Below are positions 1 through 64,000 of a stretch of 64,000 bases of DNA, piece after piece. Below the pieces are notes generated by a model. It ran no database searches, was not told where the DNA came from, and was given only the letters and a program-made list of their open reading frames with translations. The position numbers and the translations under genes are program-made. Position 1 is the stretch's first letter. Each line of letters opens with the position of its first letter. Where the stretch lies: contig NZ_CP011125.1 in the NCBI RefSeq assembly GCF_000737325.1, positions 8,866,001 to 8,930,000 of the forward strand. Reading direction: 5' to 3'. The DNA comes from Sandaracinus amylolyticus. Its GTDB lineage: Bacteria; Myxococcota_A; Polyangia; Polyangiales; Sandaracinaceae.

Positions 1-2
1 CG

Positions 3-476
3 AGCTCGGGCGGCGGTGGCGGCAGCTTCGTCGCGCGCTCGGACGACTCGCCGCTGATCGTGGCGGGTGGCGGCGCGGGCACCGGCAACGGCGACGGCCT
101 GGGCGGCACGATCACGTTCGGCGGCACGGGCGCCGGCGGCGCCGGGGACTCGAGGGGCTGCGGCTGCTCGGGCGGCGGCGGGATGCTCGGCGACGGTGGG
201 AGCGCGGTGAGCTCGACCGGCGGTCGGAGCTTCGTGAACGGCGCGGTCGGCGGCTCGAGCACCGGCTGCGACGGCGGCGTTCACGTCGGCGGCTTCGGCG
301 GCGGCGGCGGCGCGGGCCATCGCGACAACGCGGGCGGCGGCGGCGGCTACGACGGCGGCTACGCGACGTGGGTCGGCATCGGCGGCGGCGGCAGCTCGTT
401 CAACGGCGGCGCCAACCAGGCCAACACCGCGGCAGTGCGCGAGGGCGACGGCGAGGTGACGATCACGCGCCTGTGA
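3..476 (+). CDS. Glycine-rich protein, C-terminal part (5' end outside window)
   Basis: The frame is open from the first bases of the window and runs to a TGA at 474-476, so the true start lies upstream. The roughly 157 visible residues are dominated by Gly runs broken by short polar or aromatic segments (SFVARSDDSPLIVAGGG near the start, VTITRL at the end). This pattern is typical of secreted glycine-rich repeat proteins such as adhesin-like or cell-surface proteins. No catalytic motif is visible. A perfect hairpin follows the stop, as expected for the end of a transcription unit. Function unknown; the reading frame itself is well supported. Confidence 0.8.
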   Translation, partial: SSGGGGGSFVARSDDSPLIVAGGGAGTGNGDGLGGTITFGGTGAGGAGDSRGCGCSGGGGMLGDGGSAVSSTGGRSFVNGAVGGSSTGCDGGVHVGGFGGGGGAGHRDNAGGGGGYDGGYATWVGIGGGGSSFNGGANQANTAAVREGDGEVTITRL

Positions 477-486
477 GCGAAGCGAA

Positions 487-522
487 GCGACGCGCTCGAG
501 CCGGGGGGCTCGAGCGCGTCGC
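487..522 (+). terminator. Perfect 16-bp hairpin after glycine-rich gene
   Basis: Arms 487-502 and 507-522 are exact reverse complements with a GGGG loop (503-506), starting 10 bases after the stop codon. No T-run follows, so a factor-independent terminator is not certain, but position and stem strength suit transcript end formation or 3' protection. Confidence 0.6.
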
Positions 523-689
523 GCGTCCGTCTGCGCAGCAGAGCCCGAACCGCGAGCGTCGTGGACGCGGCGAAGCGCGGCCACGTCGCGAGCCACCCAA
601 CCGCAACCCAATGCGACGGCAGAACCGCGGTACCGGGCGCGTGGGGGTGGGGCCGACGCCCTCGTGCGACGGGGGCTCGCAGACTCCGA

Positions 690-857
690 CCACATCCTGA
701 ACGAAGCATCGCGGCAGAGCGCAACGCGCGCGCCGCGATGCGCCCACCGCCTCCCGACGCTCGCGCCGTCTCATGACAGCAGCCCGCGAGTCGGCTGTAG
801 GAGAGTTGGGGACGCCTCGAAGAGACAGTCGAAACTGCCGTGCAGGAGGTCGTCCCC
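690..857 (+). ncRNA. Candidate bridge-RNA region of the IS110 element
   Basis: In characterised IS110 elements the non-coding end beside the recombinase encodes a structured bridge RNA with target- and donor-pairing loops. Here the non-coding upstream region contains a clear stem-loop: 706-715 (GCATCGCGGC) pairs exactly with 732-741 around a 16-nt loop. The interval lies immediately upstream of the transposase ribosome-binding site. Pairing of loops with the flanks was not established, so this is a positional and structural candidate only. Confidence 0.25.
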
Positions 858-2177
858 GTGGCCAAGCGTACCTATCGGACCGTCGAGATCCAACACGTCG
901 ACGCGAGCAAGCTCGCCACTGCGCTCGGAGCGTGCTGCATCGTCGCGATCGACCTCGCGAAGACGAAGATGTTCGCCGGCTTCGCGAGCGCAGCGGGTCG
1001 CTGTATCGAGATCGTCCGCTTCGAGCACCCGAAGCAGACGCGCCTGTTCCTCGAGCTGCTCTGCCGTCTTCGTGAGCTCGGCGTCGCGCTCGAGGTCGCG
1101 ATGGAGCCGACGGGCGTCTACGGCGACGCGCTCCGCTATCAGCTGACTCTGCGCGACATCCCCGTGTTCCGCGTCGACGCCAAGAAGGTCCACGATGCGG
1201 CCGCGCTGCTCGACGGAGTGCCGAGCCTGCACGACGCCAAGGCGTGCACGCTGCTCGCGCATCTTCACGCGCAAGGCATCTCGAAGCGCTGGAAAGAGCG
1301 GAGCGCAGTCCAGAGGGCGATGCGCAGTCTGATCGACGAGCGCGACCTCTACGCTCGACCTTTCGAGACCGCGTACGGACGGCTCGAAGCGCTCGTCGCG
1401 CGTCACTGGCCCGAGCTCTCCCAGCACCTCGACATGGACGCCGCGTGGCACCTGCACTTGCTCTGCGAGATGCCCGGCCCTGCCGAGGTCCGCGCCAGAC
1501 GCGGCGATGCAGTCGCGCTGCTCCGACGCGTCTCGCGCGCGGCGCTCTCCTTCGAGCGCATCGAGCAGATCGTCGGCTGCGCCGTCAGCTCGCTCGGCGA
1601 GTCGATGCACGATCAGGAGCGCTCGTTCCTGCGCTCGCTCGCGCGTCACATGCTCGCGTTGCGCGAGCACATCCGCGATGTCGACAAGCGCATCGAGGCC
1701 GAGCTCGCCAATCATCGCGAGCTCCACTCGATCCGCGCCGCGTTCGGCGCCGTCACGACCGCTGCGCTCGTCGCCGACCTCGGCAATCCCGCCGACTACG
1801 AATCGTCCGCGTCCTTCGAGAAGGCGATGGGCCTCAACCTCAGGGTCCAGAGCAGCGGCAACAACGCCGGGCAGCACACGATCCACATCACGAAGCGAGG
1901 TCCCGGACGCGCGCGTCGGTACCTCTTCCTCGCAGCGCTGCGCTTCGTGCAGAGCGACCCCGTCGCGCGTGAGTGGTACCGAGCGCGAAAGGGCTACCGC
2001 GCCGACATCAAGCTCAAGGCCGTCGTCGCGCTGATGCGAAAGCTCGCGCGCGCGATGGTGCACGTCGCGCGAGGAGCGCCCTTCGATGCGACCAAGCTCT
2101 TCGACACGCGCTCGATGACCGCTGTGACCGCGTCGCCCTCGCGCGACGCCGGACAATCTTCGCTCGCCGGCTCCTGA
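858..2177 (+). CDS. IS110-family transposase (DEDD recombinase)
   Basis: Catalyses insertion and excision of the element, in this family as a bridge-RNA-guided recombinase. The N-terminal RuvC-like DEDD domain shows the first Asp in AIDLAKTKMF, Glu in AMEPTGVYGD, and the late Asp in HDAKACTLLA. The C-terminal IS116/IS110/IS902 domain shows AFGAVTTAALVADLG, followed by SSGN containing the expected nucleophilic Ser, and ITKRGPGRARRYLF. The start chosen is GTG 858 because AGGAGGT at 844-850 sits 7 bases upstream; an upstream in-frame start at 840 would place that Shine-Dalgarno sequence inside the gene. The resulting 439 aa is normal for the family. The frame is intact with all key residues visible, so the element may be active. 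Confidence 0.93.
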   Translation: MAKRTYRTVEIQHVDASKLATALGACCIVAIDLAKTKMFAGFASAAGRCIEIVRFEHPKQTRLFLELLCRLRELGVALEVAMEPTGVYGDALRYQLTLRDIPVFRVDAKKVHDAAALLDGVPSLHDAKACTLLAHLHAQGISKRWKERSAVQRAMRSLIDERDLYARPFETAYGRLEALVARHWPELSQHLDMDAAWHLHLLCEMPGPAEVRARRGDAVALLRRVSRAALSFERIEQIVGCAVSSLGESMHDQERSFLRSLARHMLALREHIRDVDKRIEAELANHRELHSIRAAFGAVTTAALVADLGNPADYESSASFEKAMGLNLRVQSSGNNAGQHTIHITKRGPGRARRYLFLAALRFVQSDPVAREWYRARKGYRADIKLKAVVALMRKLARAMVHVARGAPFDATKLFDTRSMTAVTASPSRDAGQSSLAGS

Positions 2178-2551
2178 CGGCGAGCTTCGCGCTCTCTTCT
2201 CTTCGCTTCCGCTCCAAGGCGCGAAGATCGAGCGGGTGACGCTCACCTGGGGTGCTCGAGCCCGCGAGGCTGCACCGCGAGTCCCAGCGCACCCTCGAGA
2301 TCGACGCGGCGGGCGAAATGCCCAACGAGGCCGACCCGACGCCGCTCACGCGGACGTCCGACAAGACAGTTCGGGCCTATCCGTCCCGTCGCTCTCCGAT
2401 CCGACCGCCTGAAGCCACCGCACACCAACCCTCGTTCGCGGCGAGCCACCTCGCGCAAGAAGGGCCCGGTGTGCGGATCAGCGGGTGCGAGACGCGCCCG
2501 ATCCGGCGATCACACGCGTCCGCACTTGACTACGACAGCACCCCGGGCGTC
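2178..2551. other. Non-coding gap after the transposase
   Basis: No convincing gene. An 8-bp inverted repeat (2185-2192 CTTCGCGC with 2219-2226) just after the transposase stop could be part of the right end or a weak terminator. The rest is unremarkable GC-rich sequence leading into the 52-bp repeats. Confidence 0.5.
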
Positions 2552-2685
2552 GGACCCACCCCCACGCGCCTCTCGCCGAAGCCTCACCGTCTCGCATCCC
2601 GGAGGACCCACCCCGACGCGCCTCTCGCCGAAGCCTCACCGTCTCGCATCCCGGAGGACCCACCCCCCACGCGCCTCTCACCGAA
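2552..2685. repeat. 52-bp tandem repeat, about 2.6 copies
   Basis: Units begin with GGACCCACCCC at 2552, 2604 and 2656, an exact 52-base period; the third copy is partial. Each unit continues through ACGCGCCTCTCGCC and GTCTCGCATCCC. The period is not a multiple of three, which argues against coding. The unit start is nearly identical to the reverse complement of 637-663, on the other side of the IS110 element, so it is probably a dispersed genomic repeat. Confidence 0.85.
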
Positions 2686-2713
2686 CCGCCAGCTATCATC
2701 GGCCCGCCCGAAG

Positions 2714-4597
2714 ATGGCCCTCATCCCGAAGCACCCGCGCGACCCCAGCGTCTCGCTCGTCGCGTACGCGCTCGCGATCGGGGTGCCCTTCGCCGCGTAC
2801 CTCGCGACCGCATCGCCGCACGCGTACTGGCTCGACTCGGGCGAGCTCGCCGGCGCCGCCGTCGCGCTCGACATCGCGCATCCGCCCGGGCATCCGCTCG
2901 CGGCGCTCGTCGGGCACCTCTTCACCTTCGTGCCGCTCGGCCCGCTCGCGCTGCGCGTCGCGCTCGCCCAGGCGCTGTGCGGCGCGATCGCGGCGGGGTT
3001 CCTCTTCCGCGCGATCGACACGACCGTGCGCGCGATGGAGGTCCGCCACGATCGCCTGTCGATCCCGATCGCGCTCGGCGCGACGTGGAGCGTCGCGTGC
3101 TCGTACGCGTGGTGGTTCCAGTCGGTGCGCCCCGAGGTCTACGCGCTCCAGGCGCTGCTGCTCGCGATCGCGATCGAGCGCATCGTCGCGCTCGAGGCCG
3201 CGTGGCCGACCCATGACGTGCGGCCGCTCTCCGTCGCCGCGCTCGCGCTCGGCCTCGCGCTCGCGAACCACCACTTCATGGCGGTCATGGCGCTGCCCGC
3301 GATCGCGCCGACGCTCGCCCGCGTGTACCGCGCGCGCGGCGCGCGCTCGCTCGTCGTCGCGCTCGGCGCGCTCGCCGCAGGGCTCGCTGCGTACGTGTAC
3401 CTCCCGGTGCGCTCGAGCACCGATCCGCCGGTCGACCTCGGCCACCCGACCGACCTCTCGCGCTTCTTCTGGGTCGTCTCGGCGCGCGCGTACCAGCACA
3501 CGAACGTGCTCGAGGACGCGGGTCCGATCGAGCGCGCGATGGACGTGATGATCGCGATCGTCGAGACCGTGCACCCGCTGCTGCTCGTGCTCGCGCTCGC
3601 CGGGCTCTGGGCGCTGCTGCGCGCGCCGGGCGCGCGACGGCTCGGCTGGGTGTGGGCCGCGATCGTGCTGTTCGCGTGCCTCGGGCGCACCTGGCTGGGT
3701 CACACCGCGGGCAACCCCGACGCGCTCGGGTATCTCCTCCCGGCGTTCATGGGGATCGCGGCGCTCGCCGCCGCGTTCGTCGGCGCGCTGATGGCGCAGC
3801 TCGGTGGAGGGAGCGCGCGCGCCCCGCGCGCGATGCTGACGGTGCTCGCGCTCGTCACCGCGGCGCTCGGGCTCGCGCAGCTCGACCAGAGCCGCGCCCA
3901 CGCGTCGCTCGCGACGTTCCACGCGACCGACGACTTCGACGATCGCCGCATCCGCGCGCTGCCGCCGCGCGCGGTGGTGATCGCGCACCTGCCGCAGACC
4001 GTGTTCCGCCACTGGGAGCTCGCGCAGACCGAGCACGCGCGCCCCGACGTGACGCTCGTGCCGATCCCGTTCCTCGGCTACCCGGGCGTCGTCGATCATC
4101 TGGTGGAGCGCGACCCCTCGCTGCGCGAGCTGCTGAGCGGCTATCTCGTCGACGGCGAGCTGCGCCAGCCGTACCTGCAGTCGCTCGCGGCGTCGCGCCC
4201 GCTGCTGATCGAGATGGACGTGCGCGTGCCCCGCGCGCTGTACGAGACGATCGTGCCGGGCCCCGGGTTCTACGAGGTCGTCGACGGAGGCGCGACCGAC
4301 GCGGACGTGCGCGGCGGAGCGGCGCGTCGCGCGGCGTCGCTCGAGTCGCTGGCGCGAGCGCTCGGGCCGCGGCAGGACGACCCCGAGACCCGCAACCAGC
4401 TGCTCTGGGCGCACTACGTCGACGCGCTCTACTACGCGCAGGTCGGCGTGCTCGAGCGGGCGCGCGAGTCGGTGACGCGCGCCCTCGCGCTCCAGCCCGA
4501 GGCGCTCGAGCTCCGCGCGCTCTCGGAGCGCCTCGCGGGCGCGGACGGCGAGACCCCGATCGACGTGTCCGACTTCACCGTGGGCCTCCCCGAGTAG
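2714..4597 (+). CDS. DUF2723-type integral membrane protein
   Basis: A 627-aa polytopic inner-membrane protein. Its N-terminal region (DSGELAGAAVALDIAHPPGH, about residues 35-55) is the hallmark of DUF2723 (TMEM260-like) proteins, which resemble GT-C glycosyltransferases with acidic and His residues between the first helices. Many further hydrophobic segments follow to about residue 380; the last 240 residues are soluble and end in a TPR-like helical region (YYAQVGVLERARESVTRALALQPEALELR). The ATG at 2714 was chosen because it begins just before the conserved first helix; upstream in-frame sequence is the 52-bp repeat. Substrate unknown; transfer of a sugar from a lipid-linked donor is inferred from the fold family. 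Confidence 0.85.
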   Translation: MALIPKHPRDPSVSLVAYALAIGVPFAAYLATASPHAYWLDSGELAGAAVALDIAHPPGHPLAALVGHLFTFVPLGPLALRVALAQALCGAIAAGFLFRAIDTTVRAMEVRHDRLSIPIALGATWSVACSYAWWFQSVRPEVYALQALLLAIAIERIVALEAAWPTHDVRPLSVAALALGLALANHHFMAVMALPAIAPTLARVYRARGARSLVVALGALAAGLAAYVYLPVRSSTDPPVDLGHPTDLSRFFWVVSARAYQHTNVLEDAGPIERAMDVMIAIVETVHPLLLVLALAGLWALLRAPGARRLGWVWAAIVLFACLGRTWLGHTAGNPDALGYLLPAFMGIAALAAAFVGALMAQLGGGSARAPRAMLTVLALVTAALGLAQLDQSRAHASLATFHATDDFDDRRIRALPPRAVVIAHLPQTVFRHWELAQTEHARPDVTLVPIPFLGYPGVVDHLVERDPSLRELLSGYLVDGELRQPYLQSLAASRPLLIEMDVRVPRALYETIVPGPGFYEVVDGGATDADVRGGAARRAASLESLARALGPRQDDPETRNQLLWAHYVDALYYAQVGVLERARESVTRALALQPEALELRALSERLAGADGETPIDVSDFTVGLPE

Positions 4598-4666
4598 GCG
4601 CACACGCGCCCACCAAAATCGGCGGGCGGGTGATCGCTCTGTGGCATCGCGACGCACAGGGCCGAG

Positions 4667-6613
4667 GTGCAGCACCTCCGCCTCGCCCACCTCGCGCTCG
4701 CCCTGCTCACCACGCTCGCCGGCTGCGTCGGCGAGCTCTCCGAGGCACCGGGCCGGCGGACGTCGCCACCGGTCGACGGAGGTACGCCGATCCCGCCCGG
4801 CGTGGACGCGTGGGTCCCGCCCGGCGTCGACGCGTGGGTCCCGCCCGGCGTCGACGGAGGACCGCCGCCCGGTCCGATCGACTCGGGGATCGTCGTCGAT
4901 CCGCCCGACGCGTTCGTGCCCGCGCCGCTCTACCCGAGCGCGACGATCGGCACGCGCTGCAGCGAGGGCGCGGAGCGCGAATTCCTGGTGCTCTCGAGCG
5001 AGCCCGCGGACTGCATGGCGCACGCGCGCTCGTTCACGACGCCCGACGCGACGCGCTTCGTGCCGGTCCAAGTGGGCGCGGCCTCGCCGTTCACCACGAC
5101 CGCGACGATGTGCAGCGACGACGGCGCGTGCGCGCCGACGTCGATCACGGTGACGCTCACCCGCACGGCGAGCGGCGCGACGGGCGAGTGGTCGGCGACG
5201 GTGGGCGGCATCGCGCGCACGGGCCGCATCGAGGCGAGTCGCTGCGACTACGACGCGCTGCTCCCGCCCGCGGGCGAGACGCCGATCGGCGATGCCGCGC
5301 TGCGCGAGGTCGCGATCTACCAGGGCGTGAAGATCACGATCGCGCGTGAGGGCGCGGCGGTCGCGCCGAGCGCGCCGATCGTCGCCGGGCGCGACGCGCT
5401 GCTGCGCTTGTTCGTCGAGCCGCGCGCGGGCTTCGTCGCGCGCGAGGTGGTGGCGCGCGTCGAGCTCGGCGACGGCGCGCCGATCGAGGTGCGCGGGCGC
5501 ATCCAGGGCTCGTCGACCGACGCCGATCTCGCGTCGACGCTGAACGTGCGGATCCCCGGGGATCGCATCACGCCGGAGGTGCCGATCGCGGTGGGGATCT
5601 ACGACGTCGCGGCGACGTGCGGCGGCGGCGGCGCGACCGGCGGGGCGCGCTTCCCGAGCTCGGGCACCGCGACGCTCGCCGCGCGATCCAACGGCGGCAC
5701 GTTCCGCGTCGTGCTGGTGCCGGTGCGCTACGCCGCCGATGGCTCGAACCGACTGCCCGACACCAGCGCGGCGAACGTCGCCGCGTATCGCGACTTCATG
5801 CGCAGCGTCTTCCCGGTGCAGGACGTGGAGATCACGGTGCGCTCGAGCCCGCTCGTGTGGAACGGCGGGATCGGCGCCGACGGCAGCGGATGGTCGCAGC
5901 TGCTCAACGAGTGCATGAACCTGCGCCAGTCGGATCGTCCGCCCGCGGACACCTACTACTACTGCTTGTTCAGTCCGGCGTCGTCGTTCTCGCAGTTCTG
6001 CGGGCGAGGATGCGTCGCGGGCCTCGGGCCGGTGCCGTCGGTGCGCGACACGTTCTCGCGCGCGAGCATCGGGCTCGGATATCGCGGCACCGAGGACACG
6101 TTCGTGCACGAGGTCGGGCACTCGCTCGGTCGCCCGCACGCGCCGTGCGGAGGCGCCTCGGGCGCCGAAGCGTCGTACCCGTACTCCGGCGGTCGCATCG
6201 GAAGCTGGGGCTACGACCTGCTCCAGAACCAGCTGCTGAATCCGTCGCAGCACACCGACGTGATGGGCTACTGCGACAACCAGTGGATCAGCGACTACAA
6301 CTACCGGCTGGTCTTCGAGCGCATCCGCGGCGTGCGCGGCATCGCGTCGGTGTCGGGGACGCCGACGCGCTACGCGACGGTGGTCGTCGACGTCGACGGA
6401 TCGCTCTCGTGGGGCAGCGAAGTGGAGCTCGTGTTCGCGCCCGACGGCGACGCGCTCGACGCGACGTGGGCCACGACGAGCGGGGAGATCGCGGCGGACG
6501 CGACGCTGCTCCCGGTGAGCCACGTCGACGGCGGCATCGTGTACGTGCCGGTGCCGGACGCGAGCGTCACGGCGATCACGATCCCGGGCTACGGCACGCT
6601 CGCAGTGCGCTGA
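4667..6613 (+). CDS. Exported lipoprotein with zincin metalloprotease motif
   Basis: A 648-aa protein starting at GTG 4667. A short signal peptide ends in the lipobox TLAGC at about residue 19, so it is probably lipid-anchored in the envelope. A proline-rich linker carries an 8-residue repeat (VDAWVPPG, 24 bp per unit at about 4795-4860). The catalytic motif HEVGHSLGRPH lies near residue 480 and matches HExxHxxGxxH of metzincin-type zinc proteases, with a Met (DVMGYC) about 45 residues later as expected for a Met-turn. Several Cys residues around it could form disulfides. The region before it resembles beta-sandwich modules. Substrate unknown; protease activity is a motif-based inference. Confidence 0.85.
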   Translation: MQHLRLAHLALALLTTLAGCVGELSEAPGRRTSPPVDGGTPIPPGVDAWVPPGVDAWVPPGVDGGPPPGPIDSGIVVDPPDAFVPAPLYPSATIGTRCSEGAEREFLVLSSEPADCMAHARSFTTPDATRFVPVQVGAASPFTTTATMCSDDGACAPTSITVTLTRTASGATGEWSATVGGIARTGRIEASRCDYDALLPPAGETPIGDAALREVAIYQGVKITIAREGAAVAPSAPIVAGRDALLRLFVEPRAGFVAREVVARVELGDGAPIEVRGRIQGSSTDADLASTLNVRIPGDRITPEVPIAVGIYDVAATCGGGGATGGARFPSSGTATLAARSNGGTFRVVLVPVRYAADGSNRLPDTSAANVAAYRDFMRSVFPVQDVEITVRSSPLVWNGGIGADGSGWSQLLNECMNLRQSDRPPADTYYYCLFSPASSFSQFCGRGCVAGLGPVPSVRDTFSRASIGLGYRGTEDTFVHEVGHSLGRPHAPCGGASGAEASYPYSGGRIGSWGYDLLQNQLLNPSQHTDVMGYCDNQWISDYNYRLVFERIRGVRGIASVSGTPTRYATVVVDVDGSLSWGSEVELVFAPDGDALDATWATTSGEIAADATLLPVSHVDGGIVYVPVPDASVTAITIPGYGTLAVR

Positions 6614-6686
6614 TCGAGAAACGCGCGACGACGGGCTGCACGCTCAGCTCGTCGTCGCCGAGCGCGAGCTCGTCCTGCGTCGCGGC

Positions 6687-7946
6687 CTAGAGCCCCGCGG
6701 GGTACAGCGTCTCGTCCCGCTCGAACGCGCCCTCGGCGTTGACCCGCCAGACCTCGAACACGCCCTCGACCTCGCCGAGATCGTCGACGTCGACGGGGCC
6801 GCTCGCGCCCTCGTAGTTGATCACGCGCCCGTCGCGCAGCAGCCGGATGCCCTCGGCGAGCGAGCCCGCGCGCACCACGACGCCGCTGGGATCCGACAGC
6901 GTGCGCAGCGCCTCGCGCATCGCGATGGGCTCGTCGACGCCCGCCGCCGCGATCGACAGCAGGATGAGCGCCGCCGCGTCGTAGAAGCTCGCGTCGAACG
7001 TCGCGGCCTGGCGCCCGAACGTCGCCTCGTACGCGGCACGGAACGCGTTGTTCGCGGGGGTCTCGGGATCGGTCAGCGGCGCGGTGCCGAGGAACCCGGT
7101 GAGCACGCCCGAGCCCGCCTCTTCGACGAACGCCGGCTGGCGCAGCGCGTCCGCGCCGAACCACCGCACGTTCGGGCGCGTCGCGATCGAGTTCCACGCG
7201 CGCATCAGGCGCCCGCCCGAGCCCGGATACGCGACCAGCGCCGCACACGCGGGCGCGGCGGCCGCGACCGCCATCGCGTCGCTCGTGTAGTCGGCGCGGT
7301 TGTCCATGATCGCGAGAGACGGCATCAGCGCGCCCGCGCCCGCGAGCTGCATGAAGCGCTCGCGCACCCCGGCCTCGAAGGGCATGCCGTAGTCGTTGTC
7401 GAGGTGGACGATCATCACGCTCTCGCACCCGCGCGCGTGCATGACCTCGGCGAGCACCGGCGCCTGCGCGGCGTCGGAGGGCGCGGTGCGGAAGAACCAG
7501 CGCTCGTCCTCCTCGAGCGAGCGCTGCAGGTCGGTCAGCAGCGTCGACGTCGAGCTCCCGCTCGCGTGGAGGATGCCCGCGGGCTGCGTGACGTCCATCG
7601 CGATGCGCAGCGTGCTCGTGCTCCCCGAATCGCCGATCAGCGCGACGACGCGGTCGTCCTCGAGGATGTCGCGCGAGGCGCTCACCGCGACCTCGGGCAC
7701 GCTCTCGCCATCGGCGCTGACGAGCTCGACGCGCCGCGCGGGGAGCACGCCACCCGCGGAGTTCACCTCGCGCACCGCGAGCCGCACCGCGTCGAGGCGA
7801 TGCTGGCCCGACGCCCCGAGATCACCGGAGAGCGACAAGACCAAGCCGATGCGCACCGGCTGCGTGTCGTCGCCGTCGAGCGTGCGCGAGGGACCACAAC
7901 CGAGCGCGAGCGAGACGAGCACCAAGGAGAAGATCGAGCGTCGCAC
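6687..7946 (-). CDS. ABC transporter substrate-binding protein, branched-chain amino acid type (lipoprotein)
   Basis: A 419-aa type I periplasmic binding protein. GTG 7946 starts a signal peptide with lipobox at SLALGC. The mature part follows the Leu/Ile/Val-binding pattern: VRIGLVLSLSGDLGASGQ, DAVRLAVREVNSAGG, VVALIGDSGSTSTL and GILHASGSSTSTLL. In the family these strands and loops form the first lobe and contact the ligand. Only 13 bases separate its start from the end of the upstream glycosyltransferase gene, so the two are probably co-transcribed. No permease or ATPase genes are nearby, so it may serve as a sensor or an orphan receptor. Ligand unknown. Confidence 0.88.
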   Translation of the reverse strand: MRRSIFSLVLVSLALGCGPSRTLDGDDTQPVRIGLVLSLSGDLGASGQHRLDAVRLAVREVNSAGGVLPARRVELVSADGESVPEVAVSASRDILEDDRVVALIGDSGSTSTLRIAMDVTQPAGILHASGSSTSTLLTDLQRSLEEDERWFFRTAPSDAAQAPVLAEVMHARGCESVMIVHLDNDYGMPFEAGVRERFMQLAGAGALMPSLAIMDNRADYTSDAMAVAAAAPACAALVAYPGSGGRLMRAWNSIATRPNVRWFGADALRQPAFVEEAGSGVLTGFLGTAPLTDPETPANNAFRAAYEATFGRQAATFDASFYDAAALILLSIAAAGVDEPIAMREALRTLSDPSGVVVRAGSLAEGIRLLRDGRVINYEGASGPVDVDDLGEVEGVFEVWRVNAEGAFERDETLYPAGL

Positions 7947-7959
7947 GACCGCGAAGCTA

Positions 7960-9267
7960 TCACCGCGCCGGACGCCGCGCCGCGCTGACCGCCAGAGCGC
8001 AGAGCGCCGCCATGAGCGGCACGACCGGCGCGTGGTAGCGATCCCCACCCAGGAATACGAAGTGGAGCGCCGCGAGCCCGAGCAGCGGCGCGAAGATCGC
8101 GACCTTCACGCGTCCGTCGCGCGATCGACGCAGGAGGATCACCGCGCCCGCGATCACGCCCGCGAGGAACACGAGCCACCACGCGCGCTCGATCGCGAGC
8201 GCCCACAGCCCGTGCGCCTCGCCGCTCACGCCCGCGCGCTGCGTCGCCTCGGCCCACGCCTGCGCGGGGCTCGACTCGTGCCCGAACGTCGAGGTCAGCT
8301 TGAGCACGCCGCGCGCGAGCCACGCGAGCGGGTCCGCCTCGATGCGCGCCATCGCCATGTCCGCGAGGCAGCGATCGCGCGCGACCTCGCCGAGCCCGCC
8401 GCAGTCGCCGTCGTCGTCCGCCTCGAGCGTCGAGTAGCCGCCCTCGCCGCGCGTGCCGACGAGCAGGTTCGCGCCGCCGTTCGTCGAGGTGAGCGCGGCT
8501 CCGTCGAGCGCCGAGGCGTTGCGGAGCGCCCACGGCGCGAGCACGAGCGCGACGACGATCGCGGCGACCGCGCCGTGCGTGACGAGCGAGCGCGCGCGTC
8601 CGGCGAGGTCGCGCGACGAGACGAGCGCGATGCCGATCACCATCAGCGCGAGCATCGGGAGCGACGTGGGCCGCACGTACGCGCCGACCGCGAGGATGAG
8701 CGCGGCGAGCGCGGTCGCGCGCAGCGCGTGGCGCCGTCGCGCGTAGACGATCACGAGGCTCGCGGCGCACACGAAGAGCGCGAAGAAGGGCTCGCTGAGC
8801 CACGACGCGGAGAGCAGGATCCCGCCCGGCCAGAGCGCGACGAGCCACGCGGCGCGACGCCCGGCGCGCGCGCCGCCGACCCGACGTCCGAGCAGCCCGG
8901 CGCCGATCACGATGAGCGCGCCCGCGCACGACTGCGCGACGAGGTCGAGCGCGGGCGCGGCGCGCACCCAGCGCAGCGGCGCGATCATCGCGGAGAAGCC
9001 GACCGGATAGAACGCGGTCGCTTCGCCGGCATCGGGCGCGTCGGGATCGATCGAGCCGCGCGTGTAGCCCTCACCGCGCGCGATCGCGTCGGCGGCGCGC
9101 TCGTAGATCACGCCGTCCCAGACGGGCCTCACCGGGAACGCGACCGCGAGCGCGAGCCGCAGCGCGAGCGCCACGAGGAACGGCGCGACGAGCGCGCTGC
9201 TCGTCCACGACGAGAAGCGACGCGCCGGGGAGACCGCGGGCGCGGCTCGGAGAGCTTCGCTACGCAC
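7960..9267 (-). CDS. GT-C family membrane glycosyltransferase (PMT/ArnT-like)
   Basis: A 435-aa protein starting at GTG 9267 with about ten hydrophobic segments. After the first helix, the loop RPVWDGVIYERAADAIARGE carries the conserved acidic residue and D/E-x-x-Y pattern of dolichyl- or undecaprenyl-phosphate-sugar-dependent transferases, followed by ATAFYPVGFSAM, a Pro/Gly-rich motif also typical of the group. Such enzymes move a sugar or aminosugar from a lipid carrier onto protein or lipid on the periplasmic face. First gene of a two-gene unit with the binding-protein gene. Acceptor unknown. Confidence 0.82.
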   Translation of the reverse strand: MRSEALRAAPAVSPARRFSSWTSSALVAPFLVALALRLALAVAFPVRPVWDGVIYERAADAIARGEGYTRGSIDPDAPDAGEATAFYPVGFSAMIAPLRWVRAAPALDLVAQSCAGALIVIGAGLLGRRVGGARAGRRAAWLVALWPGGILLSASWLSEPFFALFVCAASLVIVYARRRHALRATALAALILAVGAYVRPTSLPMLALMVIGIALVSSRDLAGRARSLVTHGAVAAIVVALVLAPWALRNASALDGAALTSTNGGANLLVGTRGEGGYSTLEADDDGDCGGLGEVARDRCLADMAMARIEADPLAWLARGVLKLTSTFGHESSPAQAWAEATQRAGVSGEAHGLWALAIERAWWLVFLAGVIAGAVILLRRSRDGRVKVAIFAPLLGLAALHFVFLGGDRYHAPVVPLMAALCALAVSAARRPAR

Positions 9268-9308
9268 GCGCGCTACTTAGCCGCCAGCGGGCGTGCGCCC
9301 AAGCGGGA

Positions 9309-10955
9309 TCAGCCCCGCAGGCGCGCGATGCGCTCGCGGATCGCGTCGGCGTCGCCTGCGCTCGGTGCGATCCGCAGGTAGCGCTCGTACGCCTGGATCG
9401 CCTCGGGGGTGAGCCCCATTCGCTCGCTCGCGAGGCCCAGGCCGCGCCACGCGGCACCATCGCGCGGCGCCGCGCCGGTGGCTTCGCGGTAGAGCTCTCG
9501 CGCGCGCGGGACCTCACCGCGCAGCAGCGCGCGTTGTGCCTCGCGGACGAGCTCCGCGGCGCGCGCGGCCCCGTCCTCGCGCGGCGGCGCGTCGGGCGGA
9601 GGATCGACGCGCACCGGCGGCGCGGTCTCGGCCGGCGTGATGCGCTCGGGCGCGCCGCTCGTCGCGGCGACCTGCTCGGGCGAGCGCGCCGTCACCGCCG
9701 TGCGCCGCGTGCCGCCGCGCGACGTGGGCTCGCTCGGCACGGTCGGCGCGACCACGGGATCGCTCGGCACCTCGACCGGCGGCGCGGCGACCGGAGGCGG
9801 CGTGACCGCGGTGACCTCGGGCCCGGGCACCAGCGGCACCGTGGGAACGACGACGATCGTCGGCACCGGCGTGCTCGCGGCGGCGGTCTCCGCGCCACCC
9901 CCCGCGACGCTCCACACGCCGAAGCCGACGCCGAGCAGCGCGACGAGCAGCGCCGCCGCGATCCACGCGCGGCCGCGGCTCTGCGGCGGAGGCGGAACCG
10001 CGTCGGTCGAGTCGCCACGCTCGCGGGGCGCGGGCGGCACCGAGTGATCCTTCACGACCACCGGCGAGGCCTCGAGCGCAGCGGTCAGCTCGCGCACGAA
10101 GTCGCCCGCGCTCGCGTGGCGCGCGGCGGGCCGTCGATCGAGCGAGCGCGCGATGACGCGCTCGACCTCCTCGGAGAAGCGCAGCCCCGACGCCTTGAGC
10201 ATCGACGGCGCGGGCTGGCTCACCTTGTCGACGAGCACCTGCACCGGCTGACCGTGGAACGGCAGCGCGCCGCAGAGCAGCTCGTACGCCATCGCCGCGA
10301 GCGAGTACACGTCGCCGCGCGCATCGACGAGCGCGCCGCGCGCGGCCTCGGGCGCCATGTACTCGGCGGTGCCGACGACGGTGCCGTGCTCGGTGAGGCG
10401 CTCGCCCTTGCCGGTCGCGAGCGCGGCGAGCCCGAAGTCGCCGAGCTTCACGGTGCCATCGGCCGCGTAGAACACGTTCGACGGCTTGAGGTCGCGGTGC
10501 ACCACGTCCTGCGCGTGCATCGCGTCGAGCGCCGCGCCGATCTGCGCGAGCAGCTTCACGAGCTCGCGCGCGTCCACGCGCCGCCGCTCGACGAGCACCA
10601 TGTCGAGATCGCGCCCGGTGAGGCGCTCCATCACGAGGTAGGGCTCGCCGCTGTCGAGCCGCCCGAAGTCGAAGATCGTGACGACGTTCGGGTGCGAGAT
10701 GCGGCTCGCGGTGCGCGCCTCGCGCTCGAAGCGCTTCATCGCCTCGGCGCTCCGCGCGTAGACCCCGGGCAGCACCTTGATCGCGACGTCGCGCTCGAGC
10801 TCGAGGTGCACGCCGGCGTACACGACGCCCATGCCGCCGCGGCCGAGCACGCTGGTGATGCGATAGCGCGCCGCGACGGTGCGCCCGATCATCGCGAGCG
10901 CGGGATCGTTCTCGCCGAGCTCCTCGTCGTCGTCGTGCTCGTCGATCGCGCTCAT
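9309..10955 (-). CDS. Transmembrane Ser/Thr protein kinase with TPR tail
   Basis: A 548-aa kinase starting at ATG 10955, which overlaps the upstream stop as ATGA. The kinase domain (about residues 25-300) is complete: glycine loop GRGGMGVV, VAIK lysine, catalytic HRDLKPSN, DFG (GDFGLA) and an APE-type motif (MAPE). A Pro/Ser linker, one transmembrane helix (WIAAALLVALLGVGFGVW, about residue 355) and a Pro/Thr-rich periplasmic segment follow, ending in TPR-like repeats (RELYREATGAAPRDGAAWRG, EAIQAYERYLRIAP). The layout matches PknB-like myxobacterial receptors. Third gene of an operon with a signal-peptide protein and a Cys-rich lipoprotein, which may be its extracellular partners. Confidence 0.93.
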   Translation of the reverse strand: MSAIDEHDDDEELGENDPALAMIGRTVAARYRITSVLGRGGMGVVYAGVHLELERDVAIKVLPGVYARSAEAMKRFEREARTASRISHPNVVTIFDFGRLDSGEPYLVMERLTGRDLDMVLVERRRVDARELVKLLAQIGAALDAMHAQDVVHRDLKPSNVFYAADGTVKLGDFGLAALATGKGERLTEHGTVVGTAEYMAPEAARGALVDARGDVYSLAAMAYELLCGALPFHGQPVQVLVDKVSQPAPSMLKASGLRFSEEVERVIARSLDRRPAARHASAGDFVRELTAALEASPVVVKDHSVPPAPRERGDSTDAVPPPPQSRGRAWIAAALLVALLGVGFGVWSVAGGGAETAAASTPVPTIVVVPTVPLVPGPEVTAVTPPPVAAPPVEVPSDPVVAPTVPSEPTSRGGTRRTAVTARSPEQVAATSGAPERITPAETAPPVRVDPPPDAPPREDGAARAAELVREAQRALLRGEVPRARELYREATGAAPRDGAAWRGLGLASERMGLTPEAIQAYERYLRIAPSAGDADAIRERIARLRG

Positions 10956-12217
10956 AGAAGGTTGCACCTCCCGTTGGTGCACCCGAGCAGGCAGGTGCGC
11001 CCACAGCGACCGCAGTTGCCGCCGTCGGTCTGGGTGTTGACGCACTCGCCGTCGCACCACGTTCGACCCGCGGGGCAGCAGTGCCCATTGCTGCACGCCG
11101 GCGTCGTGACGTCGCACACCACGCCGCAATCGCCGCAGTTCGTCGGATCGTTCGCGAGGTTGGCGCAGCCGTCCACGCCGCAGCAGCTCTCGCCGGGCTC
11201 GCACGTCGTGCCGCAGGTGCCGCAGTTCGCAGTGTTCTCGTCGACGCAGCGGTTGCCGCAGCAGAGCTGATTCTCGCCGCACACCACGCCGCACGCACCG
11301 CAGCTCGCCTCTGCGTCGTCGGGCACGCAGTCGCCGCCGCAGCAGAGCTCGCCCTCGCCGCAGACGTTGCCGCACGCGCCGCACGCGTTGCGGTCGGTCT
11401 GGGTGTCGACGCAGCTGCCGCTGCAGCACGAGCGACCGGTCAGCGAGCAGTCCTCGGTGCACGAGCCGCAGCGGGCCGACTCGGGATCGTCGCACTGGCC
11501 GCGGCAGCACTGCTGTCCGATCTCGCACTCGTTGCCGCACCCGCCGCAGTGCTCGGGATCGGTGTCCTCGATGACGCACTCGCCGTCGCAGCACGTCGTG
11601 CCCGCGGCACACACGCGCCCGCAGGCACCGCAGTTCGACGGACTGTCGAGGACGTTGATGCAGCCGATGCCAGGGCAGCAGCGCTCACCGATCTCGATGC
11701 GGCAGCGCATGTTGCACCCGCCGCAGTACTCGTCGTTGCCGCCGGTCAGGTTCACGCAGACGCGCTCGCCGGGGGCGCCGCCCCGTGCGGGACAGCAGTC
11801 GAAGCCATCGGCGCAGCTCGCCCCGCACATCCCGCAGTTCTCTTCCGTGTCGAGCGGGAAGCCATTGTCGACGACGCCGTTGCAGTCGTCGTCGTCCCCG
11901 TTGCACGACTCGTTCGACTGCACGGTGAGCGACTCGCAGGGCCTCGTGCCGTCACTGCACGCGAGCTCGACGCCCTGCTCGCACACGCCGTCGCGCCCGG
12001 TGTTGCAGAGAACCTCGGTCTCTTCGCACGTCACGGGCGGCCCCGAGTCCACCTCGGCGTCCACGCCCGCATCGATCCCGCCGCCCTCCACGCAGAACCC
12101 GCGGTAGCACTCCTCGCCCGCCGCGCAGTCGCCGTAGCCCGCGCACTCGCGCGCGCCGCGATCGACGCTGCATCCCGCAGCCGCGATCACGATCATCGCG
12201 ATCCACGTCGCGCGCAT
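10952..12217 (-). CDS. Cysteine-rich exported lipoprotein with CGxCGxxC repeats
   Basis: A 421-aa protein. ATG 12217 is preceded by GGAGGAGGT about 5 bases upstream and shares one base with the upstream stop (TGATG). The signal peptide ends in the lipobox AAAGC. An acidic DAGVDAEVDSG linker precedes about ten short repeats of the form NCGxCGxxC...CC.G.C, with one MopE-like CNGDDDDCNGVVDNG motif near residue 110. Dense paired Cys suggests a disulfide-stapled rod on the outer surface. Repeats of this type are common in myxobacterial surface proteins. The stop overlaps the kinase start, so the two are translationally coupled. Confidence 0.88.
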   Translation of the reverse strand: MRATWIAMIVIAAAGCSVDRGARECAGYGDCAAGEECYRGFCVEGGGIDAGVDAEVDSGPPVTCEETEVLCNTGRDGVCEQGVELACSDGTRPCESLTVQSNESCNGDDDDCNGVVDNGFPLDTEENCGMCGASCADGFDCCPARGGAPGERVCVNLTGGNDEYCGGCNMRCRIEIGERCCPGIGCINVLDSPSNCGACGRVCAAGTTCCDGECVIEDTDPEHCGGCGNECEIGQQCCRGQCDDPESARCGSCTEDCSLTGRSCCSGSCVDTQTDRNACGACGNVCGEGELCCGGDCVPDDAEASCGACGVVCGENQLCCGNRCVDENTANCGTCGTTCEPGESCCGVDGCANLANDPTNCGDCGVVCDVTTPACSNGHCCPAGRTWCDGECVNTQTDGGNCGRCGRTCLLGCTNGRCNLL

Positions 12218-13116
12218 CAGAGACCTCCTCCGAGCGCGAACCGTCCGGCCATCACCACGCCGCCACCCTCGGGTCCGGCGTACGGCGCGAGCGCGAACAC
12301 CGAGCTCCCATCCTCGCGTCCCGCCGCGAGCAGCCACGCGAGCCCGCCGGCGAGCAACACCCCGCCGCTCACGAACAGCACGTTCGCCGCCGTCGCCTCG
12401 GTCTCGGCGCGCGACAGTCGATCATGCGCCTCGTCGGCCTCCGCCTGGGTGCTCGGATCGGCATCGCGGAACGCGCTCGCGTCGTCCGACGACATCGCGC
12501 CCGCGATGCCTCCGCCGACGAGCGCGAGCGCGCCCACGCTCATCACCACGATCGGCCACGGCGAGATCCCCGCCGGCTCGCGCACCGGCGCGACCGGCGT
12601 CGTGTCGCGCTCGCCCTCCGGGGTCCCGACCAGCGTGCCCTGCCCCTCGGCCTGCGGCGGCAGCCCGAAGAGCTCGCGCAGCATCGGCTCGACCTCCTGG
12701 AGCAGCGCCGCGTCGCTCTGCACCCGACGCACCACGCGCTGCTGCGATCCGTCGCGCGCGTCGAAGCGCAGCAGCGTCGCGACGATCTCGTCACCCGCGC
12801 GATCGAGCGACGGCACGACGAGCACCTGCACGTCGAGCTCGTGCGCGACCTGCTCGAGGCACGAGACGCTCTCGCCCATGCACCCGAACGCGAGCTGCAC
12901 CTGCTCGAGGTCGAGCACCACGGCGCCGCTCACGTCGACCACGTGCAGCGAGTCGATGCGCTCGCGCAGCATGCGATCCGTTGCGCGCGCCGTGCCCTCC
13001 TCGATGCCGCCCGAGCGCCCCGTCTGGAGCAACGACGCGCGCGGCATCTCCTGCGCGTGCGCGGGTCGGGCGAGCGAGAGCGATGCGATCACGAGCGGGA
13101 AGACGACCCATTTCAT
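12217..13116 (-). CDS. Exported protein with C-terminal membrane helices, first gene of kinase operon
   Basis: A 299-aa protein not assigned to a named family. The ATG at 13116 gives a clean signal peptide (MKWVVFPLVIASLSLARPAHA); an in-frame ATG at 13146 would add ten residues and cannot be excluded, as neither has a strong ribosome-binding site. The middle part (about 45-165) is a small alpha/beta domain with Cys in AFGCMGESVSCLEQVAHELD. Two hydrophobic segments near the C-terminus (about 195-215 and 260-280) flank a helical stretch rich in acidic residues. Its stop overlaps the next gene's ATG, so it belongs with the Cys-rich lipoprotein and the kinase. Confidence 0.8.
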   Translation of the reverse strand: MKWVVFPLVIASLSLARPAHAQEMPRASLLQTGRSGGIEEGTARATDRMLRERIDSLHVVDVSGAVVLDLEQVQLAFGCMGESVSCLEQVAHELDVQVLVVPSLDRAGDEIVATLLRFDARDGSQQRVVRRVQSDAALLQEVEPMLRELFGLPPQAEGQGTLVGTPEGERDTTPVAPVREPAGISPWPIVVMSVGALALVGGGIAGAMSSDDASAFRDADPSTQAEADEAHDRLSRAETEATAANVLFVSGGVLLAGGLAWLLAAGREDGSSVFALAPYAGPEGGGVVMAGRFALGGGL

Positions 13117-13266
13117 CCAGGCAAGCCTCGTCGGTACGTGCGCCATCCGAGCGAGGGGCCCGGTCGGATCGCGCGAGTCCCTCGTGATCCGACGAGCGGC
13201 TCCCGACGCCCGACGTCTAGGCTCGAAAGTATCACATCGGACGGATACGGAAGACGTGGGGGAGTG

Positions 13267-14691
13267 TCAGTGCGCACGCGCGAGGTGGAGCCGCAGCGAC
13301 ACCGGACGGTCGGGCACGACCTCGGCCTCGCTCGTCACGTAGCCATCGCGCGAGATGCGCACCGAGACGGCGGACGTCGCGCGCGACGCGTCGAACGTGA
13401 GGGGCGTCTCACCACGCACCGAGCCGTCGATCCGCACCTGCGCGCCGCTCGGCACGCTGTCGATCGTGATCGGCACGCGCGGGGGCGCGCTCGCGATCGT
13501 CGGGATCGACGCGGCCGGCGAGAGGGTCGCGAGCGTTCCCGCGATCGCGGTCACCAGCGCGCCGGTGACGATCCACGGCACGCGCTGCAGCGCCGTCGGA
13601 CGCAACGGCGCGCGCGCCGTCTCGCGGTCGCTCCCGACGTCGCGCGGCGGCATCGATCCCGCCTCGTCGGCCCCGCGCACCGTCCACGGCACCTCGGGCA
13701 ACGTCGCGGTCTCGCGCACCATCGCCTGTCGATCGCCGGCGTCGGCGGCGTAGGCGCGCGCGAGCTCGGCCACGCGATCGCGCACGTCCTGCGAAGGATC
13801 GAGCGAGCGCAGCTCGGCGCGCAGCACCGCGCGCATCGCGGCCGCGGTCTGGAAGCGCTCGTCGGGATCGCGCGCGAGGGCGCGCATGCACACGTCCTCG
13901 AGCGCGCGCGGGATGCGCGCGTCGGGCGCGACCTCGGAGGGACGCGGGACCTCCTGGTCGACCACCGCGCGCACGATCTCGGCCTCGGTCGTGCGCGCGA
14001 AGAGACGCTGCCCGCTGAGCATCTCGTGCAGCACCACGCCGAGCGCGAACACGTCGACGCGGCGATCGGGCGCCGCGCCCTCGAACTGCTCGGGCGCCAT
14101 GTACGCGAACTTGCCCTTCGCGACCCCGGTGTTGGTGCGCGACGAGCGATCGGCGAAGTGCGCGATGCCGAAGTCGAGCAGCTTCACCTCGCCGTGCAGC
14201 GTGAGGAACACGTTGTGCGGCGTGACGTCGCGATGCACGAGCTCGAGCCACCGGCCGCTCGCGTCCGTGAGCTCGTGCGCGGCGTGCAGCCCGGCCGCGA
14301 CCTCGGCGACGACGTGGGCCGCGACCGCGGGCTCGATGCCACGTCCCTCCGCGCGCAGCTCGCGCTCGACGCCCGAGAGCGACGCGCCGCGCAGGTACTC
14401 CATCACGAGGAAGTACGCGCTGTCGTCGTGCCCGATCTCCTCGACCGCGACGACGTTCGGATGGCTCAGCCGCGCGAGCACGCGGCCCTCGTCGAGCATC
14501 GCCATCGACAGCGCCTGATCGTGCGCGAGGTGCGGCAGCATGCGCTTCACGACGACGCGTCGGTCGAAGCCCTCGATCCCCGTCCGCCGCGCGAGGAACA
14601 CCTCGGCCATCCCACCGCACCCGAGACGAGCGATCACCCGCAGATCGCCGATGCGTGTCGGCAGCTGAGGCACGACCGGCAGCACACGCAT
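13267..14691 (-). CDS. Ser/Thr protein kinase with C-terminal PEGA domain
   Basis: A 474-aa kinase from ATG 14691. The kinase domain (about 15-290) has GCGGMAEV as glycine loop, VVVKRM lysine, catalytic loop HRDVTPHN and LDFGIAHF. The loop keeps the Asp and Asn but has Thr where HRDLKPxN kinases have Lys; related myxobacterial kinases often have Ser or Thr here. A transmembrane helix (VPWIVTGALVTAIAGTLATL, about 370) is followed by a PEGA domain (PITIDSVPSGAQVRIDG, GETPL), a small beta-rich surface module. It lies 150 bases downstream of the other kinase operon's first start and is a separate unit with its own start. Confidence 0.92.
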   Translation of the reverse strand: MRVLPVVPQLPTRIGDLRVIARLGCGGMAEVFLARRTGIEGFDRRVVVKRMLPHLAHDQALSMAMLDEGRVLARLSHPNVVAVEEIGHDDSAYFLVMEYLRGASLSGVERELRAEGRGIEPAVAAHVVAEVAAGLHAAHELTDASGRWLELVHRDVTPHNVFLTLHGEVKLLDFGIAHFADRSSRTNTGVAKGKFAYMAPEQFEGAAPDRRVDVFALGVVLHEMLSGQRLFARTTEAEIVRAVVDQEVPRPSEVAPDARIPRALEDVCMRALARDPDERFQTAAAMRAVLRAELRSLDPSQDVRDRVAELARAYAADAGDRQAMVRETATLPEVPWTVRGADEAGSMPPRDVGSDRETARAPLRPTALQRVPWIVTGALVTAIAGTLATLSPAASIPTIASAPPRVPITIDSVPSGAQVRIDGSVRGETPLTFDASRATSAVSVRISRDGYVTSEAEVVPDRPVSLRLHLARAH

Positions 14692-14756
14692 GGAACGCGC
14701 ACATAGGTTCGAGCGCGCGACGACAAGACCGCGCGCGGGAACCGACGGCGCTCCGA

Positions 14757-15248
14757 TCAGAGGTTCTTGCGGATCAGCGACAGCGCGCGCGAGCGCGTGC
14801 CGTCGGGGCCGAGCGGCATCGCGAGCTTCTCTTCCGCGAGCTTCGCGAGGCACCAGTCGAGCGCGTCGTCGACCGACGTCGTGACGTGGTGCGGGTTCGC
14901 GGGCTTCCAGACCCAGAGGATCGCGGTGAGCGCGCCGCGCGCGAGCGCGTCCTTCACGAGCGTCGCCGAGCCGACGCAGAGCTTGCGCGACATGTCGCGC
15001 ACGCGCGGCGAGCTCGCCCAGTCGGCGATGCGCTTGCGCTGGCGCGCGTCGGGCGCCTCCGCCTCGGCGGGCGTGACGCTGATGATCGCGTAGCGCTTGC
15101 CGCGCTGGAAGTGCTGCTCGAAGAGCTCGGCCATGCGATCGACGGTGCGATCGTCGTAGCGCATCGGCGCGACGCTCACGATGATCGGGAACGCGTCCTC
15201 CAGCAGACGGTTGTCGACGGCAGAGCGCGAGGAGACGAGCGGTTCCAT
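14757..15248 (-). CDS. Conserved hypothetical cytosolic protein, 163 aa
   Basis: The ATG at 15248 starts a globular alpha/beta protein without signal peptide or membrane segment. Visible features are FPIIVSVAPMRYDDRTVDRM, an Arg/Lys-rich helix around KRYAIISVTPAEAEAPDARQ, and ILWVWKPANPHHV before a C-terminal helix. The alternating strand/helix pattern is reminiscent of SpoIIAA/STAS-like proteins common in myxobacteria, but I cannot assign it firmly. It lies between the PEGA kinase and moaE on the same strand. About 190 bases separate it from moaE, so it probably has its own promoter. Confidence 0.75.
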   Translation of the reverse strand: MEPLVSSRSAVDNRLLEDAFPIIVSVAPMRYDDRTVDRMAELFEQHFQRGKRYAIISVTPAEAEAPDARQRKRIADWASSPRVRDMSRKLCVGSATLVKDALARGALTAILWVWKPANPHHVTTSVDDALDWCLAKLAEEKLAMPLGPDGTRSRALSLIRKNL

Positions 15249-15442
15249 CGTTCCTTCCGCGGGCACACGAAGCCGCGCGACGGCCGGAGATCGACCGTCC
15301 AGCGTGCACGCGCGGAGCCCTCGCGCGCGCCGGGATCGCTCGGGACCGGGTCCACCGAGCGTCGATCGTTCGTACCGCATCCGAGGGCGGACGCGCAAGC
15401 GATTTCTTTCAGTGTCGTCCGACGAATCCGTTGCCGGCGCAA

Positions 15443-15910
15443 TCACTCGTGGTGGTGACCGTGGCCGCCGTGGCCGTGATCCGGCGTGCAGCGCGCGTCT
15501 TCCCAGCCGACCCAGTACGCGCCGTCGGGGCCGTGCTCGCGCTTCCAGATCGGCACGCGCTCCTTGATGCGATCGATCAGCGCGCGGCACGCGTGGAACG
15601 CCTCGCCGCGATGGGGCGCGCTCGCCGCGCACACGACCGCGACGTCGCCGACGTGCAGCGCGCCGATGCGGTGCGCCGCGGCGAGGCGCGCGTCGGGGAT
15701 CTCGCGCTCGAGCTCGTCGACGATCCGCTGCATCTCCGCGAGCGCCATCGCCTCGTACGCCTCGTACTCGAGCAGCGTCACCGCGCGACCGTCGTTCACG
15801 TCGCGCACCGTGCCCTCGAACACGACGATCGCGCCCGCGCCCGGGCGGCGCACCTCGGCGGCGACGCGCTCGGTGCTCAGCGCCGCGCGCTCGATCGACA
15901 CGCAGCTCAC
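15443..15910 (-). CDS. moaE: Molybdopterin synthase catalytic subunit MoaE
   Basis: MoaE uses thiocarboxylated MoaD to convert cyclic pyranopterin monophosphate to molybdopterin. The 155-aa product shows GAIVVFEGTVRD, the LEYEAYEAMALAEM strand-helix pair, AAHRIGALHVGDVAVVCAAS (His-Arg motif) and the near-invariant VPIWKREH with active-site Lys. A His-rich tail (DHGHGGHGHHHE) follows, which may bind metal and is longer than usual. The GTG at 15910 overlaps the moaD stop as GTGA, so translation is coupled. No other molybdenum-cofactor genes are in the window. Confidence 0.93.
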   Translation of the reverse strand: MSCVSIERAALSTERVAAEVRRPGAGAIVVFEGTVRDVNDGRAVTLLEYEAYEAMALAEMQRIVDELEREIPDARLAAAHRIGALHVGDVAVVCAASAPHRGEAFHACRALIDRIKERVPIWKREHGPDGAYWVGWEDARCTPDHGHGGHGHHHE

Positions 15911-16161
15911 GCGCAGCCTCCTGCGACCGGCGGGATGATCGCGATCACGTCGCCCTCCTCGATGGCGTCGCTCATCGCGGCGAACGCTTCGTTGCGCGCC
16001 CATCGCAGCGACCCGCCGCGACCGGCGAGCGCAGGCACGCGCTGCTCGATCCACGCCGCGAGCGCGCCGACGGTGCGCACGTCGTCGGGCACGTCGACGC
16101 GCTCCTCGGCTCGCCCCGCGAGGTCGCGCGCGCCCGCGAAGTAGAGCACCGTGACGCGCAT
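15907..16161 (-). CDS. moaD: Molybdopterin synthase sulfur carrier MoaD, with residues after the Gly-Gly
   Basis: An 84-aa beta-grasp protein: MRVTVLYFAGARDLAG at the start, VGALAAWIEQRVPALAG, and the end DVIAIIPPVAGGCA. Family members normally stop at the double glycine, which is adenylated and thiocarboxylated. Here the codons for Cys and Ala follow before TGA, read directly at 15907-15918. Its ATG shares a base with the stop of the upstream gene (TGATG) and its stop overlaps moaE (GTGA). Either a peptidase trims the last two residues or the carrier is impaired. Identity is secure from sequence and the moaE neighbour. Confidence 0.9.
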   Translation of the reverse strand: MRVTVLYFAGARDLAGRAEERVDVPDDVRTVGALAAWIEQRVPALAGRGGSLRWARNEAFAAMSDAIEEGDVIAIIPPVAGGCA

Positions 16162-17945
16162 CAGGCGCGCCCGATCGGCGGGTTCGCGCCCGAGGGCTCC
16201 ATCGCGACGCCGAGCTCCTTGCGCAGCGCCATCCACGAGGGCGAGACCGAGTAGGTGATCAGGTCGTCGATCAGATCGTCGGTGAGCACGCCGGGCACCG
16301 CGGGCATCATGCGCTGCATGCGGTCCGACACCGCGAGGCCGCCGCACAGCGCGAACCCGGCGCGCACCGCGGTGTGGTGCACCGCGCGGCGATGACGGCG
16401 CACCGCGTGCGCGAGCTCGGCGCGCGGATCCGCGCCGGCGAGGCGCAGATCGGCGGTCGCGTTCTGCAGGGCTTCGCGCACCGGCGGGACCATGTGGCGC
16501 GCGAGCGCGTCGGCGAGGCCGACGATGCGCGCGTCCTGCGAGGGCACACGCCCGTCGAGGTGCAGCGCCGCGAGCACGATCGCCTCGAGCTCGAGCTGCG
16601 CGGGCGCGAGCGCGATCAAGTACGCCTCGTGCCGGTAGAGCGAGAGGTGGTGCCCGAGCACGTGCAGCATCGACACCTCGTCGAAGCCGGTCGCGAGCGT
16701 GCCGCCGCAGAGGCTCGCGACGGGCCACGCGTGCAGGTGCGCCATGCCGCCCGGGACGTCGGTGCGCAGGAAGAAGCGCGGGCGATCGAGCGAGAACGCG
16801 CGCGCGGCGTGCGCGAAGAGGCGACCGACGCCGCCGCCCACGTGCGCGAGATCGATCTCGTCGCGCGGGCGCAGGCCGAGCTCGCGATCGGAGCGCGCGC
16901 GCATCTGGAGGTACGCGGGCCAGAGCGCGCCGAGCAGGCGGCCGATCTCCGCGTCCTCGTCGTCGTGCGCGAGGAACGCGCGGAAGAGATAGGGCGAGAG
17001 CGGCGTCGGGAAGCCGGGCGGCGACTCGGGCTGCAGGCGCGAGAGGCGCAGCTCCATCGCGTCGGCGACGTGGAGGTGCGCGAGCGCGCGCGCGACCTGG
17101 CTCGCCTCGTCGAGCGCGCCCTGCTCCCAGTGGTGGCGGAAGCTCGCGCGCAGCGCGTCGAGATCGCGCGAGCTGCGCACGATCGGCGCGGGCTCGGACG
17201 CGAACGCGGGAGGATGGACGCTGCCGCTCGACGCGCCGATGCGCGTGGGCTCGGAGCTCGGCTCGCGGGTGGCGGCGGTCTTGCCGATCGAGATCGAGGC
17301 GGGGGTCTGGTCGCGACGCGCGAGCGGCGCCGGCTTCTTCGCTGCGGGTGACGGCGTCGCGCCGGGCTTCGTCGCGGGCGCGCGCGGAGCGGGGCTCGAC
17401 GAGGGCACGTCGCGGGGCGGCTGCGTGCCCGGGGCGCGCACGGTCTTCGGGATGCGGACGACCTCCATCTCGGCGCTCTCGGGCGGGCGCATCGTGGACG
17501 GCCGATCCGAGCCCGACCGGCGCGGGCGCGCCGGCGGATGGCTCGAGGGCGAGCGTCGCACCTCGACGATCTCCTCGAGCTCGAGCACCCGCCGCACCGC
17601 ATCGCGCTCGATCTCGAGGAGCGACAACACGAGCACGCGTCCGTCGACGGTGCGCGCCTCGAGCTGCAGCTCGCCGGTGCGCCACGCGAGGCTCAGCGGG
17701 AGATCACCGGCGAGCGGCAGCGCGCGGAAGGCCTCGAAGCGCTCCGGCCGCGTGAGCAGGCACGGAGCGCCTCCGGCGAGCCGCAGAACCAGCGCCTCGC
17801 CCTGCTTGCGATCGAACGAGCGCCCGATCAGCGCCCAGTCCGCGATGGTGCCCGCGGGCAGGTCGCCGGGCAGCCACTCGGCCAGGTCACGGGGGAGCGC
17901 GGTCACGGGGCGAAAGATACACGTAGCGCGATCCGCCGCTATCAT
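16161..17945 (-). CDS. Conserved myxobacterial hypothetical protein, 594 aa
   Basis: Starts at ATG 17945, preceded by GAAAGGA; GTG 17906 is a weaker alternative. The N-terminal 120 residues form a compact domain (DLAEWLPGDLPAG, LSLAWRTGELQLEARTVDGR). A long Pro/Ser/Lys-rich low-complexity linker (about 130-270) follows, then a helical C-terminal domain with LGLRPRDEIDL, FFLRTDVPGGMAHLHAWP and VLGHHLSLYRHEAYL. That last block recalls a domain found at the end of many TPR proteins in myxobacteria; its clustered His residues could bind metal, but no HExxH is present. The stop overlaps the moaD start, so the gene heads the moaD-moaE operon. Function unknown. Confidence 0.82.
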   Translation of the reverse strand: MIAADRATCIFRPVTALPRDLAEWLPGDLPAGTIADWALIGRSFDRKQGEALVLRLAGGAPCLLTRPERFEAFRALPLAGDLPLSLAWRTGELQLEARTVDGRVLVLSLLEIERDAVRRVLELEEIVEVRRSPSSHPPARPRRSGSDRPSTMRPPESAEMEVVRIPKTVRAPGTQPPRDVPSSSPAPRAPATKPGATPSPAAKKPAPLARRDQTPASISIGKTAATREPSSEPTRIGASSGSVHPPAFASEPAPIVRSSRDLDALRASFRHHWEQGALDEASQVARALAHLHVADAMELRLSRLQPESPPGFPTPLSPYLFRAFLAHDDEDAEIGRLLGALWPAYLQMRARSDRELGLRPRDEIDLAHVGGGVGRLFAHAARAFSLDRPRFFLRTDVPGGMAHLHAWPVASLCGGTLATGFDEVSMLHVLGHHLSLYRHEAYLIALAPAQLELEAIVLAALHLDGRVPSQDARIVGLADALARHMVPPVREALQNATADLRLAGADPRAELAHAVRRHRRAVHHTAVRAGFALCGGLAVSDRMQRMMPAVPGVLTDDLIDDLITYSVSPSWMALRKELGVAMEPSGANPPIGRA

Positions 17946-17984
17946 GCGCGTCCTTTCGACAACGTTCGCACGGAGGACATGAGC

Positions 17985-18749
17985 GTGGAGCCCGTCATCC
18001 AACTCACAGGCAAGGTCGCGATCGTCACCGGGGCGAGCCGCGGGATCGGTGAGTCCATCGCGCGCACGTTCGCGAAGGCCGGCGCGAAGGTGGTGCTCGC
18101 GTCGCGCAAGATCGACGCGCTGAAGGCGGTCCAGGCGGGCATCGAGGCCGACGGGGGCGAGGCGTTCGCCCACGCGTGCCACACGGGCTCGCGCGAGCAG
18201 GTCGAGGGCCTGGTCGCGGCCGCGGTCGAGCGCTTCGGCAAGGTCGACGTGCTCGTGAACAACGCGGCCACGAACCCGTACTTCGGCCCGATGACGAACA
18301 TCGAGGACGCGGCCTGGGACAAGACGTTCGAAGTGAACGTAAAGGGCTACTTCTACGCGACGCGCGCGGTCGCGCAGCACTGCATGTCGCGCAAGGCGCC
18401 GGGCTCGATCGTGAACGTCGCGAGCGTCGCCGGGCTGATGGCGATGCCGCTCCAGGGCGTGTACGCGATGACGAAGGCGTCGGTGATCTCGATGACGAAG
18501 ACGCTCGCGATGGAGCTCGGCTCCGCGGGCATCCGCGTGAACGCGATCGCGCCCGGCCTGGTCGACACGAAGTTCGCGTCGGCGCTGACCGCGAACGACG
18601 AGATCATGAACATGGTGCTCGGCCGCACGGCGCTGAAGCGCGTCGCGCAGCCGCACGAGATCAGCGGGATCGCGCTGCTGCTCGCGAGCGACGCCGGGTC
18701 GTACTTCACGGGCGAGACCGTCGTCGTCGACGGAGGCTGGACGCTCTAG
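17985..18749 (+). CDS. Short-chain dehydrogenase/reductase (SDR)
   Basis: An NAD(P)-dependent oxidoreductase of about 254 aa. It has the cofactor motif TGASRGIG, NNAATNP, the catalytic Ser in NVASVAGLMA and YAMTK (Tyr-x3-Lys), and ends in the usual SYFTGETVVVDGGW of classical SDRs of the FabG type. GGAGGA at 17972-17977 is only one base before the ATG at 17979 but seven bases before the in-frame GTG at 17985, so the GTG is the better-spaced start. The gene is divergent from the 594-aa gene, with about 40 bases between starts. Substrate unknown. Confidence 0.93.
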   Translation: MEPVIQLTGKVAIVTGASRGIGESIARTFAKAGAKVVLASRKIDALKAVQAGIEADGGEAFAHACHTGSREQVEGLVAAAVERFGKVDVLVNNAATNPYFGPMTNIEDAAWDKTFEVNVKGYFYATRAVAQHCMSRKAPGSIVNVASVAGLMAMPLQGVYAMTKASVISMTKTLAMELGSAGIRVNAIAPGLVDTKFASALTANDEIMNMVLGRTALKRVAQPHEISGIALLLASDAGSYFTGETVVVDGGWTL

Positions 18750-18766
18750 CGCGGGGCGTGGGGCTC

Positions 18767-19255
18767 TCACTCCGTCGGGAGCCCCTGCTCTCTCGCTCGT
18801 CGATCGTGCCGCTCCGCGACCACGTCCAGCGCGCGCCGGACGTCGCTCGGCACGCTCTCGTCGAGCACGATCCGCCACGCGCCGTCCTCGCGCCGCATCG
18901 CGATGCGCACGCCTTCGCGCGGCGCGACCGTCGCGCGGTCGCCGAAGATCTCCACGCGCAGCTCGTCGCGCCCCGCGGCGATCGCACCGAGCACCCACCC
19001 CGCGAGCCCCTCGCCCACCGGGCCCGGCGGGAGATCCGCGAAGCACGCCTCGAACGACGCGCGATCGCGCAGCTCGAAGCGCTCGTGCGCGGCCATGCGC
19101 GCGCGGATGTCCTCCTGCGTCGCGTCCTCGAGCCCGTAGCTCGCGAGCAGCGTCTCGATCGTGTGCTCGGGCGTCGAGAAACGCGCGTCGACCCCGCGCG
19201 GCGCGTCGCACGCGACCATGCCCAGCACCGCGATCGCGATCAGCTCCCGACGCAT
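18767..19255 (-). CDS. Small lipoprotein, 162 aa
   Basis: From ATG 19255 a signal peptide ends at the lipobox GMVAC (about residue 16). The mature part has a helical start (TPEHTIETLLASYGLEDATQ) and then strands (ELRVEIFGDRATVAPREGVR, AWRIVLDESV) that resemble the NTF2-like or DUF4878-type folds of small bacterial lipoproteins. It is convergent with the SDR gene, with a 17-base gap, and divergent from the large surface protein gene. No specific function can be inferred. Confidence 0.78.
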   Translation of the reverse strand: MRRELIAIAVLGMVACDAPRGVDARFSTPEHTIETLLASYGLEDATQEDIRARMAAHERFELRDRASFEACFADLPPGPVGEGLAGWVLGAIAAGRDELRVEIFGDRATVAPREGVRIAMRREDGAWRIVLDESVPSDVRRALDVVAERHDRRAREQGLPTE

Positions 19256-19364
19256 CGTCCTCGCCTACTCCCTGCGATCTCGCGCGTCCAGTTCGCCGCG
19301 AAAGGGGATCGCGACGGCCGTGATCTCGTAACCTCCCCGCGCCGCCATCAGGCGAGGAGGGGCA

Positions 19365-22300
19365 ATGAGAAGACACGAACGCGCGCGGCTCGCCGCGCTC
19401 TGGACCGGGTGCGTGCTCGCGGGGTGCACGCCCGACGGCGCCGCGATCGCGACGCCCACACCCCCAGCGACCACGACGACCCCGCATTTCGAGGTCGCCG
19501 ACGTCGTGCTCCAGGCACGCACTCGGTTCCGCGAGCACGACGGGCGCATCGTCGCCGGCATCGACACGCACCTCGCGGAGATCCAGGGCGACGCGATCGC
19601 GCTCACGCCCGCGCACTGGACGGCTCGGGAGCGCGCGCCGATCTCGCCACAGGTCACGCCGCCCTCGCAGGACGACGCGATCCGCGCGCGCACGCCGTTC
19701 GTGGTGCGCACCGCGCGCGTCGCGCGCGGCGAGACGCGCGCCGACACCGACGCGGCGTCGCGCACGCTGCACGACGGAACGATCGAGCTCGCGCGCGGCG
19801 CCGTGATCGAGCAGGTGCGCGACTCGGCGCAGGGCGTCGAGCAGAGCTGGCGATTCGATCGTCGCCCCGAGGGCGCGGGCGATCTCGAGGTCCACGTCGC
19901 GCTCGCGAGCGATGGCTGGGCGCACGTCGCGTCGGACCACGAAGGCGCGCACTTCCGCGAGGCCGCGAGCGGGCTCGGCGTGCGCTACGGGCACGGCACG
20001 TGGATCGACGGCGAGGGCGCGCGCACGCACGTGCCGGTGCGCTGGAGCGGCAGCGAGCTCGTGCTCGTGGTCCCGAGCGAGCTCGTCGAGTCGTCGCGGT
20101 ATCCCGCGGTGCTCGATCCGGTGATCGGGCCCGAGGTCGCGGTGGGCACGCCGGTGAACGGCCCGCTCGCGTACGACCAGATCGATCCCGCCATCGCGAG
20201 CGACGGAACCAACTGGCTCGTCGTGTTCGCCGACTCGGTCTTCGGCGACTGGGACGTCCGCGCGCTGCGCCTCACCGCCGCGGGCGCGGCGATCGGGTCG
20301 GTCGTCGAGATCGCGCCGGCGCTCGGCGATCAGGGCACGCCGAGCGTCGCGTGGAACGGGACGCGCTACGTCGTGGCGTGGGAGGACGGCCGCAACGGCG
20401 TCGACTGGGACGTGTACACGACGACCGTCGACGCGGCGGGCACCGTCGCGACGCTCGGCGGCACCGCGCTCGCGAACAGCGCCGCGAACGAGACCGCGCC
20501 TCGCGTGGCGTCGTCGGGCGAGACCTCGCTCGTCGTGTGGCGCAGCGGCGATGCCGCGCCGTTCGGCGTGCTCGGCATCCGGCTGATCGGCGACGGCTCG
20601 CGCCTCGACGCGACGGCGACGGCGATCGCGACGACCGAGCAGAGCGCGGGCGTCGGCGGCGGTCCAGCGTTCGTCGTCGCGTGGCCCGCAGCGGACACGG
20701 CGGAGCTGCAGGGGCGCCGCATCGCGCCGTCGGGCGCGTTCTTCACGGACGCCGCGAGCTTCTCGATGAACGATTTCGGCGTCGACGTCGCGATCGCGGG
20801 CGGCGCGAGCAACTGGCTCGTGACCTACTCGGGCGTGGACGCGACCGGGACGCGCTGGGCGATCCACGGCGCGTCCGTGCCGAGCGCGGGCCCGGTGGGC
20901 ACGCCGGCGGCGGTGCAGCTCAGCCCGAACCTGACGCGCGAGTACCGCGTCCCGGCGGTCGCGTACAACGGCGCGACGTTCCTCGTCGCGTACCTCGAGT
21001 CGCTCGACGACACGTTCGCGCTCACCGACGTGCGCGCGACGCGCGTGTCGGCCGCCGGCGCGGTGCTCGGCACCGCGGGTGGGCTGGTGCTCGGCGGCGA
21101 CGGCAACGACATCCAGCCGATCGTCGCGACGCTGGGCACGACGTTCCTCGTCGCGTGGACCGAGCTCGGCACCGATCAGACCGACATCGTCGGTCGCCGC
21201 GTGAGCTCGTCCGGCACGATCACCGACGCGACCGCGCGCGTGCTCACGACGGGTCCGTCGCGACAGCTCGCGAGCACCGTCGCGTCGAGCGGCACCGCGT
21301 TCCTCGTCGCGTGGGTCGAGACCGCGGGCGGCGTCGTCGACGTGTACGGCGCGCGCGTCGGCGCAGGCGGCGCGCTCGTCGGCAGCGCGTTCGCGATCGC
21401 CGACGGTCCGGACCGCCAGACCGTGTCCGACGCCGCGTTCACCGGGACGAGCTACGTCGTCGTCTACTCGGAGGCGAACGACGTCTACGCCGTGACCGTG
21501 ACGACGAGCGGGCTCGCCGGGGCCCCGCTCGCGCTCGCGAACGATCCGACGCGCATCGAAGGCGCGCCTGCGGTCGCGTGCCACGCGAGCCTCGGATGTC
21601 TCGCGGCGTGGGAGCAGGCGCCCGACGCGGAGTCGGAGTTCGACGTCTACGCGCGTCGCTTCACCCCCGGCACCGGCGCGATGCAGGATCCGGCGCCGAT
21701 CGTCACCGAGCCCGGCGATCAGGGCACGGTGTCGGTCGCCGCGAGCTCGAGCGCGTTCCTGATCGCATGGGCCGACGCGCGCAACGCGGGCGACTCGGAC
21801 GTGCGCGTCGCGCGCTTCACCAGCTCGCCCACGCCCGCGGGCGGCACGCTGCTCGCCGGCGGCGCCGCGCTCCAGGGCCTTCCCGACGTGGCGTCCGATG
21901 GCACCAACTTCCTCGTGGTGTGGCAGGACCAGCGGAGCGGGGGCGCGACGCCCGACGACGTGTACGCGGCGCGCATCTCCGCGGCGGGCGCGTCGCTCGA
22001 CGGAAGCGGGTTCGGCGTCGCGACGAGCACCGACTTCGAGAGCGGTCCCTCGGTCGCGTTCGACGGCGCGCGGTACCTCGTCGCGTGGTCGCGCCGCACC
22101 GCGAGCGACGCGGACGTGCTCGGCGCGCGCGTCGCGACCGACGGCACGGTGCTCGACGCGCCCGCGCTCGGCATCGCGACCGGCGCGCTCGAGCAGGGCG
22201 GCGTGAGCCTCGCGGGCGCGACCGGCGGGCCGTGGCTCGCGACGTACGTCGCGGTCGACGGAGTCGATCGGGTTCGCACCCGCACGATCGGCCGCGACCC

Positions 22301-22883
22301 GACGGGCACCACGTGCGGGGCCGCGGCGGACTGCGCGAGCGGGCACTGCATCGACGGCGTGTGCTGCGAGCGCGCGTGCGGCGCGGGCGAGGTGTGCAGC
22401 ATCGCCGCGGGCGGCACGAGCGACGGCACGTGCACCACGCTCGGCGTCGACGCGGGCACCGAGGACGCGGGCGTGATCGGGATGGTCGACGCAGGCACCG
22501 ACGCAGGCACGACGACCGAGAGCGATGCCGGCACCGACGCAGGCAGCGACACCGATGCCGGCAGCGACACCGATGCCGGCAGCGAGACCGACGCCGGCAC
22601 CGATGTCGACGGTGGCACCGATGTCGACGGTGGCTCCGACGTCGACGGTGGCTCCGACGTCGACGCAGGCGGCACCGACGCCGGAACGATCGGCGTCGAC
22701 GCCGGCTCGGGCAACGACGCCGGCACGCGCAGCGACGCCGGCACCACGACGCCGCCCGACGGCGGCGACGAAGGCTGCAGCTGCAGCGTCCCCGGTGCGC
22801 ACCCGGGCCGCGCGCCCCGCGCGCCCCTCGCGCTCGCTGCGCTCGCGCTCGCCGCAGCGGTCACGCGCCGCCGCCGCCGCTGA
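19365..22883 (+). CDS. Large MYXO-CTERM surface protein with propeller-like repeats
   Basis: A 1172-aa exported protein. GAGGAGG lies four bases before ATG 19365. The signal peptide ends at a lipobox-like VLAGC. After about 260 residues comes a long series of repeats of the form ASDGTNWLVVFADS / WNGTRYVVAWEDGRNG, about 50-60 residues each, consistent with beta-propeller blades. A Cys-rich knot (CGAAADCASGHCIDGVCC) follows, then a long DAGTDAG/DVDGGSD linker with short in-frame repeats. The C-terminus is a MYXO-CTERM-type sorting signal: GCSCSVPG, hydrophobic helix, RRRRR. The protein is therefore probably processed and anchored on the cell surface. Ligand unknown. Confidence 0.9.
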   Translation: MRRHERARLAALWTGCVLAGCTPDGAAIATPTPPATTTTPHFEVADVVLQARTRFREHDGRIVAGIDTHLAEIQGDAIALTPAHWTARERAPISPQVTPPSQDDAIRARTPFVVRTARVARGETRADTDAASRTLHDGTIELARGAVIEQVRDSAQGVEQSWRFDRRPEGAGDLEVHVALASDGWAHVASDHEGAHFREAASGLGVRYGHGTWIDGEGARTHVPVRWSGSELVLVVPSELVESSRYPAVLDPVIGPEVAVGTPVNGPLAYDQIDPAIASDGTNWLVVFADSVFGDWDVRALRLTAAGAAIGSVVEIAPALGDQGTPSVAWNGTRYVVAWEDGRNGVDWDVYTTTVDAAGTVATLGGTALANSAANETAPRVASSGETSLVVWRSGDAAPFGVLGIRLIGDGSRLDATATAIATTEQSAGVGGGPAFVVAWPAADTAELQGRRIAPSGAFFTDAASFSMNDFGVDVAIAGGASNWLVTYSGVDATGTRWAIHGASVPSAGPVGTPAAVQLSPNLTREYRVPAVAYNGATFLVAYLESLDDTFALTDVRATRVSAAGAVLGTAGGLVLGGDGNDIQPIVATLGTTFLVAWTELGTDQTDIVGRRVSSSGTITDATARVLTTGPSRQLASTVASSGTAFLVAWVETAGGVVDVYGARVGAGGALVGSAFAIADGPDRQTVSDAAFTGTSYVVVYSEANDVYAVTVTTSGLAGAPLALANDPTRIEGAPAVACHASLGCLAAWEQAPDAESEFDVYARRFTPGTGAMQDPAPIVTEPGDQGTVSVAASSSAFLIAWADARNAGDSDVRVARFTSSPTPAGGTLLAGGAALQGLPDVASDGTNFLVVWQDQRSGGATPDDVYAARISAAGASLDGSGFGVATSTDFESGPSVAFDGARYLVAWSRRTASDADVLGARVATDGTVLDAPALGIATGALEQGGVSLAGATGGPWLATYVAVDGVDRVRTRTIGRDPTGTTCGAAADCASGHCIDGVCCERACGAGEVCSIAAGGTSDGTCTTLGVDAGTEDAGVIGMVDAGTDAGTTTESDAGTDAGSDTDAGSDTDAGSETDAGTDVDGGTDVDGGSDVDGGSDVDAGGTDAGTIGVDAGSGNDAGTRSDAGTTTPPDGGDEGCSCSVPGAHPGRAPRAPLALAALALAAAVTRRRRR

Positions 22884-22897
22884 GCGATCCCACACGA

Positions 22898-22936
22898 ACG
22901 AGGCCCCGCGTCGCAGCGCGCGTCGCGGGGCCTCGT
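22898..22936 (+). terminator. Perfect 13-bp hairpin after the surface-protein gene
   Basis: Arms 22898-22910 (ACGAGGCCCCGCG) and 22924-22936 are exact reverse complements with a 13-nt loop, 14 bases after the stop at 22883. Only a short TCGTT follows, so the T-run is weak. It separates the surface-protein gene from the clpB promoter region. Confidence 0.65.
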
Positions 22937-22961
22937 CGTTCCGTCGCGCGCGCGTGCACCG

Positions 22962-22989
22962 TTGACCGCTCGGATCGCGTGTTTAGCTT
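22962..22989 (+). promoter_or_regulatory. Candidate sigma-70-type promoter for clpB
   Basis: TTGACC (22962-22967), a 16-base spacer, then TAGCTT (22984-22989), ending 53 bases before the clpB ATG. The -35 box is strong; the -10 box is a weak match. No CIRCE element was seen. Confidence 0.35.
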
Positions 22990-23042
22990 GGCCGCTCGCT
23001 GGCGCGGATGTTGCGCGCCTGCTTCCACCGAGAGGCACGCCA

Positions 23043-25661
<2,619 letters not shown>

Positions 25662-25670
25662 GCCCCGACA

Positions 25671-25757
25671 GGAGTGCTCGTCCCGCCGGTCCCGGACGGG
25701 AGCGCGCGAAAGCGCGCGGACGGTAGGGCCCGGCGGGCGAGCCGATTTTGTGCGGGG
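25671..25757 (+). repeat. Stop-proximal hairpin repeat, copy 1 (after clpB)
   Basis: Begins GGAGTGCTCGT nine bases after the clpB stop. The outer arms 25682-25693 (CCCGCCGGTCCC) and 25726-25737 (GGGCCCGGCGGG) pair with one mismatch and enclose a GCGCGC/GCGCGC hairpin with a GAAA loop. GAGCCGATTTTG follows. The same sequence recurs after two other genes in this window, always downstream of the stop and in gene orientation. It could act as a terminator or 3'-end stabiliser. Confidence 0.8.
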
Positions 25758-25908
25758 GGTGATCCGCTAGCGCGAGAGAAGAACGGCGGGCCTGCGTCTC
25801 CGGACGTGGGCCTTGTCGTTCCGTCTCATCGTGACTCGACGATTGGAACGTCCAGTGCTCTCCTCCGACCGATCGGGGTCGTTGTGCCGCCCCGCGCCGG
25901 AGGCTCTC

Positions 25909-26424
25909 GTGCCGCGTCGTCTCCCGCTCTTCGCGTTCGTCGCGCTCACTCTCGTCTCGCCGATCGGCGCGGCGGCCCAACAGGCCGATCGCGCGGCGGA
26001 CACGAGCTCCGCGCCCGCCGAGCAGCCACGACCGAGCGAGGTCGTGCGCGAGCTCGAGCTCACGGCGATGCGCGTGCAGCGGATGCTCGACGAGACGCGG
26101 CGCGCCGGTCGGACCCAGCACGCGAGCTGCGTCGACGAGCAGCTCTCGCAGATCACGGCGACGCTGCGGCTCGCGCTCGAGCGCACCCAGCGCACCCAGC
26201 GCTACGAGCGCGAGCGCAACGTGGAGATGGCCGAGCGCGAGCGCGCGCTGGTCACGCGCCTGTTGCCCCGCGCGCGCGAGCTCGAGCGCGAGGCGCGGCG
26301 CTGTGTGGATCCCGACGCCGACACCGAGAGCGGCCGCACCCGGGTGACGACGATCATCGACGCCGACGTCCCGCGCGACGCGATCCGCGAGCCGCGCCGC
26401 CGCGAGGGCGCGGTCCACGAGTGA
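25909..26424 (+). CDS. Small exported protein, paralog of the next gene
   Basis: A 171-aa protein from GTG 25909, chosen because GGAGG sits five bases upstream and a signal peptide follows at once (VPRRLPLFAFVALTLVSPIG, cleaved near AAAQQ). The mature part is largely helical and charged: SEVVRELELTAMRVQRMLDE, HASCVDEQLSQITATLRLAL, MAERERALVTRLL, RRCVDPD, and an end resembling a beta-hairpin (TRVTTIIDADVP). Two Cys residues are conserved in the neighbour. Probably periplasmic; function unknown. Confidence 0.82.
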   Translation: MPRRLPLFAFVALTLVSPIGAAAQQADRAADTSSAPAEQPRPSEVVRELELTAMRVQRMLDETRRAGRTQHASCVDEQLSQITATLRLALERTQRTQRYERERNVEMAERERALVTRLLPRARELEREARRCVDPDADTESGRTRVTTIIDADVPRDAIREPRRREGAVHE

Positions 26425-26457
26425 ACGCCGGCGCATGCGCGCGACACGATCGCGCAC

Positions 26458-26919
26458 ATGCTGCACCGCTCGTTCGTGCTCGTGGTGTTCCTGTCGCTCG
26501 TCGCGCTGCCCGCCGCCGCGCAGGAGCGATCCTCCGAGGTCGTACGCACGCTCGAGCGCAGCGCGACGCGCATCCAGCACCTGCTCGGCGAGACGCGCCG
26601 CGCCGGTGACGTGCGGCGCGCGAGCTGCGTCGACGAGCAGCTCTCGCAGCTCACCGCGACGTTACGGCTCGCGCTCGAGCGCCAGCACCGCGCGAACCGC
26701 CACGAAGATCGCGGGGATCGTGTGATGGCGGAGCGAGAGCGCGCGCTGATCACGCGACTGTCGGCGCGCGGCCAAGAGCTCGAGCGCGAGGCCCAGCTGT
26801 GCGTGGACCCCGACGCGCTCGAGGGGAACCGCACCCGAGTCACGGTGCTGATCGATCCGGACGTGCCCGACGACGCGCTCGAGGAGATCACGGATCGTCG
26901 CGCCGTGTTCGCGCGCTGA
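26458..26919 (+). CDS. Small exported protein, paralog of the preceding gene
   Basis: A 153-aa protein from ATG 26458 with signal peptide MLHRSFVLVVFLSLVALPAA. It shares the plan and key blocks of the gene 33 bases upstream: SEVVRTLERSATRIQHLLGE, ASCVDEQLSQLTATLRLALE, MAERERALITRLS, CVDPD and TRVTVLIDPDVPDDA. The two genes are a tandem duplication that has diverged in the linkers. The conserved Cys pair suggests a disulfide in the periplasm. Function unknown. Confidence 0.82.
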   Translation: MLHRSFVLVVFLSLVALPAAAQERSSEVVRTLERSATRIQHLLGETRRAGDVRRASCVDEQLSQLTATLRLALERQHRANRHEDRGDRVMAERERALITRLSARGQELEREAQLCVDPDALEGNRTRVTVLIDPDVPDDALEEITDRRAVFAR

Positions 26920-26928
26920 CGACGGCTG

Positions 26929-27141
26929 TCACCCTTCCGGTGGCCAGTCGACCCGCAGCGCGTCGAGGTCTGCCTCGATTTCCTCGATCGTTTCGACCCA
27001 TCCATCGCGCTCGGACCCGTTCTCGCGGGTGAGCACGAGGTATCCGCCGCCCGGCGACCGAACGATCTTGATCATCTCGACCGCTCCGGCGGCGGGCGCG
27101 GGCGAGACCATCCCCCAGACATCGAACGGGAAACCCGGCAC
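26929..27141 (-). CDS. Possible small protein, 70 aa
   Basis: The frame from GTG 27141 gives a product with a plausible composition: a Pro/Ala-rich start, MIKIVRSPGGGYLVLTRENG, and an acidic helix WVETIEEIEADLDALRVDWP. No ribosome-binding site is obvious and no family is recognised. It is convergent with the paralog pair and upstream of nothing on its strand except that pair's antisense. Treat as tentative. Confidence 0.5.
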   Translation of the reverse strand: MPGFPFDVWGMVSPAPAAGAVEMIKIVRSPGGGYLVLTRENGSERDGWVETIEEIEADLDALRVDWPPEG

Positions 27142-27210
27142 GCTGAAAACGCGAATGCCCGGCGCGCTCTCACGAGCGGCCGGGCTTTGTTCTGCGCTCT
27201 CGCGACGCGC

Positions 27211-27495
27211 TCAGCGCGCCTGGAGCTGCTTCTCGCGCTTGCGACGGCGACGCGCGGCCTCGGACTCCTTCTTCCGGCGCTTCACCGACGGCTTCATGTA
27301 GTGCCGGCGGCGCTTCAGCTCGCGGAGGATGCCCTCGGCGGCCATCTTGCGCTTGAGGTGCTTGATCGCGCGCTCGACGCCCTTCTCACCGACCACGACC
27401 TCGACGGGCTTGCACTGCACCGCGTCGCCGACCTGGATCGCGTCCCCGTTCTGCGCCGGGGCGCCTTCCGGGCGCTGCTGCGTCTCCTCGCTCAC
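27211..27495 (-). CDS. rpsU: 30S ribosomal protein S21
   Basis: A small basic ribosomal protein of 94 aa. GTG 27495 is preceded by GAGGAG six bases upstream. The core matches S21: VEVVVGEKGVERAIKHLKRK, GILRELKRRRHYMKPSVKRR and a basic end KKESEAARRRRKREKQL. About 25 extra N-terminal residues (SEETQQRPEGAPAQNGDAIQ) precede the usual start of the family, which is normally 58-71 aa. S21 helps the 30S subunit in start-site recognition. Confidence 0.93.
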   Translation of the reverse strand: MSEETQQRPEGAPAQNGDAIQVGDAVQCKPVEVVVGEKGVERAIKHLKRKMAAEGILRELKRRRHYMKPSVKRRKKESEAARRRRKREKQLQAR

Positions 27496-27562
27496 GAAGG
27501 GCTCCTCTCGAAAAGGGCGCCGAGAATGGCACGGGGCCCTGGGACGTGCAAGCGCCGAGGGA

Positions 27563-29500
27563 TCATCTCGGCTCCGCCTGCCGCGATCCATCCATCATGA
27601 GGTGCGGCGCGGCGTGCGAGCCCTCGTCGCGGAGGCGCATCCCGAGGTCGATCCGCAGCGCCGCGTTGACCAGACCGAGGTGGCTGAACGCCTGGGGGAA
27701 GTTGCCGAGCAGCACGCCGCTCGACGCGTCGATCTCCTCCGCGAGCAGGCCGACGTGGTTCGACGCCTCGGCGTGCGCGACGAACACCTCGAGCGCCTCG
27801 TCGATGCGTCCCTGCAGCGCGAGGTTCTCCGCGAGCCAGAACCCGCACAGCAGGAACGCGCCCTCGTCGCCGCCCACGCCGTCGTCGGTGTCGAGGCGAT
27901 ATCGATGGATGAACGGCCCCACCGAGAGCTCCTTGCGCACCCACTCGGTGGTCTCGACGACGTACGGGTGGCGCGCCTCGAGGAAGCCGTGCAGCGGCAA
28001 CCTCAAGAGCGCCGCGTCGGGCACGTCGACGCCGTACGCCGCGGTCAGGCGCTTGCCGGTCGGATCGAGCGCCGCGCGCAGCACGTCGGCCTGCACGTCG
28101 CGCGCGGCGTCGCTCCACGCGTGCTCCTGCGCGACGTCGCCGAAGAGCCGCGCGATGCGCGCGCCGCGATCGAGCGCGACCCAGCACATCGCCTTGCTGT
28201 CGACGTTGTGCTTCTCGCCGCTGCGGGGCTCCCAGATGCCGTGATCGGGCTCGCGCCAGCGACAGCGCACGATCTCGACCACGTCGCGCAGGTGGCGCCA
28301 GGTGCGCAGCGTGAGCGAGCCACCCATGCGCTCGAACATCGACGCGGCGTCGACGAGCGGGCCCGTCGCGTCGAGCTGCAGCTGCGTCTTCGCGCCGTTG
28401 CCGATGCGCACCGGGCGGCTGTCGGCGAAACCGCGGAGGTGCTCGAGCACCTTCTCGTCGGGCACCGCGAGGCCGTCGATCGCGTACATCACCTGCAGGC
28501 CGCCCTCGCGCTCCATGCAGTCGCGCACGAAGTAGAAGAACTCGCGCGCCTCGCGCTGACAGCCGACGAGGTTGAGCGCGTGCACCGCCATCGCGGCGTC
28601 GCGCGTCCAGGTGTAGCGGTAGTCCCAGTTGCGCGTGTTGCCGATCCACTCGGGCAGCGACGTCGTGGGCGCCGCGACGATCGCGCCGGTGGGCGCGTAC
28701 GTGAGCAGCTTCATCAAGAGCGCGGAGCGCACGACGTGGTGTCGCCACGGGCCGTCGTAGGTCACGTGGCTCGTCCAGTGGCGCCACGCGCGCCGCGTCG
28801 CGCGCAGGTGATCGAACGGACGGTACGCCTCGATCGGCTCGGGCGAGCGACCCGCGTACGAGAGCACCATCCACCTGCGCTCGCCCTTCTTGAGCGAGAC
28901 GCGCGTCGCGAGCCCCGAGCCGCGCTCGCGCGCGCTCCACTTCGCGTCGCGCACCACCGCGACCATGCGGTCGCCGCTCGTCCCGCGCGCGAGCACGCCG
29001 CGCTCGCCGTGCTCGAGCGTGGTCTCGGTCGCGCCGTAGTCGAAGCGCGGATCGAAGACGATCTCGAGCTCCACGCGGCCCTCGACGCACTCCACGCGGC
29101 GATGGATCTCGTGGATCGCGGCGCGCGGATCGTCGGTCCACGGCATGTAGTCGGTGATCCGGACCACGCCCTCGCCGGGCACGCGGAAGAGCGTCTCGAG
29201 CACGTTGGTGTCGGGGTCGTAGCGCTGGAGCGACTCGAACGGACGGCGCACCGGCTGGATCGACGTGCTCCCGCCGCGCTCGGGATCGAGCACCGCGCCG
29301 AAGCAGCTCGGGCTGTCGAAGCGCGGCATGCAGCACCAGTCGATCACGCCGTCGACGCGCACCAGCGCGCACGTGAGACCGTCGCCGATGATCCCGCGCG
29401 CGGCGATGCCGAGGCGCCGCGCCACGCGGTGCGGATCACGATCGTCCTCGGTGAACACGAAAGGGCGCGAGAGGCGCGAGGCGGCGCTGTAGAGGTCCAT
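27563..29500 (-). CDS. GH15-family glycoside hydrolase (glucoamylase- or trehalase-like)
   Basis: A 645-aa cytosolic protein from ATG 29500. The N-terminal beta-domain has IGDGLTCALVRVDGVIDWCC and RFDSPSCFGAVLDP, as in bacterial GH15 enzymes. The catalytic (alpha/alpha)6 domain shows WDYRYTWTRDAAM, HGIWEPRSGEKH with the likely acid Glu, and EEIDASSGVLLGNFPQAFSH with the likely base Glu. Enzymes with this layout cleave alpha-glucosidic bonds in maltodextrins or trehalose; which one cannot be told here. glgC and glgA lie 21 kb away. It is divergent from the hybrid kinase with 61 bases between starts. Confidence 0.93.
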   Translation of the reverse strand: MDLYSAASRLSRPFVFTEDDRDPHRVARRLGIAARGIIGDGLTCALVRVDGVIDWCCMPRFDSPSCFGAVLDPERGGSTSIQPVRRPFESLQRYDPDTNVLETLFRVPGEGVVRITDYMPWTDDPRAAIHEIHRRVECVEGRVELEIVFDPRFDYGATETTLEHGERGVLARGTSGDRMVAVVRDAKWSARERGSGLATRVSLKKGERRWMVLSYAGRSPEPIEAYRPFDHLRATRRAWRHWTSHVTYDGPWRHHVVRSALLMKLLTYAPTGAIVAAPTTSLPEWIGNTRNWDYRYTWTRDAAMAVHALNLVGCQREAREFFYFVRDCMEREGGLQVMYAIDGLAVPDEKVLEHLRGFADSRPVRIGNGAKTQLQLDATGPLVDAASMFERMGGSLTLRTWRHLRDVVEIVRCRWREPDHGIWEPRSGEKHNVDSKAMCWVALDRGARIARLFGDVAQEHAWSDAARDVQADVLRAALDPTGKRLTAAYGVDVPDAALLRLPLHGFLEARHPYVVETTEWVRKELSVGPFIHRYRLDTDDGVGGDEGAFLLCGFWLAENLALQGRIDEALEVFVAHAEASNHVGLLAEEIDASSGVLLGNFPQAFSHLGLVNAALRIDLGMRLRDEGSHAAPHLMMDGSRQAEPR

Positions 29501-29561
29501 CGCGAGCTCGAGGGTAGCGCGCGGCCCCGGGTGCGGTACCGCGCTTGCTGCCCGTCGCACG

Positions 29562-31172
29562 GTGCGCACCAACGCTCGGGCCCGACGCGCCCTGCGGGCG
29601 CTCGCGATCGCGTCCGTCGCGACGCTCGTCGTGGCGTTGCTGCACGTGTGGCTGCGCCCCTGGCTGGGCTCGACGGCGTCGCTGATGCTGTTCCTGCTCG
29701 CGGTGTACGTGAGCGCATCGGTCGCGGGCATGCTCGGCGGATCGATCGCGGCGGTGCTCGGCGTGCTCGTGGGCTCGGTCTTCTTCATGGGACGACCGGG
29801 CGAGCTGGGACCGCTCGCCAGCGGCGATCAGGTGCGCGTCGTGTTCTTCCTCGCGGTCGCGATCGCGATGTCGGCGACGAGCGAGCTGCTCCTGCGCACG
29901 CGGCGCCGCCTGCAGCGCGAGGTGGACGCGCGGAGCGACGCGCTCGCCGAGCGCGAGAAGCTCCTGCTCCGAGAGCGCGATGCGCGCGCGAACGCCGAGT
30001 CGATGGCGCGGCTGCGCGACGAGTTCGTGGGCACCGTCTCGCACGAGCTGCGCACGCCGGTGAACGCGATCCTCGGGTTCGCGGTGCTGCTGCGGCAGCG
30101 CGCGAGCGTCGACCCGAAGATCGTGCGCGGGCTCGAGGTGATCGAGCGCAACGCGCGCGCTCAGGCGCGCTTGATCGACGACATGCTCGACCTCGGGCGC
30201 ATCCTCGGCGGCAAGATGGCGCTCGTCCCCGAGCGGCTCGATCTGCGGGTGCCGATCCGCGACGCGCTCGAGTCGGTGCGGATGTCGGCGCGCGCGAAGC
30301 ACCTCGTGCTCGAGATCGATCTCGGCGAGGAGGCGGTGCCGGTGATGGGCGACGCGGGGCGCCTGCAGCAGGTCGCCTGGAACCTGCTCTCGAACGCGCT
30401 GAAGTTCACGCCGAGCGGCGGGCGCGTGCGCGTCGCGCTGCGGCGCGAGGACGAGCGCGCGGTGCTCGACGTGATCGACACCGGCGAGGGCATCGATCCC
30501 GCGTTCCTGCCGCACGTGTTCGACCGCTTCCGCCAACAGGACGCGTCGAGCACGCGCGTGCACGGCGGGATGGGCATCGGGCTCGCGATCACGCGGCAGC
30601 TGATCGAGCTGCACGGCGGGCGCGTGCGCGCGGAGAGCGCGGGGCGTGGTCGCGGCGCGCGGTTCGAGGTGTCGTTGCCGATCGCCGAGCCCGGTGCGCA
30701 GCCGCACGCCGAAGAAGCGATGCCGACGCGGCCGAGCGCGGTGACGCCGGTGCCGCTCGCGCACGGTCTGCTCGAGGGCGCGCGCGTGCTGCTCGTCGAG
30801 GACGACCCGGACTCGCGCGAAGCGGTGCGCGAAGGGCTGCGCTCGAGCGGCGCGATGGTGGACGCGGCGGACGCGGCGGAGCCCGCGCTCGCGCTGCTCG
30901 ACCGCGGGCGCTACGACGTGCTCGTCAGCGACATCGGGATGCCGGGGCACGACGGCTGGTGGCTGATGCGCGAGGTGCGGCGCGCGGCCGCGCAGTACAG
31001 CCGGATCCCGGCGATCGCGATCAGCGGGTTCGTGCGCGAGGAGGACGCGCGCGCGTCGAGCGAGGCGGGGTTCGATCGCCACGTGGGCAAGCCGCTCGAT
31101 CCGATCGAGCTCGCGCGCGAGATCGCGCGGATGATCGGGCGCCCGTCGGACGTGACGAGCGCACCGTCGTGA
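29562..31172 (+). CDS. Hybrid sensor histidine kinase/response regulator
   Basis: A 536-aa two-component protein from GTG 29562. The N-terminal 115 residues carry three or four membrane helices (LMLFLLAVYVSASVAGMLGG, AAVLGVLVGSVFFMG), like the DUF4118 module of KdpD. A coiled coil leads to HisKA with SHELRTPVNAILGF (His about 161), HATPase with NLLSNALKF, DTGEGI and GMGIGLAI, then a receiver (about 408-528) with VEDDPDSRE, phospho-acceptor Asp in VSDIGMPG (about 457) and GKPLDPIEL. All key residues are present. A deleted duplicate of parts of this gene lies at 33275-33504. No separate output regulator is adjacent. Confidence 0.95.
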   Translation: MRTNARARRALRALAIASVATLVVALLHVWLRPWLGSTASLMLFLLAVYVSASVAGMLGGSIAAVLGVLVGSVFFMGRPGELGPLASGDQVRVVFFLAVAIAMSATSELLLRTRRRLQREVDARSDALAEREKLLLRERDARANAESMARLRDEFVGTVSHELRTPVNAILGFAVLLRQRASVDPKIVRGLEVIERNARAQARLIDDMLDLGRILGGKMALVPERLDLRVPIRDALESVRMSARAKHLVLEIDLGEEAVPVMGDAGRLQQVAWNLLSNALKFTPSGGRVRVALRREDERAVLDVIDTGEGIDPAFLPHVFDRFRQQDASSTRVHGGMGIGLAITRQLIELHGGRVRAESAGRGRGARFEVSLPIAEPGAQPHAEEAMPTRPSAVTPVPLAHGLLEGARVLLVEDDPDSREAVREGLRSSGAMVDAADAAEPALALLDRGRYDVLVSDIGMPGHDGWWLMREVRRAAAQYSRIPAIAISGFVREEDARASSEAGFDRHVGKPLDPIELAREIARMIGRPSDVTSAPS

Positions 31173-31286
31173 GACGAGGTCGAGCCCGCCGATGAAGGCG
31201 GACTCAGCAGAGTCGTGCTCGTGCGGGGAGAACGTGGGCGCGTCGGGTGCGCGAGGCCTGGAGTGCCTGGAGCGCGCTCGGCATCG

Positions 31287-31499
31287 AAGGCGCGTGAGCT
31301 TGCCCGGCATCTCGGTGCGCGCGTAGCTCGGCATCGGCTCACCCCTGAGCGCCCACTGCTCGCGCGTCAGCGTCCAGACCAGCGCGGTGCGTTCGTCGAC
31401 CGTGCTCGCATCGCGCGAATCGGGGCGGCCTTCTTCGTCGAGTGAGACGCGCCGAACCGGCCATGGGTCGACGAGCTCCGTCGCGAGCCGATCATCTCT
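31287..31499 (-). pseudogene. Possible gene remnant in the gap after the hybrid kinase
   Basis: The 388-base gap 31173-31560 holds one protein-like stretch on the reverse strand: RDDRLATELVDPWPVRRVSL, then SRDASTVDERTALVWTLTRE and GEPMPSYARTEMPGKLTRL. It has no clear start, and after about 31287 the frame turns into antisense of the kinase end. It could be the remains of a small gene. No family recognised. The rest of the gap shows nothing. Confidence 0.35.
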
Positions 31500-31560
31500 G
31501 AGAGGCCACACTCTGCGCCCGCATGCTCTTCGCGCCCGGTCGGCGCGACGTGGGTCGCTC

Positions 31561-32688
31561 TCAATCGATCGCAGCGGCCAAGTCGAACCCGACGTCGTCC
31601 AGGCTCGCGTTGCAGCGGACCTCACCGCTTCTCAGGATCGCACAGGTGCGCGCGAGGCTCGTCTGTCCGATGTCCGCGACCTCACCCAGTACACGGCGAG
31701 GCTCTCGATCGACGAGCACGCTCGATGGGATCGTGACCCCGAGTGTCGTGAGACAGTGAACGTCGCCGTCGGTGAGCACCGCGCAGACGTTCACTCCGAC
31801 GCTCCGAAGAGCCTCGACCGAACCAGGCAGGCGATGGCGCCTGATCGCGTCGGCAGGAGGCATGATCCGACTGCTGTCCGGGTGGCACAGACTCGTGTCG
31901 CCGACGACGCCGCCCCAACAGTGGAGCTCGGTTCGGTTCACTGCGAGCGCACACCCGCCCTGAATCGTCGTCGCGACCGCGATGACGCGATCAGGAATCG
32001 GGACGTCGACCCACTCATCGCAATGGGATGACGAGCACCCGGGGCCGAGTCGCCCGCCGTCCGCGTTCCCACGACACCTCACGACGCCGTCCGCGATCAC
32101 GCATGAGTGCGCGAGATAGTCCACGGGAGTGCGGAGCTCTCGGCCTGCATCGTCCCCACGACACACCATCTCTCCTGAGCGCTCTCGCCAACACAGAGAG
32201 AATCCCGAGTCGTCCTGTGCGAGCTGAACGACATCGCGCCCGTGCGAGACGGGAGCCCCGATCGGAGTCGTCGTCCGCCGACTCATCCGCCAGCATCGTG
32301 CGGGCCCCGCGAGCCCCCAGACGCACAGGCGTTGCGCGCTCAGGTCGAGCCCGGCGAGCGGTTCGCGCGAGTCGTAGGTGAATCGCTGCGATTCGCCTTC
32401 TCTGCACCGAACGGTGTGTGGGTCGGCCAACCAGCACACCGCGTAACCGAAGGCATCGATTCGAGGCGAGACGCTGAGCGGCGGCAGCGCCGCAGGCACA
32501 AGTGTCGAGGGCTCGCTCGGAGCAGGCTCGACGTCGCGAGCTGGAGCCTCGAGCGCGTGAGCCGACGCGATTTCGAGGTCGCGGTCTCGCGGCGGGTCCC
32601 CGGAATCGACCGACACTCCACAGCCATGCGCCGCGTGCGCGAGCGCCAGCAGCAGCAGCGCAGCTCTGGGCCTGCTGCCACAACGCAT
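31561..32688 (-). CDS. RCC1-like repeat protein, exported
   Basis: A 375-aa protein from ATG 32688 with a signal peptide (MRCGSRPRAALLLLALAHAA) and a weak lipobox AHGC. After a Pro-rich linker, blocks such as CVIADGVVRCRGN, GGCALAVNRTELHCWGG, VCAVLTDGDVHCL and TCAILRSGEVRCN recur about every 40-50 residues. Each has the hydrophobic-G-x-V-x-C-W pattern of RCC1 blades with a Cys pair, typical of extracytoplasmic RCC1-like propellers in myxobacteria. Only four or five blades are convincing, fewer than the usual seven. Probably a cell-surface protein; partner unknown. Confidence 0.82.
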   Translation of the reverse strand: MRCGSRPRAALLLLALAHAAHGCGVSVDSGDPPRDRDLEIASAHALEAPARDVEPAPSEPSTLVPAALPPLSVSPRIDAFGYAVCWLADPHTVRCREGESQRFTYDSREPLAGLDLSAQRLCVWGLAGPARCWRMSRRTTTPIGAPVSHGRDVVQLAQDDSGFSLCWRERSGEMVCRGDDAGRELRTPVDYLAHSCVIADGVVRCRGNADGGRLGPGCSSSHCDEWVDVPIPDRVIAVATTIQGGCALAVNRTELHCWGGVVGDTSLCHPDSSRIMPPADAIRRHRLPGSVEALRSVGVNVCAVLTDGDVHCLTTLGVTIPSSVLVDREPRRVLGEVADIGQTSLARTCAILRSGEVRCNASLDDVGFDLAAAID

Positions 32689-32915
32689 GTCACGGGTTGA
32701 CCGCGCGATCGAGTGCGGTCTCCGCGGTCGCACGCCGAGAAGAGCGCGCGCGGCAGGGCGTCCGAAAGCCCAGCCTGAGATCTTGAACGTCGAAGCGAGG
32801 AGCAGCGCGAGCTGCGTTCCATCGATCTCGTCTCGGTTCACCACGCGGCGCCGTAGTCGTTTTCGATGAATCGCGCAACGAGCCGTCGCGCACCGGGACG
32901 AGCCGTACGCGCGCA

Positions 32916-33218
32916 TCAAGGAATGCCGAGCTGATTCTGCCACCTGCGCCAGAGTCGATGGCGCCACTCGTCCGACGGTTCGGGCTCGTCGACGACGACC
33001 TGCATTCCGCACGTCTCGATCTTGTGCAGCAGCGCCCACGCGAGCCCAAAGCAGTCGTCCGGACCGAACGAGGCCGAGAGCGCGCGTGCCTCTTGGAGGG
33101 AAACGGGCTCGGGGATTCGCTGGATCGTGTCCTGCCAGCGTCGCAGCTCGGCGTCGGTGGCATCGGGCTCGGCCGGCATCCGTCCTAGCGCGATCGCGTC
33201 GAGAGCTTCGGGCCTCAT
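32916..33218 (-). CDS. Small hypothetical protein, 100 aa
   Basis: From ATG 33218, a predicted cytosolic all-alpha protein: RPEALDAIALGRMPAEPDA, ELRRWQDTIQRI, LSASFGPDDCFGLAWALLHK and a Trp-rich end (DEWRHRLWRRWQNQL). Composition and lack of stops support coding. No ribosome-binding site is evident and I do not recognise the family. The kinase remnant begins 57 bases beyond its start on the other strand. Confidence 0.65.
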   Translation of the reverse strand: MRPEALDAIALGRMPAEPDATDAELRRWQDTIQRIPEPVSLQEARALSASFGPDDCFGLAWALLHKIETCGMQVVVDEPEPSDEWRHRLWRRWQNQLGIP

Positions 33219-33274
33219 ACGCCGACGTACGATTGTGCGCGGATCTCGCGATCACGTTGGACTGCAAGTGAGCG

Positions 33275-33504
33275 CGGAAGATCGTGCGGGGCTCCAGGTC
33301 ATCGACCGCAAGGCGCGCGGCCGCGCAGTGCAGCGGGATCCGGCGATCGCGATCAGTGGGCTCGTGCGCGAGGAGGACGCGCGCGCGTCGAGCGAGGGCG
33401 GCGTCGATCGCCACGTGGGCAAGCCGCTCGATCCGATCGAGCTGGCGCGCGAGATCGCGCGGATGATCGGGCCCCCTTCGGACGTGACGAGGGCACCGTC
33501 GTGA
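33275..33504 (+). pseudogene. Deleted duplicate fragment of the hybrid histidine kinase
   Basis: About 40 bases from 33277 match the HisKA region of the kinase at about 30116-30160 (GAAGATCGTGCG...). The sequence then jumps, and from about 33322 to 33504 it matches the receiver end at about 30985-31172, including GCGATCGCGATCAG, GTGCGCGAGGAGGACGCG and CCACGTGGGCAAGCCGCTCG. The TGA stop is preserved. Single-base differences and small indels are scattered through it. The piece is a duplication with some 830 bases deleted, inserted beside the toxin island, and cannot encode a working kinase. Confidence 0.85.
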
Positions 33505-33806
33505 CACGAGGTGGAACGCGGGGTTGACTGGCGCGATCAGCGCGCGCGTACACGTACGTCCGCGCAGGCTCGCCTGTGCGTCATGACATCTCACCGAGCC
33601 GGTTCTCACCGGCATTCCGGGCTCGCGCGCAACTGCAGCGCTGATGCGTGGGGGTCGTGAGCCAAAGCATTGCAACTGCAACGCCGCTCCGCGGGGAAGC
33701 TCCTGCCGGAGCACCGCTCCAACACAGCGAAGCGCACCGTGCCTGTGATGGTCCATTCCCTCAGCAGCGCGCGGGGGAGACGGAGCTCGCTCGTACCTGT
33801 ATCGCG
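33505..33806. other. Gap between kinase remnant and toxin island
   Basis: No gene is convincing on either strand. It is less GC-biased than the flanking core genes and contains a short inverted repeat around TTGCAACTGCAA. It may hold decayed sequence from the island's edge. Confidence 0.45.
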
Positions 33807-34190
33807 TTAGTTGGATTGCTTGTCGTACTCTTGGACCCAGTCCGATCGCCGCGACGCGATTAGCATCCTCCCGTCGTCCGGAAACCACCAGACCGGGAGC
33901 ATGTCGCGTCGCACCCCGAGCTTCGAAACATTGACTTCGAACGCCACCCAGATGGTTGCACACGTTCCGTACGGGCGCTCACGCAACGCTCCGATCTCAG
34001 ACACGGCAACGTGTCGAACGTCGAACGGGCCGAGTCGCGTCATCCCGCGGACATAGATGTCGCGAGGCAGCTCATTCGCCCCGCTCGGATGGTACAGCTG
34101 TCTGCGCGCGAGCTCGATGTCCCCTCGACTGAACGCGTCGAAATGTGCGCGCACCAACTCCACTGCTCGTTCGAGTACGCTCGCGTCCAT
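33807..34190 (-). CDS. Candidate immunity protein of module 1 (NTF2-like)
   Basis: A 127-aa protein from ATG 34190 with TGGAGGT nine bases upstream. It lies 18 bases after the stop of the toxin tip at 34209, the usual place of an immunity gene. The N-terminus VELVRAHFDAFSRGDIELAR and later strands (VRHVAVSEIGAL, TCATIWVAFEVNV, DMLPVWWFPDDGRMLIAS) fit an NTF2/SnoaL-like cone fold, a fold seen among immunity proteins. No signal peptide, so it acts in the cytosol. The immunity role is inferred from position only. Confidence 0.7.
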   Translation of the reverse strand: MDASVLERAVELVRAHFDAFSRGDIELARRQLYHPSGANELPRDIYVRGMTRLGPFDVRHVAVSEIGALRERPYGTCATIWVAFEVNVSKLGVRRDMLPVWWFPDDGRMLIASRRSDWVQEYDKQSN

Positions 34191-34208
34191 CCGCGTCCGA
34201 CCTCCAGG

Positions 34209-35165
34209 CTAGTTCGCCGAAGACAAGTGCGGCCCGACGATCACACCGCCTTCGGCCTCGAACATCGCCACAATCGCACTGCCGCCGTTCTCGGTTCTGA
34301 CTTCGTACTGCACGGCACGGAAATCGTTCGGATCATACCCGGCTCGTCGGAGTCCGTCGCGCACGGCGGGATTCTGCACCGGGCCGATGTCCCCGATGCG
34401 GCGAACACTCCTCACGCTCTGACCACGAATCGGTGGCGGCACGTCCGGACTCTCCAGTGCGTACCGGGCTGCGTCTTCTGGCCCGTAGAACTCGAGCGGG
34501 CTCTCGGAATCGCCGTCTCCGGCGTTCATGCGGTCGATGTGATCGAGCGCGGTCACGGCGCCGCGCACGTGCGCGGCCGCAGCGGCCAGACCAGCGGTCA
34601 CGAGCGCCGCACCCTCGGCGACCCCAACAGCCGCGGGTACGAGACTGAGACCCCCGCTCGGAGCAGCCCCTGCGATGCCACCGGCCCCCGATCCCCCGAT
34701 GGCGCCGAGCCCGCTCACGATCACGGCAGCGTCGTATCCCAGGCCACCAATCGAGCCGATGAGCACGCCAATCTCGAAAGCACGTGCATTCTCGGGGTCG
34801 GTCGGGGGCGGGCCGACAGACCCCGTGAGACCTACCGCGATACCCCCGACGAGATGGACAGTCCGGTCTGCTAGCGTTCCCCAGTCGATGGAAGGCGATT
34901 GTCCTTCCGCGACACCTCCGGTCGCGATCGGCTCGCCGCTCGAGCTGGTCTCGGCGTCGTAGGGATTCGGCGGCGGCGACATGCCTTCCGATTGGCCCGG
35001 CGACCGACGGGCGCCGAATATCGGGTTCCCCTGTTCGTCGTATCCGAGCAACTCGACACCGGGGGGCGGCTGAAGCGTGGCAGGCCCACCATCCGTGCTC
35101 GTGACGCTCACCCCGTTGCAGCCAGTCGGATCGGTCCACGAAGGGCGAGTTGTAGACGTACGCAT
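34209..35165 (-). CDS. Rhs C-terminal toxin region, module 1 (out of frame with its core)
   Basis: The frame has an ATG at 35165, giving 318 aa, but its natural start is the Rhs core upstream: TDPTGCNGVSV is the canonical end of an Rhs core, and the core itself is read in another frame. An Ala/Gly-rich hydrophobic region follows (GLGYDAAVIVSGLGAIGGSG, VGVAEGAALVTAGLAAAAAH), as in the translocation or linker regions of Rhs proteins. The final roughly 80 residues (RGQSVRSVRRIGDIGPVQNP, FRAVQYEVRTENGGSAIVAM) are the putative toxin. I cannot assign its activity. The downstream candidate immunity gene follows at 18 bases. Confidence 0.65.
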   Translation of the reverse strand: MRTSTTRPSWTDPTGCNGVSVTSTDGGPATLQPPPGVELLGYDEQGNPIFGARRSPGQSEGMSPPPNPYDAETSSSGEPIATGGVAEGQSPSIDWGTLADRTVHLVGGIAVGLTGSVGPPPTDPENARAFEIGVLIGSIGGLGYDAAVIVSGLGAIGGSGAGGIAGAAPSGGLSLVPAAVGVAEGAALVTAGLAAAAAHVRGAVTALDHIDRMNAGDGDSESPLEFYGPEDAARYALESPDVPPPIRGQSVRSVRRIGDIGPVQNPAVRDGLRRAGYDPNDFRAVQYEVRTENGGSAIVAMFEAEGGVIVGPHLSSAN

Positions 35166-36509
35166 ACCGATTGAGCGACTGAGTCCACGTCGGCATCGCC
35201 GTGATGGGATCCGGCGTGAGGAACCGGCCGATCACCGGGTCGTACACCCGACCGATCATATCGATGAGGCCGAGCTCATCGTCGTGGCGGTGCCCGGTGT
35301 ATCCGGCCTCGGGGCCTGTGACCGAGCCAGCGTCACCGAAGCTCGCATAGCTGCGCTCGTCGACTTCGTGACCGTTGTCGTCAGTCACGAGCACGATCGA
35401 GCCAAGCGCATCAGCATGAAGGAATTGCCGCGACTCCGTGGTTCCACCCACACCGCCGGTGTGCCTCGTGACTTCGACGACCTGATGCCCGTCAGCGTAG
35501 ACGCGGAAGCGGTGCTCGACTCCAGCGCTCGTCTCCTCACGAGAGTAGAGTCGCCCGATGTAGCGGATATCGGTCCCCGTGCTCAGGCGCGCTGCGATCC
35601 GATCGGACGCGTCATAGCGCATTTCGACCGTCTCCGCGGCTTCACCGGCACCGACAACAATCGTCGTCGGCAGGTCGAACGCGGTGTATTCGTCGATACG
35701 CTGGAACCCGCCAGACACTTGCGGACCACTCCGCTCTTGCTGGCGCCCGCGTGCGTCATAGGAGTACGAGTTCCCACCAGCCTGACTGACGGCGTGAGGC
35801 GATCCGCTGGGATCGTTGGAGTCGTAGGTGCCGATTCCCGTGCGGAACGTGATGTTCCCGAGAGCGTCATAGCGCGTGCTCTCGTGAGTCACAGTTCCGT
35901 CGAGGTTCGTGACGTCGGTGAGTCGCCCGAGCACGTCGTGGACGAACGCACGAGAATTCGCGGGAGTCAGCCCATCGATCTCCGAAGCTCGTCGACCATC
36001 GAGATCGTACGCGTAGGTCACGTCGCGCGCGACGCCGGCTGCGCTCGTGGTCGACATTCGCTGGATTCGGCCGGTAAGAGGCTCGAAGCTGACCGAGCTC
36101 TCCACGCCGTTCCCAAACGTCTCACCAGCACGTCGATAGCCCTGGTAGCTCTCGAGCGACTCCCAGAGGAGCGTTCCCGTCGAGTCACGCAGTCGATTCA
36201 GATGGCCGAAGCTATCGTATTCGTGAGTGACCGCGAACGCACCGGCCTCGCCGGGATAGCCGAGTTGAAGCGGCCGGCCGAAGCTGTCGTAGGACGACGT
36301 GACGACCATCTCCGGCAGGCCCGGCTGGTCGTGAGTCTCGGACGACAGGAAACCGCGGTTCGCCCCCATCGTCGGGACGGGCTCGTATCCATAGCGAATC
36401 TCGTGCGCGAGGGCGCCTCCCCCTGCGAACACGCGCTGTGCGCGAGCGCGTATCGGTCCCAGCCCGACCGCTGCGCGGCCGGCACGGCCCGGTGCCGGTC
36501 GGTCAAACG
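35136..36509 (-). pseudogene. Rhs core fragment 1, headless and frameshifted
   Basis: About 450 residues of Rhs/YD-repeat core: VTSSYDSFGRPLQLGYPG, TYAYDLDGRRASEID, STRYDALGNITFRTG, SYSYDARGRQQERSG, DELGLIDMIGRVYDPVIGRF and LNRYAYVYNSPF. The 5' end is abrupt: the preceding immunity gene stops at 36510 and core sequence starts at once, with no start codon, signal or N-terminal plug. Near 35140 the frame must shift to pass from NSPF to TDPTG. Rhs cores form a shell around the toxin; this one lacks most of it and is not expected to work by itself. Confidence 0.85.
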
Positions 36510-37010
36510 TCAGCCACCAAGCTTTGCCGTCCAACCGTCCATGAAGTCGAAGAGCTCGCGGATGGCGACAATCTGCACGTCTCCGCGCACTCCTACGTAC
36601 ATCTGTCCTGCGCTCAGCATGAAGAGGAGCGCTACCTCACCCGTCCCGTCCTCATCCACCCCGCCGCCGTGGATGGCAAACCAGAAGTTCTGCTGCTCGG
36701 GAACGAACTCCTCGGAGTTCCTCACCAACGCGCCGTCGGAGTCTACCGTTTCCCGCAGATAGGCCTCGAACGAAGTTCGAAAGACTCGGAACGTCTCCGG
36801 GCGGATCGAGCACGCGATGTCATGAGGCAATCGAAGACCGGCTCGGGCCGCGGCTTCCGTGGGACGCAGTGAGACGAGACAGGTCAGCATGCCATCGATG
36901 AGCCGCGCGTTCGACATGTCGAACTCGACGCAGCCTCCCTTCGTGACGAGCGAAAATGCGTTAGCGACTGTCTGTCTAGGATTGGTCGGCATGAGATTCG
37001 GCCCATCCAT
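36510..37010 (-). CDS. Candidate immunity protein, second of a paralogous pair
   Basis: A 166-aa protein from ATG 37010, sharing one base with the stop of the preceding gene (TGATG). It resembles that gene in plan: CVEFDMSNARLIDGMLTCLV (compare IEFDMTTASFAERFLDYHV), ETFRVFRTSFEAYL (compare GSFRSFRRLFEEYL), EVALLFMLS and VQIVAIRELFDFMDGW (compare VAVDAVRGLFEFMSEW). Cytosolic, no signal peptide. The pair follows toxin tip 2. Two related immunity genes in tandem suggest response to toxin variants. Role inferred from context. Confidence 0.75.
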   Translation of the reverse strand: MDGPNLMPTNPRQTVANAFSLVTKGGCVEFDMSNARLIDGMLTCLVSLRPTEAAARAGLRLPHDIACSIRPETFRVFRTSFEAYLRETVDSDGALVRNSEEFVPEQQNFWFAIHGGGVDEDGTGEVALLFMLSAGQMYVGVRGDVQIVAIRELFDFMDGWTAKLGG

Positions 37011-37504
37011 CAGGATGCAGTTCTGCGGAGCACGGTCTCCCATTCGCTCATGAACTCAAAGAGTCCTCGGACCGCATCGACCGCGACGCTCCCCTCGATT
37101 CCTGCGTAGTCGCGCTCATTCGGGGGCGACGAGGGCATGATCAGCATGAACACGAGCCGCACCCGACGACCGTCCGGCCAACATCCAAGCCGTCCGCGAA
37201 AGTAGAAGAAGAAGTCCAGTTCCATAGCCAGGAAAATCTCCGACGCTTCGTCGGGGACTCCGTCGGTGTCCTTGCCGCCCGAGAGGTACTCCTCGAACAG
37301 CCTTCGGAAAGAGCGAAACGAACCCTGGTAGGTAGAGCACGGAACGCGAGTCGGGAAGCAAACACCCGCCGCGCGCGCGTCGTCGAGAGCACGAATCGTC
37401 ACGTGATAATCCAGGAACCTCTCTGCGAAGCTCGCCGTCGTCATGTCGAACTCGATATCAGCACTCGTGGTGTGCAAGACAAAGCGCTCCTCGAGCGTCA
37501 CCAT
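37010..37504 (-). CDS. Candidate immunity protein, first of a paralogous pair
   Basis: A 164-aa protein. The start lies in ATGGTGA: ATG 37504 and GTG 37501 are adjacent and the GTG overlaps the stop of toxin tip 2 (37498-37500), so translation is coupled to the toxin. A GGGAGGG sequence just upstream can serve as ribosome-binding site. Features include FDMTTASFAERFLDYHVTIR, FRSFRRLFEEYLSGGKDTDG, AMELDFFFYFRGRLGCWPD and VDAVRGLFEFMSEWETVL. It is the paralog of the next gene. Immunity role inferred from position and coupling. Confidence 0.78.
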   Translation of the reverse strand: MVTLEERFVLHTTSADIEFDMTTASFAERFLDYHVTIRALDDARAAGVCFPTRVPCSTYQGSFRSFRRLFEEYLSGGKDTDGVPDEASEIFLAMELDFFFYFRGRLGCWPDGRRVRLVFMLIMPSSPPNERDYAGIEGSVAVDAVRGLFEFMSEWETVLRRTAS

Positions 37505-37743
37505 GCACCCTCCCAACCGTAGTTACGAGCGAGCCCGGGCAGTTCGTCCCTCCTCATATTGCTCATCGCGGTCACCACGCCTTCTTCTCCGACGACGACG
37601 ACATCGAAGCGAGCGGAACCGCCGCGTCCTTGCCGCCGGATGAAAACGTCGGCGCCGTCGGCCTGAGTCGTAGTCTGAGTTGCACCGTCGATGACCTGAT
37701 CGATGAGGCTGGGGTCGGATCGAAAGCGTCCGTCGATTCGCAC
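37498..37743 (-). pseudogene. Toxin tip 2, detached from its Rhs core
   Basis: An 81-residue frame with GTG at 37743: IDGRFRSDPSLIDQVIDGAT, DGADVFIRRQGRGGSARFDV, TAMSNMRRDELPGLARNYGW. It is placed like a C-terminal toxin, directly after a Rhs core remnant and directly before an immunity gene with an overlapping start. The core is in a different frame, so it cannot now be made as a fusion. The short mixed alpha/beta composition suits a small nuclease or similar effector, but no catalytic motif is recognised. Confidence 0.6.
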
Positions 37744-38175
37744 CTCGGCGCGCCGGTCTCGTCGGTCACCAGCACGACCGAGCCGAGGGGGTCGGTGTGC
37801 AGGTAGCCCGTGCGGGACGCCTCCCCGAGGCCGACGGTCACCGACACCGGCAGGTCGAAGGCCGTGTAGGAGTCGATCCGCTGGAAGCCCTCGCGGACCT
37901 GCGGACCGCTGCGCTCCACCTGGCGACCGCGTGCGTCGTAGCTGTAGCCGTTCGGGCCCGCCTGCGTCACTGCGTGCGGCGCGCCGCTCGGATCTGCGTA
38001 CACGTAGCTCCCGATCCCGTCCGCGACGTGATGTTCCCGAGCACGTCGTAGCGGGTGCTCTCGATGATGGTCGCGCCGTCGAAGCTCGTCACGTCCGTCA
38101 GCCGGCCCAGCGAGTCGTGCACGTACGCGCGCGAGCGCGAGCCATCGAGCCAGTCCCGCTCCGGATCCTGCCCAG
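37744..38175 (-). pseudogene. Rhs core fragment 2, internally deleted
   Basis: Core pieces homologous to fragment 1: SRAYVHDSLGRLTDVTSFDG and STRYDVLGNIT in one frame, then GIGSYVYADPSGAPHAVTQA, SYDARGRQVERSGPQVREGF and YLHTDPLGSVVLVTDETGAP in another. Compared with fragment 1, about 60 residues between the GLGEA and LHTDPLGS blocks are missing. A frameshift lies near 38030. It ends at the junction with toxin tip 2. Clearly a degraded copy of the same Rhs lineage. Confidence 0.8.
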
Positions 38176-38207
38176 TGACTCCGTCGGACTATCGGCGATC
38201 ACGTGGG

Positions 38208-38615
38208 TCAGGCTTGGGGCAGGGTTCCCGAGCCCGGGATACCAGATCCAGGATGCCGCACGTCGCCAACAAGGTCGTAGAAGCAGTCGAACCTGACGTT
38301 GGAAACGGTCGACGCCAACTCCCGAGTCAACGCCACCATCCAGTCCTTCCACCGCGGCTGTCCGGGCCGCCCTTCGAACACTACGTCGAACGTACTGTCA
38401 TCCCTAACCACGATGTACGGAGCCGACGCGAGGTCTTCGGTCAGCTCGATAGTCTCCGCCTCGCGTTCCGCGATCCAGCTTCGCACCTTCGCCGCAGCAG
38501 CGTCAGCCGCCACTTGTCCACCGAAGTTGAACCGTCCAGCAACGGAGACACTTCCATCAGCCCGTCTCGTGGGGAACTTTGCCTGTCTCATGAAGACCTC
38601 GTCGAATCTCGTCAC
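38208..38615 (-). CDS. Candidate immunity protein of module 3
   Basis: A 135-aa protein. Its GTG at 38615 overlaps the toxin 3 stop as GTGA, the same coupling seen at module 2. The sequence is that of a soluble alpha/beta protein: RFDEVFMRQAKFPTRRADGS, AAKVRSWIAEREAETIELTE, APYIVVRDDSTFDVVFEG, WKDWMVALTRELASTVSNVR. No family recognised. The immunity role is inferred from its position immediately after the YHGT-type toxin tip. Confidence 0.75.
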   Translation of the reverse strand: MTRFDEVFMRQAKFPTRRADGSVSVAGRFNFGGQVAADAAAAKVRSWIAEREAETIELTEDLASAPYIVVRDDSTFDVVFEGRPGQPRWKDWMVALTRELASTVSNVRFDCFYDLVGDVRHPGSGIPGSGTLPQA

Positions 38616-38938
38616 GGCACCAGGAAGAAGGTCACGGCATTGTTGAAAGCCTCCCAGTTCCTCACGACGTGGGCACCAGTTCCGTCGAGCGCTATGAGGC
38701 CTGCCTGCTGTGCCTCAGCAAGAGTACCCGGCAATCTCATCCCGACTACGCCCGTCGACTCAGCCATCGCGGGGTTCGCTTGTGCGAACCAACGGGCCTT
38801 GTTAGCGGCGATCTCCTGTGCGCTCGCGAGATCCGTCCCGTGATACAGGACCGCCCCACCACCACCACCGCCCCCACCGCCGCCGAGGAGGAGCCCGCCT
38901 GCTCCCCCTGCGGCTCGTGGGAGTACCGGGGCTGCAGA
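38612..38938 (-). pseudogene. Orphan C-terminal toxin domain with LYHGTD motif (no start codon)
   Basis: Reading the reverse strand from 38938 to the TGA at 38612 gives 108 codons starting just after a stop. The first part is SAAPVLPRAAGGAGG, then LLLGGGGGG, a linker common before polymorphic toxin tips. Next come AVLYHGTDLASAQEIAANKA, WFAQANPAMAESTGVVGMRL and NWEAFNNAVTFFLVP. A Y-H-G-T with A-x-x-I a few residues later matches the first motif of ADP-ribosyltransferase-like effector domains. There is no ATG or GTG before the motif, so it is a displaced toxin tip. The coupled downstream gene supports a toxin/immunity pair. ART assignment is tentative. Confidence 0.6.
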
Positions 38939-39132
38939 TCATGTGTCGCGCGTCTACGAACGCACTCTGTGTCATCGGTCCGTGCAGATACGACATCGCC
39001 AGGACGGTTCAGCAGAGTCCGACTCGGATTCTTCGCGTCGCGCCGCGAGACAGCGGTGTGACGGATGAGCGGTCGCCTATTCGGCGGATTCGCGGAACGA
39101 ACGAGGCGCGGATTGCTCCGCGCCTCTCCCAT

Positions 39133-39978
39133 TCACGACGTGAACGGACCGTCGCCGTTCATCGGACCGGGCGTCGGGATCGGCGTCACCGGCGTCTCGG
39201 GCTCGGTCGGGTCGGTGGGCTCCACCACGACCTCGTTGCGGCTGCCGCGACGGCGGCCCGACCAGAGCGAGGGCGCGATCGTGTCCGCGTCTTCGTCCCA
39301 CCACCGCACGTACGTGATCATGCGGCGGACCTCGCCGTAGGTGCTCACGAGCAAGCTGATCGCGCGCGTGCGCAGCTCCGCCGCGGGGAGACGCGTCGAG
39401 CCCTGCTCGCGCTCGTCGAGGCGCTGCAGGAGCAGCTCCGCCTTCTTCTCGACGCGATCGAGATCCTCGCGGGTGAGCGGCGTCTTGTTGCGCACCGCGC
39501 TCCAGTGCTCGCGGAAGAGCGAGACGATCACCAGCGTGCTGGTGGCGACGGTGCGATAGCCCTGCACCGGGCGGCCCGTCTCGACGCGGCTGCGATCGAG
39601 CAGCTTGCGGTTCGCGAGCGCCTCCGCGTCGGTGAACACGAGCTTGTGCTCCTCGGCGACGTCCGCCGCCATGTCGGCGAGATCGCTCATCGCGTCGGAC
39701 GCGGTGAGCTCGACGTTCGCCTGCAGCGTCGCGCGCGCGACGATCGGGAGATCGTCGAGGAACCCGGCGCCTTCGCGGCCGAACTGCGCGGCGATGGCAT
39801 CGCGGTGCTGCGCGATGCGCGGAAGGCTGCCGATGACGACGCCGGCCGCGGTCGCGGCGTCGAGGCGGTGGGTGCGGAAGATCTCCGGCTCCGGCATGCG
39901 CTCGAGCAAGTCGCGCTTGCTGTCGAGCGCGGCCTTGAGGCTCGGCGCGTCGGGGTGGCTGTCGGGACGAACGGGCAC
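39133..39978 (-). CDS. Conserved hypothetical protein, 281 aa
   Basis: From GTG 39978, with AAGGAG seven bases upstream. A mostly helical protein: KRDLLERMPEPEIFRTHRLD, AATAAGVVIGSLPRIAQHRD, ADMAADVAEEHKLVFTDAEA, VSLFREHWSAVRNKTPLTRE, DRVEKKAELLLQRLDERE, and a Pro-rich tail with TDPTEPETPVTPIPTPGP. No signal peptide or membrane helix is certain. The family is unfamiliar to me. It lies just upstream of the toxin island on the same strand, behind a good terminator for the operon before it. Confidence 0.82.
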   Translation of the reverse strand: MPVRPDSHPDAPSLKAALDSKRDLLERMPEPEIFRTHRLDAATAAGVVIGSLPRIAQHRDAIAAQFGREGAGFLDDLPIVARATLQANVELTASDAMSDLADMAADVAEEHKLVFTDAEALANRKLLDRSRVETGRPVQGYRTVATSTLVIVSLFREHWSAVRNKTPLTREDLDRVEKKAELLLQRLDEREQGSTRLPAAELRTRAISLLVSTYGEVRRMITYVRWWDEDADTIAPSLWSGRRRGSRNEVVVEPTDPTEPETPVTPIPTPGPMNGDGPFTS

Positions 39979-40063
39979 GGTGTCGCTCCTTCTCGCGCGA
40001 GTGGTTTCGTGCGCGAATGCCCGGTCATCGGCGTGGGCTTCGGAGCGTTGCGTGCGCTGATCG

Positions 40064-40094
40064 GAAAAAAGGCGAGCGGAGCAGGGTCTCGCCT
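40064..40094 (-). terminator. Rho-independent terminator on the reverse strand
   Basis: On the reverse strand AGGCGAG (40094-40088) pairs with CTCGCCT (40076-40070) around an 11-nt loop and is followed at once by a run of T (TTTTTT). It lies beyond the Cys-rich operon and the palindrome array and before the 281-aa gene. It is the only classic GC-stem plus T-run seen in the window. Confidence 0.75.
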
Positions 40095-40136
40095 GTCCTT
40101 CCGCCGTGAGCGGCCTCGGACGGCTGGAGCGCTCCG

Positions 40137-40405
40137 CCGAATCTCCGACATTCGCTCGGCGATTCTAGAATCGACCGGCGAATCTCCGAGATTCACCCCC
40201 TGGATTTCGAATCCACCCGGCGAATCTCCGACATTCGCTCGGCGATTCCAGAATCGATCGGCGAATCTCCGAGATTCACCCTCTGGATTTTGAATCCACC
40301 CGGCGAATCTCCGAGATTCGGTCGGCGATTCTAGAATCGACCGGCGAATCTCCGAGATTCACCCTCTGGATTTCGAATCCACCCGGCGAATCTCCGAGAT
40401 TCCCG
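40137..40405. repeat. 83-bp tandem array of nested palindromes
   Basis: Three full units and part of a fourth; the motif GAATCTCCGA starts units at 40139, 40222, 40305 and 40388, exactly 83 bases apart. Each unit holds two copies of GGCGAATCTCCGA[G/C]ATTC (itself a 7-bp inverted repeat around one base), the 14-bp palindrome CGATTCTAGAATCG, and TGGATTTCGAATCCA (6-bp arms). Every half-element ends in GATTC or GAATC. Substitutions such as TCTAGA to TCCAGA occur. It lies between a stop-proximal hairpin repeat and the terminator. Function unknown. Confidence 0.9.
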
Positions 40406-40466
40406 ACACGCGAACGAGCGCGGCACGCAGACGCGCGCCGCGCTCGTTCTCGAGATCAGCTGCCGA

Positions 40467-40544
40467 AAATCGGCTCGCCCCCCAGTCCCTTCCGTCCGCG
40501 CGCTTCGCGCGCTCCCGTCCGGGACCGGCGGGACGAGCACTCCG
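40467..40544 (-). repeat. Stop-proximal hairpin repeat, copy 2
   Basis: Reverse-strand copy of the element after clpB: GGAGTGCTCGTCCCGCCGG begins six bases after the stop of the 945-aa Cys-rich gene (40550) and ends GAGCCGATTTT. The inner GCGCGC hairpin and the left outer arm are intact; the right outer arm has changed, partly to pairs that could wobble. Confidence 0.8.
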
Positions 40545-40549
40545 GCAGC

Positions 40550-43387
40550 TCAGTACATGCAGCAGCGGAAGCCCGTGGTGGGCGCGCGGAACGTGCGCTG
40601 CGCGACCGTGAAGTCGAAGTCGCAGGTACGTCCTTCTTCGATGCTCTGGTACGAGCCGCCGCGCACCTGGTAGAGCGGCACGCCGCCCGAGGTGCCCGCC
40701 GACGTCGAGGTCCACTCGCGGACGTTGCCGCTCATGTCGTAGACGCGGCCGGCTGCGGCCCAGTCGGTGTAGCAGGACGAGAACGTCGGCGAGCCGGTCG
40801 TCGCGAGCGCGTCCTGATCGCCCGCGAGGCTCGTGTTGCTGTCGTACTCCATGCCGTTGCACGCGACGGGCTGCGTCGCGCTGCACGTCGCGGCGTACGA
40901 CCAGTCACAGCTGCCCGCGGGGCCCTCGCACGCGGTCTCCCAGTCCTCCGCGCCGCAGAGGTGCCAGCCGCTCGTCGGCGAGGTGCACGTGCCGCTCGCG
41001 TTGAGCGCGCAGCACGCGGCCTCGGCCTCGGCCCAGGTCACGCTCGTCCACGGGCGCACGTTGGGCGCCGAGCACGCGAGCGTGCTCAGCGAGCCCGCGC
41101 TCGTCGACGTCGCGTCGGGACGCGACGCCTCGTAGCGCATCACGCGGATCGTGCGGCCGCCGCTCGTGTACGTGACGGTCGGGATCGCGCTCGCGTCGAT
41201 CGCGTCGCGCCACGGCGTGCCGGGATCGTTGACGCCGGTCTCGTCGACCTCGCCGTCGCAGTCGTCATCGGCGCCGTTGCACGACTCGTCGCCGGGGGTG
41301 CCCGCCGCCGCCGCGTTGCACTGCACCGCGGTGCCCGACGCCGCGCAGACGTAGGTGCCGACGCGACGGCAGGTGCCGCTGCCGTTGCTGCACTGATCGC
41401 CGACGAGCGGGAACGCCTCGTCGATGCTGCCGTCGCAGTCGTTGTCGAGCGAGTCGCAGCGCTGCTCGGTCTGCTGGTAGGTCGCCGGATAGACGCACTC
41501 CCAGCCGCGCGCGCCGCCGCAGGTCGCCGCGGTGCCGTTGCAGACGCCGTTCGGGTTGCAGAACGCCGAGGGCGCGGTGAGGCCTTCGTCGGTGCGGCCG
41601 TCGCAGTCGTCGTCGCGGCCGTTGCACGCCTCGTTGCCGGCGAACGAGCACGCGTACTCGCAGCCGGGGCGCGTCGGATCGAGATCGACGAAGCCCGGGC
41701 GGCACGCCGCGATCGCGCAGGTGCCCGCGTTGCAGCGCGGGGTCGCGTTCGGGAACGAGCACACGCGGCCGCACGCGCCGCAGTTGTTGATGTCGGTCAT
41801 GAGGGCGAAGCCCTCGTCGGTCATCGCGTCGCAGTCGTCGTTCGTGCCGTTGCAGAGCTCGACGGTCGGGCCGATCGCGCCCTCGCAGGTGAGCGTGCCG
41901 CCGCGGCACTGGACGGTGCCCGCTTCGCACGCGCCCGCGGTCTCGCCGCACGCCGCGCCGCCGCCGGGGTTGCCCTCGTCGACGTTCGAGTCGCAGTCCT
42001 GATCGACGCCGTCGCAGGTCTCGGTGGTCGCGGTGATCGCGCCCTCGCAGACGAGCGAGCCGCTGCGGCAGTGCTGCACGCCCGGCGCGCAGCGACCGAC
42101 GTCGCTGCCGCAGAGCTGGCCGCCCTCGGGATCGCCCTCGTCGACGTTGCCGTCGCAGTCGTCGTCGACGTTGTTGCAGAGCTCGGGGCTCGGCCCGACG
42201 CCGCCCGTGCACACGAGCGCGCCGCGCGTGCAGGTCACGACGCCCGCTTCGCACGCGCCGGCGGTCGGGCCGCACGCGGCGCCGCCGCCGGGGTTGCCGT
42301 CGTCGACGGCGCCGTCGCAGTCGTCGTCGATGGTGTTGCAGATCTCGGCGGTCGCCTCGACCTGGCCCATGCACACGAGCGCGCCGCCGACGCACTGCTG
42401 GGTGCCGACCTCGCACGCGCCGGTGCTGATGCCGCACACGCGGCCGCCCTCGGGGTTGTTCTCGTCGACGCGCCCGTCGCAGTCGTCGTCGACCGTGTTG
42501 CAGGTCTCGGCCGCCGGCGCGGGCTCGCCGGTGCAGACGATCTCGCCCGCGCGGCAGATCGTGACGCCCGCCGCCGCGCCGCACGCGCCGACGTCGCTGC
42601 CGCACGCCACGCCCGCGCCGGGCTCGCCGTCGTCGACGGTCCCGTCGCAGTCGTCGTCGAGGAGGTTGCAGACCTCGACCGGCGGATCGGCCGGCGTGCA
42701 CTGGTACTCGCAGCCGTTCGTCGCGCTGCCGTCGATGTCGTAGTAGCCGGGGTCGCAGGCGCCGAGCGTGCACACGCCCGCGCTGCACGAGCCGGCCGCG
42801 CGCGACCCACGACAGTGGTTGCCGCAACGACCGGCGCCCGAGCTGGTGAACCCGCAGTTCTCGGGGTCGTTCGCGAAGTCGATGTCCTCGTCGATCGCGC
42901 CGTCGCAGTCGTCGTCGTTGAAGTCGCAGATCTCGTCGGTCCCGTCGGTGACCGTCGGGATGCAGTAGTACTCGCAGCCCGGCTGCGCGGGATCGAGGTC
43001 GAGGTAGCCGACGTCGCACGCGCCGATGCTGCACTCGCCCGCCTCGCACACCGCGAACGCGTGCGGGTAGACGGGGCACGGCATGTCGCAGCCGCCGCAG
43101 TGGTCGGGGTTCGACTCGGTGTCGATCCCCTCGTCGGTGTGGCCGTCGCAGTCGTCGTCGCGCTCGTTGCAGAGCTCGAAGTCGATGCACGCGCCGTCGG
43201 GCACGACGATCACGTCGGCCGACGCATCGCGCGGCGCGACGCGCGCGTCGCTGCCGGCGTCGGTCCCGCCGTCGAGCGGCTCACCGCCGTCGACGTCGGG
43301 ACAGACCAGGCAGTACGGCTCGACGGTGCACGAGGAGAGGACGACGAGGAGCGCCAACCGCTGCGCGCTGGAGACGAAGCGGCTCAT
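40550..43387 (-). CDS. MopE-like Cys-rich lipoprotein with C-terminal FGE/sulfatase-modifying-type domain
   Basis: A 945-aa protein from ATG 43387, overlapping the upstream stop as ATGA. The signal peptide ends in the lipobox LSSC. A DGG/DAG linker is followed by about 12 repeats built on CNxxDDDCDGxxDE with spacing of 50-60 residues, a motif known from the surface protein MopE and proposed to bind metal. The last 230 residues resemble a formylglycine-generating-enzyme-like fold: VTWAEAEAACCALN, GWHLCGAEDWETAC, YDMSGNVREW, VRGGSYQ and FRCCMY. Such domains often act as binding modules without oxidase activity. Second gene of a two-gene operon. Confidence 0.92.
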   Translation of the reverse strand: MSRFVSSAQRLALLVVLSSCTVEPYCLVCPDVDGGEPLDGGTDAGSDARVAPRDASADVIVVPDGACIDFELCNERDDDCDGHTDEGIDTESNPDHCGGCDMPCPVYPHAFAVCEAGECSIGACDVGYLDLDPAQPGCEYYCIPTVTDGTDEICDFNDDDCDGAIDEDIDFANDPENCGFTSSGAGRCGNHCRGSRAAGSCSAGVCTLGACDPGYYDIDGSATNGCEYQCTPADPPVEVCNLLDDDCDGTVDDGEPGAGVACGSDVGACGAAAGVTICRAGEIVCTGEPAPAAETCNTVDDDCDGRVDENNPEGGRVCGISTGACEVGTQQCVGGALVCMGQVEATAEICNTIDDDCDGAVDDGNPGGGAACGPTAGACEAGVVTCTRGALVCTGGVGPSPELCNNVDDDCDGNVDEGDPEGGQLCGSDVGRCAPGVQHCRSGSLVCEGAITATTETCDGVDQDCDSNVDEGNPGGGAACGETAGACEAGTVQCRGGTLTCEGAIGPTVELCNGTNDDCDAMTDEGFALMTDINNCGACGRVCSFPNATPRCNAGTCAIAACRPGFVDLDPTRPGCEYACSFAGNEACNGRDDDCDGRTDEGLTAPSAFCNPNGVCNGTAATCGGARGWECVYPATYQQTEQRCDSLDNDCDGSIDEAFPLVGDQCSNGSGTCRRVGTYVCAASGTAVQCNAAAAGTPGDESCNGADDDCDGEVDETGVNDPGTPWRDAIDASAIPTVTYTSGGRTIRVMRYEASRPDATSTSAGSLSTLACSAPNVRPWTSVTWAEAEAACCALNASGTCTSPTSGWHLCGAEDWETACEGPAGSCDWSYAATCSATQPVACNGMEYDSNTSLAGDQDALATTGSPTFSSCYTDWAAAGRVYDMSGNVREWTSTSAGTSGGVPLYQVRGGSYQSIEEGRTCDFDFTVAQRTFRAPTTGFRCCMY

Positions 43388-46300
43388 CGGACCCTCCGGC
43401 GCGCGACGAGGACGAGACCGAGCGCGGCGAGCATCGCCATCGCCCACGGAGCACGCGAGCTCTCACCGGTGCCCGCCGCGGTGCAGAGGCAGCCGCCGCC
43501 GCCCGCCGCGAGCACGCGGACCGTTCCGTCACCGCCGTCGGGGCCGGCGTCGACGTCCGAGCCTCCGTCGTCGAGCGGCGGACCTCCGTCGAGGCGCGGC
43601 ACCACGACGAGCTCGCACTCGCCGCCGCTGCAGCGCTGGCCTTCGGGGCACTGCAGGTCGAGGCAGCGATCACGACGGCACAGGCCCGTGAGCGGATCGC
43701 AGACGTCGCCGCTCGAGCAGACCACGTCGCCGCACAGGTTCGTGGTGCACTCGCCGGTCGTCGGATCGCAGACCCGCTCGCCGCCGCACGAGACGTCGGC
43801 GCACGGGTTCACGAGGCACTCGCCGCTCGTACAGCGCTCGCCGTCCTCGCAGCTCACCTCGGCGCAGCTCGTCTCGCAGACGCCGGCGCGGCACGCCTGC
43901 TCGGCGGTGCATCCGGCGGTCGCGCACGGGTCCGGCACGCAGACCGGATCGGGCGCGGTGCGATCGCAGATCTCGCCCGCAGGGCACGGGAAGCTGCGGC
44001 AGTCGTCGACCTGACAGGTGCCGGAGAAGGGCTCGCAGCGCAGGCCCTCGGCCGAGCAGTCGACGTCCTCGCACGCGTAGGTGCAGCGGTTGTTGTGGCA
44101 CGCGCACGACGGGATGCCCTCGGCCTCCATGCCGGGCGCGCAGAAGACCTCGTCGCCGTCCATCACGGTCTCGCCGGCGCACGCGGTGTCGTCGCACCGC
44201 GGCGCGACGCAGAAGCACATGCCTTCGTCGTTCGTCTGCGGGACGCGGCCCGCGGGGCAGCGCGCGAACTCGCTGTCGGCGCAGGGCAGCGCGCACGCGC
44301 AGTCGACGCACGCGCTGCCCGGCGGGCAGAGCGTTCCGTCGGGGTCCTCGTCGACCATCATGTCGCAGTCGTCGTCGTCGCAGTCGCAGACCTCGCGACC
44401 GCGCGGCGTGCCGCCGGTACAGACCTGACGGCCACCGATGCACGTGAGCGTGCCCGGCTCGCAGACGCCCTCGGTCTCACCGCACACCGCCGAGGGCACC
44501 TCTTCGTCGATGCGCGTGTCGCAGTCGTCGTCGAGGTTGTTGCAGCTCTCGTTGATCGGGCCGTTGCCGCCCTCGCAGACGATCTCGCCGCCGACGCAGG
44601 TCAGGCGCCCCGGCGTGCACTCGCCCGTCCCCTCGCCGCACGGCGCGCCCACCGAGAGGCCGTCGTCGACGACGCCGTCGCAGTCGTCGTCGAGGTCGTT
44701 GCAGACCTCCTCGACCGGGCCCCGCCCGCCGCTGCACACGAGCGTCCCGCCCTGGCACATCGTCGTGCCCGCGGTGCACTCGCCGGTGTCGTCGCCGCAG
44801 GCCGCGCCGCCGCCGGGGTTGCCCTCGTCGACGCTGCCGTTGCAGTCGTTGTCGAGGCCGTCGCAGCGCTCGGGCTGCGGGCCGCTCTCGCCCACGCACA
44901 CCAGCGCGCCGCCGACGCAGACCTCGGTGCCGCGCTCGCACTCGCCGGCATCGCTGCCGCCGCACTCCGCGCCGCCGCCGGGGTTGCCCTCGTCGACGAG
45001 GTTGTCGCAGTCGTCGTCGATCGTGTTGCAGCTCTCGGTCGCGGGACCGGTGCCGCCGGTGCAGACGATCGCGCCGCCCGTGCACTGCGTCCTGCCGGGC
45101 TCGCACGCGCCGGTCGACGTGCCGCACGTCACGCCGCCGCCGGGGTTGCCCTCGTCGATGCGGGTGTCGCAGTCGTCGTCGGCGCCGTTGCAGATCTCGG
45201 TGCCGGGCGCGCGATCGCCGGTGCACGTCATCGTGCCGCCGACGCAGCGCATGAGGCCCGCGCCGCAGGCGCCGCACGACGCGCCGGTCGGGAGCTCCTC
45301 GTCGACGCGGCCGTCGCAGTCGTCGTCCTGGTTGTCGCAGGTCTCGGGCGTCGGGCCGGTGCCGCCGCTGCACACGAGCGCGCCCGCGACGCAGCTCAGC
45401 GCGCCGGGGTTGCACTCGCCGAGCGCGGTGCCGCACGCGCCGCCGCCGCCGGGGTTGCCGTCGTCGACCACGCCGTCGCAGTCGTCGTCGAGCGTGTTGC
45501 AGATCTCGGGCGACGCGCCGACCGCGCCGACGCAGGCGCCCCACACCGACGCGGTGCAGGTCTCGGTGCCGGGGCGGCACACGCCGACGCTGGTGCCGCA
45601 CGGACGCGTGAGGCCGTCGATCACGCCGTCGCAGTCGTTGTCGACGTTGTCGCAGGTCTCGGTGGCGGGGCCGGTGCCGCTGCACGTGCCCCAGGCGCCC
45701 GCGGTGCAGACCTCCTGGCCGACCGTGCACGCGCCGACGTCGGTGCCGCAGACGCGCGCGAGGCCCTCGTCGGTGCGGCCGTCGCAGTCGTTGTCGACGT
45801 CGTCGCAGAGCTCCGCCTCGGGGCGGCAGCCCGCGCAGACGTTGTTCTCGTCGGCGACGCCGTCGCAGTCGTCGTCGACGCCGTTGCAGACCTCGGGCGG
45901 CTCCGCGCCGCACGCGCCGCAGCGGTTGCGCAGGCCCTCGTCGATGCGGCCGTCGCAGTTGTCGTCGACGCCGTTGCACTGCGTCTCGCCGGGATCGGTG
46001 CAGAGCGTCGGCGACGTCACGCCGCCGGGGCGGTTGCAGTAGAGGACGAAGCCTTCGTCGACGAGCGTGTCGCAGTCGTCGTCGCCGCCGTTGCAGAGCT
46101 CGGTGCGGATCGAGCCGTTGACGATGTCGGCGATCGCCGCGCTGAGCGCCGCCGAGTCGTCGACGAAGATCGCGCTGCCCGTGCCGCCGTTGCTGGCGAT
46201 CGCGTTCAGCTGCGCGCTCGCGTCGGGGCTGTTCGCGAAGCCGATGACGTTGACGGGGAAGCCCGCGGTGCGGAGGTCGGTCGCGGCGTCGATCGGATCG

Positions 46301-49300
46301 CCGCCGCAGGTCTCGGCGCCGTCGGTCAGCAGGATGACCTCGTAGGGGCGGCACGAGCTGCGCGGATCGTCGGTGCGGACGTCCGCGAGGTACGCCTGCG
46401 CCGACGCGAGCGAGCCCGCGAGCGGCGTGGTGCCCGAGCCGCGCAGCTCGAGGTCGAGCCCCGCGGGCGCGGTGCCGCCGTAGTTGTCGCTGCCGTCGAG
46501 CCACTCGAGGATCGAGTACTCGTTCTCCGGCGAGAACCCGACGAGCAGATCGCCCGCCGCGTACTCGCCGCACACCGCGCCCGAGCCCGCCCAGCCGCCG
46601 GACGCCGCGGTCGCGTTCGCCGAGGGGCACGCGAAGCTCGTCGCGCGCTGGCGGAAGCGCATGAGGCCCATCTCGACGTCGCCGAACGCCGCGACGACGT
46701 CGCTCACGCCGGCGCGCGCACGCGCGATGCGCGAGTCGTCGGCGATGCCGTTGCCGCACCCCGACGCGCCGCAGGTCGCGCACGCGACGTCGCCGCCGAG
46801 GCACTCGCCCGAGCCGTCGCCCCCGGTGAACTGATCCGCGCAGGTGTGCCAGTTCATCGAGCCCGACGTGTCGAACACGAGCAGGATGCGCGGGCGCACG
46901 TCGCCCGGCGCGTAGACGAACGGGCCCTCGCTCGTGTCGTTCGCCGAGTGGCAGCCCTCGTCGTTCGTCGCGCCGAGGCCGAAGTCGATCCGGCCGTCGC
47001 CGTCGTTGTCGAGACCGTCGCTGCACGCGCGGCGCGTCACCTCGTCGCGATCGCTCGAGCTCGAGCAGTCGGGATCGGCGGGATAGTCCACGCGCCCGTC
47101 GCCGTCGTCGTCGACGCCGTTGCTGCACGCGGGCGCGCCGCCCTCGGTGCCGTCGTCGGGGCCGTTGCACTCGGGGTCGGCGGGGAAGTCGACGCGCCCG
47201 TCGCCGTCGTTGTCGACGCCGTCGGAGCACTGCACGTCGCGCTCGTCGTTGTCGCCGGGGCCCGAGCAGCCCGAGTCACCGGGGAAGTCGACGTCGCCGT
47301 CGCCGTCGTTGTCGAGGCCGTCGCTGCAGCCCGGCACGTGCGTGACGAAGCAGGGCTCGCTCGGGAGCGAGACGAGCTCGCCCGGTGCCTGCGCGGTCGC
47401 GGTGACCTCGAGGCCGCCGTAGAGCGCGCCGAACGTCGAGCCGGGCCCGAACGTGCCCACGTCCCACGCGCCGCCCGCGGTCGAGGCGTCGCTGCCGCGC
47501 TCGATGTTGTTGAAGAAGACGCGCACCACCGTGCTCGCGTTGCTCTCGGTGTGCGTGCCGACGATCGTCGTCGCGCTCGAGAGCACGCGCGAGCAGTCGA
47601 TCACGGGACGATCGCTGCGCGGCTGTCCGATCGGCACGCGCACCGCCGTCGGGAAGAACGCCTCGAACGAGCCACCGTAGTTGCTCGCCGACCAGAAGAG
47701 CTTGAAGTCGAGGTCGTAGAGACCGGCGGCCGTGCCCGCGGGCGCGCGCAGCGTGACCGAGATCGGGGTGCTCGTCGGCGTCGTGATGCTCGTGCGCGGT
47801 CCGAGCGACGTCGTGCCCAGCGTCGGGCCCGAGACGACGGTCCAGCCCGCGGGCAGGAGCATCTGCGCGGGATCGAGCGACGCCGCCTGCGTGCCCCAGT
47901 TCTGCAGCGTGCCGCTGAGCACGACGTTGCTGCCCGCGGCCTGCGCGGTGAGCGGCTGGGTGAACGACGCGCGCAGCACCGGCGTCGGGCGGCTCAGCGT
48001 GACCGCCTGCGTGGTGAATCCCGGCGCGGGCAGCTGGGTCGACGTGTAATTCGCGTACGAGACGAGCGAGATCTGGCCGGTGCCGCTCACGTCGTACTGG
48101 AACGTGAACGTGTACTCCTCGCCGGGATCGAGCGTGCCGAGCACCCAGCGCAAGCACGGGCGGGTGCCGCACATCGCGGAGCTCGGCGCGCCGGTCGCGC
48201 TGCCCGGCACGAGCGCGCCGCGGCTGCTGTCGTAGTCGGCGGTCACCACGACGTTCGTCTGCGGCAACGTCGACAGGTTCATGCCGTGCAGCGTGTAGGT
48301 GATGCGCTCGCCGTTGTCGGTGAGCATCCGGTCCGGCGTGAGGTCGAACTGGTTGTTCAGGAACACGCAGCCCGGCGACGGGATCACGAAGCCCCACGGG
48401 TTGTCCTGGCCCGCGTTGCTGCTCGAGGGACCGCCGCCGAAGCTCTCGGCGCAGTTCGCGTCGCGCATCATCACCGGGTCGAGCGGCGTGTCGATCACGC
48501 GCAGCGCGATCTCGAGGATGCCCGCCTCACCCGCGCGCAGCTCGCCGATCGCGGCGCGCACCGCGTTCGTCGCGGCGGGCAGCGGGTTCGCGGGGCGCAC
48601 GTCGAAGCCGGTCGCCGACGCGTCGATGCTGCGGCGCGTGTCGGAGGCCGTGTACGTCGCCGTCGTGCCGGTGCCGATCCGCGCGCCCGCGTAGCGGATG
48701 CGCTGCCACGGGCCGACGACGTGGTTGAACACGACGTCGGTCGGCGGGTCGGCGCCGCCGACGCTGAGATCGGTGGCTTCGTAGAGGTAGTGGGTCTGCG
48801 GCCCCGCGACGGGCGAGCCGTACTGGAACGGCGTGTCGCCGTTGCCCTGGTTGCCGCTGCGGTTGCCGTCGCTGTTCGCGATGCCGAACGCGTAGACCTG
48901 ATCGACGTCCCACGGCGTGTGCCCGAAGAACGTCGTGACGCCGTCGAGGCCGAGGATCGGCGAGATGCTCGCGGCGAACGTCGGAGGCCGGCCCGCCATC
49001 GACTGGCCGTTGAAGTACGTGAGGAACGCGTTCGCCGGCGTGCGCTGGGTGCGCGCGTCGGTCGAATAGAAGAAGCCGGTGTCTCCGTAGAGCTGCGAGA
49101 GCGCGCCTTCGGGCACGCTGCGCGTTCCGCCGCTGCAGCCCGCGCCCCCGGTGCACGGCAGCGTGTAGGTGCCGCAGCTGCCGCCGCTCGTGCAGCGGTC
49201 GAGCGCCAGGCCCGGGTGGTTCGGCGCGATGGTGCGCCCGCCGGGATAGGCCGTCAGCGTCGTCGGATCGATCAGGCGGACGCCGACCACCTCGGTGTTC

Positions 49301-49620
49301 GGCGGGACGAACTCCGTGATGTACGCGTTGATGCCGCGCGCGACGCGGTCCGGCATCCCGAAGTAGTTGATGCGGAACAGGATCACGTCGCCGGGCGCGA
49401 TCCGGACGTCGGTCCCGGTGCTGGCTCCGCTCGACGTGCCCGACTCCGGGTCGATCACGGCGACGGTCGACTCGGGAATCGACTTCGAGACCATCAGCGC
49501 GGCGATGCCCTCGCCGTAGGCATGCCCGACGTGCATCAAGCAGATGCTGAACGTCGCGACGGCTGCGGCCCCTCGGGCCCATCCTCGGAATCTGGCTCCG
49601 CTCTCGTTCCGTACGCCCAT
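43384..49620 (-). CDS. Giant Cys-rich surface protein with VWA domain, MopE-like repeats and MYXO-CTERM
   Basis: A 2078-aa exported protein from ATG 49620. After the signal peptide, about 700 residues of beta-rich sequence (including TDYDSSRG-type and CARDB-like LSGTLQNWGTQAASLDPAQM segments) lead to EF-hand-like DGLDNDGDGDVDFPGD repeats (about 770-890), probably binding calcium. A von Willebrand A domain follows with MIDAS motif DTSGSMN (about 915) and LLTDGAETCG. Then come about 14 CNxxDDDCDGxxDE repeats, Cys-rich EGF-like knots (CRAGVCETSC), a DDGGSDVDAG linker and a MYXO-CTERM tail (GCLCTA, helix, ARRRVR). Likely an adhesive cell-surface protein anchored by the sorting system. Confidence 0.92.
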   Translation of the reverse strand: MGVRNESGARFRGWARGAAAVATFSICLMHVGHAYGEGIAALMVSKSIPESTVAVIDPESGTSSGASTGTDVRIAPGDVILFRINYFGMPDRVARGINAYITEFVPPNTEVVGVRLIDPTTLTAYPGGRTIAPNHPGLALDRCTSGGSCGTYTLPCTGGAGCSGGTRSVPEGALSQLYGDTGFFYSTDARTQRTPANAFLTYFNGQSMAGRPPTFAASISPILGLDGVTTFFGHTPWDVDQVYAFGIANSDGNRSGNQGNGDTPFQYGSPVAGPQTHYLYEATDLSVGGADPPTDVVFNHVVGPWQRIRYAGARIGTGTTATYTASDTRRSIDASATGFDVRPANPLPAATNAVRAAIGELRAGEAGILEIALRVIDTPLDPVMMRDANCAESFGGGPSSSNAGQDNPWGFVIPSPGCVFLNNQFDLTPDRMLTDNGERITYTLHGMNLSTLPQTNVVVTADYDSSRGALVPGSATGAPSSAMCGTRPCLRWVLGTLDPGEEYTFTFQYDVSGTGQISLVSYANYTSTQLPAPGFTTQAVTLSRPTPVLRASFTQPLTAQAAGSNVVLSGTLQNWGTQAASLDPAQMLLPAGWTVVSGPTLGTTSLGPRTSITTPTSTPISVTLRAPAGTAAGLYDLDFKLFWSASNYGGSFEAFFPTAVRVPIGQPRSDRPVIDCSRVLSSATTIVGTHTESNASTVVRVFFNNIERGSDASTAGGAWDVGTFGPGSTFGALYGGLEVTATAQAPGELVSLPSEPCFVTHVPGCSDGLDNDGDGDVDFPGDSGCSGPGDNDERDVQCSDGVDNDGDGRVDFPADPECNGPDDGTEGGAPACSNGVDDDGDGRVDYPADPDCSSSSDRDEVTRRACSDGLDNDGDGRIDFGLGATNDEGCHSANDTSEGPFVYAPGDVRPRILLVFDTSGSMNWHTCADQFTGGDGSGECLGGDVACATCGASGCGNGIADDSRIARARAGVSDVVAAFGDVEMGLMRFRQRATSFACPSANATAASGGWAGSGAVCGEYAAGDLLVGFSPENEYSILEWLDGSDNYGGTAPAGLDLELRGSGTTPLAGSLASAQAYLADVRTDDPRSSCRPYEVILLTDGAETCGGDPIDAATDLRTAGFPVNVIGFANSPDASAQLNAIASNGGTGSAIFVDDSAALSAAIADIVNGSIRTELCNGGDDDCDTLVDEGFVLYCNRPGGVTSPTLCTDPGETQCNGVDDNCDGRIDEGLRNRCGACGAEPPEVCNGVDDDCDGVADENNVCAGCRPEAELCDDVDNDCDGRTDEGLARVCGTDVGACTVGQEVCTAGAWGTCSGTGPATETCDNVDNDCDGVIDGLTRPCGTSVGVCRPGTETCTASVWGACVGAVGASPEICNTLDDDCDGVVDDGNPGGGGACGTALGECNPGALSCVAGALVCSGGTGPTPETCDNQDDDCDGRVDEELPTGASCGACGAGLMRCVGGTMTCTGDRAPGTEICNGADDDCDTRIDEGNPGGGVTCGTSTGACEPGRTQCTGGAIVCTGGTGPATESCNTIDDDCDNLVDEGNPGGGAECGGSDAGECERGTEVCVGGALVCVGESGPQPERCDGLDNDCNGSVDEGNPGGGAACGDDTGECTAGTTMCQGGTLVCSGGRGPVEEVCNDLDDDCDGVVDDGLSVGAPCGEGTGECTPGRLTCVGGEIVCEGGNGPINESCNNLDDDCDTRIDEEVPSAVCGETEGVCEPGTLTCIGGRQVCTGGTPRGREVCDCDDDDCDMMVDEDPDGTLCPPGSACVDCACALPCADSEFARCPAGRVPQTNDEGMCFCVAPRCDDTACAGETVMDGDEVFCAPGMEAEGIPSCACHNNRCTYACEDVDCSAEGLRCEPFSGTCQVDDCRSFPCPAGEICDRTAPDPVCVPDPCATAGCTAEQACRAGVCETSCAEVSCEDGERCTSGECLVNPCADVSCGGERVCDPTTGECTTNLCGDVVCSSGDVCDPLTGLCRRDRCLDLQCPEGQRCSGGECELVVVPRLDGGPPLDDGGSDVDAGPDGGDGTVRVLAAGGGGCLCTAAGTGESSRAPWAMAMLAALGLVLVARRRVR

Positions 49621-50080
49621 CGCGTTCTCCCGCTCGGCCCCCCGCCGAGGTGAAAAGAAGGGATGCGCCGGTCGATGGCCGCGAAGGTTTTCGCCTTCAC
49701 ACCGGGCGTACTTTTTTCACGAGCATGGAAGCGCGAACAGATCACGCCCTCAGCTCGCGGCGACCATCCCGTCGACATCACGACGGAATGGGACAGCGCG
49801 CGACACCCCCACCACCCCAACGACTCCCCCGAGTCGCGATCGAGAGTGCACGAAAAATTCGCAGCGCGGCAGACCACGCGGAGGCGTCGCCCCGCGCAGA
49901 CCGCCGCGAGCGCGGGCCCCGAATCGCGAATGAGGCGCACGCCCGGCGGCGGGGCTAGAGCGCGGAGATCACACGCGTTCTGGCGTCCCGCGGGCGGACG
50001 ACCCCGAGGGCTCTCCGCCGTCCCGCGGGACGGGCATGGAGATCCCTCGTCTCGATTCGGCGTCGCGCGGGGCCGGCAAC
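49621..50080. other. Upstream region of the giant-protein operon
   Basis: No gene recognised. It includes an A/T-richer segment (about 49700-49730, TACTTTTTTCACGAGC) unusual for this DNA, where a promoter for the reverse operon may lie, though no clear boxes could be fixed. A 14-bp perfect palindrome CGTCCCGCGGGACG sits at 50019-50032. Confidence 0.45.
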
Positions 50081-50320
50081 AAATCGGCTCGCTCGCCGAC
50101 CCCTACCGTCCGCGCGCTTCGCGCGCTCCCGTCCGGCGCCGGCGAACGAGCACTCCCGCAACCAAATCGGCTCGCACGCCGACCCCTACCGTCCGCGCGC
50201 TTCGCGCGCTCCCGTCCGGGCCGGCGAACGAGCACTCCCGCAACCAAATCGGCTCGCACGCCGACCCCTACCGTCCGCGCGCTTCGCGCGCTCCCGTCCG
50301 GGCCGGCGAACGAGCACTCC
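50081..50320 (-). repeat. Stop-proximal hairpin repeat, three tandem copies (after glgC)
   Basis: Three copies start (in plus coordinates) with AAATCGGCTCGC at 50081, 50164 and 50246, periods 83 and 82. In gene orientation the first begins GGAGTGCTCGT nine bases after the glgC stop. Each has the GCGCGC hairpin with a short loop. The left arm is TTCGCCGG instead of CCCGCCGG, with parallel changes on the right arm, which suggests partial covariation. Confidence 0.88.
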
Positions 50321-50329
50321 GGTTGGGGC

Positions 50330-51604
50330 TCAGACCTCGTGAGGGCGGCGCTTCGTGAACACCGCGGCGCCCTCGGGAAGCGGGCTCGACCCGAGGTCGC
50401 TCGGGATCACGTCCGGCCCCACCTCGGCGCCCGCGCCGACCACGAAGCCCGCGGGGATCACCGCGTTCTTGCCGAGCACCGCGAACCGGCGCGAGCCCGG
50501 CTCGTCGTCGCCCTGCGGCATCGCGCCGACCCGCGCGCCCTGCCCGACGCGCGCGCGCTTGTCGAGGATCGCGCGCTCCACCACCGCGCCGCGCTCGATC
50601 ACGCAGTCGGTCAGCAGCACCGACTCGCGCACCACCGCGCCCGGCTCGACGCGCACGCCGGCCGAGAGGATCGAGCGCTCGATGTGCGCGTCGGTCGCGA
50701 TCGCGCAGCCGTGGGTGATCAGCGAGTCGCTCACGTCCGCGCCCTTCGCGAGGCGCGCCGGCGGGCGGTTCTCGGAGCGCGTGTGGATGAGCCAGCCGAG
50801 GTCGTTGAGGTCGTAGAGCGGCGGCTCGCCGATGAGGTCCATGTGGGCCTCCCAGTAGCTCTCGATCGTGCCGACGTCGCGCCAGTAGCCGGCGTACTTC
50901 CACGAGAACACGCGCTCTCCGCGCGCGATCATGCGCGGCAGGATGTCCTTGCCGAAGTCGTGGTTCGAGTCGGGCATCCGCGAGTCCTCGAGGAGCACGC
51001 GGTCGAGCACGCCGTAGTTGAACACGTAGATGCCCATCGACCCGAGGCCGGGGATCGGGTCCTTCGGCTTCTCGACGAACGAGGTCACGCGCTCGTCGTC
51101 GTCGAGCTGCACGATCCCGAAGCGCGACTTCTCGTGATCGGGCACCTCCATCGTCGCCAGCGTCACGTCGGCGCGGCGCTCGAGGTGCTTCGCGATCAGG
51201 TCGTTGTAGTTCATCCGGTAGATGTGATCGCCGCTCAGGATCACCACGAGATCGGGGCGGCGATCCTTCACGAACAGGAAGTTCTGCTGCACGGCGTCGG
51301 CGGTGCCGACGAACCACGAGCCCGCCTCGCGCGACTTGTACGGCGAGTAGATCCGCACGCCGCCGGTGCGCTCGCGGTCGAGCTCCCAGGGCCCGCCCGC
51401 GCCGATGTGCTCGATCAGCGAGTGCGGGCGGTACTGCGCGACGATCATCACGTCGAACAAGCCGCTGTTCACGCAGTTCGAGAGCGCGAAGTCGATGATG
51501 CGGAACTTGCCGCCGAAGGGCACGGCGGGCTTGGTTCGCTTGGCGGTCAGGACGCCGAGGCGAGAGCCCTCGCCGCCCGCCAGGATCACGGCCACGGTCT
51601 TCAT
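50330..51604 (-). CDS. glgC: Glucose-1-phosphate adenylyltransferase
   Basis: Makes ADP-glucose from glucose-1-phosphate and ATP, the committed step of glycogen synthesis. The 424-aa product has the nucleotidyl-transferase signature AVILAGGEGSRLGVLTAKRTK, the ALSNCVNSG block, GTADAVQQN, SGDHIYRMNY with catalytic Asp, and FVEKPKD with substrate-binding Glu/Lys. The C-terminal left-handed beta-helix is seen as hexapeptide-like repeats (DSLITHGCAIATDA, RSILSAGVRVEPGA). ATG 51604 shares a base with the glgA stop (TGATG). It is the second gene of a glgA-glgC operon. Three copies of a hairpin repeat follow its stop. Confidence 0.96.
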   Translation of the reverse strand: MKTVAVILAGGEGSRLGVLTAKRTKPAVPFGGKFRIIDFALSNCVNSGLFDVMIVAQYRPHSLIEHIGAGGPWELDRERTGGVRIYSPYKSREAGSWFVGTADAVQQNFLFVKDRRPDLVVILSGDHIYRMNYNDLIAKHLERRADVTLATMEVPDHEKSRFGIVQLDDDERVTSFVEKPKDPIPGLGSMGIYVFNYGVLDRVLLEDSRMPDSNHDFGKDILPRMIARGERVFSWKYAGYWRDVGTIESYWEAHMDLIGEPPLYDLNDLGWLIHTRSENRPPARLAKGADVSDSLITHGCAIATDAHIERSILSAGVRVEPGAVVRESVLLTDCVIERGAVVERAILDKRARVGQGARVGAMPQGDDEPGSRRFAVLGKNAVIPAGFVVGAGAEVGPDVIPSDLGSSPLPEGAAVFTKRRPHEV

Positions 51605-53106
51605 CAGCGCGTCTCTCCGGTCACGAGCTCTCGGTAGGTGTGCGCGTACGCGAGCGCGGCGCGCGACCACGAGAAGTCTTCGCGCATGCCGTTCTGCTGC
51701 AGCATGGCGAAGCGTCCTTCTCGAGCACAGTGTTCGCCGGTTCGCGGGCTCACCGCCGCGAACGTCGCGAGCGCGCGCCGCAGCCCGAAGGCGAGCGAGC
51801 GCGACGACGCGACCGGGAAGAGGAAGCCGGTCGGCGCGTCGTGCAGATCGAGGTCGCGCACGGTGTCCGAGAGGCCTCCGGTGTCGCGCGCGACCGGCAC
51901 GCAGCCGTATCGCATCGCGATCATCTGCGCGAGCCCGCAGGGCTCGTAGCGCGACGGCAGCATCAGCATGTCGGCGCCCGCGTAGATGCGGCGCGAGAGC
52001 GCTTCGTCGAACGCGACGCGCACCCGTACGCGATCGCCGAGCTCTCCCGCGAGGCGGAGGAGCTGCTCCTCGAGCGCGTGATCACCGGTGCCGAGGATCA
52101 CGCACTGGAACGCGTGATCGCGCGCGAGCGCGCGGATCGCGTCGGGCACGAGGTCGATGCCCTTCTGGCCGGTGAGGCGCGAGACCACCGCCAAGAGCGG
52201 CAGCGGCTCGTCGACACTGCCTTGCTCGTGAACCAGGCCGAGCTCGCGGCGGAGCGCGCGCTTGTTCACGGCGCGCGCGGCGAGCGCGGTGGTCGCGTCG
52301 TAGCGCTGCGGGAGCGCGGCGTCGGTCTTCGGATCGTAGAGCTCGGTGTCGATCCCGTTGAGGATGCCGACGAGCGCGTCCTTGCGCGCGCGGAGGAGCG
52401 CGTCGAGGCCGGCGCCGAATTCCGGCTCGAGGATCTCGCGCGCGTACCCGGGCGAGACGGTGGTGATGCGATCGGCGAGCGAGAGGCCGATCGGGAGCGG
52501 CATCTCGCGGCCCTCGGGCGCGACGCGCGGGAGCTCACCGGGCACCAGCCCGAACGCGCGCATCGCGGGCCCCGCGCCCCAGCCGACGTAGGGCAGGTTG
52601 TGCACGGTGAGCGCGGTGCGCGCGCGACCGAGCTTCGGGTCCGAGAAGCGCGCGCGGTGCAGCGCGGGGATCGACGGCGCGGTGTGCCAGTCGTTCGCGT
52701 GCAGCACGTCGGGCACGAAGTCGATCACGCGCGCGAGCTCGAGCGCGGCGAGACAGAAGAACGCGTAGCGATGCCCGTCCCACCCGGTGTCCTGGTGGTA
52801 GACGGCGATCGAGTCGTCGAAGAGCCCGGGCGCGTGCACGAAGTAGAACGGCACGCCGTCGTATGTGGTCGCGAGGATCTCTGCACCGAGCGGTCCCGAG
52901 GGATGCGGGACCGAGACGCGCGCGACGCGCTCGAGCGGCGTCGTGATGCGCGCTCGCGCGCCGCCGTGGAGCGGCGTGACGACGCGGACGTCGAGCCCGG
53001 CACCTGGAACCGCACGGAGCGCCGCGGGGAGCGCGCCCGCGACGTCGCCGAGCCCACCGACCTTGGTGAATGGAGCGGCCTCGGCGGTCAGGAAGAGGAT
53101 CTTCAT
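51604..53106 (-). CDS. glgA: Glycogen synthase (ADP-glucose, GT5)
   Basis: Extends alpha-1,4-glucan chains with ADP-glucose. The 500-aa GT-B protein starts at ATG 53106 with LFLTAEAAPFTKVGGLGDV, containing the ADP-glucose-binding K-x-G-G-L motif. Further signatures are DVLHANDWHTA, TVHNLPYVGW, NGIDTELYDP, VVSRLTGQKG and the C-terminal SRYEPCGLAQMIAMRYG with the active-site Glu, then DTGGLSDTV. Length and motif order are normal. Its stop overlaps the glgC start, so the two enzymes that act in sequence are co-translated. Confidence 0.96.
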   Translation of the reverse strand: MKILFLTAEAAPFTKVGGLGDVAGALPAALRAVPGAGLDVRVVTPLHGGARARITTPLERVARVSVPHPSGPLGAEILATTYDGVPFYFVHAPGLFDDSIAVYHQDTGWDGHRYAFFCLAALELARVIDFVPDVLHANDWHTAPSIPALHRARFSDPKLGRARTALTVHNLPYVGWGAGPAMRAFGLVPGELPRVAPEGREMPLPIGLSLADRITTVSPGYAREILEPEFGAGLDALLRARKDALVGILNGIDTELYDPKTDAALPQRYDATTALAARAVNKRALRRELGLVHEQGSVDEPLPLLAVVSRLTGQKGIDLVPDAIRALARDHAFQCVILGTGDHALEEQLLRLAGELGDRVRVRVAFDEALSRRIYAGADMLMLPSRYEPCGLAQMIAMRYGCVPVARDTGGLSDTVRDLDLHDAPTGFLFPVASSRSLAFGLRRALATFAAVSPRTGEHCAREGRFAMLQQNGMREDFSWSRAALAYAHTYRELVTGETR

Positions 53107-53216
53107 CGAGCGTGCGGACGATACCGGAGAACGACGATCTCGGGCGGCGCTACTTGGACACCGGACGAGGGCTCGCCAAGGGGTCACGCGCTAGGCTCGG
53201 CGCCCGGAGGTTCCCG

Positions 53217-53561
53217 ATGACGAAACGAACGACGGCCCCAGCGATCGTGCTCGTTGCGCTCGCGCTCTCGGCGTGTGGTCAGAGCGCGGAAGAGGCGGCC
53301 TGCAACGACACGGTGCAGGTGTTCGGCGACGCGATCGTGCGCTGCGGGCTGGACGACGGTCTGTCGCGAGACGCGCTCGAGCGACAGATCGAGTCGACGG
53401 TCACGATGACGCAGGGCTGCGGGCGCGTCGTGAGCATCCGCGACGAAGCGGAGCTGCGCGAGGAGTGCCTGCCGGCGCTCGAGACGCTCGCGTGCAGCAG
53501 CCTCGAGGCGGGCACGCTGCCCGCTTCGTGCCGCGCGCAGATCGAGGTCGAGGTCCGCTGA
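53217..53561 (+). CDS. Small lipoprotein, 114 aa
   Basis: ATG 53217 with GGAGG six bases upstream. The signal peptide ends at lipobox ALSAC (about residue 20). The mature part is a short helical protein with six further Cys residues spread through ACNDTVQ, RCGLDDG, GCGRVV, ECLPALE, ACSSLE and SCRAQIE. The spacing suggests three disulfides and a periplasmic or surface location. Similar short Cys-rich lipoproteins occur in myxobacteria; function unknown. Confidence 0.85.
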   Translation: MTKRTTAPAIVLVALALSACGQSAEEAACNDTVQVFGDAIVRCGLDDGLSRDALERQIESTVTMTQGCGRVVSIRDEAELREECLPALETLACSSLEAGTLPASCRAQIEVEVR

Positions 53562-53598
53562 GCTCGACCGGAGCTCGTGCCGACGGGAGCGCGCTGCG

Positions 53599-54606
53599 TC
53601 ACTTCGGCTCGCGCGTCCGCCACGCGCCGGGTGTGACCCCGGTCCAGCGGCGGAACGCGCGGCTGAAGTTCGCGGCGTCGGAGTAGCCGAGCCGCGCCGC
53701 GATCTCGTCGAGGCCGAGCTCGTCGCGCAGCAGCACGAGCGCGCGGGCGCGGCGCGCGTCCTCGAGGAGATCGCGGAAGCTCGTGCCTTCCTCGGCGAGG
53801 CGCCGCTTGAGCGTGCGCGTCGAGACGTGCAGCGCCTTCGCGACCTCTTCGATCGTCAAGAACCCGCCGCTCGCGCGCGGCAGCACGCGCGCGACGCGCT
53901 GCGAGAACGGATCGCCGGCGCGCAGCTCGGCGAGCTCGCGCTCGCACTGCTCGAGCGTGAGGCGCAGCGCGGCGGGATCCGCGGTGACCAGGCGCGCGGC
54001 GAGCGCCGCCGCCGGGAACGTGATGCGATGCACCGGGCACCCGAACCGCGCCGGCCGGAGGAGGTGCGCGAAGCGCCGGTAGTAGCTCGGCTCGTCGAAC
54101 GCGAGCTCGACCTGGTACGCCGCGTCGGCTCCGGTCAGCGCGCGCGCGAGCTGCACGATGCCCACCGTCAGCGCGAGCACCACCGCGTCGCGCGCGGAGC
54201 CGAGATCGGCGTGCTCGAGCATGACGAGCGCGGCGCCCTCGGGCCCGGTCTCGAGCCGCAACGACAGCGCCGTCGTGCGCGTCGGCGCGAAGCGCACCGC
54301 GACCTGCGCGGCGTCGCCGAGCGTCGGCGCCGCCATCGCCGCGAGCCCGAGGAACCCGTGCGACGCGATGCGCATCTGCAGGCCGACGTGGAACCCGAGG
54401 CCGGGCTCGCCGGTCAGCTTGCGCGCCCGCTCGACCAGCCGCTCGACGTCGGCGAGCGTGAGCCGCGCGTCGGGCTGCGCGAGCGCGTCGGGCGTCCATC
54501 CCGAGCCCGCGAGCAGCGCGTCGACGTCGATGCCCCAGCGCTCCACCACGTCGGCGAGGTGGAGCGCGTGGATCGCGGGGATGGTGTGCGCGTCGGGCGC
54601 GTGCAT
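53599..54606 (-). CDS. AraC-family transcriptional regulator
   Basis: A 335-aa regulator. The N-terminal part (IHALHLADVVERWGIDVDAL to about 200) matches the arabinose-binding-like domain of the OruR/ArgR-type AraC subfamily (RARKLTGEPGLGFHVGLQMR, SHGFLGLAAMAAPTLGDAAQ). The C-terminal 100 residues hold the double helix-turn-helix: HVSTRTLKRRLAEEGTSFRD and the signature GYSDAANFSRAFRRWTGVTP. ATG 54606 is used; ATG 54642 in frame would add 12 residues and neither has a clear ribosome-binding site. It is divergent from the next two hydrolase genes and probably controls them. Confidence 0.92.
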   Translation of the reverse strand: MHAPDAHTIPAIHALHLADVVERWGIDVDALLAGSGWTPDALAQPDARLTLADVERLVERARKLTGEPGLGFHVGLQMRIASHGFLGLAAMAAPTLGDAAQVAVRFAPTRTTALSLRLETGPEGAALVMLEHADLGSARDAVVLALTVGIVQLARALTGADAAYQVELAFDEPSYYRRFAHLLRPARFGCPVHRITFPAAALAARLVTADPAALRLTLEQCERELAELRAGDPFSQRVARVLPRASGGFLTIEEVAKALHVSTRTLKRRLAEEGTSFRDLLEDARRARALVLLRDELGLDEIAARLGYSDAANFSRAFRRWTGVTPGAWRTREPK

Positions 54607-54738
54607 CGGGCGGCCGAGAGTCTCGCGAAAACACGAGATCATGGCGAGCTGGCCCGAAATGACAAGAGCTTGGCACCGCCTGACTTCGCGGGCGCCGCGC
54701 ATCGCGCGGAGAGTGTCGTGGAGGAGGCCTGCAGCAGC

Positions 54739-55548
54739 ATGAACGGCACGCAGACGCTCGAGGTCCGCAACCTGACCTTCGCGACCGGCGCGGACGTCCC
54801 GCGGCACTGGCACGGAGGTCGGCGCTCGGTGACGCGCTTCCTCGACAACCTCTCGATCTTCTTCCCGGAGGGCGAGCGCTTCTTCGTGATGAGCGTGCAG
54901 GCGCACCGCCACGTCGTGGAGAACGACCCGGTGCTGCGGAAGCTGGTGCGCGACTTCTGCGCGCAGGAGGGCATCCACGGACGAGAGCATCGTCGATACA
55001 ACGACATGCTCCGCGCGCAGGGCCTGCCGGTCGACGAGATGGAGCAGTCGGTCGTGCGGATCTTGAAGCGCGCGAAGCGCACGCTGCCGCCGCGCACCCA
55101 GCTCGCGGTGACGGCCGCGCTCGAGCACTTCACCGCGCTCATGGGGCACCTGATCCTCGCGCGCCCCGCGCTGCTCGAGGGCGCGCACCCCGAGATGGTC
55201 GCGCTCTGGCGATGGCACGCGGCGGAGGAGAACGAGCACAAGGCCGTCGCGTTCGACGTGTATCGCGCGGCGGGCGGCAACTACGCGGAGCGCAGCGTGA
55301 TCATGCTCGCCGCGACCGCGGTGTTCTGGGCGAAGGTGCTCGAGTTCCAGACGCGCATGATGGCGGAGGACGGCGACGCGCTCTCGGCGCGCGAGTGGAT
55401 CGCGCTGGTGCGCTTCCTGTTCGTCGAGCCGGGCGGTCTGCAGGAGGTGTGGCGGCTCTGGGCGGACTGGTTCCGTCCGGGGTTCCATCCGAACGACATC
55501 GACTCCGCGGGCGCCATCGCGGCGTGGCAGGCGAGCGCGGGCGCGTGA
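54739..55548 (+). CDS. Predicted metal-dependent hydrolase (PF10118-type)
   Basis: A 269-aa all-alpha protein with the pattern of this family: NLSIFFPEGERFFV, a His-rich region (IHGREHRRYNDML), LEHFTALMGHLIL and RWHAAEENEHKAVAFDVYRA. The E-x-H and H-x-x-E-E-x-E-H residues lie as expected for a di-metal centre like those in ferritin-type or di-iron proteins. Such genes often sit beside AraC regulators and lipid or xenobiotic enzymes. Its stop overlaps the next start (TGATG). Substrate unknown. Confidence 0.87.
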   Translation: MNGTQTLEVRNLTFATGADVPRHWHGGRRSVTRFLDNLSIFFPEGERFFVMSVQAHRHVVENDPVLRKLVRDFCAQEGIHGREHRRYNDMLRAQGLPVDEMEQSVVRILKRAKRTLPPRTQLAVTAALEHFTALMGHLILARPALLEGAHPEMVALWRWHAAEENEHKAVAFDVYRAAGGNYAERSVIMLAATAVFWAKVLEFQTRMMAEDGDALSAREWIALVRFLFVEPGGLQEVWRLWADWFRPGFHPNDIDSAGAIAAWQASAGA

Positions 55549-56441
55549 TGGGGCTGCTCTCGCTCGTCGAGGGGCTCTCGCACGTCGCGCTGCGGGCGCG
55601 TGGGCTGCGTGGTCGCATGATCGACACCGCCGTCGGGCGGGTGCACGCGTACGTGGGGCGCGGGCACGGCGCGCTGCCGCCGGTCGTCATGGTGCACGGG
55701 ATCGGCTCGGCGGCCGCGCCGTTCGCGCCGGTGATCGCGCGGGTGCAGGAGCACGTGCGCGCGGTGATCGCGCCGGAGCTGCCGGGCCACGGATGGAGCG
55801 CGCCGCCGCGCGGACGTCTCGCGCCCGATACGCTGTTCGAGGTGATGGGCGCGGTGATCGATCGGCTGATCGACGAGCCCGCGGTGGTGGTCGGGAACTC
55901 GCTCGGCGGCGCGGTCGCGCTGGACTACGCGCGCACGCGGCCCGAGAAGGTGCGCGCGCTCGTGCTGCTCTCGCCCGCGGGCGCGCGGATGAGCGAGGAC
56001 GAGCTCGAGGCGGTGCGGCGCGTGTTCCATCTGCGCTCCACCGCCGATGCGATCGCGTTCGTCGAGCGGGTGTATCACCGCGCTCCGCCGGGCGCGTCCT
56101 GGGTCGCGGGTGACGTGCGGCGGCAGATGGGGCGCGCGGTGGTGCGTGAGCTGCTGGCGAACGTGCGCAGCGATCACGGGTTCGATCCCGACGCGCTGCG
56201 TGGGCTGACGATGCCGGTGACGCTGATGTGGGGCCGCTCGGAGCGCGTGTTGCCCGCGAGCGGGCTCGCGTACTTCCGGGCGCATCTTCCGGCGCACGCG
56301 CGGGTCGAGGAGCCGGAGGGCGTGGGGCACTGTCCGCACCTCGATCGGCCGGGGCTGGTCGCGCGGCGGATCGTGGAGGCCGCGATCAGCGGCAGCGCTC
56401 TCGAAGGAGCTCGAGCGCACGCGGGTGATCCTCGGGCGTGA
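55548..56441 (+). CDS. Alpha/beta-fold hydrolase
   Basis: A 297-aa hydrolase from ATG 55548, coupled to the previous gene. It has the oxyanion region VVMVHGIGSAAAPF, the APELPGHGWS loop, the nucleophile elbow VVGNSLGGAVALD (G-N-S-L-G) and the His in EGVGHCPHLDRP near the end. The helical cap (EDELEAVRRVFHLRSTADAI) is typical of esterases or C-C hydrolases. The last 56 bases overlap the convergent lipoprotein gene. Substrate unknown; lipid or aromatic ester hydrolysis is plausible. Confidence 0.9.
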   Translation: MGLLSLVEGLSHVALRARGLRGRMIDTAVGRVHAYVGRGHGALPPVVMVHGIGSAAAPFAPVIARVQEHVRAVIAPELPGHGWSAPPRGRLAPDTLFEVMGAVIDRLIDEPAVVVGNSLGGAVALDYARTRPEKVRALVLLSPAGARMSEDELEAVRRVFHLRSTADAIAFVERVYHRAPPGASWVAGDVRRQMGRAVVRELLANVRSDHGFDPDALRGLTMPVTLMWGRSERVLPASGLAYFRAHLPAHARVEEPEGVGHCPHLDRPGLVARRIVEAAISGSALEGARAHAGDPRA

Positions 56442-57231
56442 GGACCCACGCGACCGCGTCGAAGCGGAGCGGGCCGGAGAGACGGTTCGCGAAGACGAGA
56501 GAGTGCGCGGGTGCGGCCGCGTCATCGGCAGCGGCCGCGCTCTCGCAGCGGAGGCCCGCGCAGCGCAGCGGGACCCGGGCGAAGCGGGCGCGCGCGTCGG
56601 CCGCGAAGGTCTGGGCGTCGGCGTCGCGGAGGCACTCGGCGACGAGCGCGGTGCGAGGGCCGGCCTGGATGCGGCGCGCGCGGAGGGTCGCGTCGTAGAG
56701 CGACGGGTCCTGGAGCGCGATGCGATCGTGCAGCGCGCACGCTTCGTCGCGATGGGCGAGGGCGGCGAGGACGTCGTCGGGCTCGGTGGTCGGCGTGGTG
56801 TCCGGGTAGCGGATCAGCGCGTAGGGCTCGCACCTGTCGTCGTGCTCGCGCGCGAGGAGGATCGCGCGGTCGCCGACGCGACATCGGGTGCTGCCGGGCT
56901 CGCACTCGATGGCGCCTTCGCGGAGGACGAGCGCGGGGGAGAGGCAGGTGCCGAGCTCGCGCGGGAACGATGCGTCGAGCACGAGGATGCCGCGCTGGCC
57001 GAGCGGCTCGAGCGTGGTGGGCGACGGCGGATGCGCGTCGCACGGGGTCGGCGGTGGAGGCTCGATCGCGTCGGGGACGTCGGTGTCGGGGATCGCGGCG
57101 AGCTCTTCGCCGGTGGTCGCGAGGACGTCGGGCTCGTGGGGTGGTGGGGTGGGCGCGCAGGACGCGAGCAGGAGCACGAGCACGAGCACGTCGGACGAGG
57201 ACGAGGACGGGATGGTGGGCTGGCGGGTCAC
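56386..57231 (-). CDS. Lipoprotein, 281 aa
   Basis: GTG 57231 overlaps the Nudix stop as GTGA. The signal peptide runs through a Ser-rich start (TIPSSSSSDVLVLVLLLASC) to the lipobox LLASC. A Pro-rich linker is followed by a domain with several Cys pairs (CEPGSTRCRVGDRAILLARE, CALHDRIAL, CLRDADAQTFAADAR, CAGLRCESAAAA). No recognised family. The 3' end overlaps the alpha/beta hydrolase gene by 56 bases on the opposite strand; both frames end with plausible protein sequence. Confidence 0.8.
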   Translation of the reverse strand: MTRQPTIPSSSSSDVLVLVLLLASCAPTPPPHEPDVLATTGEELAAIPDTDVPDAIEPPPPTPCDAHPPSPTTLEPLGQRGILVLDASFPRELGTCLSPALVLREGAIECEPGSTRCRVGDRAILLAREHDDRCEPYALIRYPDTTPTTEPDDVLAALAHRDEACALHDRIALQDPSLYDATLRARRIQAGPRTALVAECLRDADAQTFAADARARFARVPLRCAGLRCESAAAADDAAAPAHSLVFANRLSGPLRFDAVAWVLTPEDHPRALELLRERCR

Positions 57232-57707
57232 GGGGGATCGCCGAACACGATGTCGAGTGTCTCCTTCGACACCGCGCGCTCGAACAGCGGCGCGAGCGCC
57301 GGGCTGGTCAGCCGCTTCGCGGTCTCGAGGTCGACCCACGACGCACGATCGACCTCGGGGAAGCGCTGGAGGCGCCCCGAGCGCGGCGGCCACTCGAGCT
57401 CGAACTCGTTGCTCACGATCCGCGACGGATCGAAGTCCGCGCGCGCCGCCCATGCGTGCACGCGCTTGCCGCTCTTGAGCCGCACGTCGCCCAGCGCCAC
57501 GTAGGGCGGCGCTGGCGGTGTGACCCCGAGCTCCTCGACGACCTCGCGCTGCGCCGCGGCGAGCGGGTCCTCGCCCTCTTCGATCATCCCCTTCGGGATC
57601 GACCACGCACCTTCGTGCTTCTTCGCGAAGAAGGGCCCGCCTGGATGCACGACGAGCATCTCGATGCCGCGCGCACCGCGTCGCAGCAGCACCATCCCCG
57701 CGCTCAC
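57228..57707 (-). CDS. Nudix hydrolase
   Basis: A 159-aa protein that hydrolyses nucleoside-diphosphate-linked substrates. The full Nudix box is present: G-x5-E-x7-REVVEELG, starting at GMIEEGEDPL and continuing AAAQREVVEELG. Before it, SAGMVLLRRG and WSIPKG match the family. GTG 57707 starts right at the first beta-strand; ATG 57695 is an alternative. The sequence resembles the MutT/bis(5'-nucleosyl)-tetraphosphatase type but the substrate cannot be chosen. Its stop overlaps the lipoprotein start. Confidence 0.92.
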   Translation of the reverse strand: MSAGMVLLRRGARGIEMLVVHPGGPFFAKKHEGAWSIPKGMIEEGEDPLAAAQREVVEELGVTPPAPPYVALGDVRLKSGKRVHAWAARADFDPSRIVSNEFELEWPPRSGRLQRFPEVDRASWVDLETAKRLTSPALAPLFERAVSKETLDIVFGDPP

Positions 57708-57881
57708 CTCGCGGCTCGTCCGACGTCGCCGATCGCGGTTCAATCCCGGTATGCGCTCCCCCGCTCGCGGATCATCGCACGAGCGATGGGCGCTCTCGCA
57801 AGGGCGTCGTCGCCCGGACTGCGCGAGCGTGCGGCGATCGAGCATCCGGCGACCATTCACCCAGCGAGCGTCATCGGCGCC

Positions 57882-58133
57882 GGCGATACCTCGACCCATC
57901 CGCCATCGAGCTGGATTGCGGGCGGCGATACCTCGACCCATCCGCCGTCGAGCTGGATTGCGCTCGGCGATGCCTCGACCCATCCGCCGTCGAGCTGGAT
58001 TGCGCTCGGCGATGCCTCGACCCATCCGCCATCGAGCTGGATTGCGCTCGGCGATGCCTCGACCCATCCGCCATCGAGCTGGATTGCGCTCGACGATACC
58101 TCGACCCATCCGCCATCGAGCTCGAGCTTCCCG
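57882..58133. repeat. 42-bp tandem repeat, six copies
   Basis: Units start at 57882, 57924, 57966, 58008, 58050 and 58092, with near-identical GGCGATGCCTCGACCCATCC plus GCC[A/G]TCGAGCTGGATTGCG. The unit is 14 codons long and open in several frames, but none continues into a credible gene: the SnoaL-like gene stops at 58146 and the Nudix gene starts at 57707. No gene was seen in the 174 bases between the repeats and the Nudix start. Confidence 0.9.
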
Positions 58134-58145
58134 GCCCCGCGCTCC

Positions 58146-58487
58146 TCAGCCGTGGTACACGCGCGATGCGACGAACCGGCCGCCCTGCACGTCGAACACG
58201 TTGCACACCGGCATCGCGGGCTCGCCGTCGACGTGCCGCACGTACTCGAGCGCGACGCGATCCTCGCTCGCCGCGATCCCGACGAGCTCGTAGCGCAGGC
58301 TCGGGGTGCGCTCGAGCGCGCCGCGCCACCACGCGCGCAGCGCCTCGCGTCCCACGATGCGCGCCGCGGCGATCTTCGGCGACGTATGGGTCGCGTCGTC
58401 GGCGTACAGCGCGACCATCGCGTCGACGTCGCGCGCGTTGAACGCGTCGAGCCACCGGCGCGCGAGCTGCTCACTCTCGGTGCTCAT
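58146..58487 (-). CDS. SnoaL-like (NTF2-fold) protein
   Basis: A 113-aa protein from ATG 58487, overlapping the upstream stop as ATGA. It has the usual start ARRWLDAFNARDVDAMVALY, then ADDATHTSP, IVGREALRAWWRGALERTP and strands RYELVGIAASEDRVALEYVR and FDVQGGRFVASRVYHG. Members are cone-shaped dimers that act as polyketide cyclases, isomerases or binding proteins. No specific ligand can be given. Last gene of a run that begins with the exchanger gene. Confidence 0.87.
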   Translation of the reverse strand: MSTESEQLARRWLDAFNARDVDAMVALYADDATHTSPKIAAARIVGREALRAWWRGALERTPSLRYELVGIAASEDRVALEYVRHVDGEPAMPVCNVFDVQGGRFVASRVYHG

Positions 58488-59023
58488 CGGAACGGGTGCT
58501 CCTCTCCTCGCATCAGCTCGCTCGCCAGGCGCGACGCCGGCAGCTCCCACCGCGCGACGCTCGCGAGGTCGAGCTGGGGATCGCGCAGCGCCCGCAGCAT
58601 GCGCAGCGTCGCGCGTGCGCTCTCGACGTCCCCGCTCGCCGCCTGCGCGTGCGCGCGCACCGCGAGCCACGACGCGCGCCTCGGGCCGTGCTCGTGCGCG
58701 GCCGCGCTCGCGAGCGTGCGCTCGGTCGCGCCTTCCACGACGTCCAGCAGCGCGCCGAGGTACTCGAACGCCTCGGCGTGGCGCTTGCGCGGAAGCGGGC
58801 GCGGCACCGCGTCGAGCAGCGCACGCGCCGAGCGCGCGTCCTTCGCACGCAGCGCGAGCACGGCGCGGTAGTACGCGATCGACGTCCGGTACTCGCCCGG
58901 CACCGGACGCGCCGCGATCGGCTCGATCAGCGTCGAGAGCTCGACGTCGCCCGCGAGCGCCCGTCGATCGAGCGCCACGAGCGCGATCCACGGCAACAGC
59001 AGGATCGCGCTCTCGACGGTCAA
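58484..59023 (-). CDS. Helical-repeat protein with N-terminal hydrophobic segment
   Basis: About 179 aa. TTG 59023 overlaps the GST stop as TTGA and has GGAG five bases upstream; GTG 59044 is in frame but has no ribosome-binding site. The start TVESAILLLPWIALVALD is hydrophobic, perhaps a signal or anchor. The rest is helical, with TPR-like helices (YRTSIAYYRAVLALRAKDAR, RHAEAFEYLGALLDVVEGA, SWLAVRAHAQAASGDVESAR). The role is unknown. Confidence 0.75.
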   Translation of the reverse strand: MTVESAILLLPWIALVALDRRALAGDVELSTLIEPIAARPVPGEYRTSIAYYRAVLALRAKDARSARALLDAVPRPLPRKRHAEAFEYLGALLDVVEGATERTLASAAAHEHGPRRASWLAVRAHAQAASGDVESARATLRMLRALRDPQLDLASVARWELPASRLASELMRGEEHPFR

Positions 59024-59640
59024 TCGCGCTCCGCCGCGTCGCACCAGGCGCGCACGTGCGGGTGCGCGAAGATCGCCTCGGAGTAGCGCGCCGCCGTGTC
59101 GTCGAGCGCGACGCCGTAGCTGCGGAAGCGCGTCACCACCGGCGCGTAGAAGCAGTCGGCGATCGAGAACGCGCCGAAGAGGAAGTCACCGTTCTGTCCC
59201 CATTTCGCGCGGGTCTCGCGCCAGATCGCCATCACACGATCCGCGTCGGCGCGCGCCTCGGGCGAGAGCTCCTTCTTCGTGCGCAGCTCGACGTCCATCG
59301 ACATCTCGGTGCGCATCGCGACGAAGCTCGAGTGCATCTCCGCGCTCACGCTGCGCGCGATCGCGCGCGCGCTCGGATCGCTCGGCCACAGCGACGGCAC
59401 GCGCTCCGCGGCCCACTCGCAGATCGCGAGCGAGTCCCAGATCGTCAGCTCACCGTCGATCAGGAGCGGCACCTTCCCGCTCGGCGAGACCGCGGCGATC
59501 TGCGCCCTGGTGTCGGGCCTGCGCAGCCGGACGACGTGCTCGTCGAACGCGATGCCGCCCTGCTTCAGCGCGAGCCAGGGCCGCATGCTCCACGACGACC
59601 AGCGCTTGTCTCCGATCACCAGCGTCCGCATCTCGCTCAC
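59020..59640 (-). CDS. Glutathione S-transferase family protein
   Basis: A 206-aa GST. The thioredoxin-like N-domain has TLVIGDKRWSSWSMRPWLAL with the catalytic-region Ser, and SPSGKVPLLIDGELTIWDSL with the cis-Pro and the Asp-Ser that hold glutathione. The C-terminal helical domain has FGAFSIADCFYAPVVTRFRS (the family's N-capping Asp) and ends WCDAAERD. GTG 59640 overlaps the exchanger stop as GTGA; ATG 59631 is three codons later. It probably conjugates or isomerises small electrophiles such as maleylacetoacetate-like compounds; substrate not known. Confidence 0.92.
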   Translation of the reverse strand: MSEMRTLVIGDKRWSSWSMRPWLALKQGGIAFDEHVVRLRRPDTRAQIAAVSPSGKVPLLIDGELTIWDSLAICEWAAERVPSLWPSDPSARAIARSVSAEMHSSFVAMRTEMSMDVELRTKKELSPEARADADRVMAIWRETRAKWGQNGDFLFGAFSIADCFYAPVVTRFRSYGVALDDTAARYSEAIFAHPHVRAWCDAAERD

Positions 59641-60791
59641 CCTCCGTCGCGCACGAGCACGAACATCAGGAGCCCGAAGAGCGCGACCAACGAGACGATC
59701 TCGATCCAGTTGAACTTCCCGTCGTCCTCGATCGCGCGCGAGAGGATCGCATAGGTCGGATAGATCAGCGCGAGCGCGAGCGTGGTCGGGATCGTGATCG
59801 GCACGGTCTCGTCGTGGAGCACGCCGATCGTGTTGAAGAACGCGATCATCAAGCAGCAGAACGCCATCACGTTGAAGAGGTTCTGCGTGAGCCCGCCGAA
59901 CGTGTTCGAGAGCGCGATCAGCGGCTGCTTCTTGTAGTGCGCGTTGAGCACGATCACGTACGTCGGGACGCCCGCGATGATCGCGAGGATCAGCGCGACC
60001 GCCATGCGCGACAGGTCGGGGAACGCGGCGACGATCGCGTCGCCGACCTCGCTCATCGACTCGCCGCCGAGGAACGATCCGAACACGCCGAGCACGAGCA
60101 GACCCGCGACGCCGCCGTACGTCTTGGGCACGCCGTGGTGCGCTTCTTCCGGCTCCTTCTTCGGCGTCGGCTCGCCTTCCTTCTTCTCCTCGGCACCGAA
60201 GTAGCGCACGAGGCTGACGAGGAACGTGCCGAACACCGCCATGAGCGCGAAGCCGACGAAGTAGAGCTCGGGCACGCCGATGCGATCGATCGGCGAGCCG
60301 AACTCGCGCAGGACGATCATCGTGATCGCGAGCGCGAGGCACAGGCCGCCGCCGAAGCTCAGGAGGTCGGTGCCCGCGCGCACGATCGGCATCGGGATCG
60401 ACGCGGTGCCGCGATCCTTCGGCATGATCACGGCGTAGAGCGCGAACGCCATCGAGTTCGTGTAGACGCTCATCAGGCCGATCACGAACGCCATCGTCGG
60501 ATCGTCGACGACGAAGAACCCGAGCAGCGCGATCTCGGGCACGTTCGACACCACCGCGGCGATCGTCCCGCCGACGAACTGGTTCCACCCGAGCAGCGCG
60601 CTCATGCCCTCGACGCTCATGATCAGCGCCTCGCACGAGCCCGCGATCAAGCAGAGCCCCGCCAGCGCCTCGAGCCCGCCGCCCGCCAGCCCTGGCACGT
60701 GCACGACCTTCAAGATCCCCGCGAGCACGAGGCCCGCGACGAGGATCCAGCCCCAGATCGGCATCGAGAATTTCGTCTTCGCGTCGGCCAT
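59637..60791 (-). CDS. Sodium/calcium exchanger-family membrane protein
   Basis: A 384-aa polytopic protein of 10-11 helices from ATG 60791. The first alpha-repeat-like region is GWNQFVGGTIAAVVSNVPEI, similar to the G-N-x-x-P-E pattern of CaCA exchangers; the second is LSNTFGGLTQNLFNVMAF. A charged cytosolic loop (EEKKEGEPTPKKEPEEAHHG, about 200-220) divides two halves, as in the family. Cation exchange is thus likely, but the motifs differ from classical NCX/YrbG, so ion choice is open. First gene of the tight operon leading to the SnoaL-like gene. Confidence 0.8.
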   Translation of the reverse strand: MADAKTKFSMPIWGWILVAGLVLAGILKVVHVPGLAGGGLEALAGLCLIAGSCEALIMSVEGMSALLGWNQFVGGTIAAVVSNVPEIALLGFFVVDDPTMAFVIGLMSVYTNSMAFALYAVIMPKDRGTASIPMPIVRAGTDLLSFGGGLCLALAITMIVLREFGSPIDRIGVPELYFVGFALMAVFGTFLVSLVRYFGAEEKKEGEPTPKKEPEEAHHGVPKTYGGVAGLLVLGVFGSFLGGESMSEVGDAIVAAFPDLSRMAVALILAIIAGVPTYVIVLNAHYKKQPLIALSNTFGGLTQNLFNVMAFCCLMIAFFNTIGVLHDETVPITIPTTLALALIYPTYAILSRAIEDDGKFNWIEIVSLVALFGLLMFVLVRDGG

Positions 60792-60844
60792 CGCGCGCCA
60801 GCCTCGTGTGGGCGCGCGCGAGCGTCAAGAACCCGGGGCGCGCG

Positions 60845-62194
60845 TCAGAGCTGGACGGTCGCGTACACGACCGCGCCGACGAACGGATCCGAGTAGACGA
60901 TGTGCGGCCGCCGATCGGGGCCGATCACCATGTCGGCGTGCACGCGCTCGGGCACCGCGCCGATCACACCGACGACGTCGACGACCCACTCGAGCTCGCC
61001 GCCACGACGCACCTGGCGCCAGTACTCGAGCTGCGTCTCGGGGCTTTCGACGCGCGCGGTGAGCAGGTGCAGGAGGCCGTAGGCGTCGGTCTCGATGACC
61101 ATCGGATGGCGGCCGGGGCGATTCAGGATCGAGATGTCGTCGATCAGCGTGGTGATCGCGATCGGACCGCTGCCGGTGAAGCGCGCGAGACGGACCGCGC
61201 CGCGCTGCTCGGCCCAGTCGAGGTACGCGAGGAACGTCTCGTCCCCGACGAGCGCGAGGTCGACGCCGATGCCCGACGCGCGGTCCTCGATCTCGCTGTT
61301 GTCGATCATGCGCGCGGCCGACCACGAGGCCGCGGCGGTCGAGACCGAGTACGACGGCGCCGACACCGCGAGCGAGACGCACCACTGAAACGCGTAGTGC
61401 ATCGCGGAGCCCGCGCCCGCCGCGAGCGCCACCGCGCCGACCCCCTCGATGCCGGGATCGCCGTCGCTGCGCACGTTCACGTCGATCGCCCACGTGCCCT
61501 CGCCCGTCGCGCGTCGCACCGCGTTGCGGCCGGTCTCGTCGTCGTGCCACGCGACGACCGGGAGCCCTGCCGCATCGATCTCGATGTCGACCGCGCCACG
61601 CGCGCCGACCGAGATCGCGACCGGATCGGGCTCGGACAATAGGTTCCCGCGCAACGTGCGGTGCTGGATCTCGTGCCCGACGTCGGAGCGGACCCAGTAC
61701 GCGAGGTGGTGCGTGTCGGCGCCCTGCGTCGCGAGCGCGACCGACGTGCCGACCCACTCGCCCATCACCGCGACCGGTCGGATCACCGGCCCGGCGGCGG
61801 CGTGCTCGGGCGCGTCCTCGTGGAAGCGCAGCGTGCGCAGCTCGGCGAGGTCGGGCCCGTCGTACGAGTCGTACGCGATGACCACGACGCCGTCGCTGCC
61901 GCGCGTGATCGCGACGTCGTCGAGCTCGAACGGCGCTCCCACGCGCTCGCTGACGCGGCCCGTGCAGACCTCGGGGAACGGCGCGACGAGGTCCTCCCAC
62001 GGCGTGGGGCACGCGGTGTCGAGCGGGGTCGCCGGCGGATCGTTCGCGTCGATCGGGCCGCCGTCGTTCACGTCGCCCGCGTCCTCCTGCGCGACCGTGG
62101 CGTCCATGCCGCCGTCGTCCCGGGCGATGTCGTCGACGATGGTGAACCCGGAAAAATCAGGGATGCACCCCTGCGACAGCACCGCGGACAGCAC
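60845..62194 (-). CDS. Lipoprotein with propeller-like repeats, start uncertain
   Basis: About 450 aa. GTG 62194 is the nearest canonical start but leaves only ten residues before the lipobox LSQGC. The in-frame sequence just upstream (HPTAPRRIAALAFAVLSAVL) would make a normal lipoprotein signal, yet has no ATG, GTG or TTG; an ATA at 62215 or a start overlapping the divergent kinase gene is possible. The mature part has an acidic linker (DDGGMDATVAQEDAGDVNDG) and repeats like LPVVAWHDDETGRNAVRRA, FLAYLDWAEQ and PHIVYSDPF, typical of propeller-type surface proteins. Confidence 0.78.
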   Translation of the reverse strand: MLSAVLSQGCIPDFSGFTIVDDIARDDGGMDATVAQEDAGDVNDGGPIDANDPPATPLDTACPTPWEDLVAPFPEVCTGRVSERVGAPFELDDVAITRGSDGVVVIAYDSYDGPDLAELRTLRFHEDAPEHAAAGPVIRPVAVMGEWVGTSVALATQGADTHHLAYWVRSDVGHEIQHRTLRGNLLSEPDPVAISVGARGAVDIEIDAAGLPVVAWHDDETGRNAVRRATGEGTWAIDVNVRSDGDPGIEGVGAVALAAGAGSAMHYAFQWCVSLAVSAPSYSVSTAAASWSAARMIDNSEIEDRASGIGVDLALVGDETFLAYLDWAEQRGAVRLARFTGSGPIAITTLIDDISILNRPGRHPMVIETDAYGLLHLLTARVESPETQLEYWRQVRRGGELEWVVDVVGVIGAVPERVHADMVIGPDRRPHIVYSDPFVGAVVYATVQL

Positions 62195-62233
62195 CGCGAA
62201 AGCGAGCGCTGCTATCCTCCGCGGCGCAGTCGG

Positions 62234-63625
62234 ATGTCGGACGCGCCCGCCCTCGAGAAGAGCGTCTTCGCCCCGGTGCGCATCGGTGACGTCGTCGCCG
62301 CGCGCTACCGCGTCACCCGCGAGATCGGCGCGGGCGGCATGGGCCAGGTGCTCGAGGTCGAGCACGTCGAGCTCGAGAAGCGCTTCGCGCTGAAGCTGGT
62401 GCGCCCCGATCGCTGGGACGCGACCCTCGACGCGCGGTTCCGTCGCGAGGCGCGCGCGCTCGCGAAGGTCACCACCGCGCGCGTGCCGCAGATCACCGAC
62501 TTCGGCGTCGACCCCGGGTGCGGCCCGTTCTACGTCATGGAGCTCGTCGACGGCACGCCGCTCGACGTGCTGCTCGCGCGCGAAGGGCCGCTGCCCCGCG
62601 AGCGCGCGCTCGAGCTGGCGATCGGGATCGCGGAGGCGCTGGTGGACGTGCACGCGGCGGGCATCGTCCATCGCGACGTGAAGCCGAGCAACCTCGGCGT
62701 GTGCCGCAGCGGTCCGGTGCGAGTGCGATTGCTCGACTTCGGGCTCGCGACCGGCGTGGACGAGCGCTTCGGATCGAAGATCACCGAGAGCCGCAGCATC
62801 GTGGGCTCGCTGCCCTACATGGCGCCCGAGCAGTTCCACGGAGAGCGCCCGACGGTGCGCGTCGATCTGTGGGCGCTCGGCGTGATCCTCTACGAGATGC
62901 TGACGGGCGCGCTGCCCTTCGAGGCGCCGTCGACCGCGGCGCTGATGCACCAGATCCTCTACGCGCCGGTGCCCTCGTCGCACGACGCGCCGCGCAGCTG
63001 CGGGAGCGTGCTCGCGAAGCTGCTCGCGAAGGATGCCGGGGAGCGGCCGGCGAGCGCGAGCGAGGCGATCGAGCTGCTCGAGGGCGCGCTGGCGAGGCCC
63101 TCGTCGGGCACCTCGCGATCGTCGCTCGCCACGCGCGCGACCGCGCCCGACTTCGAGTCGTCGCCCGAGGTGCGCAGCAGCGGCGCGGCGGCGTCTGGCA
63201 CGATCGTGCGGCCGTCGCGGGATCGCGAGGCGCGCATCATCGCGATCGGGATCGCGCTCGCGCTCGCGGGCATCGTCGCATGGGGCGCGAGCGTGTGGCT
63301 GATGCGGCGCGATGCGATCACCACGATCGAGCACGAGGCCGCGCCGGCACCGAGCGCAGCCCCCGAGCCCGCGAGCGCGCCGACGCCCGAGCCGGTGGTG
63401 GTGCCGTCCGCCGAGCCGGTGATGGAGCCAGCGCGCGAAGAAGAGACCGCGCCGGCGACGGTCACGGCACCCGAGGTGCCGCGCGAGCGAGCGCCGCGAC
63501 AGCGAGGCCGCGCCGAGCGCGCCACGACGACCACCGCCGACACGCCGCCGGCGACGACCACGCCCGCGACCCCGCCGAGCGAGCCCGCGACGACGTGGGA
63601 CGGCACGATCATCGAGCAGCACTGA
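62234..63625 (+). CDS. Transmembrane Ser/Thr protein kinase
   Basis: A 463-aa kinase from ATG 62234. The kinase domain (about 25-290) has GAGGMGQV, FALKLV lysine, HRDVKPSN with catalytic Asp, LDFGLAT and YMAPEQF. One transmembrane helix (IAIGIALALAGIVAWGASVW, about 340) is followed by a Pro/Ala/Glu-rich periplasmic tail with no recognised domain. It is divergent from the lipoprotein gene with only about 40 bases between the annotated starts, and its stop overlaps the next gene (TGATG). Confidence 0.93.
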   Translation: MSDAPALEKSVFAPVRIGDVVAARYRVTREIGAGGMGQVLEVEHVELEKRFALKLVRPDRWDATLDARFRREARALAKVTTARVPQITDFGVDPGCGPFYVMELVDGTPLDVLLAREGPLPRERALELAIGIAEALVDVHAAGIVHRDVKPSNLGVCRSGPVRVRLLDFGLATGVDERFGSKITESRSIVGSLPYMAPEQFHGERPTVRVDLWALGVILYEMLTGALPFEAPSTAALMHQILYAPVPSSHDAPRSCGSVLAKLLAKDAGERPASASEAIELLEGALARPSSGTSRSSLATRATAPDFESSPEVRSSGAAASGTIVRPSRDREARIIAIGIALALAGIVAWGASVWLMRRDAITTIEHEAAPAPSAAPEPASAPTPEPVVVPSAEPVMEPAREEETAPATVTAPEVPRERAPRQRGRAERATTTTADTPPATTTPATPPSEPATTWDGTIIEQH

Positions 63626-64000
63626 TGCGCTTCCACGTCCTCGTCGCGCTGATGATCGTCGTGCTGCCCGCGCTCGGGCGCGCGCAGGACGCTCCACCCG
63701 AGGATCGCGCGGGCACGCTCTTCGAGCGCGGCGTCGAGCGCCTGCGCGAGGGCGATCACGAGGCGGCCGCGGCGGCGTTCCGCGAGTCGTATCGCCTCGC
63801 GCCGCGCGTCACGACGATGTGCAACCTCGCGCTCACCTACGATCGCTGGGGGCCCGAGCACCGCGCGCAGGCCGCGCGCGCCTACCGCACCTGCGCGCGC
63901 GACGACGACACCGGTCGGTTCCGCACGTTCGCCGAGCAGCGCGTCGCGGAGATCGAGCGCGAGATCGTGCTCAGCGAGAGCGAGCCCACCGAGCACGAGC
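63625..64000 (+). CDS. Exported TPR-type protein, N-terminal part (runs off window)
   Basis: ATG 63625 shares a base with the kinase stop. The signal peptide is MRFHVLVALMIVVLPALGRA with cleavage near RAQD. Then come helices in TPR spacing: GTLFERGVERLREGDHEAAA, FRESYRLAPRVTTMCNLALT, and an AARAYRTCARDDDTGRFRTF helix. The frame is open to the last base of the window. Genes of this type directly after Ser/Thr kinases are common in myxobacteria and may be part of the same signalling unit. Confidence 0.82.
   Translation, partial: MRFHVLVALMIVVLPALGRAQDAPPEDRAGTLFERGVERLREGDHEAAAAAFRESYRLAPRVTTMCNLALTYDRWGPEHRAQAARAYRTCARDDDTGRFRTFAEQRVAEIEREIVLSESEPTEHE

Follow-up and report, generated by a model that had tools for sequence, protein, structure and literature searches.

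Sulphur carriers of the MoaD type act through their very last residue, and the chemistry of MoaD requires that the carboxylate of its terminal glycine be free. Some carriers are nevertheless synthesized with this end covered. QbsE, a carrier of a siderophore pathway in Pseudomonas, has Cys-Phe after its Gly-Gly, and the dipeptide is removed by the JAMM peptidase QbsD, encoded in the same operon; HcyS, a carrier for homocysteine synthesis in Wolinella, ends with an alanine after Gly-Gly, and this residue is removed by another JAMM encoded in its operon, HcyD.

Among molybdopterin carriers the covering residues may amount to an entire protein. MoaX, the fused MoaD-MoaE of Mycobacterium tuberculosis, is cleaved between Gly82 and Ser83 and this cleavage is required for activity; both glycines are essential, there as in the MoaD of Escherichia coli, and the protease that cleaves MoaX in mycobacteria is called unidentified (PMC4326299). 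In Deinococcus radiodurans, DRJAMM cleaves a MoaD-MoaE protein and is needed for its use, cPMP being detected in the DRJAMM mutant and not in the wild type (PMC8832034). Mec+ frees cysteine from the CysO-cysteine adduct by hydrolysis (PMC3227635), and Iyer and others had proposed in 2006, in a paper where the CysO type of operon also figures, that JAB peptidases free fused ThiS or MoaD (PMC1779556). The principle of the masked carrier is already known. We consider here how it may apply to a stand-alone MoaD of Sandaracinus amylolyticus, encoded in a window that is the whole stretch of 64,000 nucleotides analysed.

The end of moaD and the start of moaE

The moaD gene lies on the minus strand (15907..16161), with 84 codons and a stop, and its product, which ends IIPPVAGG-CA, matches PF02597 and scores 75.2 bits with TIGR01682, the NCBIfam equivalog model of moaD, for a cut-off of 66.15. 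Residues 3-82 cover positions 1-80 of the 80 of this profile. The functional diglycine, Gly81-Gly82 (GGA GGC, 15916..15921), closes the match, and Cys83-Ala84 (TGC GCG, 15910..15915) extend two residues past the end of the family. Indeed, the gene terminates as GTC GCA GGA GGC TGC GCG TGA, that is Val-Ala-Gly-Gly-Cys-Ala-stop, minus-strand bases 15918-15907 being the GGC TGC GCG TGA of Gly82, Cys83, Ala84 and the stop. An earlier note on this DNA had stated that MoaD ends GGCA and not with a free Gly-Gly, and that the same bases form the GTGA start of moaE; both statements hold. As encoded the product does not end Gly-Gly, and it would do so only after the trimming that we infer below; it has the residues beyond the conserved diglycine that mark carrier precursors processed by a JAMM. 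From its sequence we file it as a MoaD that would be made as a precursor, its diglycine being present where the profile match finishes.

The gene that follows, moaE (15443..15910, minus strand, 155 aa, PF02391), starts with a GTG at 15910-15908 and thus shares four bases, GTGA (15907..15910), with the moaD stop. The codons GCA GGA GGC of Ala80-Gly81-Gly82 create a Shine-Dalgarno-like AGGAGG (15917..15922), separated from the GTG by six bases, and this is likely to be the ribosome site of moaE. Since GCA and GGA are both rare in this genome (3 of 277 alanine codons and 4 of 175 glycine codons in seven genes or open reading frames, moaD included), selection for that site appears to be the best explanation of their presence here. 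The tail codons, in turn, exist because they fill the spacer between AGGAGG and GTG together with the overlap. A stop placed immediately after Gly-Gly would have left room for a start as well, so that the tail is to be seen as a by-product of the overlap, not as strictly forced by it. In the order, for which 121 MoaD genes were read (the sample is described below), the commonest codons at these three positions are GCC GGC GGC (21 genes) and GCG GGC GGC (15). GGA at Gly81 is not rare across the order (23 of 121), GGAGG is found at these codons in 23 genes, mostly of the kind that stops after Gly-Gly, and the full AGGAGG in four: that of the window (genome G000), that of a congener (G024), one with moaE on the other strand (G081) and one that is fused to moaE (G050).

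Two further points concern the layout of the locus. At 16161-16163 the TGA of an upstream open frame shares one base with the moaD ATG (TGATG), and the upstream frame, moaD and moaE may be three genes chained by overlaps. A programmed frameshift yielding a MoaD-MoaE fusion was also considered, and a reading by eye of the junction found no slippery X XXY YYZ heptamer.

The earlier note had envisaged that a sequencing correction might place a stop after Gly-Gly, and had suggested that relatives be compared. Genome G024, from a second species of the genus, encodes a MoaD 94% identical to that of the window, and the tail, the AGGAGG and the GTGA overlap are all identical. The two moaD genes differ in 18 codons, 13 of which are synonymous and none of which is among the last 14; that an independent genome repeats tail and junction despite these differences rules out a sequencing error. 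The mostly synonymous divergence fits purifying selection acting on the protein sequence, and not decay. The third congener, G030, ends GGT GGG GGC GCG TGA, hence GGGA-stop, with the same GTGA overlap and no AGGAGG: the overlap occurs independently of that motif.

A single MoaD in a genome with the pathway

The genome is a single contig of 10,327,335 bases. The ThiS-family profile of Pfam has three matches over its cut-off, the window MoaD, a CysO-like protein and ThiS, with a fourth far below, and the only match of TIGR01682 at E <= 1e-5 is the window MoaD; MoaE has a single match. With these two carrier profiles no second canonical moaD was found, which the earlier note had named as a possible refutation. 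The one other candidate is the CysO-like protein, which ends GG and whose gene belongs to a cysteine operon. That this protein serves MoaE, the moaD of the window being a bystander, would require discounting that location, the overlap of moaD with moaE conserved in G024, and the fact that the window MoaD is the only TIGR01682 match; a C-terminus, IIPAIAGG, that resembles MoaD, and a narrow pass with the SAMP1 model (62.5 bits for a threshold of 60) speak for it, and we hold it to be extremely improbable.

Besides the overlapping moaE, the genome has one MoaA over the cut-off, a rhodanese-ThiF protein of the MoeB type and two molybdopterin-oxidoreductase matches, one of them full length; these genes suggest that the cofactor pathway is in use. 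(Twelve of the 26 matches of the MoaA model, far under its cut-off, fall within 46 kb at C1:414140-459640, a dense cluster of what are probably radical-SAM enzymes.) The constraints of the overlap and of the ribosome site could by themselves account for the tail, and it might be imagined that it is tolerated and never removed, MoaD functioning with GGCA or functioning poorly. The need for a free glycine carboxylate, the essential character of both glycines in what is reported of E. coli MoaD and MoaX, and the fact that the sole MoaD has diverged mostly at synonymous positions make this very improbable.

Masked diglycines in the order and the phylum

When 144 genomes of the order were searched with MoaD, 118 gave matches. 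The sample retained consists of 121 genes from 118 genomes, namely 117 of those matched (G141, with partial matches only, was dropped) and G041, found via its moaE. Seventy-four of these genes stop after Gly-Gly, in 41 the reading frame continues as a fusion into MoaE, and six have a tail of one or two residues, GGCA in G000 and G024, GGA-stop in G030, G015, G119 and G125. In the last three there is no moaD-moaE overlap, moaE being in the other order or convergent, so that overlap by itself cannot account for all the tails of the order. After the diglycine of 39 fusions (all 41 except G018 and G035) comes S in 25, A in 12, and G and V once each. One genome, G100, has two fused genes (L143, L145).

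Outside the order, 44 of 62 MoaD loci of the phylum (L266-L335) are fused, 17 stop after Gly-Gly and one is cut by a contig end, in a sample that is not random (the 22 best loci and 40 picked down the match list). This non-random proportion may be set against the 775 genomes with MoaD-MoaE fusions among 33,957 bacterial genomes that a 2024 survey counts (PMC11237513). Of the 38 named MoaD loci read, most of them distant, 32 stop after Gly-Gly and five continue, as judged by eye from the residues, into a MoaE-like frame; tails of 1-15 residues are absent, which speaks against the reading proposed below. The remaining one, a MoaD-like protein in a record titled Candidatus Bathyarchaeota (L242, from position 2001), has 23 residues after Gly-Gly and then a stop. 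A masked Gly-Gly is common in the order, and the Cys-Ala tail is a modest example of a known theme.

These fusions invite another account of the origin of the tail, compatible with trimming: the overlapping pair would descend from a fused MoaD-MoaE gene of the family, the tail being a remnant of the linker. The family includes three further genera (g2, g4, g5) in which the two are fused in frame in the same D-to-E order, and fusions predominate in the phylum sample just described. In the MoaE tree, however, G000 and G024 group with sequences of families f7 and f12 (98/86), apart from the fusions of their own family, and joining the family rows (g1, g2, g4, g5) costs 36 log units with an AU p of 0.074, which is not rejected and not favoured. 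We consider descent from a fusion quite unlikely. The fusions of the order form two separate groups in this tree (where G045 is present twice, the G018 row is mislabelled GG and the bootstrap is not settled), which may mean either that fusion arose twice or that an older fusion was split later on.

A JAMM peptidase in a cysteine operon

A search for a JAMM-type peptidase gene, proposed in the earlier note as a check, gave two JAMM proteins of the genome that pass the Pfam cut-off. One, stand-alone (Prok-JAB, 64 bits), is the last gene of an operon running CysK-like, E1, CysO ending GG, CysM and JAMM; E1, a carrier ending GG, a PLP enzyme of the CysM type and a JAMM thus occur together as in the CysO/Mec+ operon. 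Its HSHx7SxxD motif is intact (HSHCDAGSYFSAED together with PSECCG), as it is in all 40 JAMMs read. The gene is linked to CysO and not to moaD, from which it lies 4.3 Mb away (4.555 Mb and 8.882 Mb). A JAMM of this type, with CysO, CysM and E1 beside it, is present in all six genomes with a tailed MoaD, and CysO lay within the stretch at 18 of the 20 loci where the neighbourhood of the JAMM was inspected. The mere presence of a JAMM was rejected as a marker of masked MoaD, Pfam matches being found in 127 of the 144 genomes, too many to discriminate.

Orthologues of this JAMM were matched in 118 genomes (the short fragment matches of G132 and G075 were left out) and are 56-95% identical in families f1-f4, f6 and f8-f11 and 35-49% identical in f5, f7 and f12, two classes that were set after the gap was seen and that both track family lines. 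Counted by class of the host genome, the 41 fused MoaD genes are distributed as 37 with an orthologue at least 56% identical, none in the 35-49% class and four where none was found, in drafts 82-92% complete; the tailed genes divide three and three, and the 74 genes with GG-stop include six, 52 and 16 (none counted), an association confounded by shared ancestry and suggestive only.

The CysO carriers of the order are instructive in this respect. CysO has a match in 122 of 144 genomes; 81 were tried, G045 was missing, and in this set of best loci and picks, which is not random, 45 of the 80 read (L246-L265, L336-L405) have 1-10 residues after Gly-Gly. These tails, among them R, A, V, H, I, C, AQL, RSQ, SGGA, RGAC and RPWRA, have no evident pattern: the residues vary freely after the essential diglycine, as is expected if they are removed. 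They are commoner with the JAMM class at least 56% identical (26 of 38, against 17 of 40; Fisher p=0.025, with relatedness not corrected for), and are also found in both of the two genomes read that have no JAMM orthologue. The CysO of the window's genome and that of G024 end GG. This counts against trimming of MoaD by the JAMM, for in the genome of interest only the CysO-Cys adduct would need it.

Could the tail be removed by a different peptidase, either a carboxypeptidase or the other JAMM of the genome, at 8.296 Mb? That JAMM is over the Pfam cut-off and is fused to a ThiF, E1-like, domain; four fused MoaD genes are in genomes where no JAMM of the CysO type was found, and the protease that cleaves MoaX is, as noted, called unidentified (PMC4326299). 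The E1-JAMM protein belongs, however, to a different context, as it matches anti-phage E1-E2/JAB models and adjoins a patatin-like phospholipase gene, and the genomes of 37 of the 41 fused genes do have an orthologue of the CysO-type JAMM at least 56% identical. Removal by another enzyme seems to us unlikely. As to the locus itself (L006, 1438-3240 and 218-1621, at 8.294-8.298 Mb), PADLOC gave no match for the patatin-like phospholipase next to the E1-JAMM fusion, and our guess would be a CBASS-type or related conjugation module.

A proposed maturation of MoaD

We can therefore propose that the MoaD of the window is a precursor, probably trimmed after Gly82, the most likely enzyme being the JAMM of the CysO operon, with a tail that stems from the moaE overlap and its ribosome site. 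The overlap of the two genes at GTGA, and the use of the diglycine codons as the moaE ribosome site, would make two spacer codons land in MoaD, which would be produced with a two-residue extension. The Gly82-Cys83 bond would be cut before use, exposing the terminal glycine, and this glycine would then be adenylated and thiocarboxylated by an enzyme of the MoeB type, for MoaE. By analogy with the mycobacterial Mec+, the expected task of the JAMM of the CysO operon is to cut between Gly-Gly and Cys in the CysO-cysteine adduct, which makes it the likeliest cutter. The first residue of the tail is the very residue that CysM adds to CysO, and this agrees with a cut by that JAMM; the coincidence may be due to chance, because TGC doubles as spacer.

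The earlier note had opposed removal by a peptidase to a tail tolerated because of the overlap. The two appear complementary: an intact JAMM is present in the CysO operon and the overlap explains the tail of this gene, although it is not what produces tails in general (G015, G119, G125). We may go further, in a tentative way and at slightly less than even expectation: one JAMM would serve two carriers, freeing cysteine from CysO-GG-Cys and maturing MoaD at a GG|Cys-Ala junction that mimics the adduct, and the C-termini of carriers would drift, by way of tails, overlaps and fusions, since the JAMM resets them.

It is worth emphasizing that overlapping genes can add residues to the C-terminus of a protein for which this end is the active site, and this suggests that such additions can be afforded when a peptidase is present to trim them. 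If the JAMM of the CysO operon does trim MoaD, the syntheses of the molybdenum cofactor and of cysteine share a step and activation of the cofactor pathway depends on the cysteine operon; annotation that expects a stop after Gly-Gly will then misjudge many carriers in these bacteria.

Comparison with known systems

The tails of QbsE and HcyS, Cys-Phe and Ala, are much like those of the MoaD proteins considered here, Cys-Ala and Ala. They differ in that they belong to other pathways, with the JAMM encoded in the operon of the carrier, whereas here the carrier is that of molybdopterin and the JAMM is encoded elsewhere. A limited literature search met no precedent for a separately encoded MoaD extended by a dipeptide through a ribosome site placed on the diglycine codons. 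MoaX is alike in that its Gly81-Gly82 is masked by further residues and that it is cut after Gly82; there a whole MoaE follows, while here we find a dipeptide and a separate, overlapping moaE. DRJAMM offers by analogy the case of a JAMM that activates a masked MoaD, although the Deinococcus MoaD is within a fusion and the present one has a dipeptide tail. Finally, the CysO-CysM-Mec+ system has an operon of the same kind as that found in the genome of the window; the cysteine is added there by an enzyme, whereas in MoaD it is encoded by the gene.

Follow-up and report, generated by a model that had tools for sequence, protein, structure and literature searches.

Palindrome arrays with a 41- to 43-bp period accompany a fast-diverging helical protein family in Polyangiales and may be its cognate binding sites

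Upstream of a minus-strand gene of the myxobacterium Sandaracinus amylolyticus (genome of 10,327,335 bases, one contig) lies a compact array of short palindromes. The locus raises the question of whether the array is read as DNA by a protein, acts as a structured RNA or a recombination site, or is a repeat that multiplies on its own account. We analysed it within a stretch of 64,000 nucleotides, hereafter the window, and compared it with loci in related genomes. In the literature covered (titles and abstract openings, with few subscription papers) we found no account of such arrays or of the protein family described below, and the part seen of the 2016 Sandaracinus amylolyticus genome paper (PMC5010890) mentions repeats only for CRISPR and insertion-element finding. 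The features of the window that bear on the question are the following:

40134-40404 (palindromes 40139-40402), no strand: home array of 13 palindromes, basic unit 41/42 bp, super-period 83 bp.
40139, 40180, 40222, 40263, 40305, 40346 and 40388, 15 bp each: seven copies of the core palindrome B1, GAATCTCCGA(G/C)ATTC.
40160-40381, no strand: whole span of the interleaved second palindromes.
40160, 40243 and 40326: three copies of the interleaved palindrome CGATTC(T/C)AGAATCG.
40201, 40284 and 40367: three copies of the interleaved palindrome TGGATTT(C/T)GAATCCA.
40409-40452, no strand: GC-rich hairpin with 20-nt arms, present at the same position in the sister species.
39979-40133, minus strand: leader between array and gene, candidate promoter and 5' leader.
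40063-40072, 40047-40053 and 40018-40031: leader motifs, respectively a CCTTTTTTCC stretch, ACGCAAC and CCGATGACCGGGCA.
39133-39978, minus strand: gene of the array-linked family, 281 aa, GTG start as called.
57877-58122, no strand: second intergenic array, 42-bp period, six nearly identical units.

The conserved core of the window array is GAATCTCSGAGATTC, a constant element that alternates with a second palindrome every 41/42 bp. The 12 centre-to-centre distances read 20.5, 20.5, 21 and 21, three times over, so that the 83-bp period is the sum of 41 and 42. The palindromes and the 83-bp period of the preliminary description are thus present at 40139-40402, the period as a super-period and the basic unit being the 41/42-bp alternation of core and second palindrome. 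The fixed order of three palindromes holds in the window array and is absent from some sister arrays. Two other points need correction: the difference between CGAGA and CGACA, taken for a variation of the centre, sits in an arm and disrupts one base pair, and the hairpin repeat and terminator said to enclose the array both lie on its right side, where the hairpin at 40409-40452 is followed by a hairpin repeat at about 40457-40550. The left edge is formed by the leader of the gene at 39133-39978, and the hairpin at 40409-40452 is probably the end signal of the gene at 40550-43387. The leader motifs recur in sister loci, as judged by eye, and the recurring leader is possibly an unusual promoter or an RNA leader. 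Leaders of home loci (window 39979-40133, L159 and L167) carry, in this order, a T-rich stretch, ACGCAAC, and CCGATGA or CCGACAA with GGG.

The repeats after glgC, whose periods of 83 and 82 bases had been noted as a possible coincidence, indeed resemble the array by coincidence, since they belong to a separate dispersed hairpin family with 75 genome matches. This dispersed hairpin element, 80-90 bp long and often tandem, occurs in the window at 40457-40550 and 50076-50320; the copy beside the array is absent at the same position of the sister species, has AGCTG on both its sides here, and looks like an insertion. The adjoining region (40550-49536) holds two long genes with ~162-bp tandem repeats, the first of which (40550-43387) encodes MopE-like metal-binding motifs and a sulfatase-modifying-factor-like domain.

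A search of the genome and of relatives for the unit, as the preliminary description had proposed, recovered four further B1 arrays here and two in G002, the sister species; a search of the other congener, G001, for B1 arrays gave none. With up to two mismatches, B1 has 73 placements genome-wide, of which 69 fall in five clusters (at 2.51, 3.26, 3.61, 4.17 and 8.91 Mb) and 4 are isolated, with two mismatches each; every placement with 0-1 mismatch lies inside the five clusters. The reversed B1 pattern, serving as control, gave 0 matches in the genome versus 73 for the real pattern, and the window array is therefore not a product of chance. A search with the second palindrome (A) revealed four arrays with a different core, B2, and a paired-A pattern, with any period of 38-44 bp permitted, had 11 matches in one species and 16 in the other, all 27 with a period of exactly 41 or 42. 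Across the B1, B2 and B4 arrays measured, adjacent cores are separated by 40 (2 steps), 41 (56), 42 (55), 43 (12), 83 (3) or 85 bp (1), i.e. 125 of 129 steps measure 40-43 bp and the remaining four 83-85 bp. The B4 units number 74 in this spacing count and 75 in the arm-pair count given below, which had a looser mismatch limit.

Because B1 and B2 were seen both at home loci and dispersed, other home cores were predicted to have dispersed arrays, and B4 (GATGGGTCSGACCCATC), the home core of L151, agreed with this prediction. Of its 51 forward placements genome-wide, at least 50 fall in four clusters, namely a home array of 11 cores and dispersed arrays of 17, 9 and 13; in the sister species B4 forms a decayed home array (7) and two dispersed arrays of 8 cores each, besides two isolated placements. 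For B6 the control pattern matched about as often as the real one, and only its 42-bp clusters were therefore counted, in addition to the home array. Each of the four core types thus has one home array and two to four dispersed, gene-less arrays (B1 1+4, B2 1+3, B4 1+3, B6 1+2). The second array of the window (57877-58122) has six cores GAT(A/G)CCTCGACCCATC, which look like a decayed B4 form whose left arm is disrupted. When 54 stretches were submitted to an automatic dyad test, 23 gave p <= 0.05; the test misplaced the window array and took in one stretch outside the class, and was accordingly given no weight.

At the dispersed loci examined, which did not include L258, neither the family gene nor the ATPase gene described below was present within about 3 kb. 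Convergent genes flank seven of the 12 dispersed arrays of this genome (the convergence of L041 being taken from its orthologue L064), compared with 18 of 81 in a baseline of intergenic gaps of 100 bp or more, which itself includes these loci (p 0.007, in a comparison chosen post hoc). This argues for the marking of sites over the control of promoters.

For three dispersed arrays the sister species has an orthologue (L041/L064, L251/L114 and L253/L256); there the main flanking matches are mostly 89-95% identical. Within these arrays the identity between species is 1.00, 0.984 and 0.987 for the cores and 0.67, 0.52 and 0.61 for the spacers, respectively, and copy number differs (7/6, 18/8 and 13/8). 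The earlier suggestion that the arms are under constraint agrees with these figures: random arm decay in these close relatives was looked for and not seen (cores 0.984-1.00, spacers 0.52-0.67). In addition, 901 arm-pair cells contained 40 one-sided changes and 0 two-sided, i.e. compensatory, ones. What is kept is therefore the sequence and not the pairing, which favours recognition as DNA.

At the position of the window array itself, however, the sister species has an array of another core type, with a flank ~92% identical as far as the edge of the array. The sister species also has a short decayed remnant of B1 (L117, 4602-4660). This remnant lies ~1.2 kb from an array with a different core and adjoins the orthologue of the window gene 40550-43387; it hints at replacement or rearrangement between array types.

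The preliminary description omitted the link between the array and the neighbouring gene family. Proteins of this family have ~280 aa and an all-helical model. Searches of Pfam, NCBIfam, PADLOC, PHROGs and PDB with the product of 39133-39978 gave no convincing match. The structural model of this product, built on an alignment of three sequences, is weak (pLDDT 68.9, pTM 0.39), and Foldseek with this model returned no match at E <= 0.001. No DNA-binding domain was recognised in the helical protein, which is acidic on average (median net charge -6.5, n=50). Relatives of the window gene occur in five of eight genomes of the taxonomic family, and a profile search of 80 genomes from the order Polyangiales, hand-picked from 290 listed, detected the protein family in 41, with up to 16 matches per genome.

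The palindromes of the upstream arrays differ between paralogues, the period remains 41-43 bp, and the array is almost always 5' of the gene; in L137/L139, a distant orthologous pair, it lies 3'. When upstream regions were scanned for the best lag between 30 and 59 with a threshold of 0.6 identity, 34 of 50 loci, a set that includes four orthologous pairs and is not independent, showed a strong tandem repeat, and its period was 41-43 bp in 33 of these 34. The 16 loci below the threshold include that of the window itself, which scores 0.56 because its array units alternate. Among background segments, the same scan was passed by none of 53 in unrelated loci, by one of 756 in ATPase relatives without the gene, and by one of 71 in the window, this one being the second array at 57877-58122. 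The 50 loci comprise 21 of 30 from a first search (L125, L136, L137, L139, L142, L143, L144, L146 and L150 being partial, cluster-internal or distant) and 29 of 30 from the profile search (L286 being cut by a contig end). Array similarity tracks protein identity (Mantel r 0.19, p 0.001), a correlation that shared ancestry alone could yield, and several proteins 62-77% identical have unrelated arrays. The nearest sister-species relative of the window gene is 81% identical and frameshifted, and its array has another core; despite this frameshift, the sister species keeps B1 arrays elsewhere.

A second gene, for a HerA/FtsK-superfamily ATPase of ~460 aa, follows the family gene in 10 of 20 extended loci, and also in L076 and L116. 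Its product has a Walker A motif VGMTGSGKTGL with an invariant GKT and matches Pfam HerA_C (1.7e-8) and DUF87 (3.8e-8), both above cut-offs, as well as HerA chains in PDB, placing it in the HerA/FtsK superfamily. The two proteins diverge at different rates, the ATPases being 68-78% identical to the first sequence and the helical proteins 24-60% identical to the window protein. In the gene cluster L164 a single ATPase follows three consecutive paralogues, and the window gene 39133-39978 has no ATPase gene beside it. ATPase and adjoining family gene also occur together in Polyangiaceae and in deltaproteobacterial MAGs (L172, L175 and L178); larger HerA-like proteins of Chloroflexi, Acidimicrobiia, Planctomycetes and others come without the family gene. 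In L171 (about 4520-5990), the place between an array of 42-bp period and a HerA-type ATPase is taken by another small, helical-looking protein, as though the reader had been swapped.

A paralogue locus thus consists of an upstream array of 41-43 bp period, a conserved leader, a fast-diverging helical protein and often a slowly diverging ATPase, and the window array is best read as the home array of one of the several paralogues that make up this system in Polyangiales. We lean, if only slightly, towards the view that the arrays are the cognate protein-binding sites of a previously unnamed system, acting like a centromere or an operator array. Among the three guesses originally offered for the array, this agrees with a protein-binding array, the cores being kept base for base in a relative; a structured RNA fits poorly with the uncompensated arm changes, and nothing points to a recombination site.

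Should the array be transcribed, its RNA could work as a series of hairpins or associate with the protein, an arrangement known from type III toxin-antitoxin systems (ToxIN), in which an RNA repeat array stands ahead of an endoribonuclease gene. The parts of the ToxIN reports seen describe a combination of tandem RNA repeats with a toxic endoribonuclease (PMC8860590, PMC5086642). On both strands the array indeed folds far better than shuffled sequences, with z of -11.2 and -10.2. It also lies ahead of the gene, varies together with it, and resembles ToxIN, as those reports present it, in pairing a tandem repeat array with a protein gene. However, good folding on both strands is expected of any palindrome array, the arm changes counted above are one-sided throughout, Rfam gave no match to the array, and the dispersed arrays lack an adjacent partner gene and in this genome mostly lie between convergent genes. 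The protein differs as well, being a ~280-aa helical protein without a match to known toxin families and accompanied by gene-less dispersed arrays, and we consider an RNA role very unlikely. A type III toxin-antitoxin system proper was rejected, with no ToxN-like endoribonuclease in Pfam, NCBIfam or PADLOC searches and 0 compensatory changes in the 901 cells. A CRISPR array was likewise rejected, the spacers being common to the units and no cas gene being present among the few flanking proteins searched.

Plain operator arrays, with the protein as a transcription regulator, the dispersed arrays as its regulon and the ATPase as an incidental neighbour, would account for the array upstream of its own gene and for the three of 12 dispersed arrays in the genome that lie between divergent genes. 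Against this stand the share of convergent settings relative to the baseline, the 7 to 18 sites per array, which are many for a simple operator, and the strong conservation of the ATPase adjoining the family gene, so that this explanation appears unlikely. Selfish or neutral repeats are also conceivable. REP and BIME elements are alternating palindromes found in intergenic gaps as scattered copies, and the present arrays, too, alternate palindromes between genes; they might grow by tandem duplication and be copied into such gaps without any dedicated protein. Consistent with this, copy number varies between the species, the units of one array are alike, the arrays are intergenic, and the core type has been replaced at one orthologous position. 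However, each type comprises only a few arrays, which are linked to a gene family, and the cores were not found as scattered single copies. REP/BIME-like dispersal was rejected on this ground, as B1 placements with 0-1 mismatch are confined to five clusters and at least 50 of 51 B4 placements to four. Moreover, three dispersed arrays occupy matching positions in the two species, their cores conserved and their spacers altered, and period and gene linkage are conserved across genera, which leaves self-propagating repeats quite unlikely.

The preferred reading, cognate protein-binding sites, recalls several known systems. Partition cassettes (ParABS; type II parC-ParR-ParM; type III tubC-TubR-TubZ) likewise combine an upstream array, a fast-diverging small protein and a conserved NTPase; each cassette has its own sites, and in some chromosomal systems the sites are dispersed. 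In the loci described here a repeat array lies beside the operon (41-43 bp in 33 of the 34 strong repeats), its binding being predicted. In contrast to partition cassettes, the NTPase is of HerA/FtsK type (Pfam HerA_C and DUF87, PDB HerA chains) and not ParA, actin or tubulin, and a ParA-, ParM- or TubZ-type NTPase was not found; the helical protein, moreover, has no recognised HTH or RHH domain. An origin from a plasmid cassette or a phage was rejected: among 72,556 plasmid records no relative of the helical protein or of the ATPase was found at the thresholds used, and phage records, searched with the ATPase only, gave no match. In Streptomyces conjugation, TraB itself binds short direct repeats, and clt-like sites occur on the chromosome. 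TraB-clt thus shares with the present loci a HerA/FtsK-superfamily ATPase, a repeat locus and related chromosomal sites, and differs in that here the sites are dyads of 15-17 bp with a separate diversified protein; a TraB model matched the ATPase weakly (NCBIfam, E 0.0089). SpdA2 of plasmid pIJ101 is, according to the abstract of its report, a DNA-binding protein that recognises a conserved palindrome (sps) and affects segregational stability (PMC4170104), and it is similar in this recognition, which for our protein is presumed. There, however, the palindrome lies within the coding region of a plasmid gene, and the abstract describes neither an array nor a chromosomal family. TdtA of Thermus thermophilus differs in that its gene belongs to an integrative element that also encodes a nuclease and a restriction enzyme, again with no site arrays in the abstract (PMC5365140).

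How would such a system work? The helical protein is the likeliest reader of the core palindromes, since it is the sole shared part that diverges along with the cores. Alone or in a complex, it would recognise its own core palindrome as a dimer and, because the site centres are two turns apart, the dimers would be aligned on one face of the DNA helix. At the home array it may regulate the operon that encodes it; at dispersed arrays of the same core type it may mark private chromosomal addresses. The ATPase would then be the motor acting on these marked addresses, as the motor of a centromere-binding protein does, although we consider such a motor-linked address system less likely than not. A bolder version, which we put forward tentatively and regard as doubtful, is that chromosomes of Polyangiales bear several mutually orthogonal site-marking systems, each with a palindromic code, a reader and a HerA-type motor. 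These would anchor, move or export the marked chromosomal regions, as a segregation or DNA-transfer machinery unlike ParABS, and new codes would arise repeatedly through co-divergence of protein and array.

If this is true, the arrays and their proteins would constitute a protein-DNA recognition system with many natural code pairs, in which the palindrome-reading residues could be deduced by comparing paralogues and orthologous pairs. It would provide a function for a family that is absent from the searched family libraries and of which some large myxobacterial genomes have as many as 16 copies, and would tie a HerA-type motor to dedicated chromosomal sites. The organisation, segregation or exchange of DNA in myxobacterial genomes of 10-16 Mb would thereby become directly testable.
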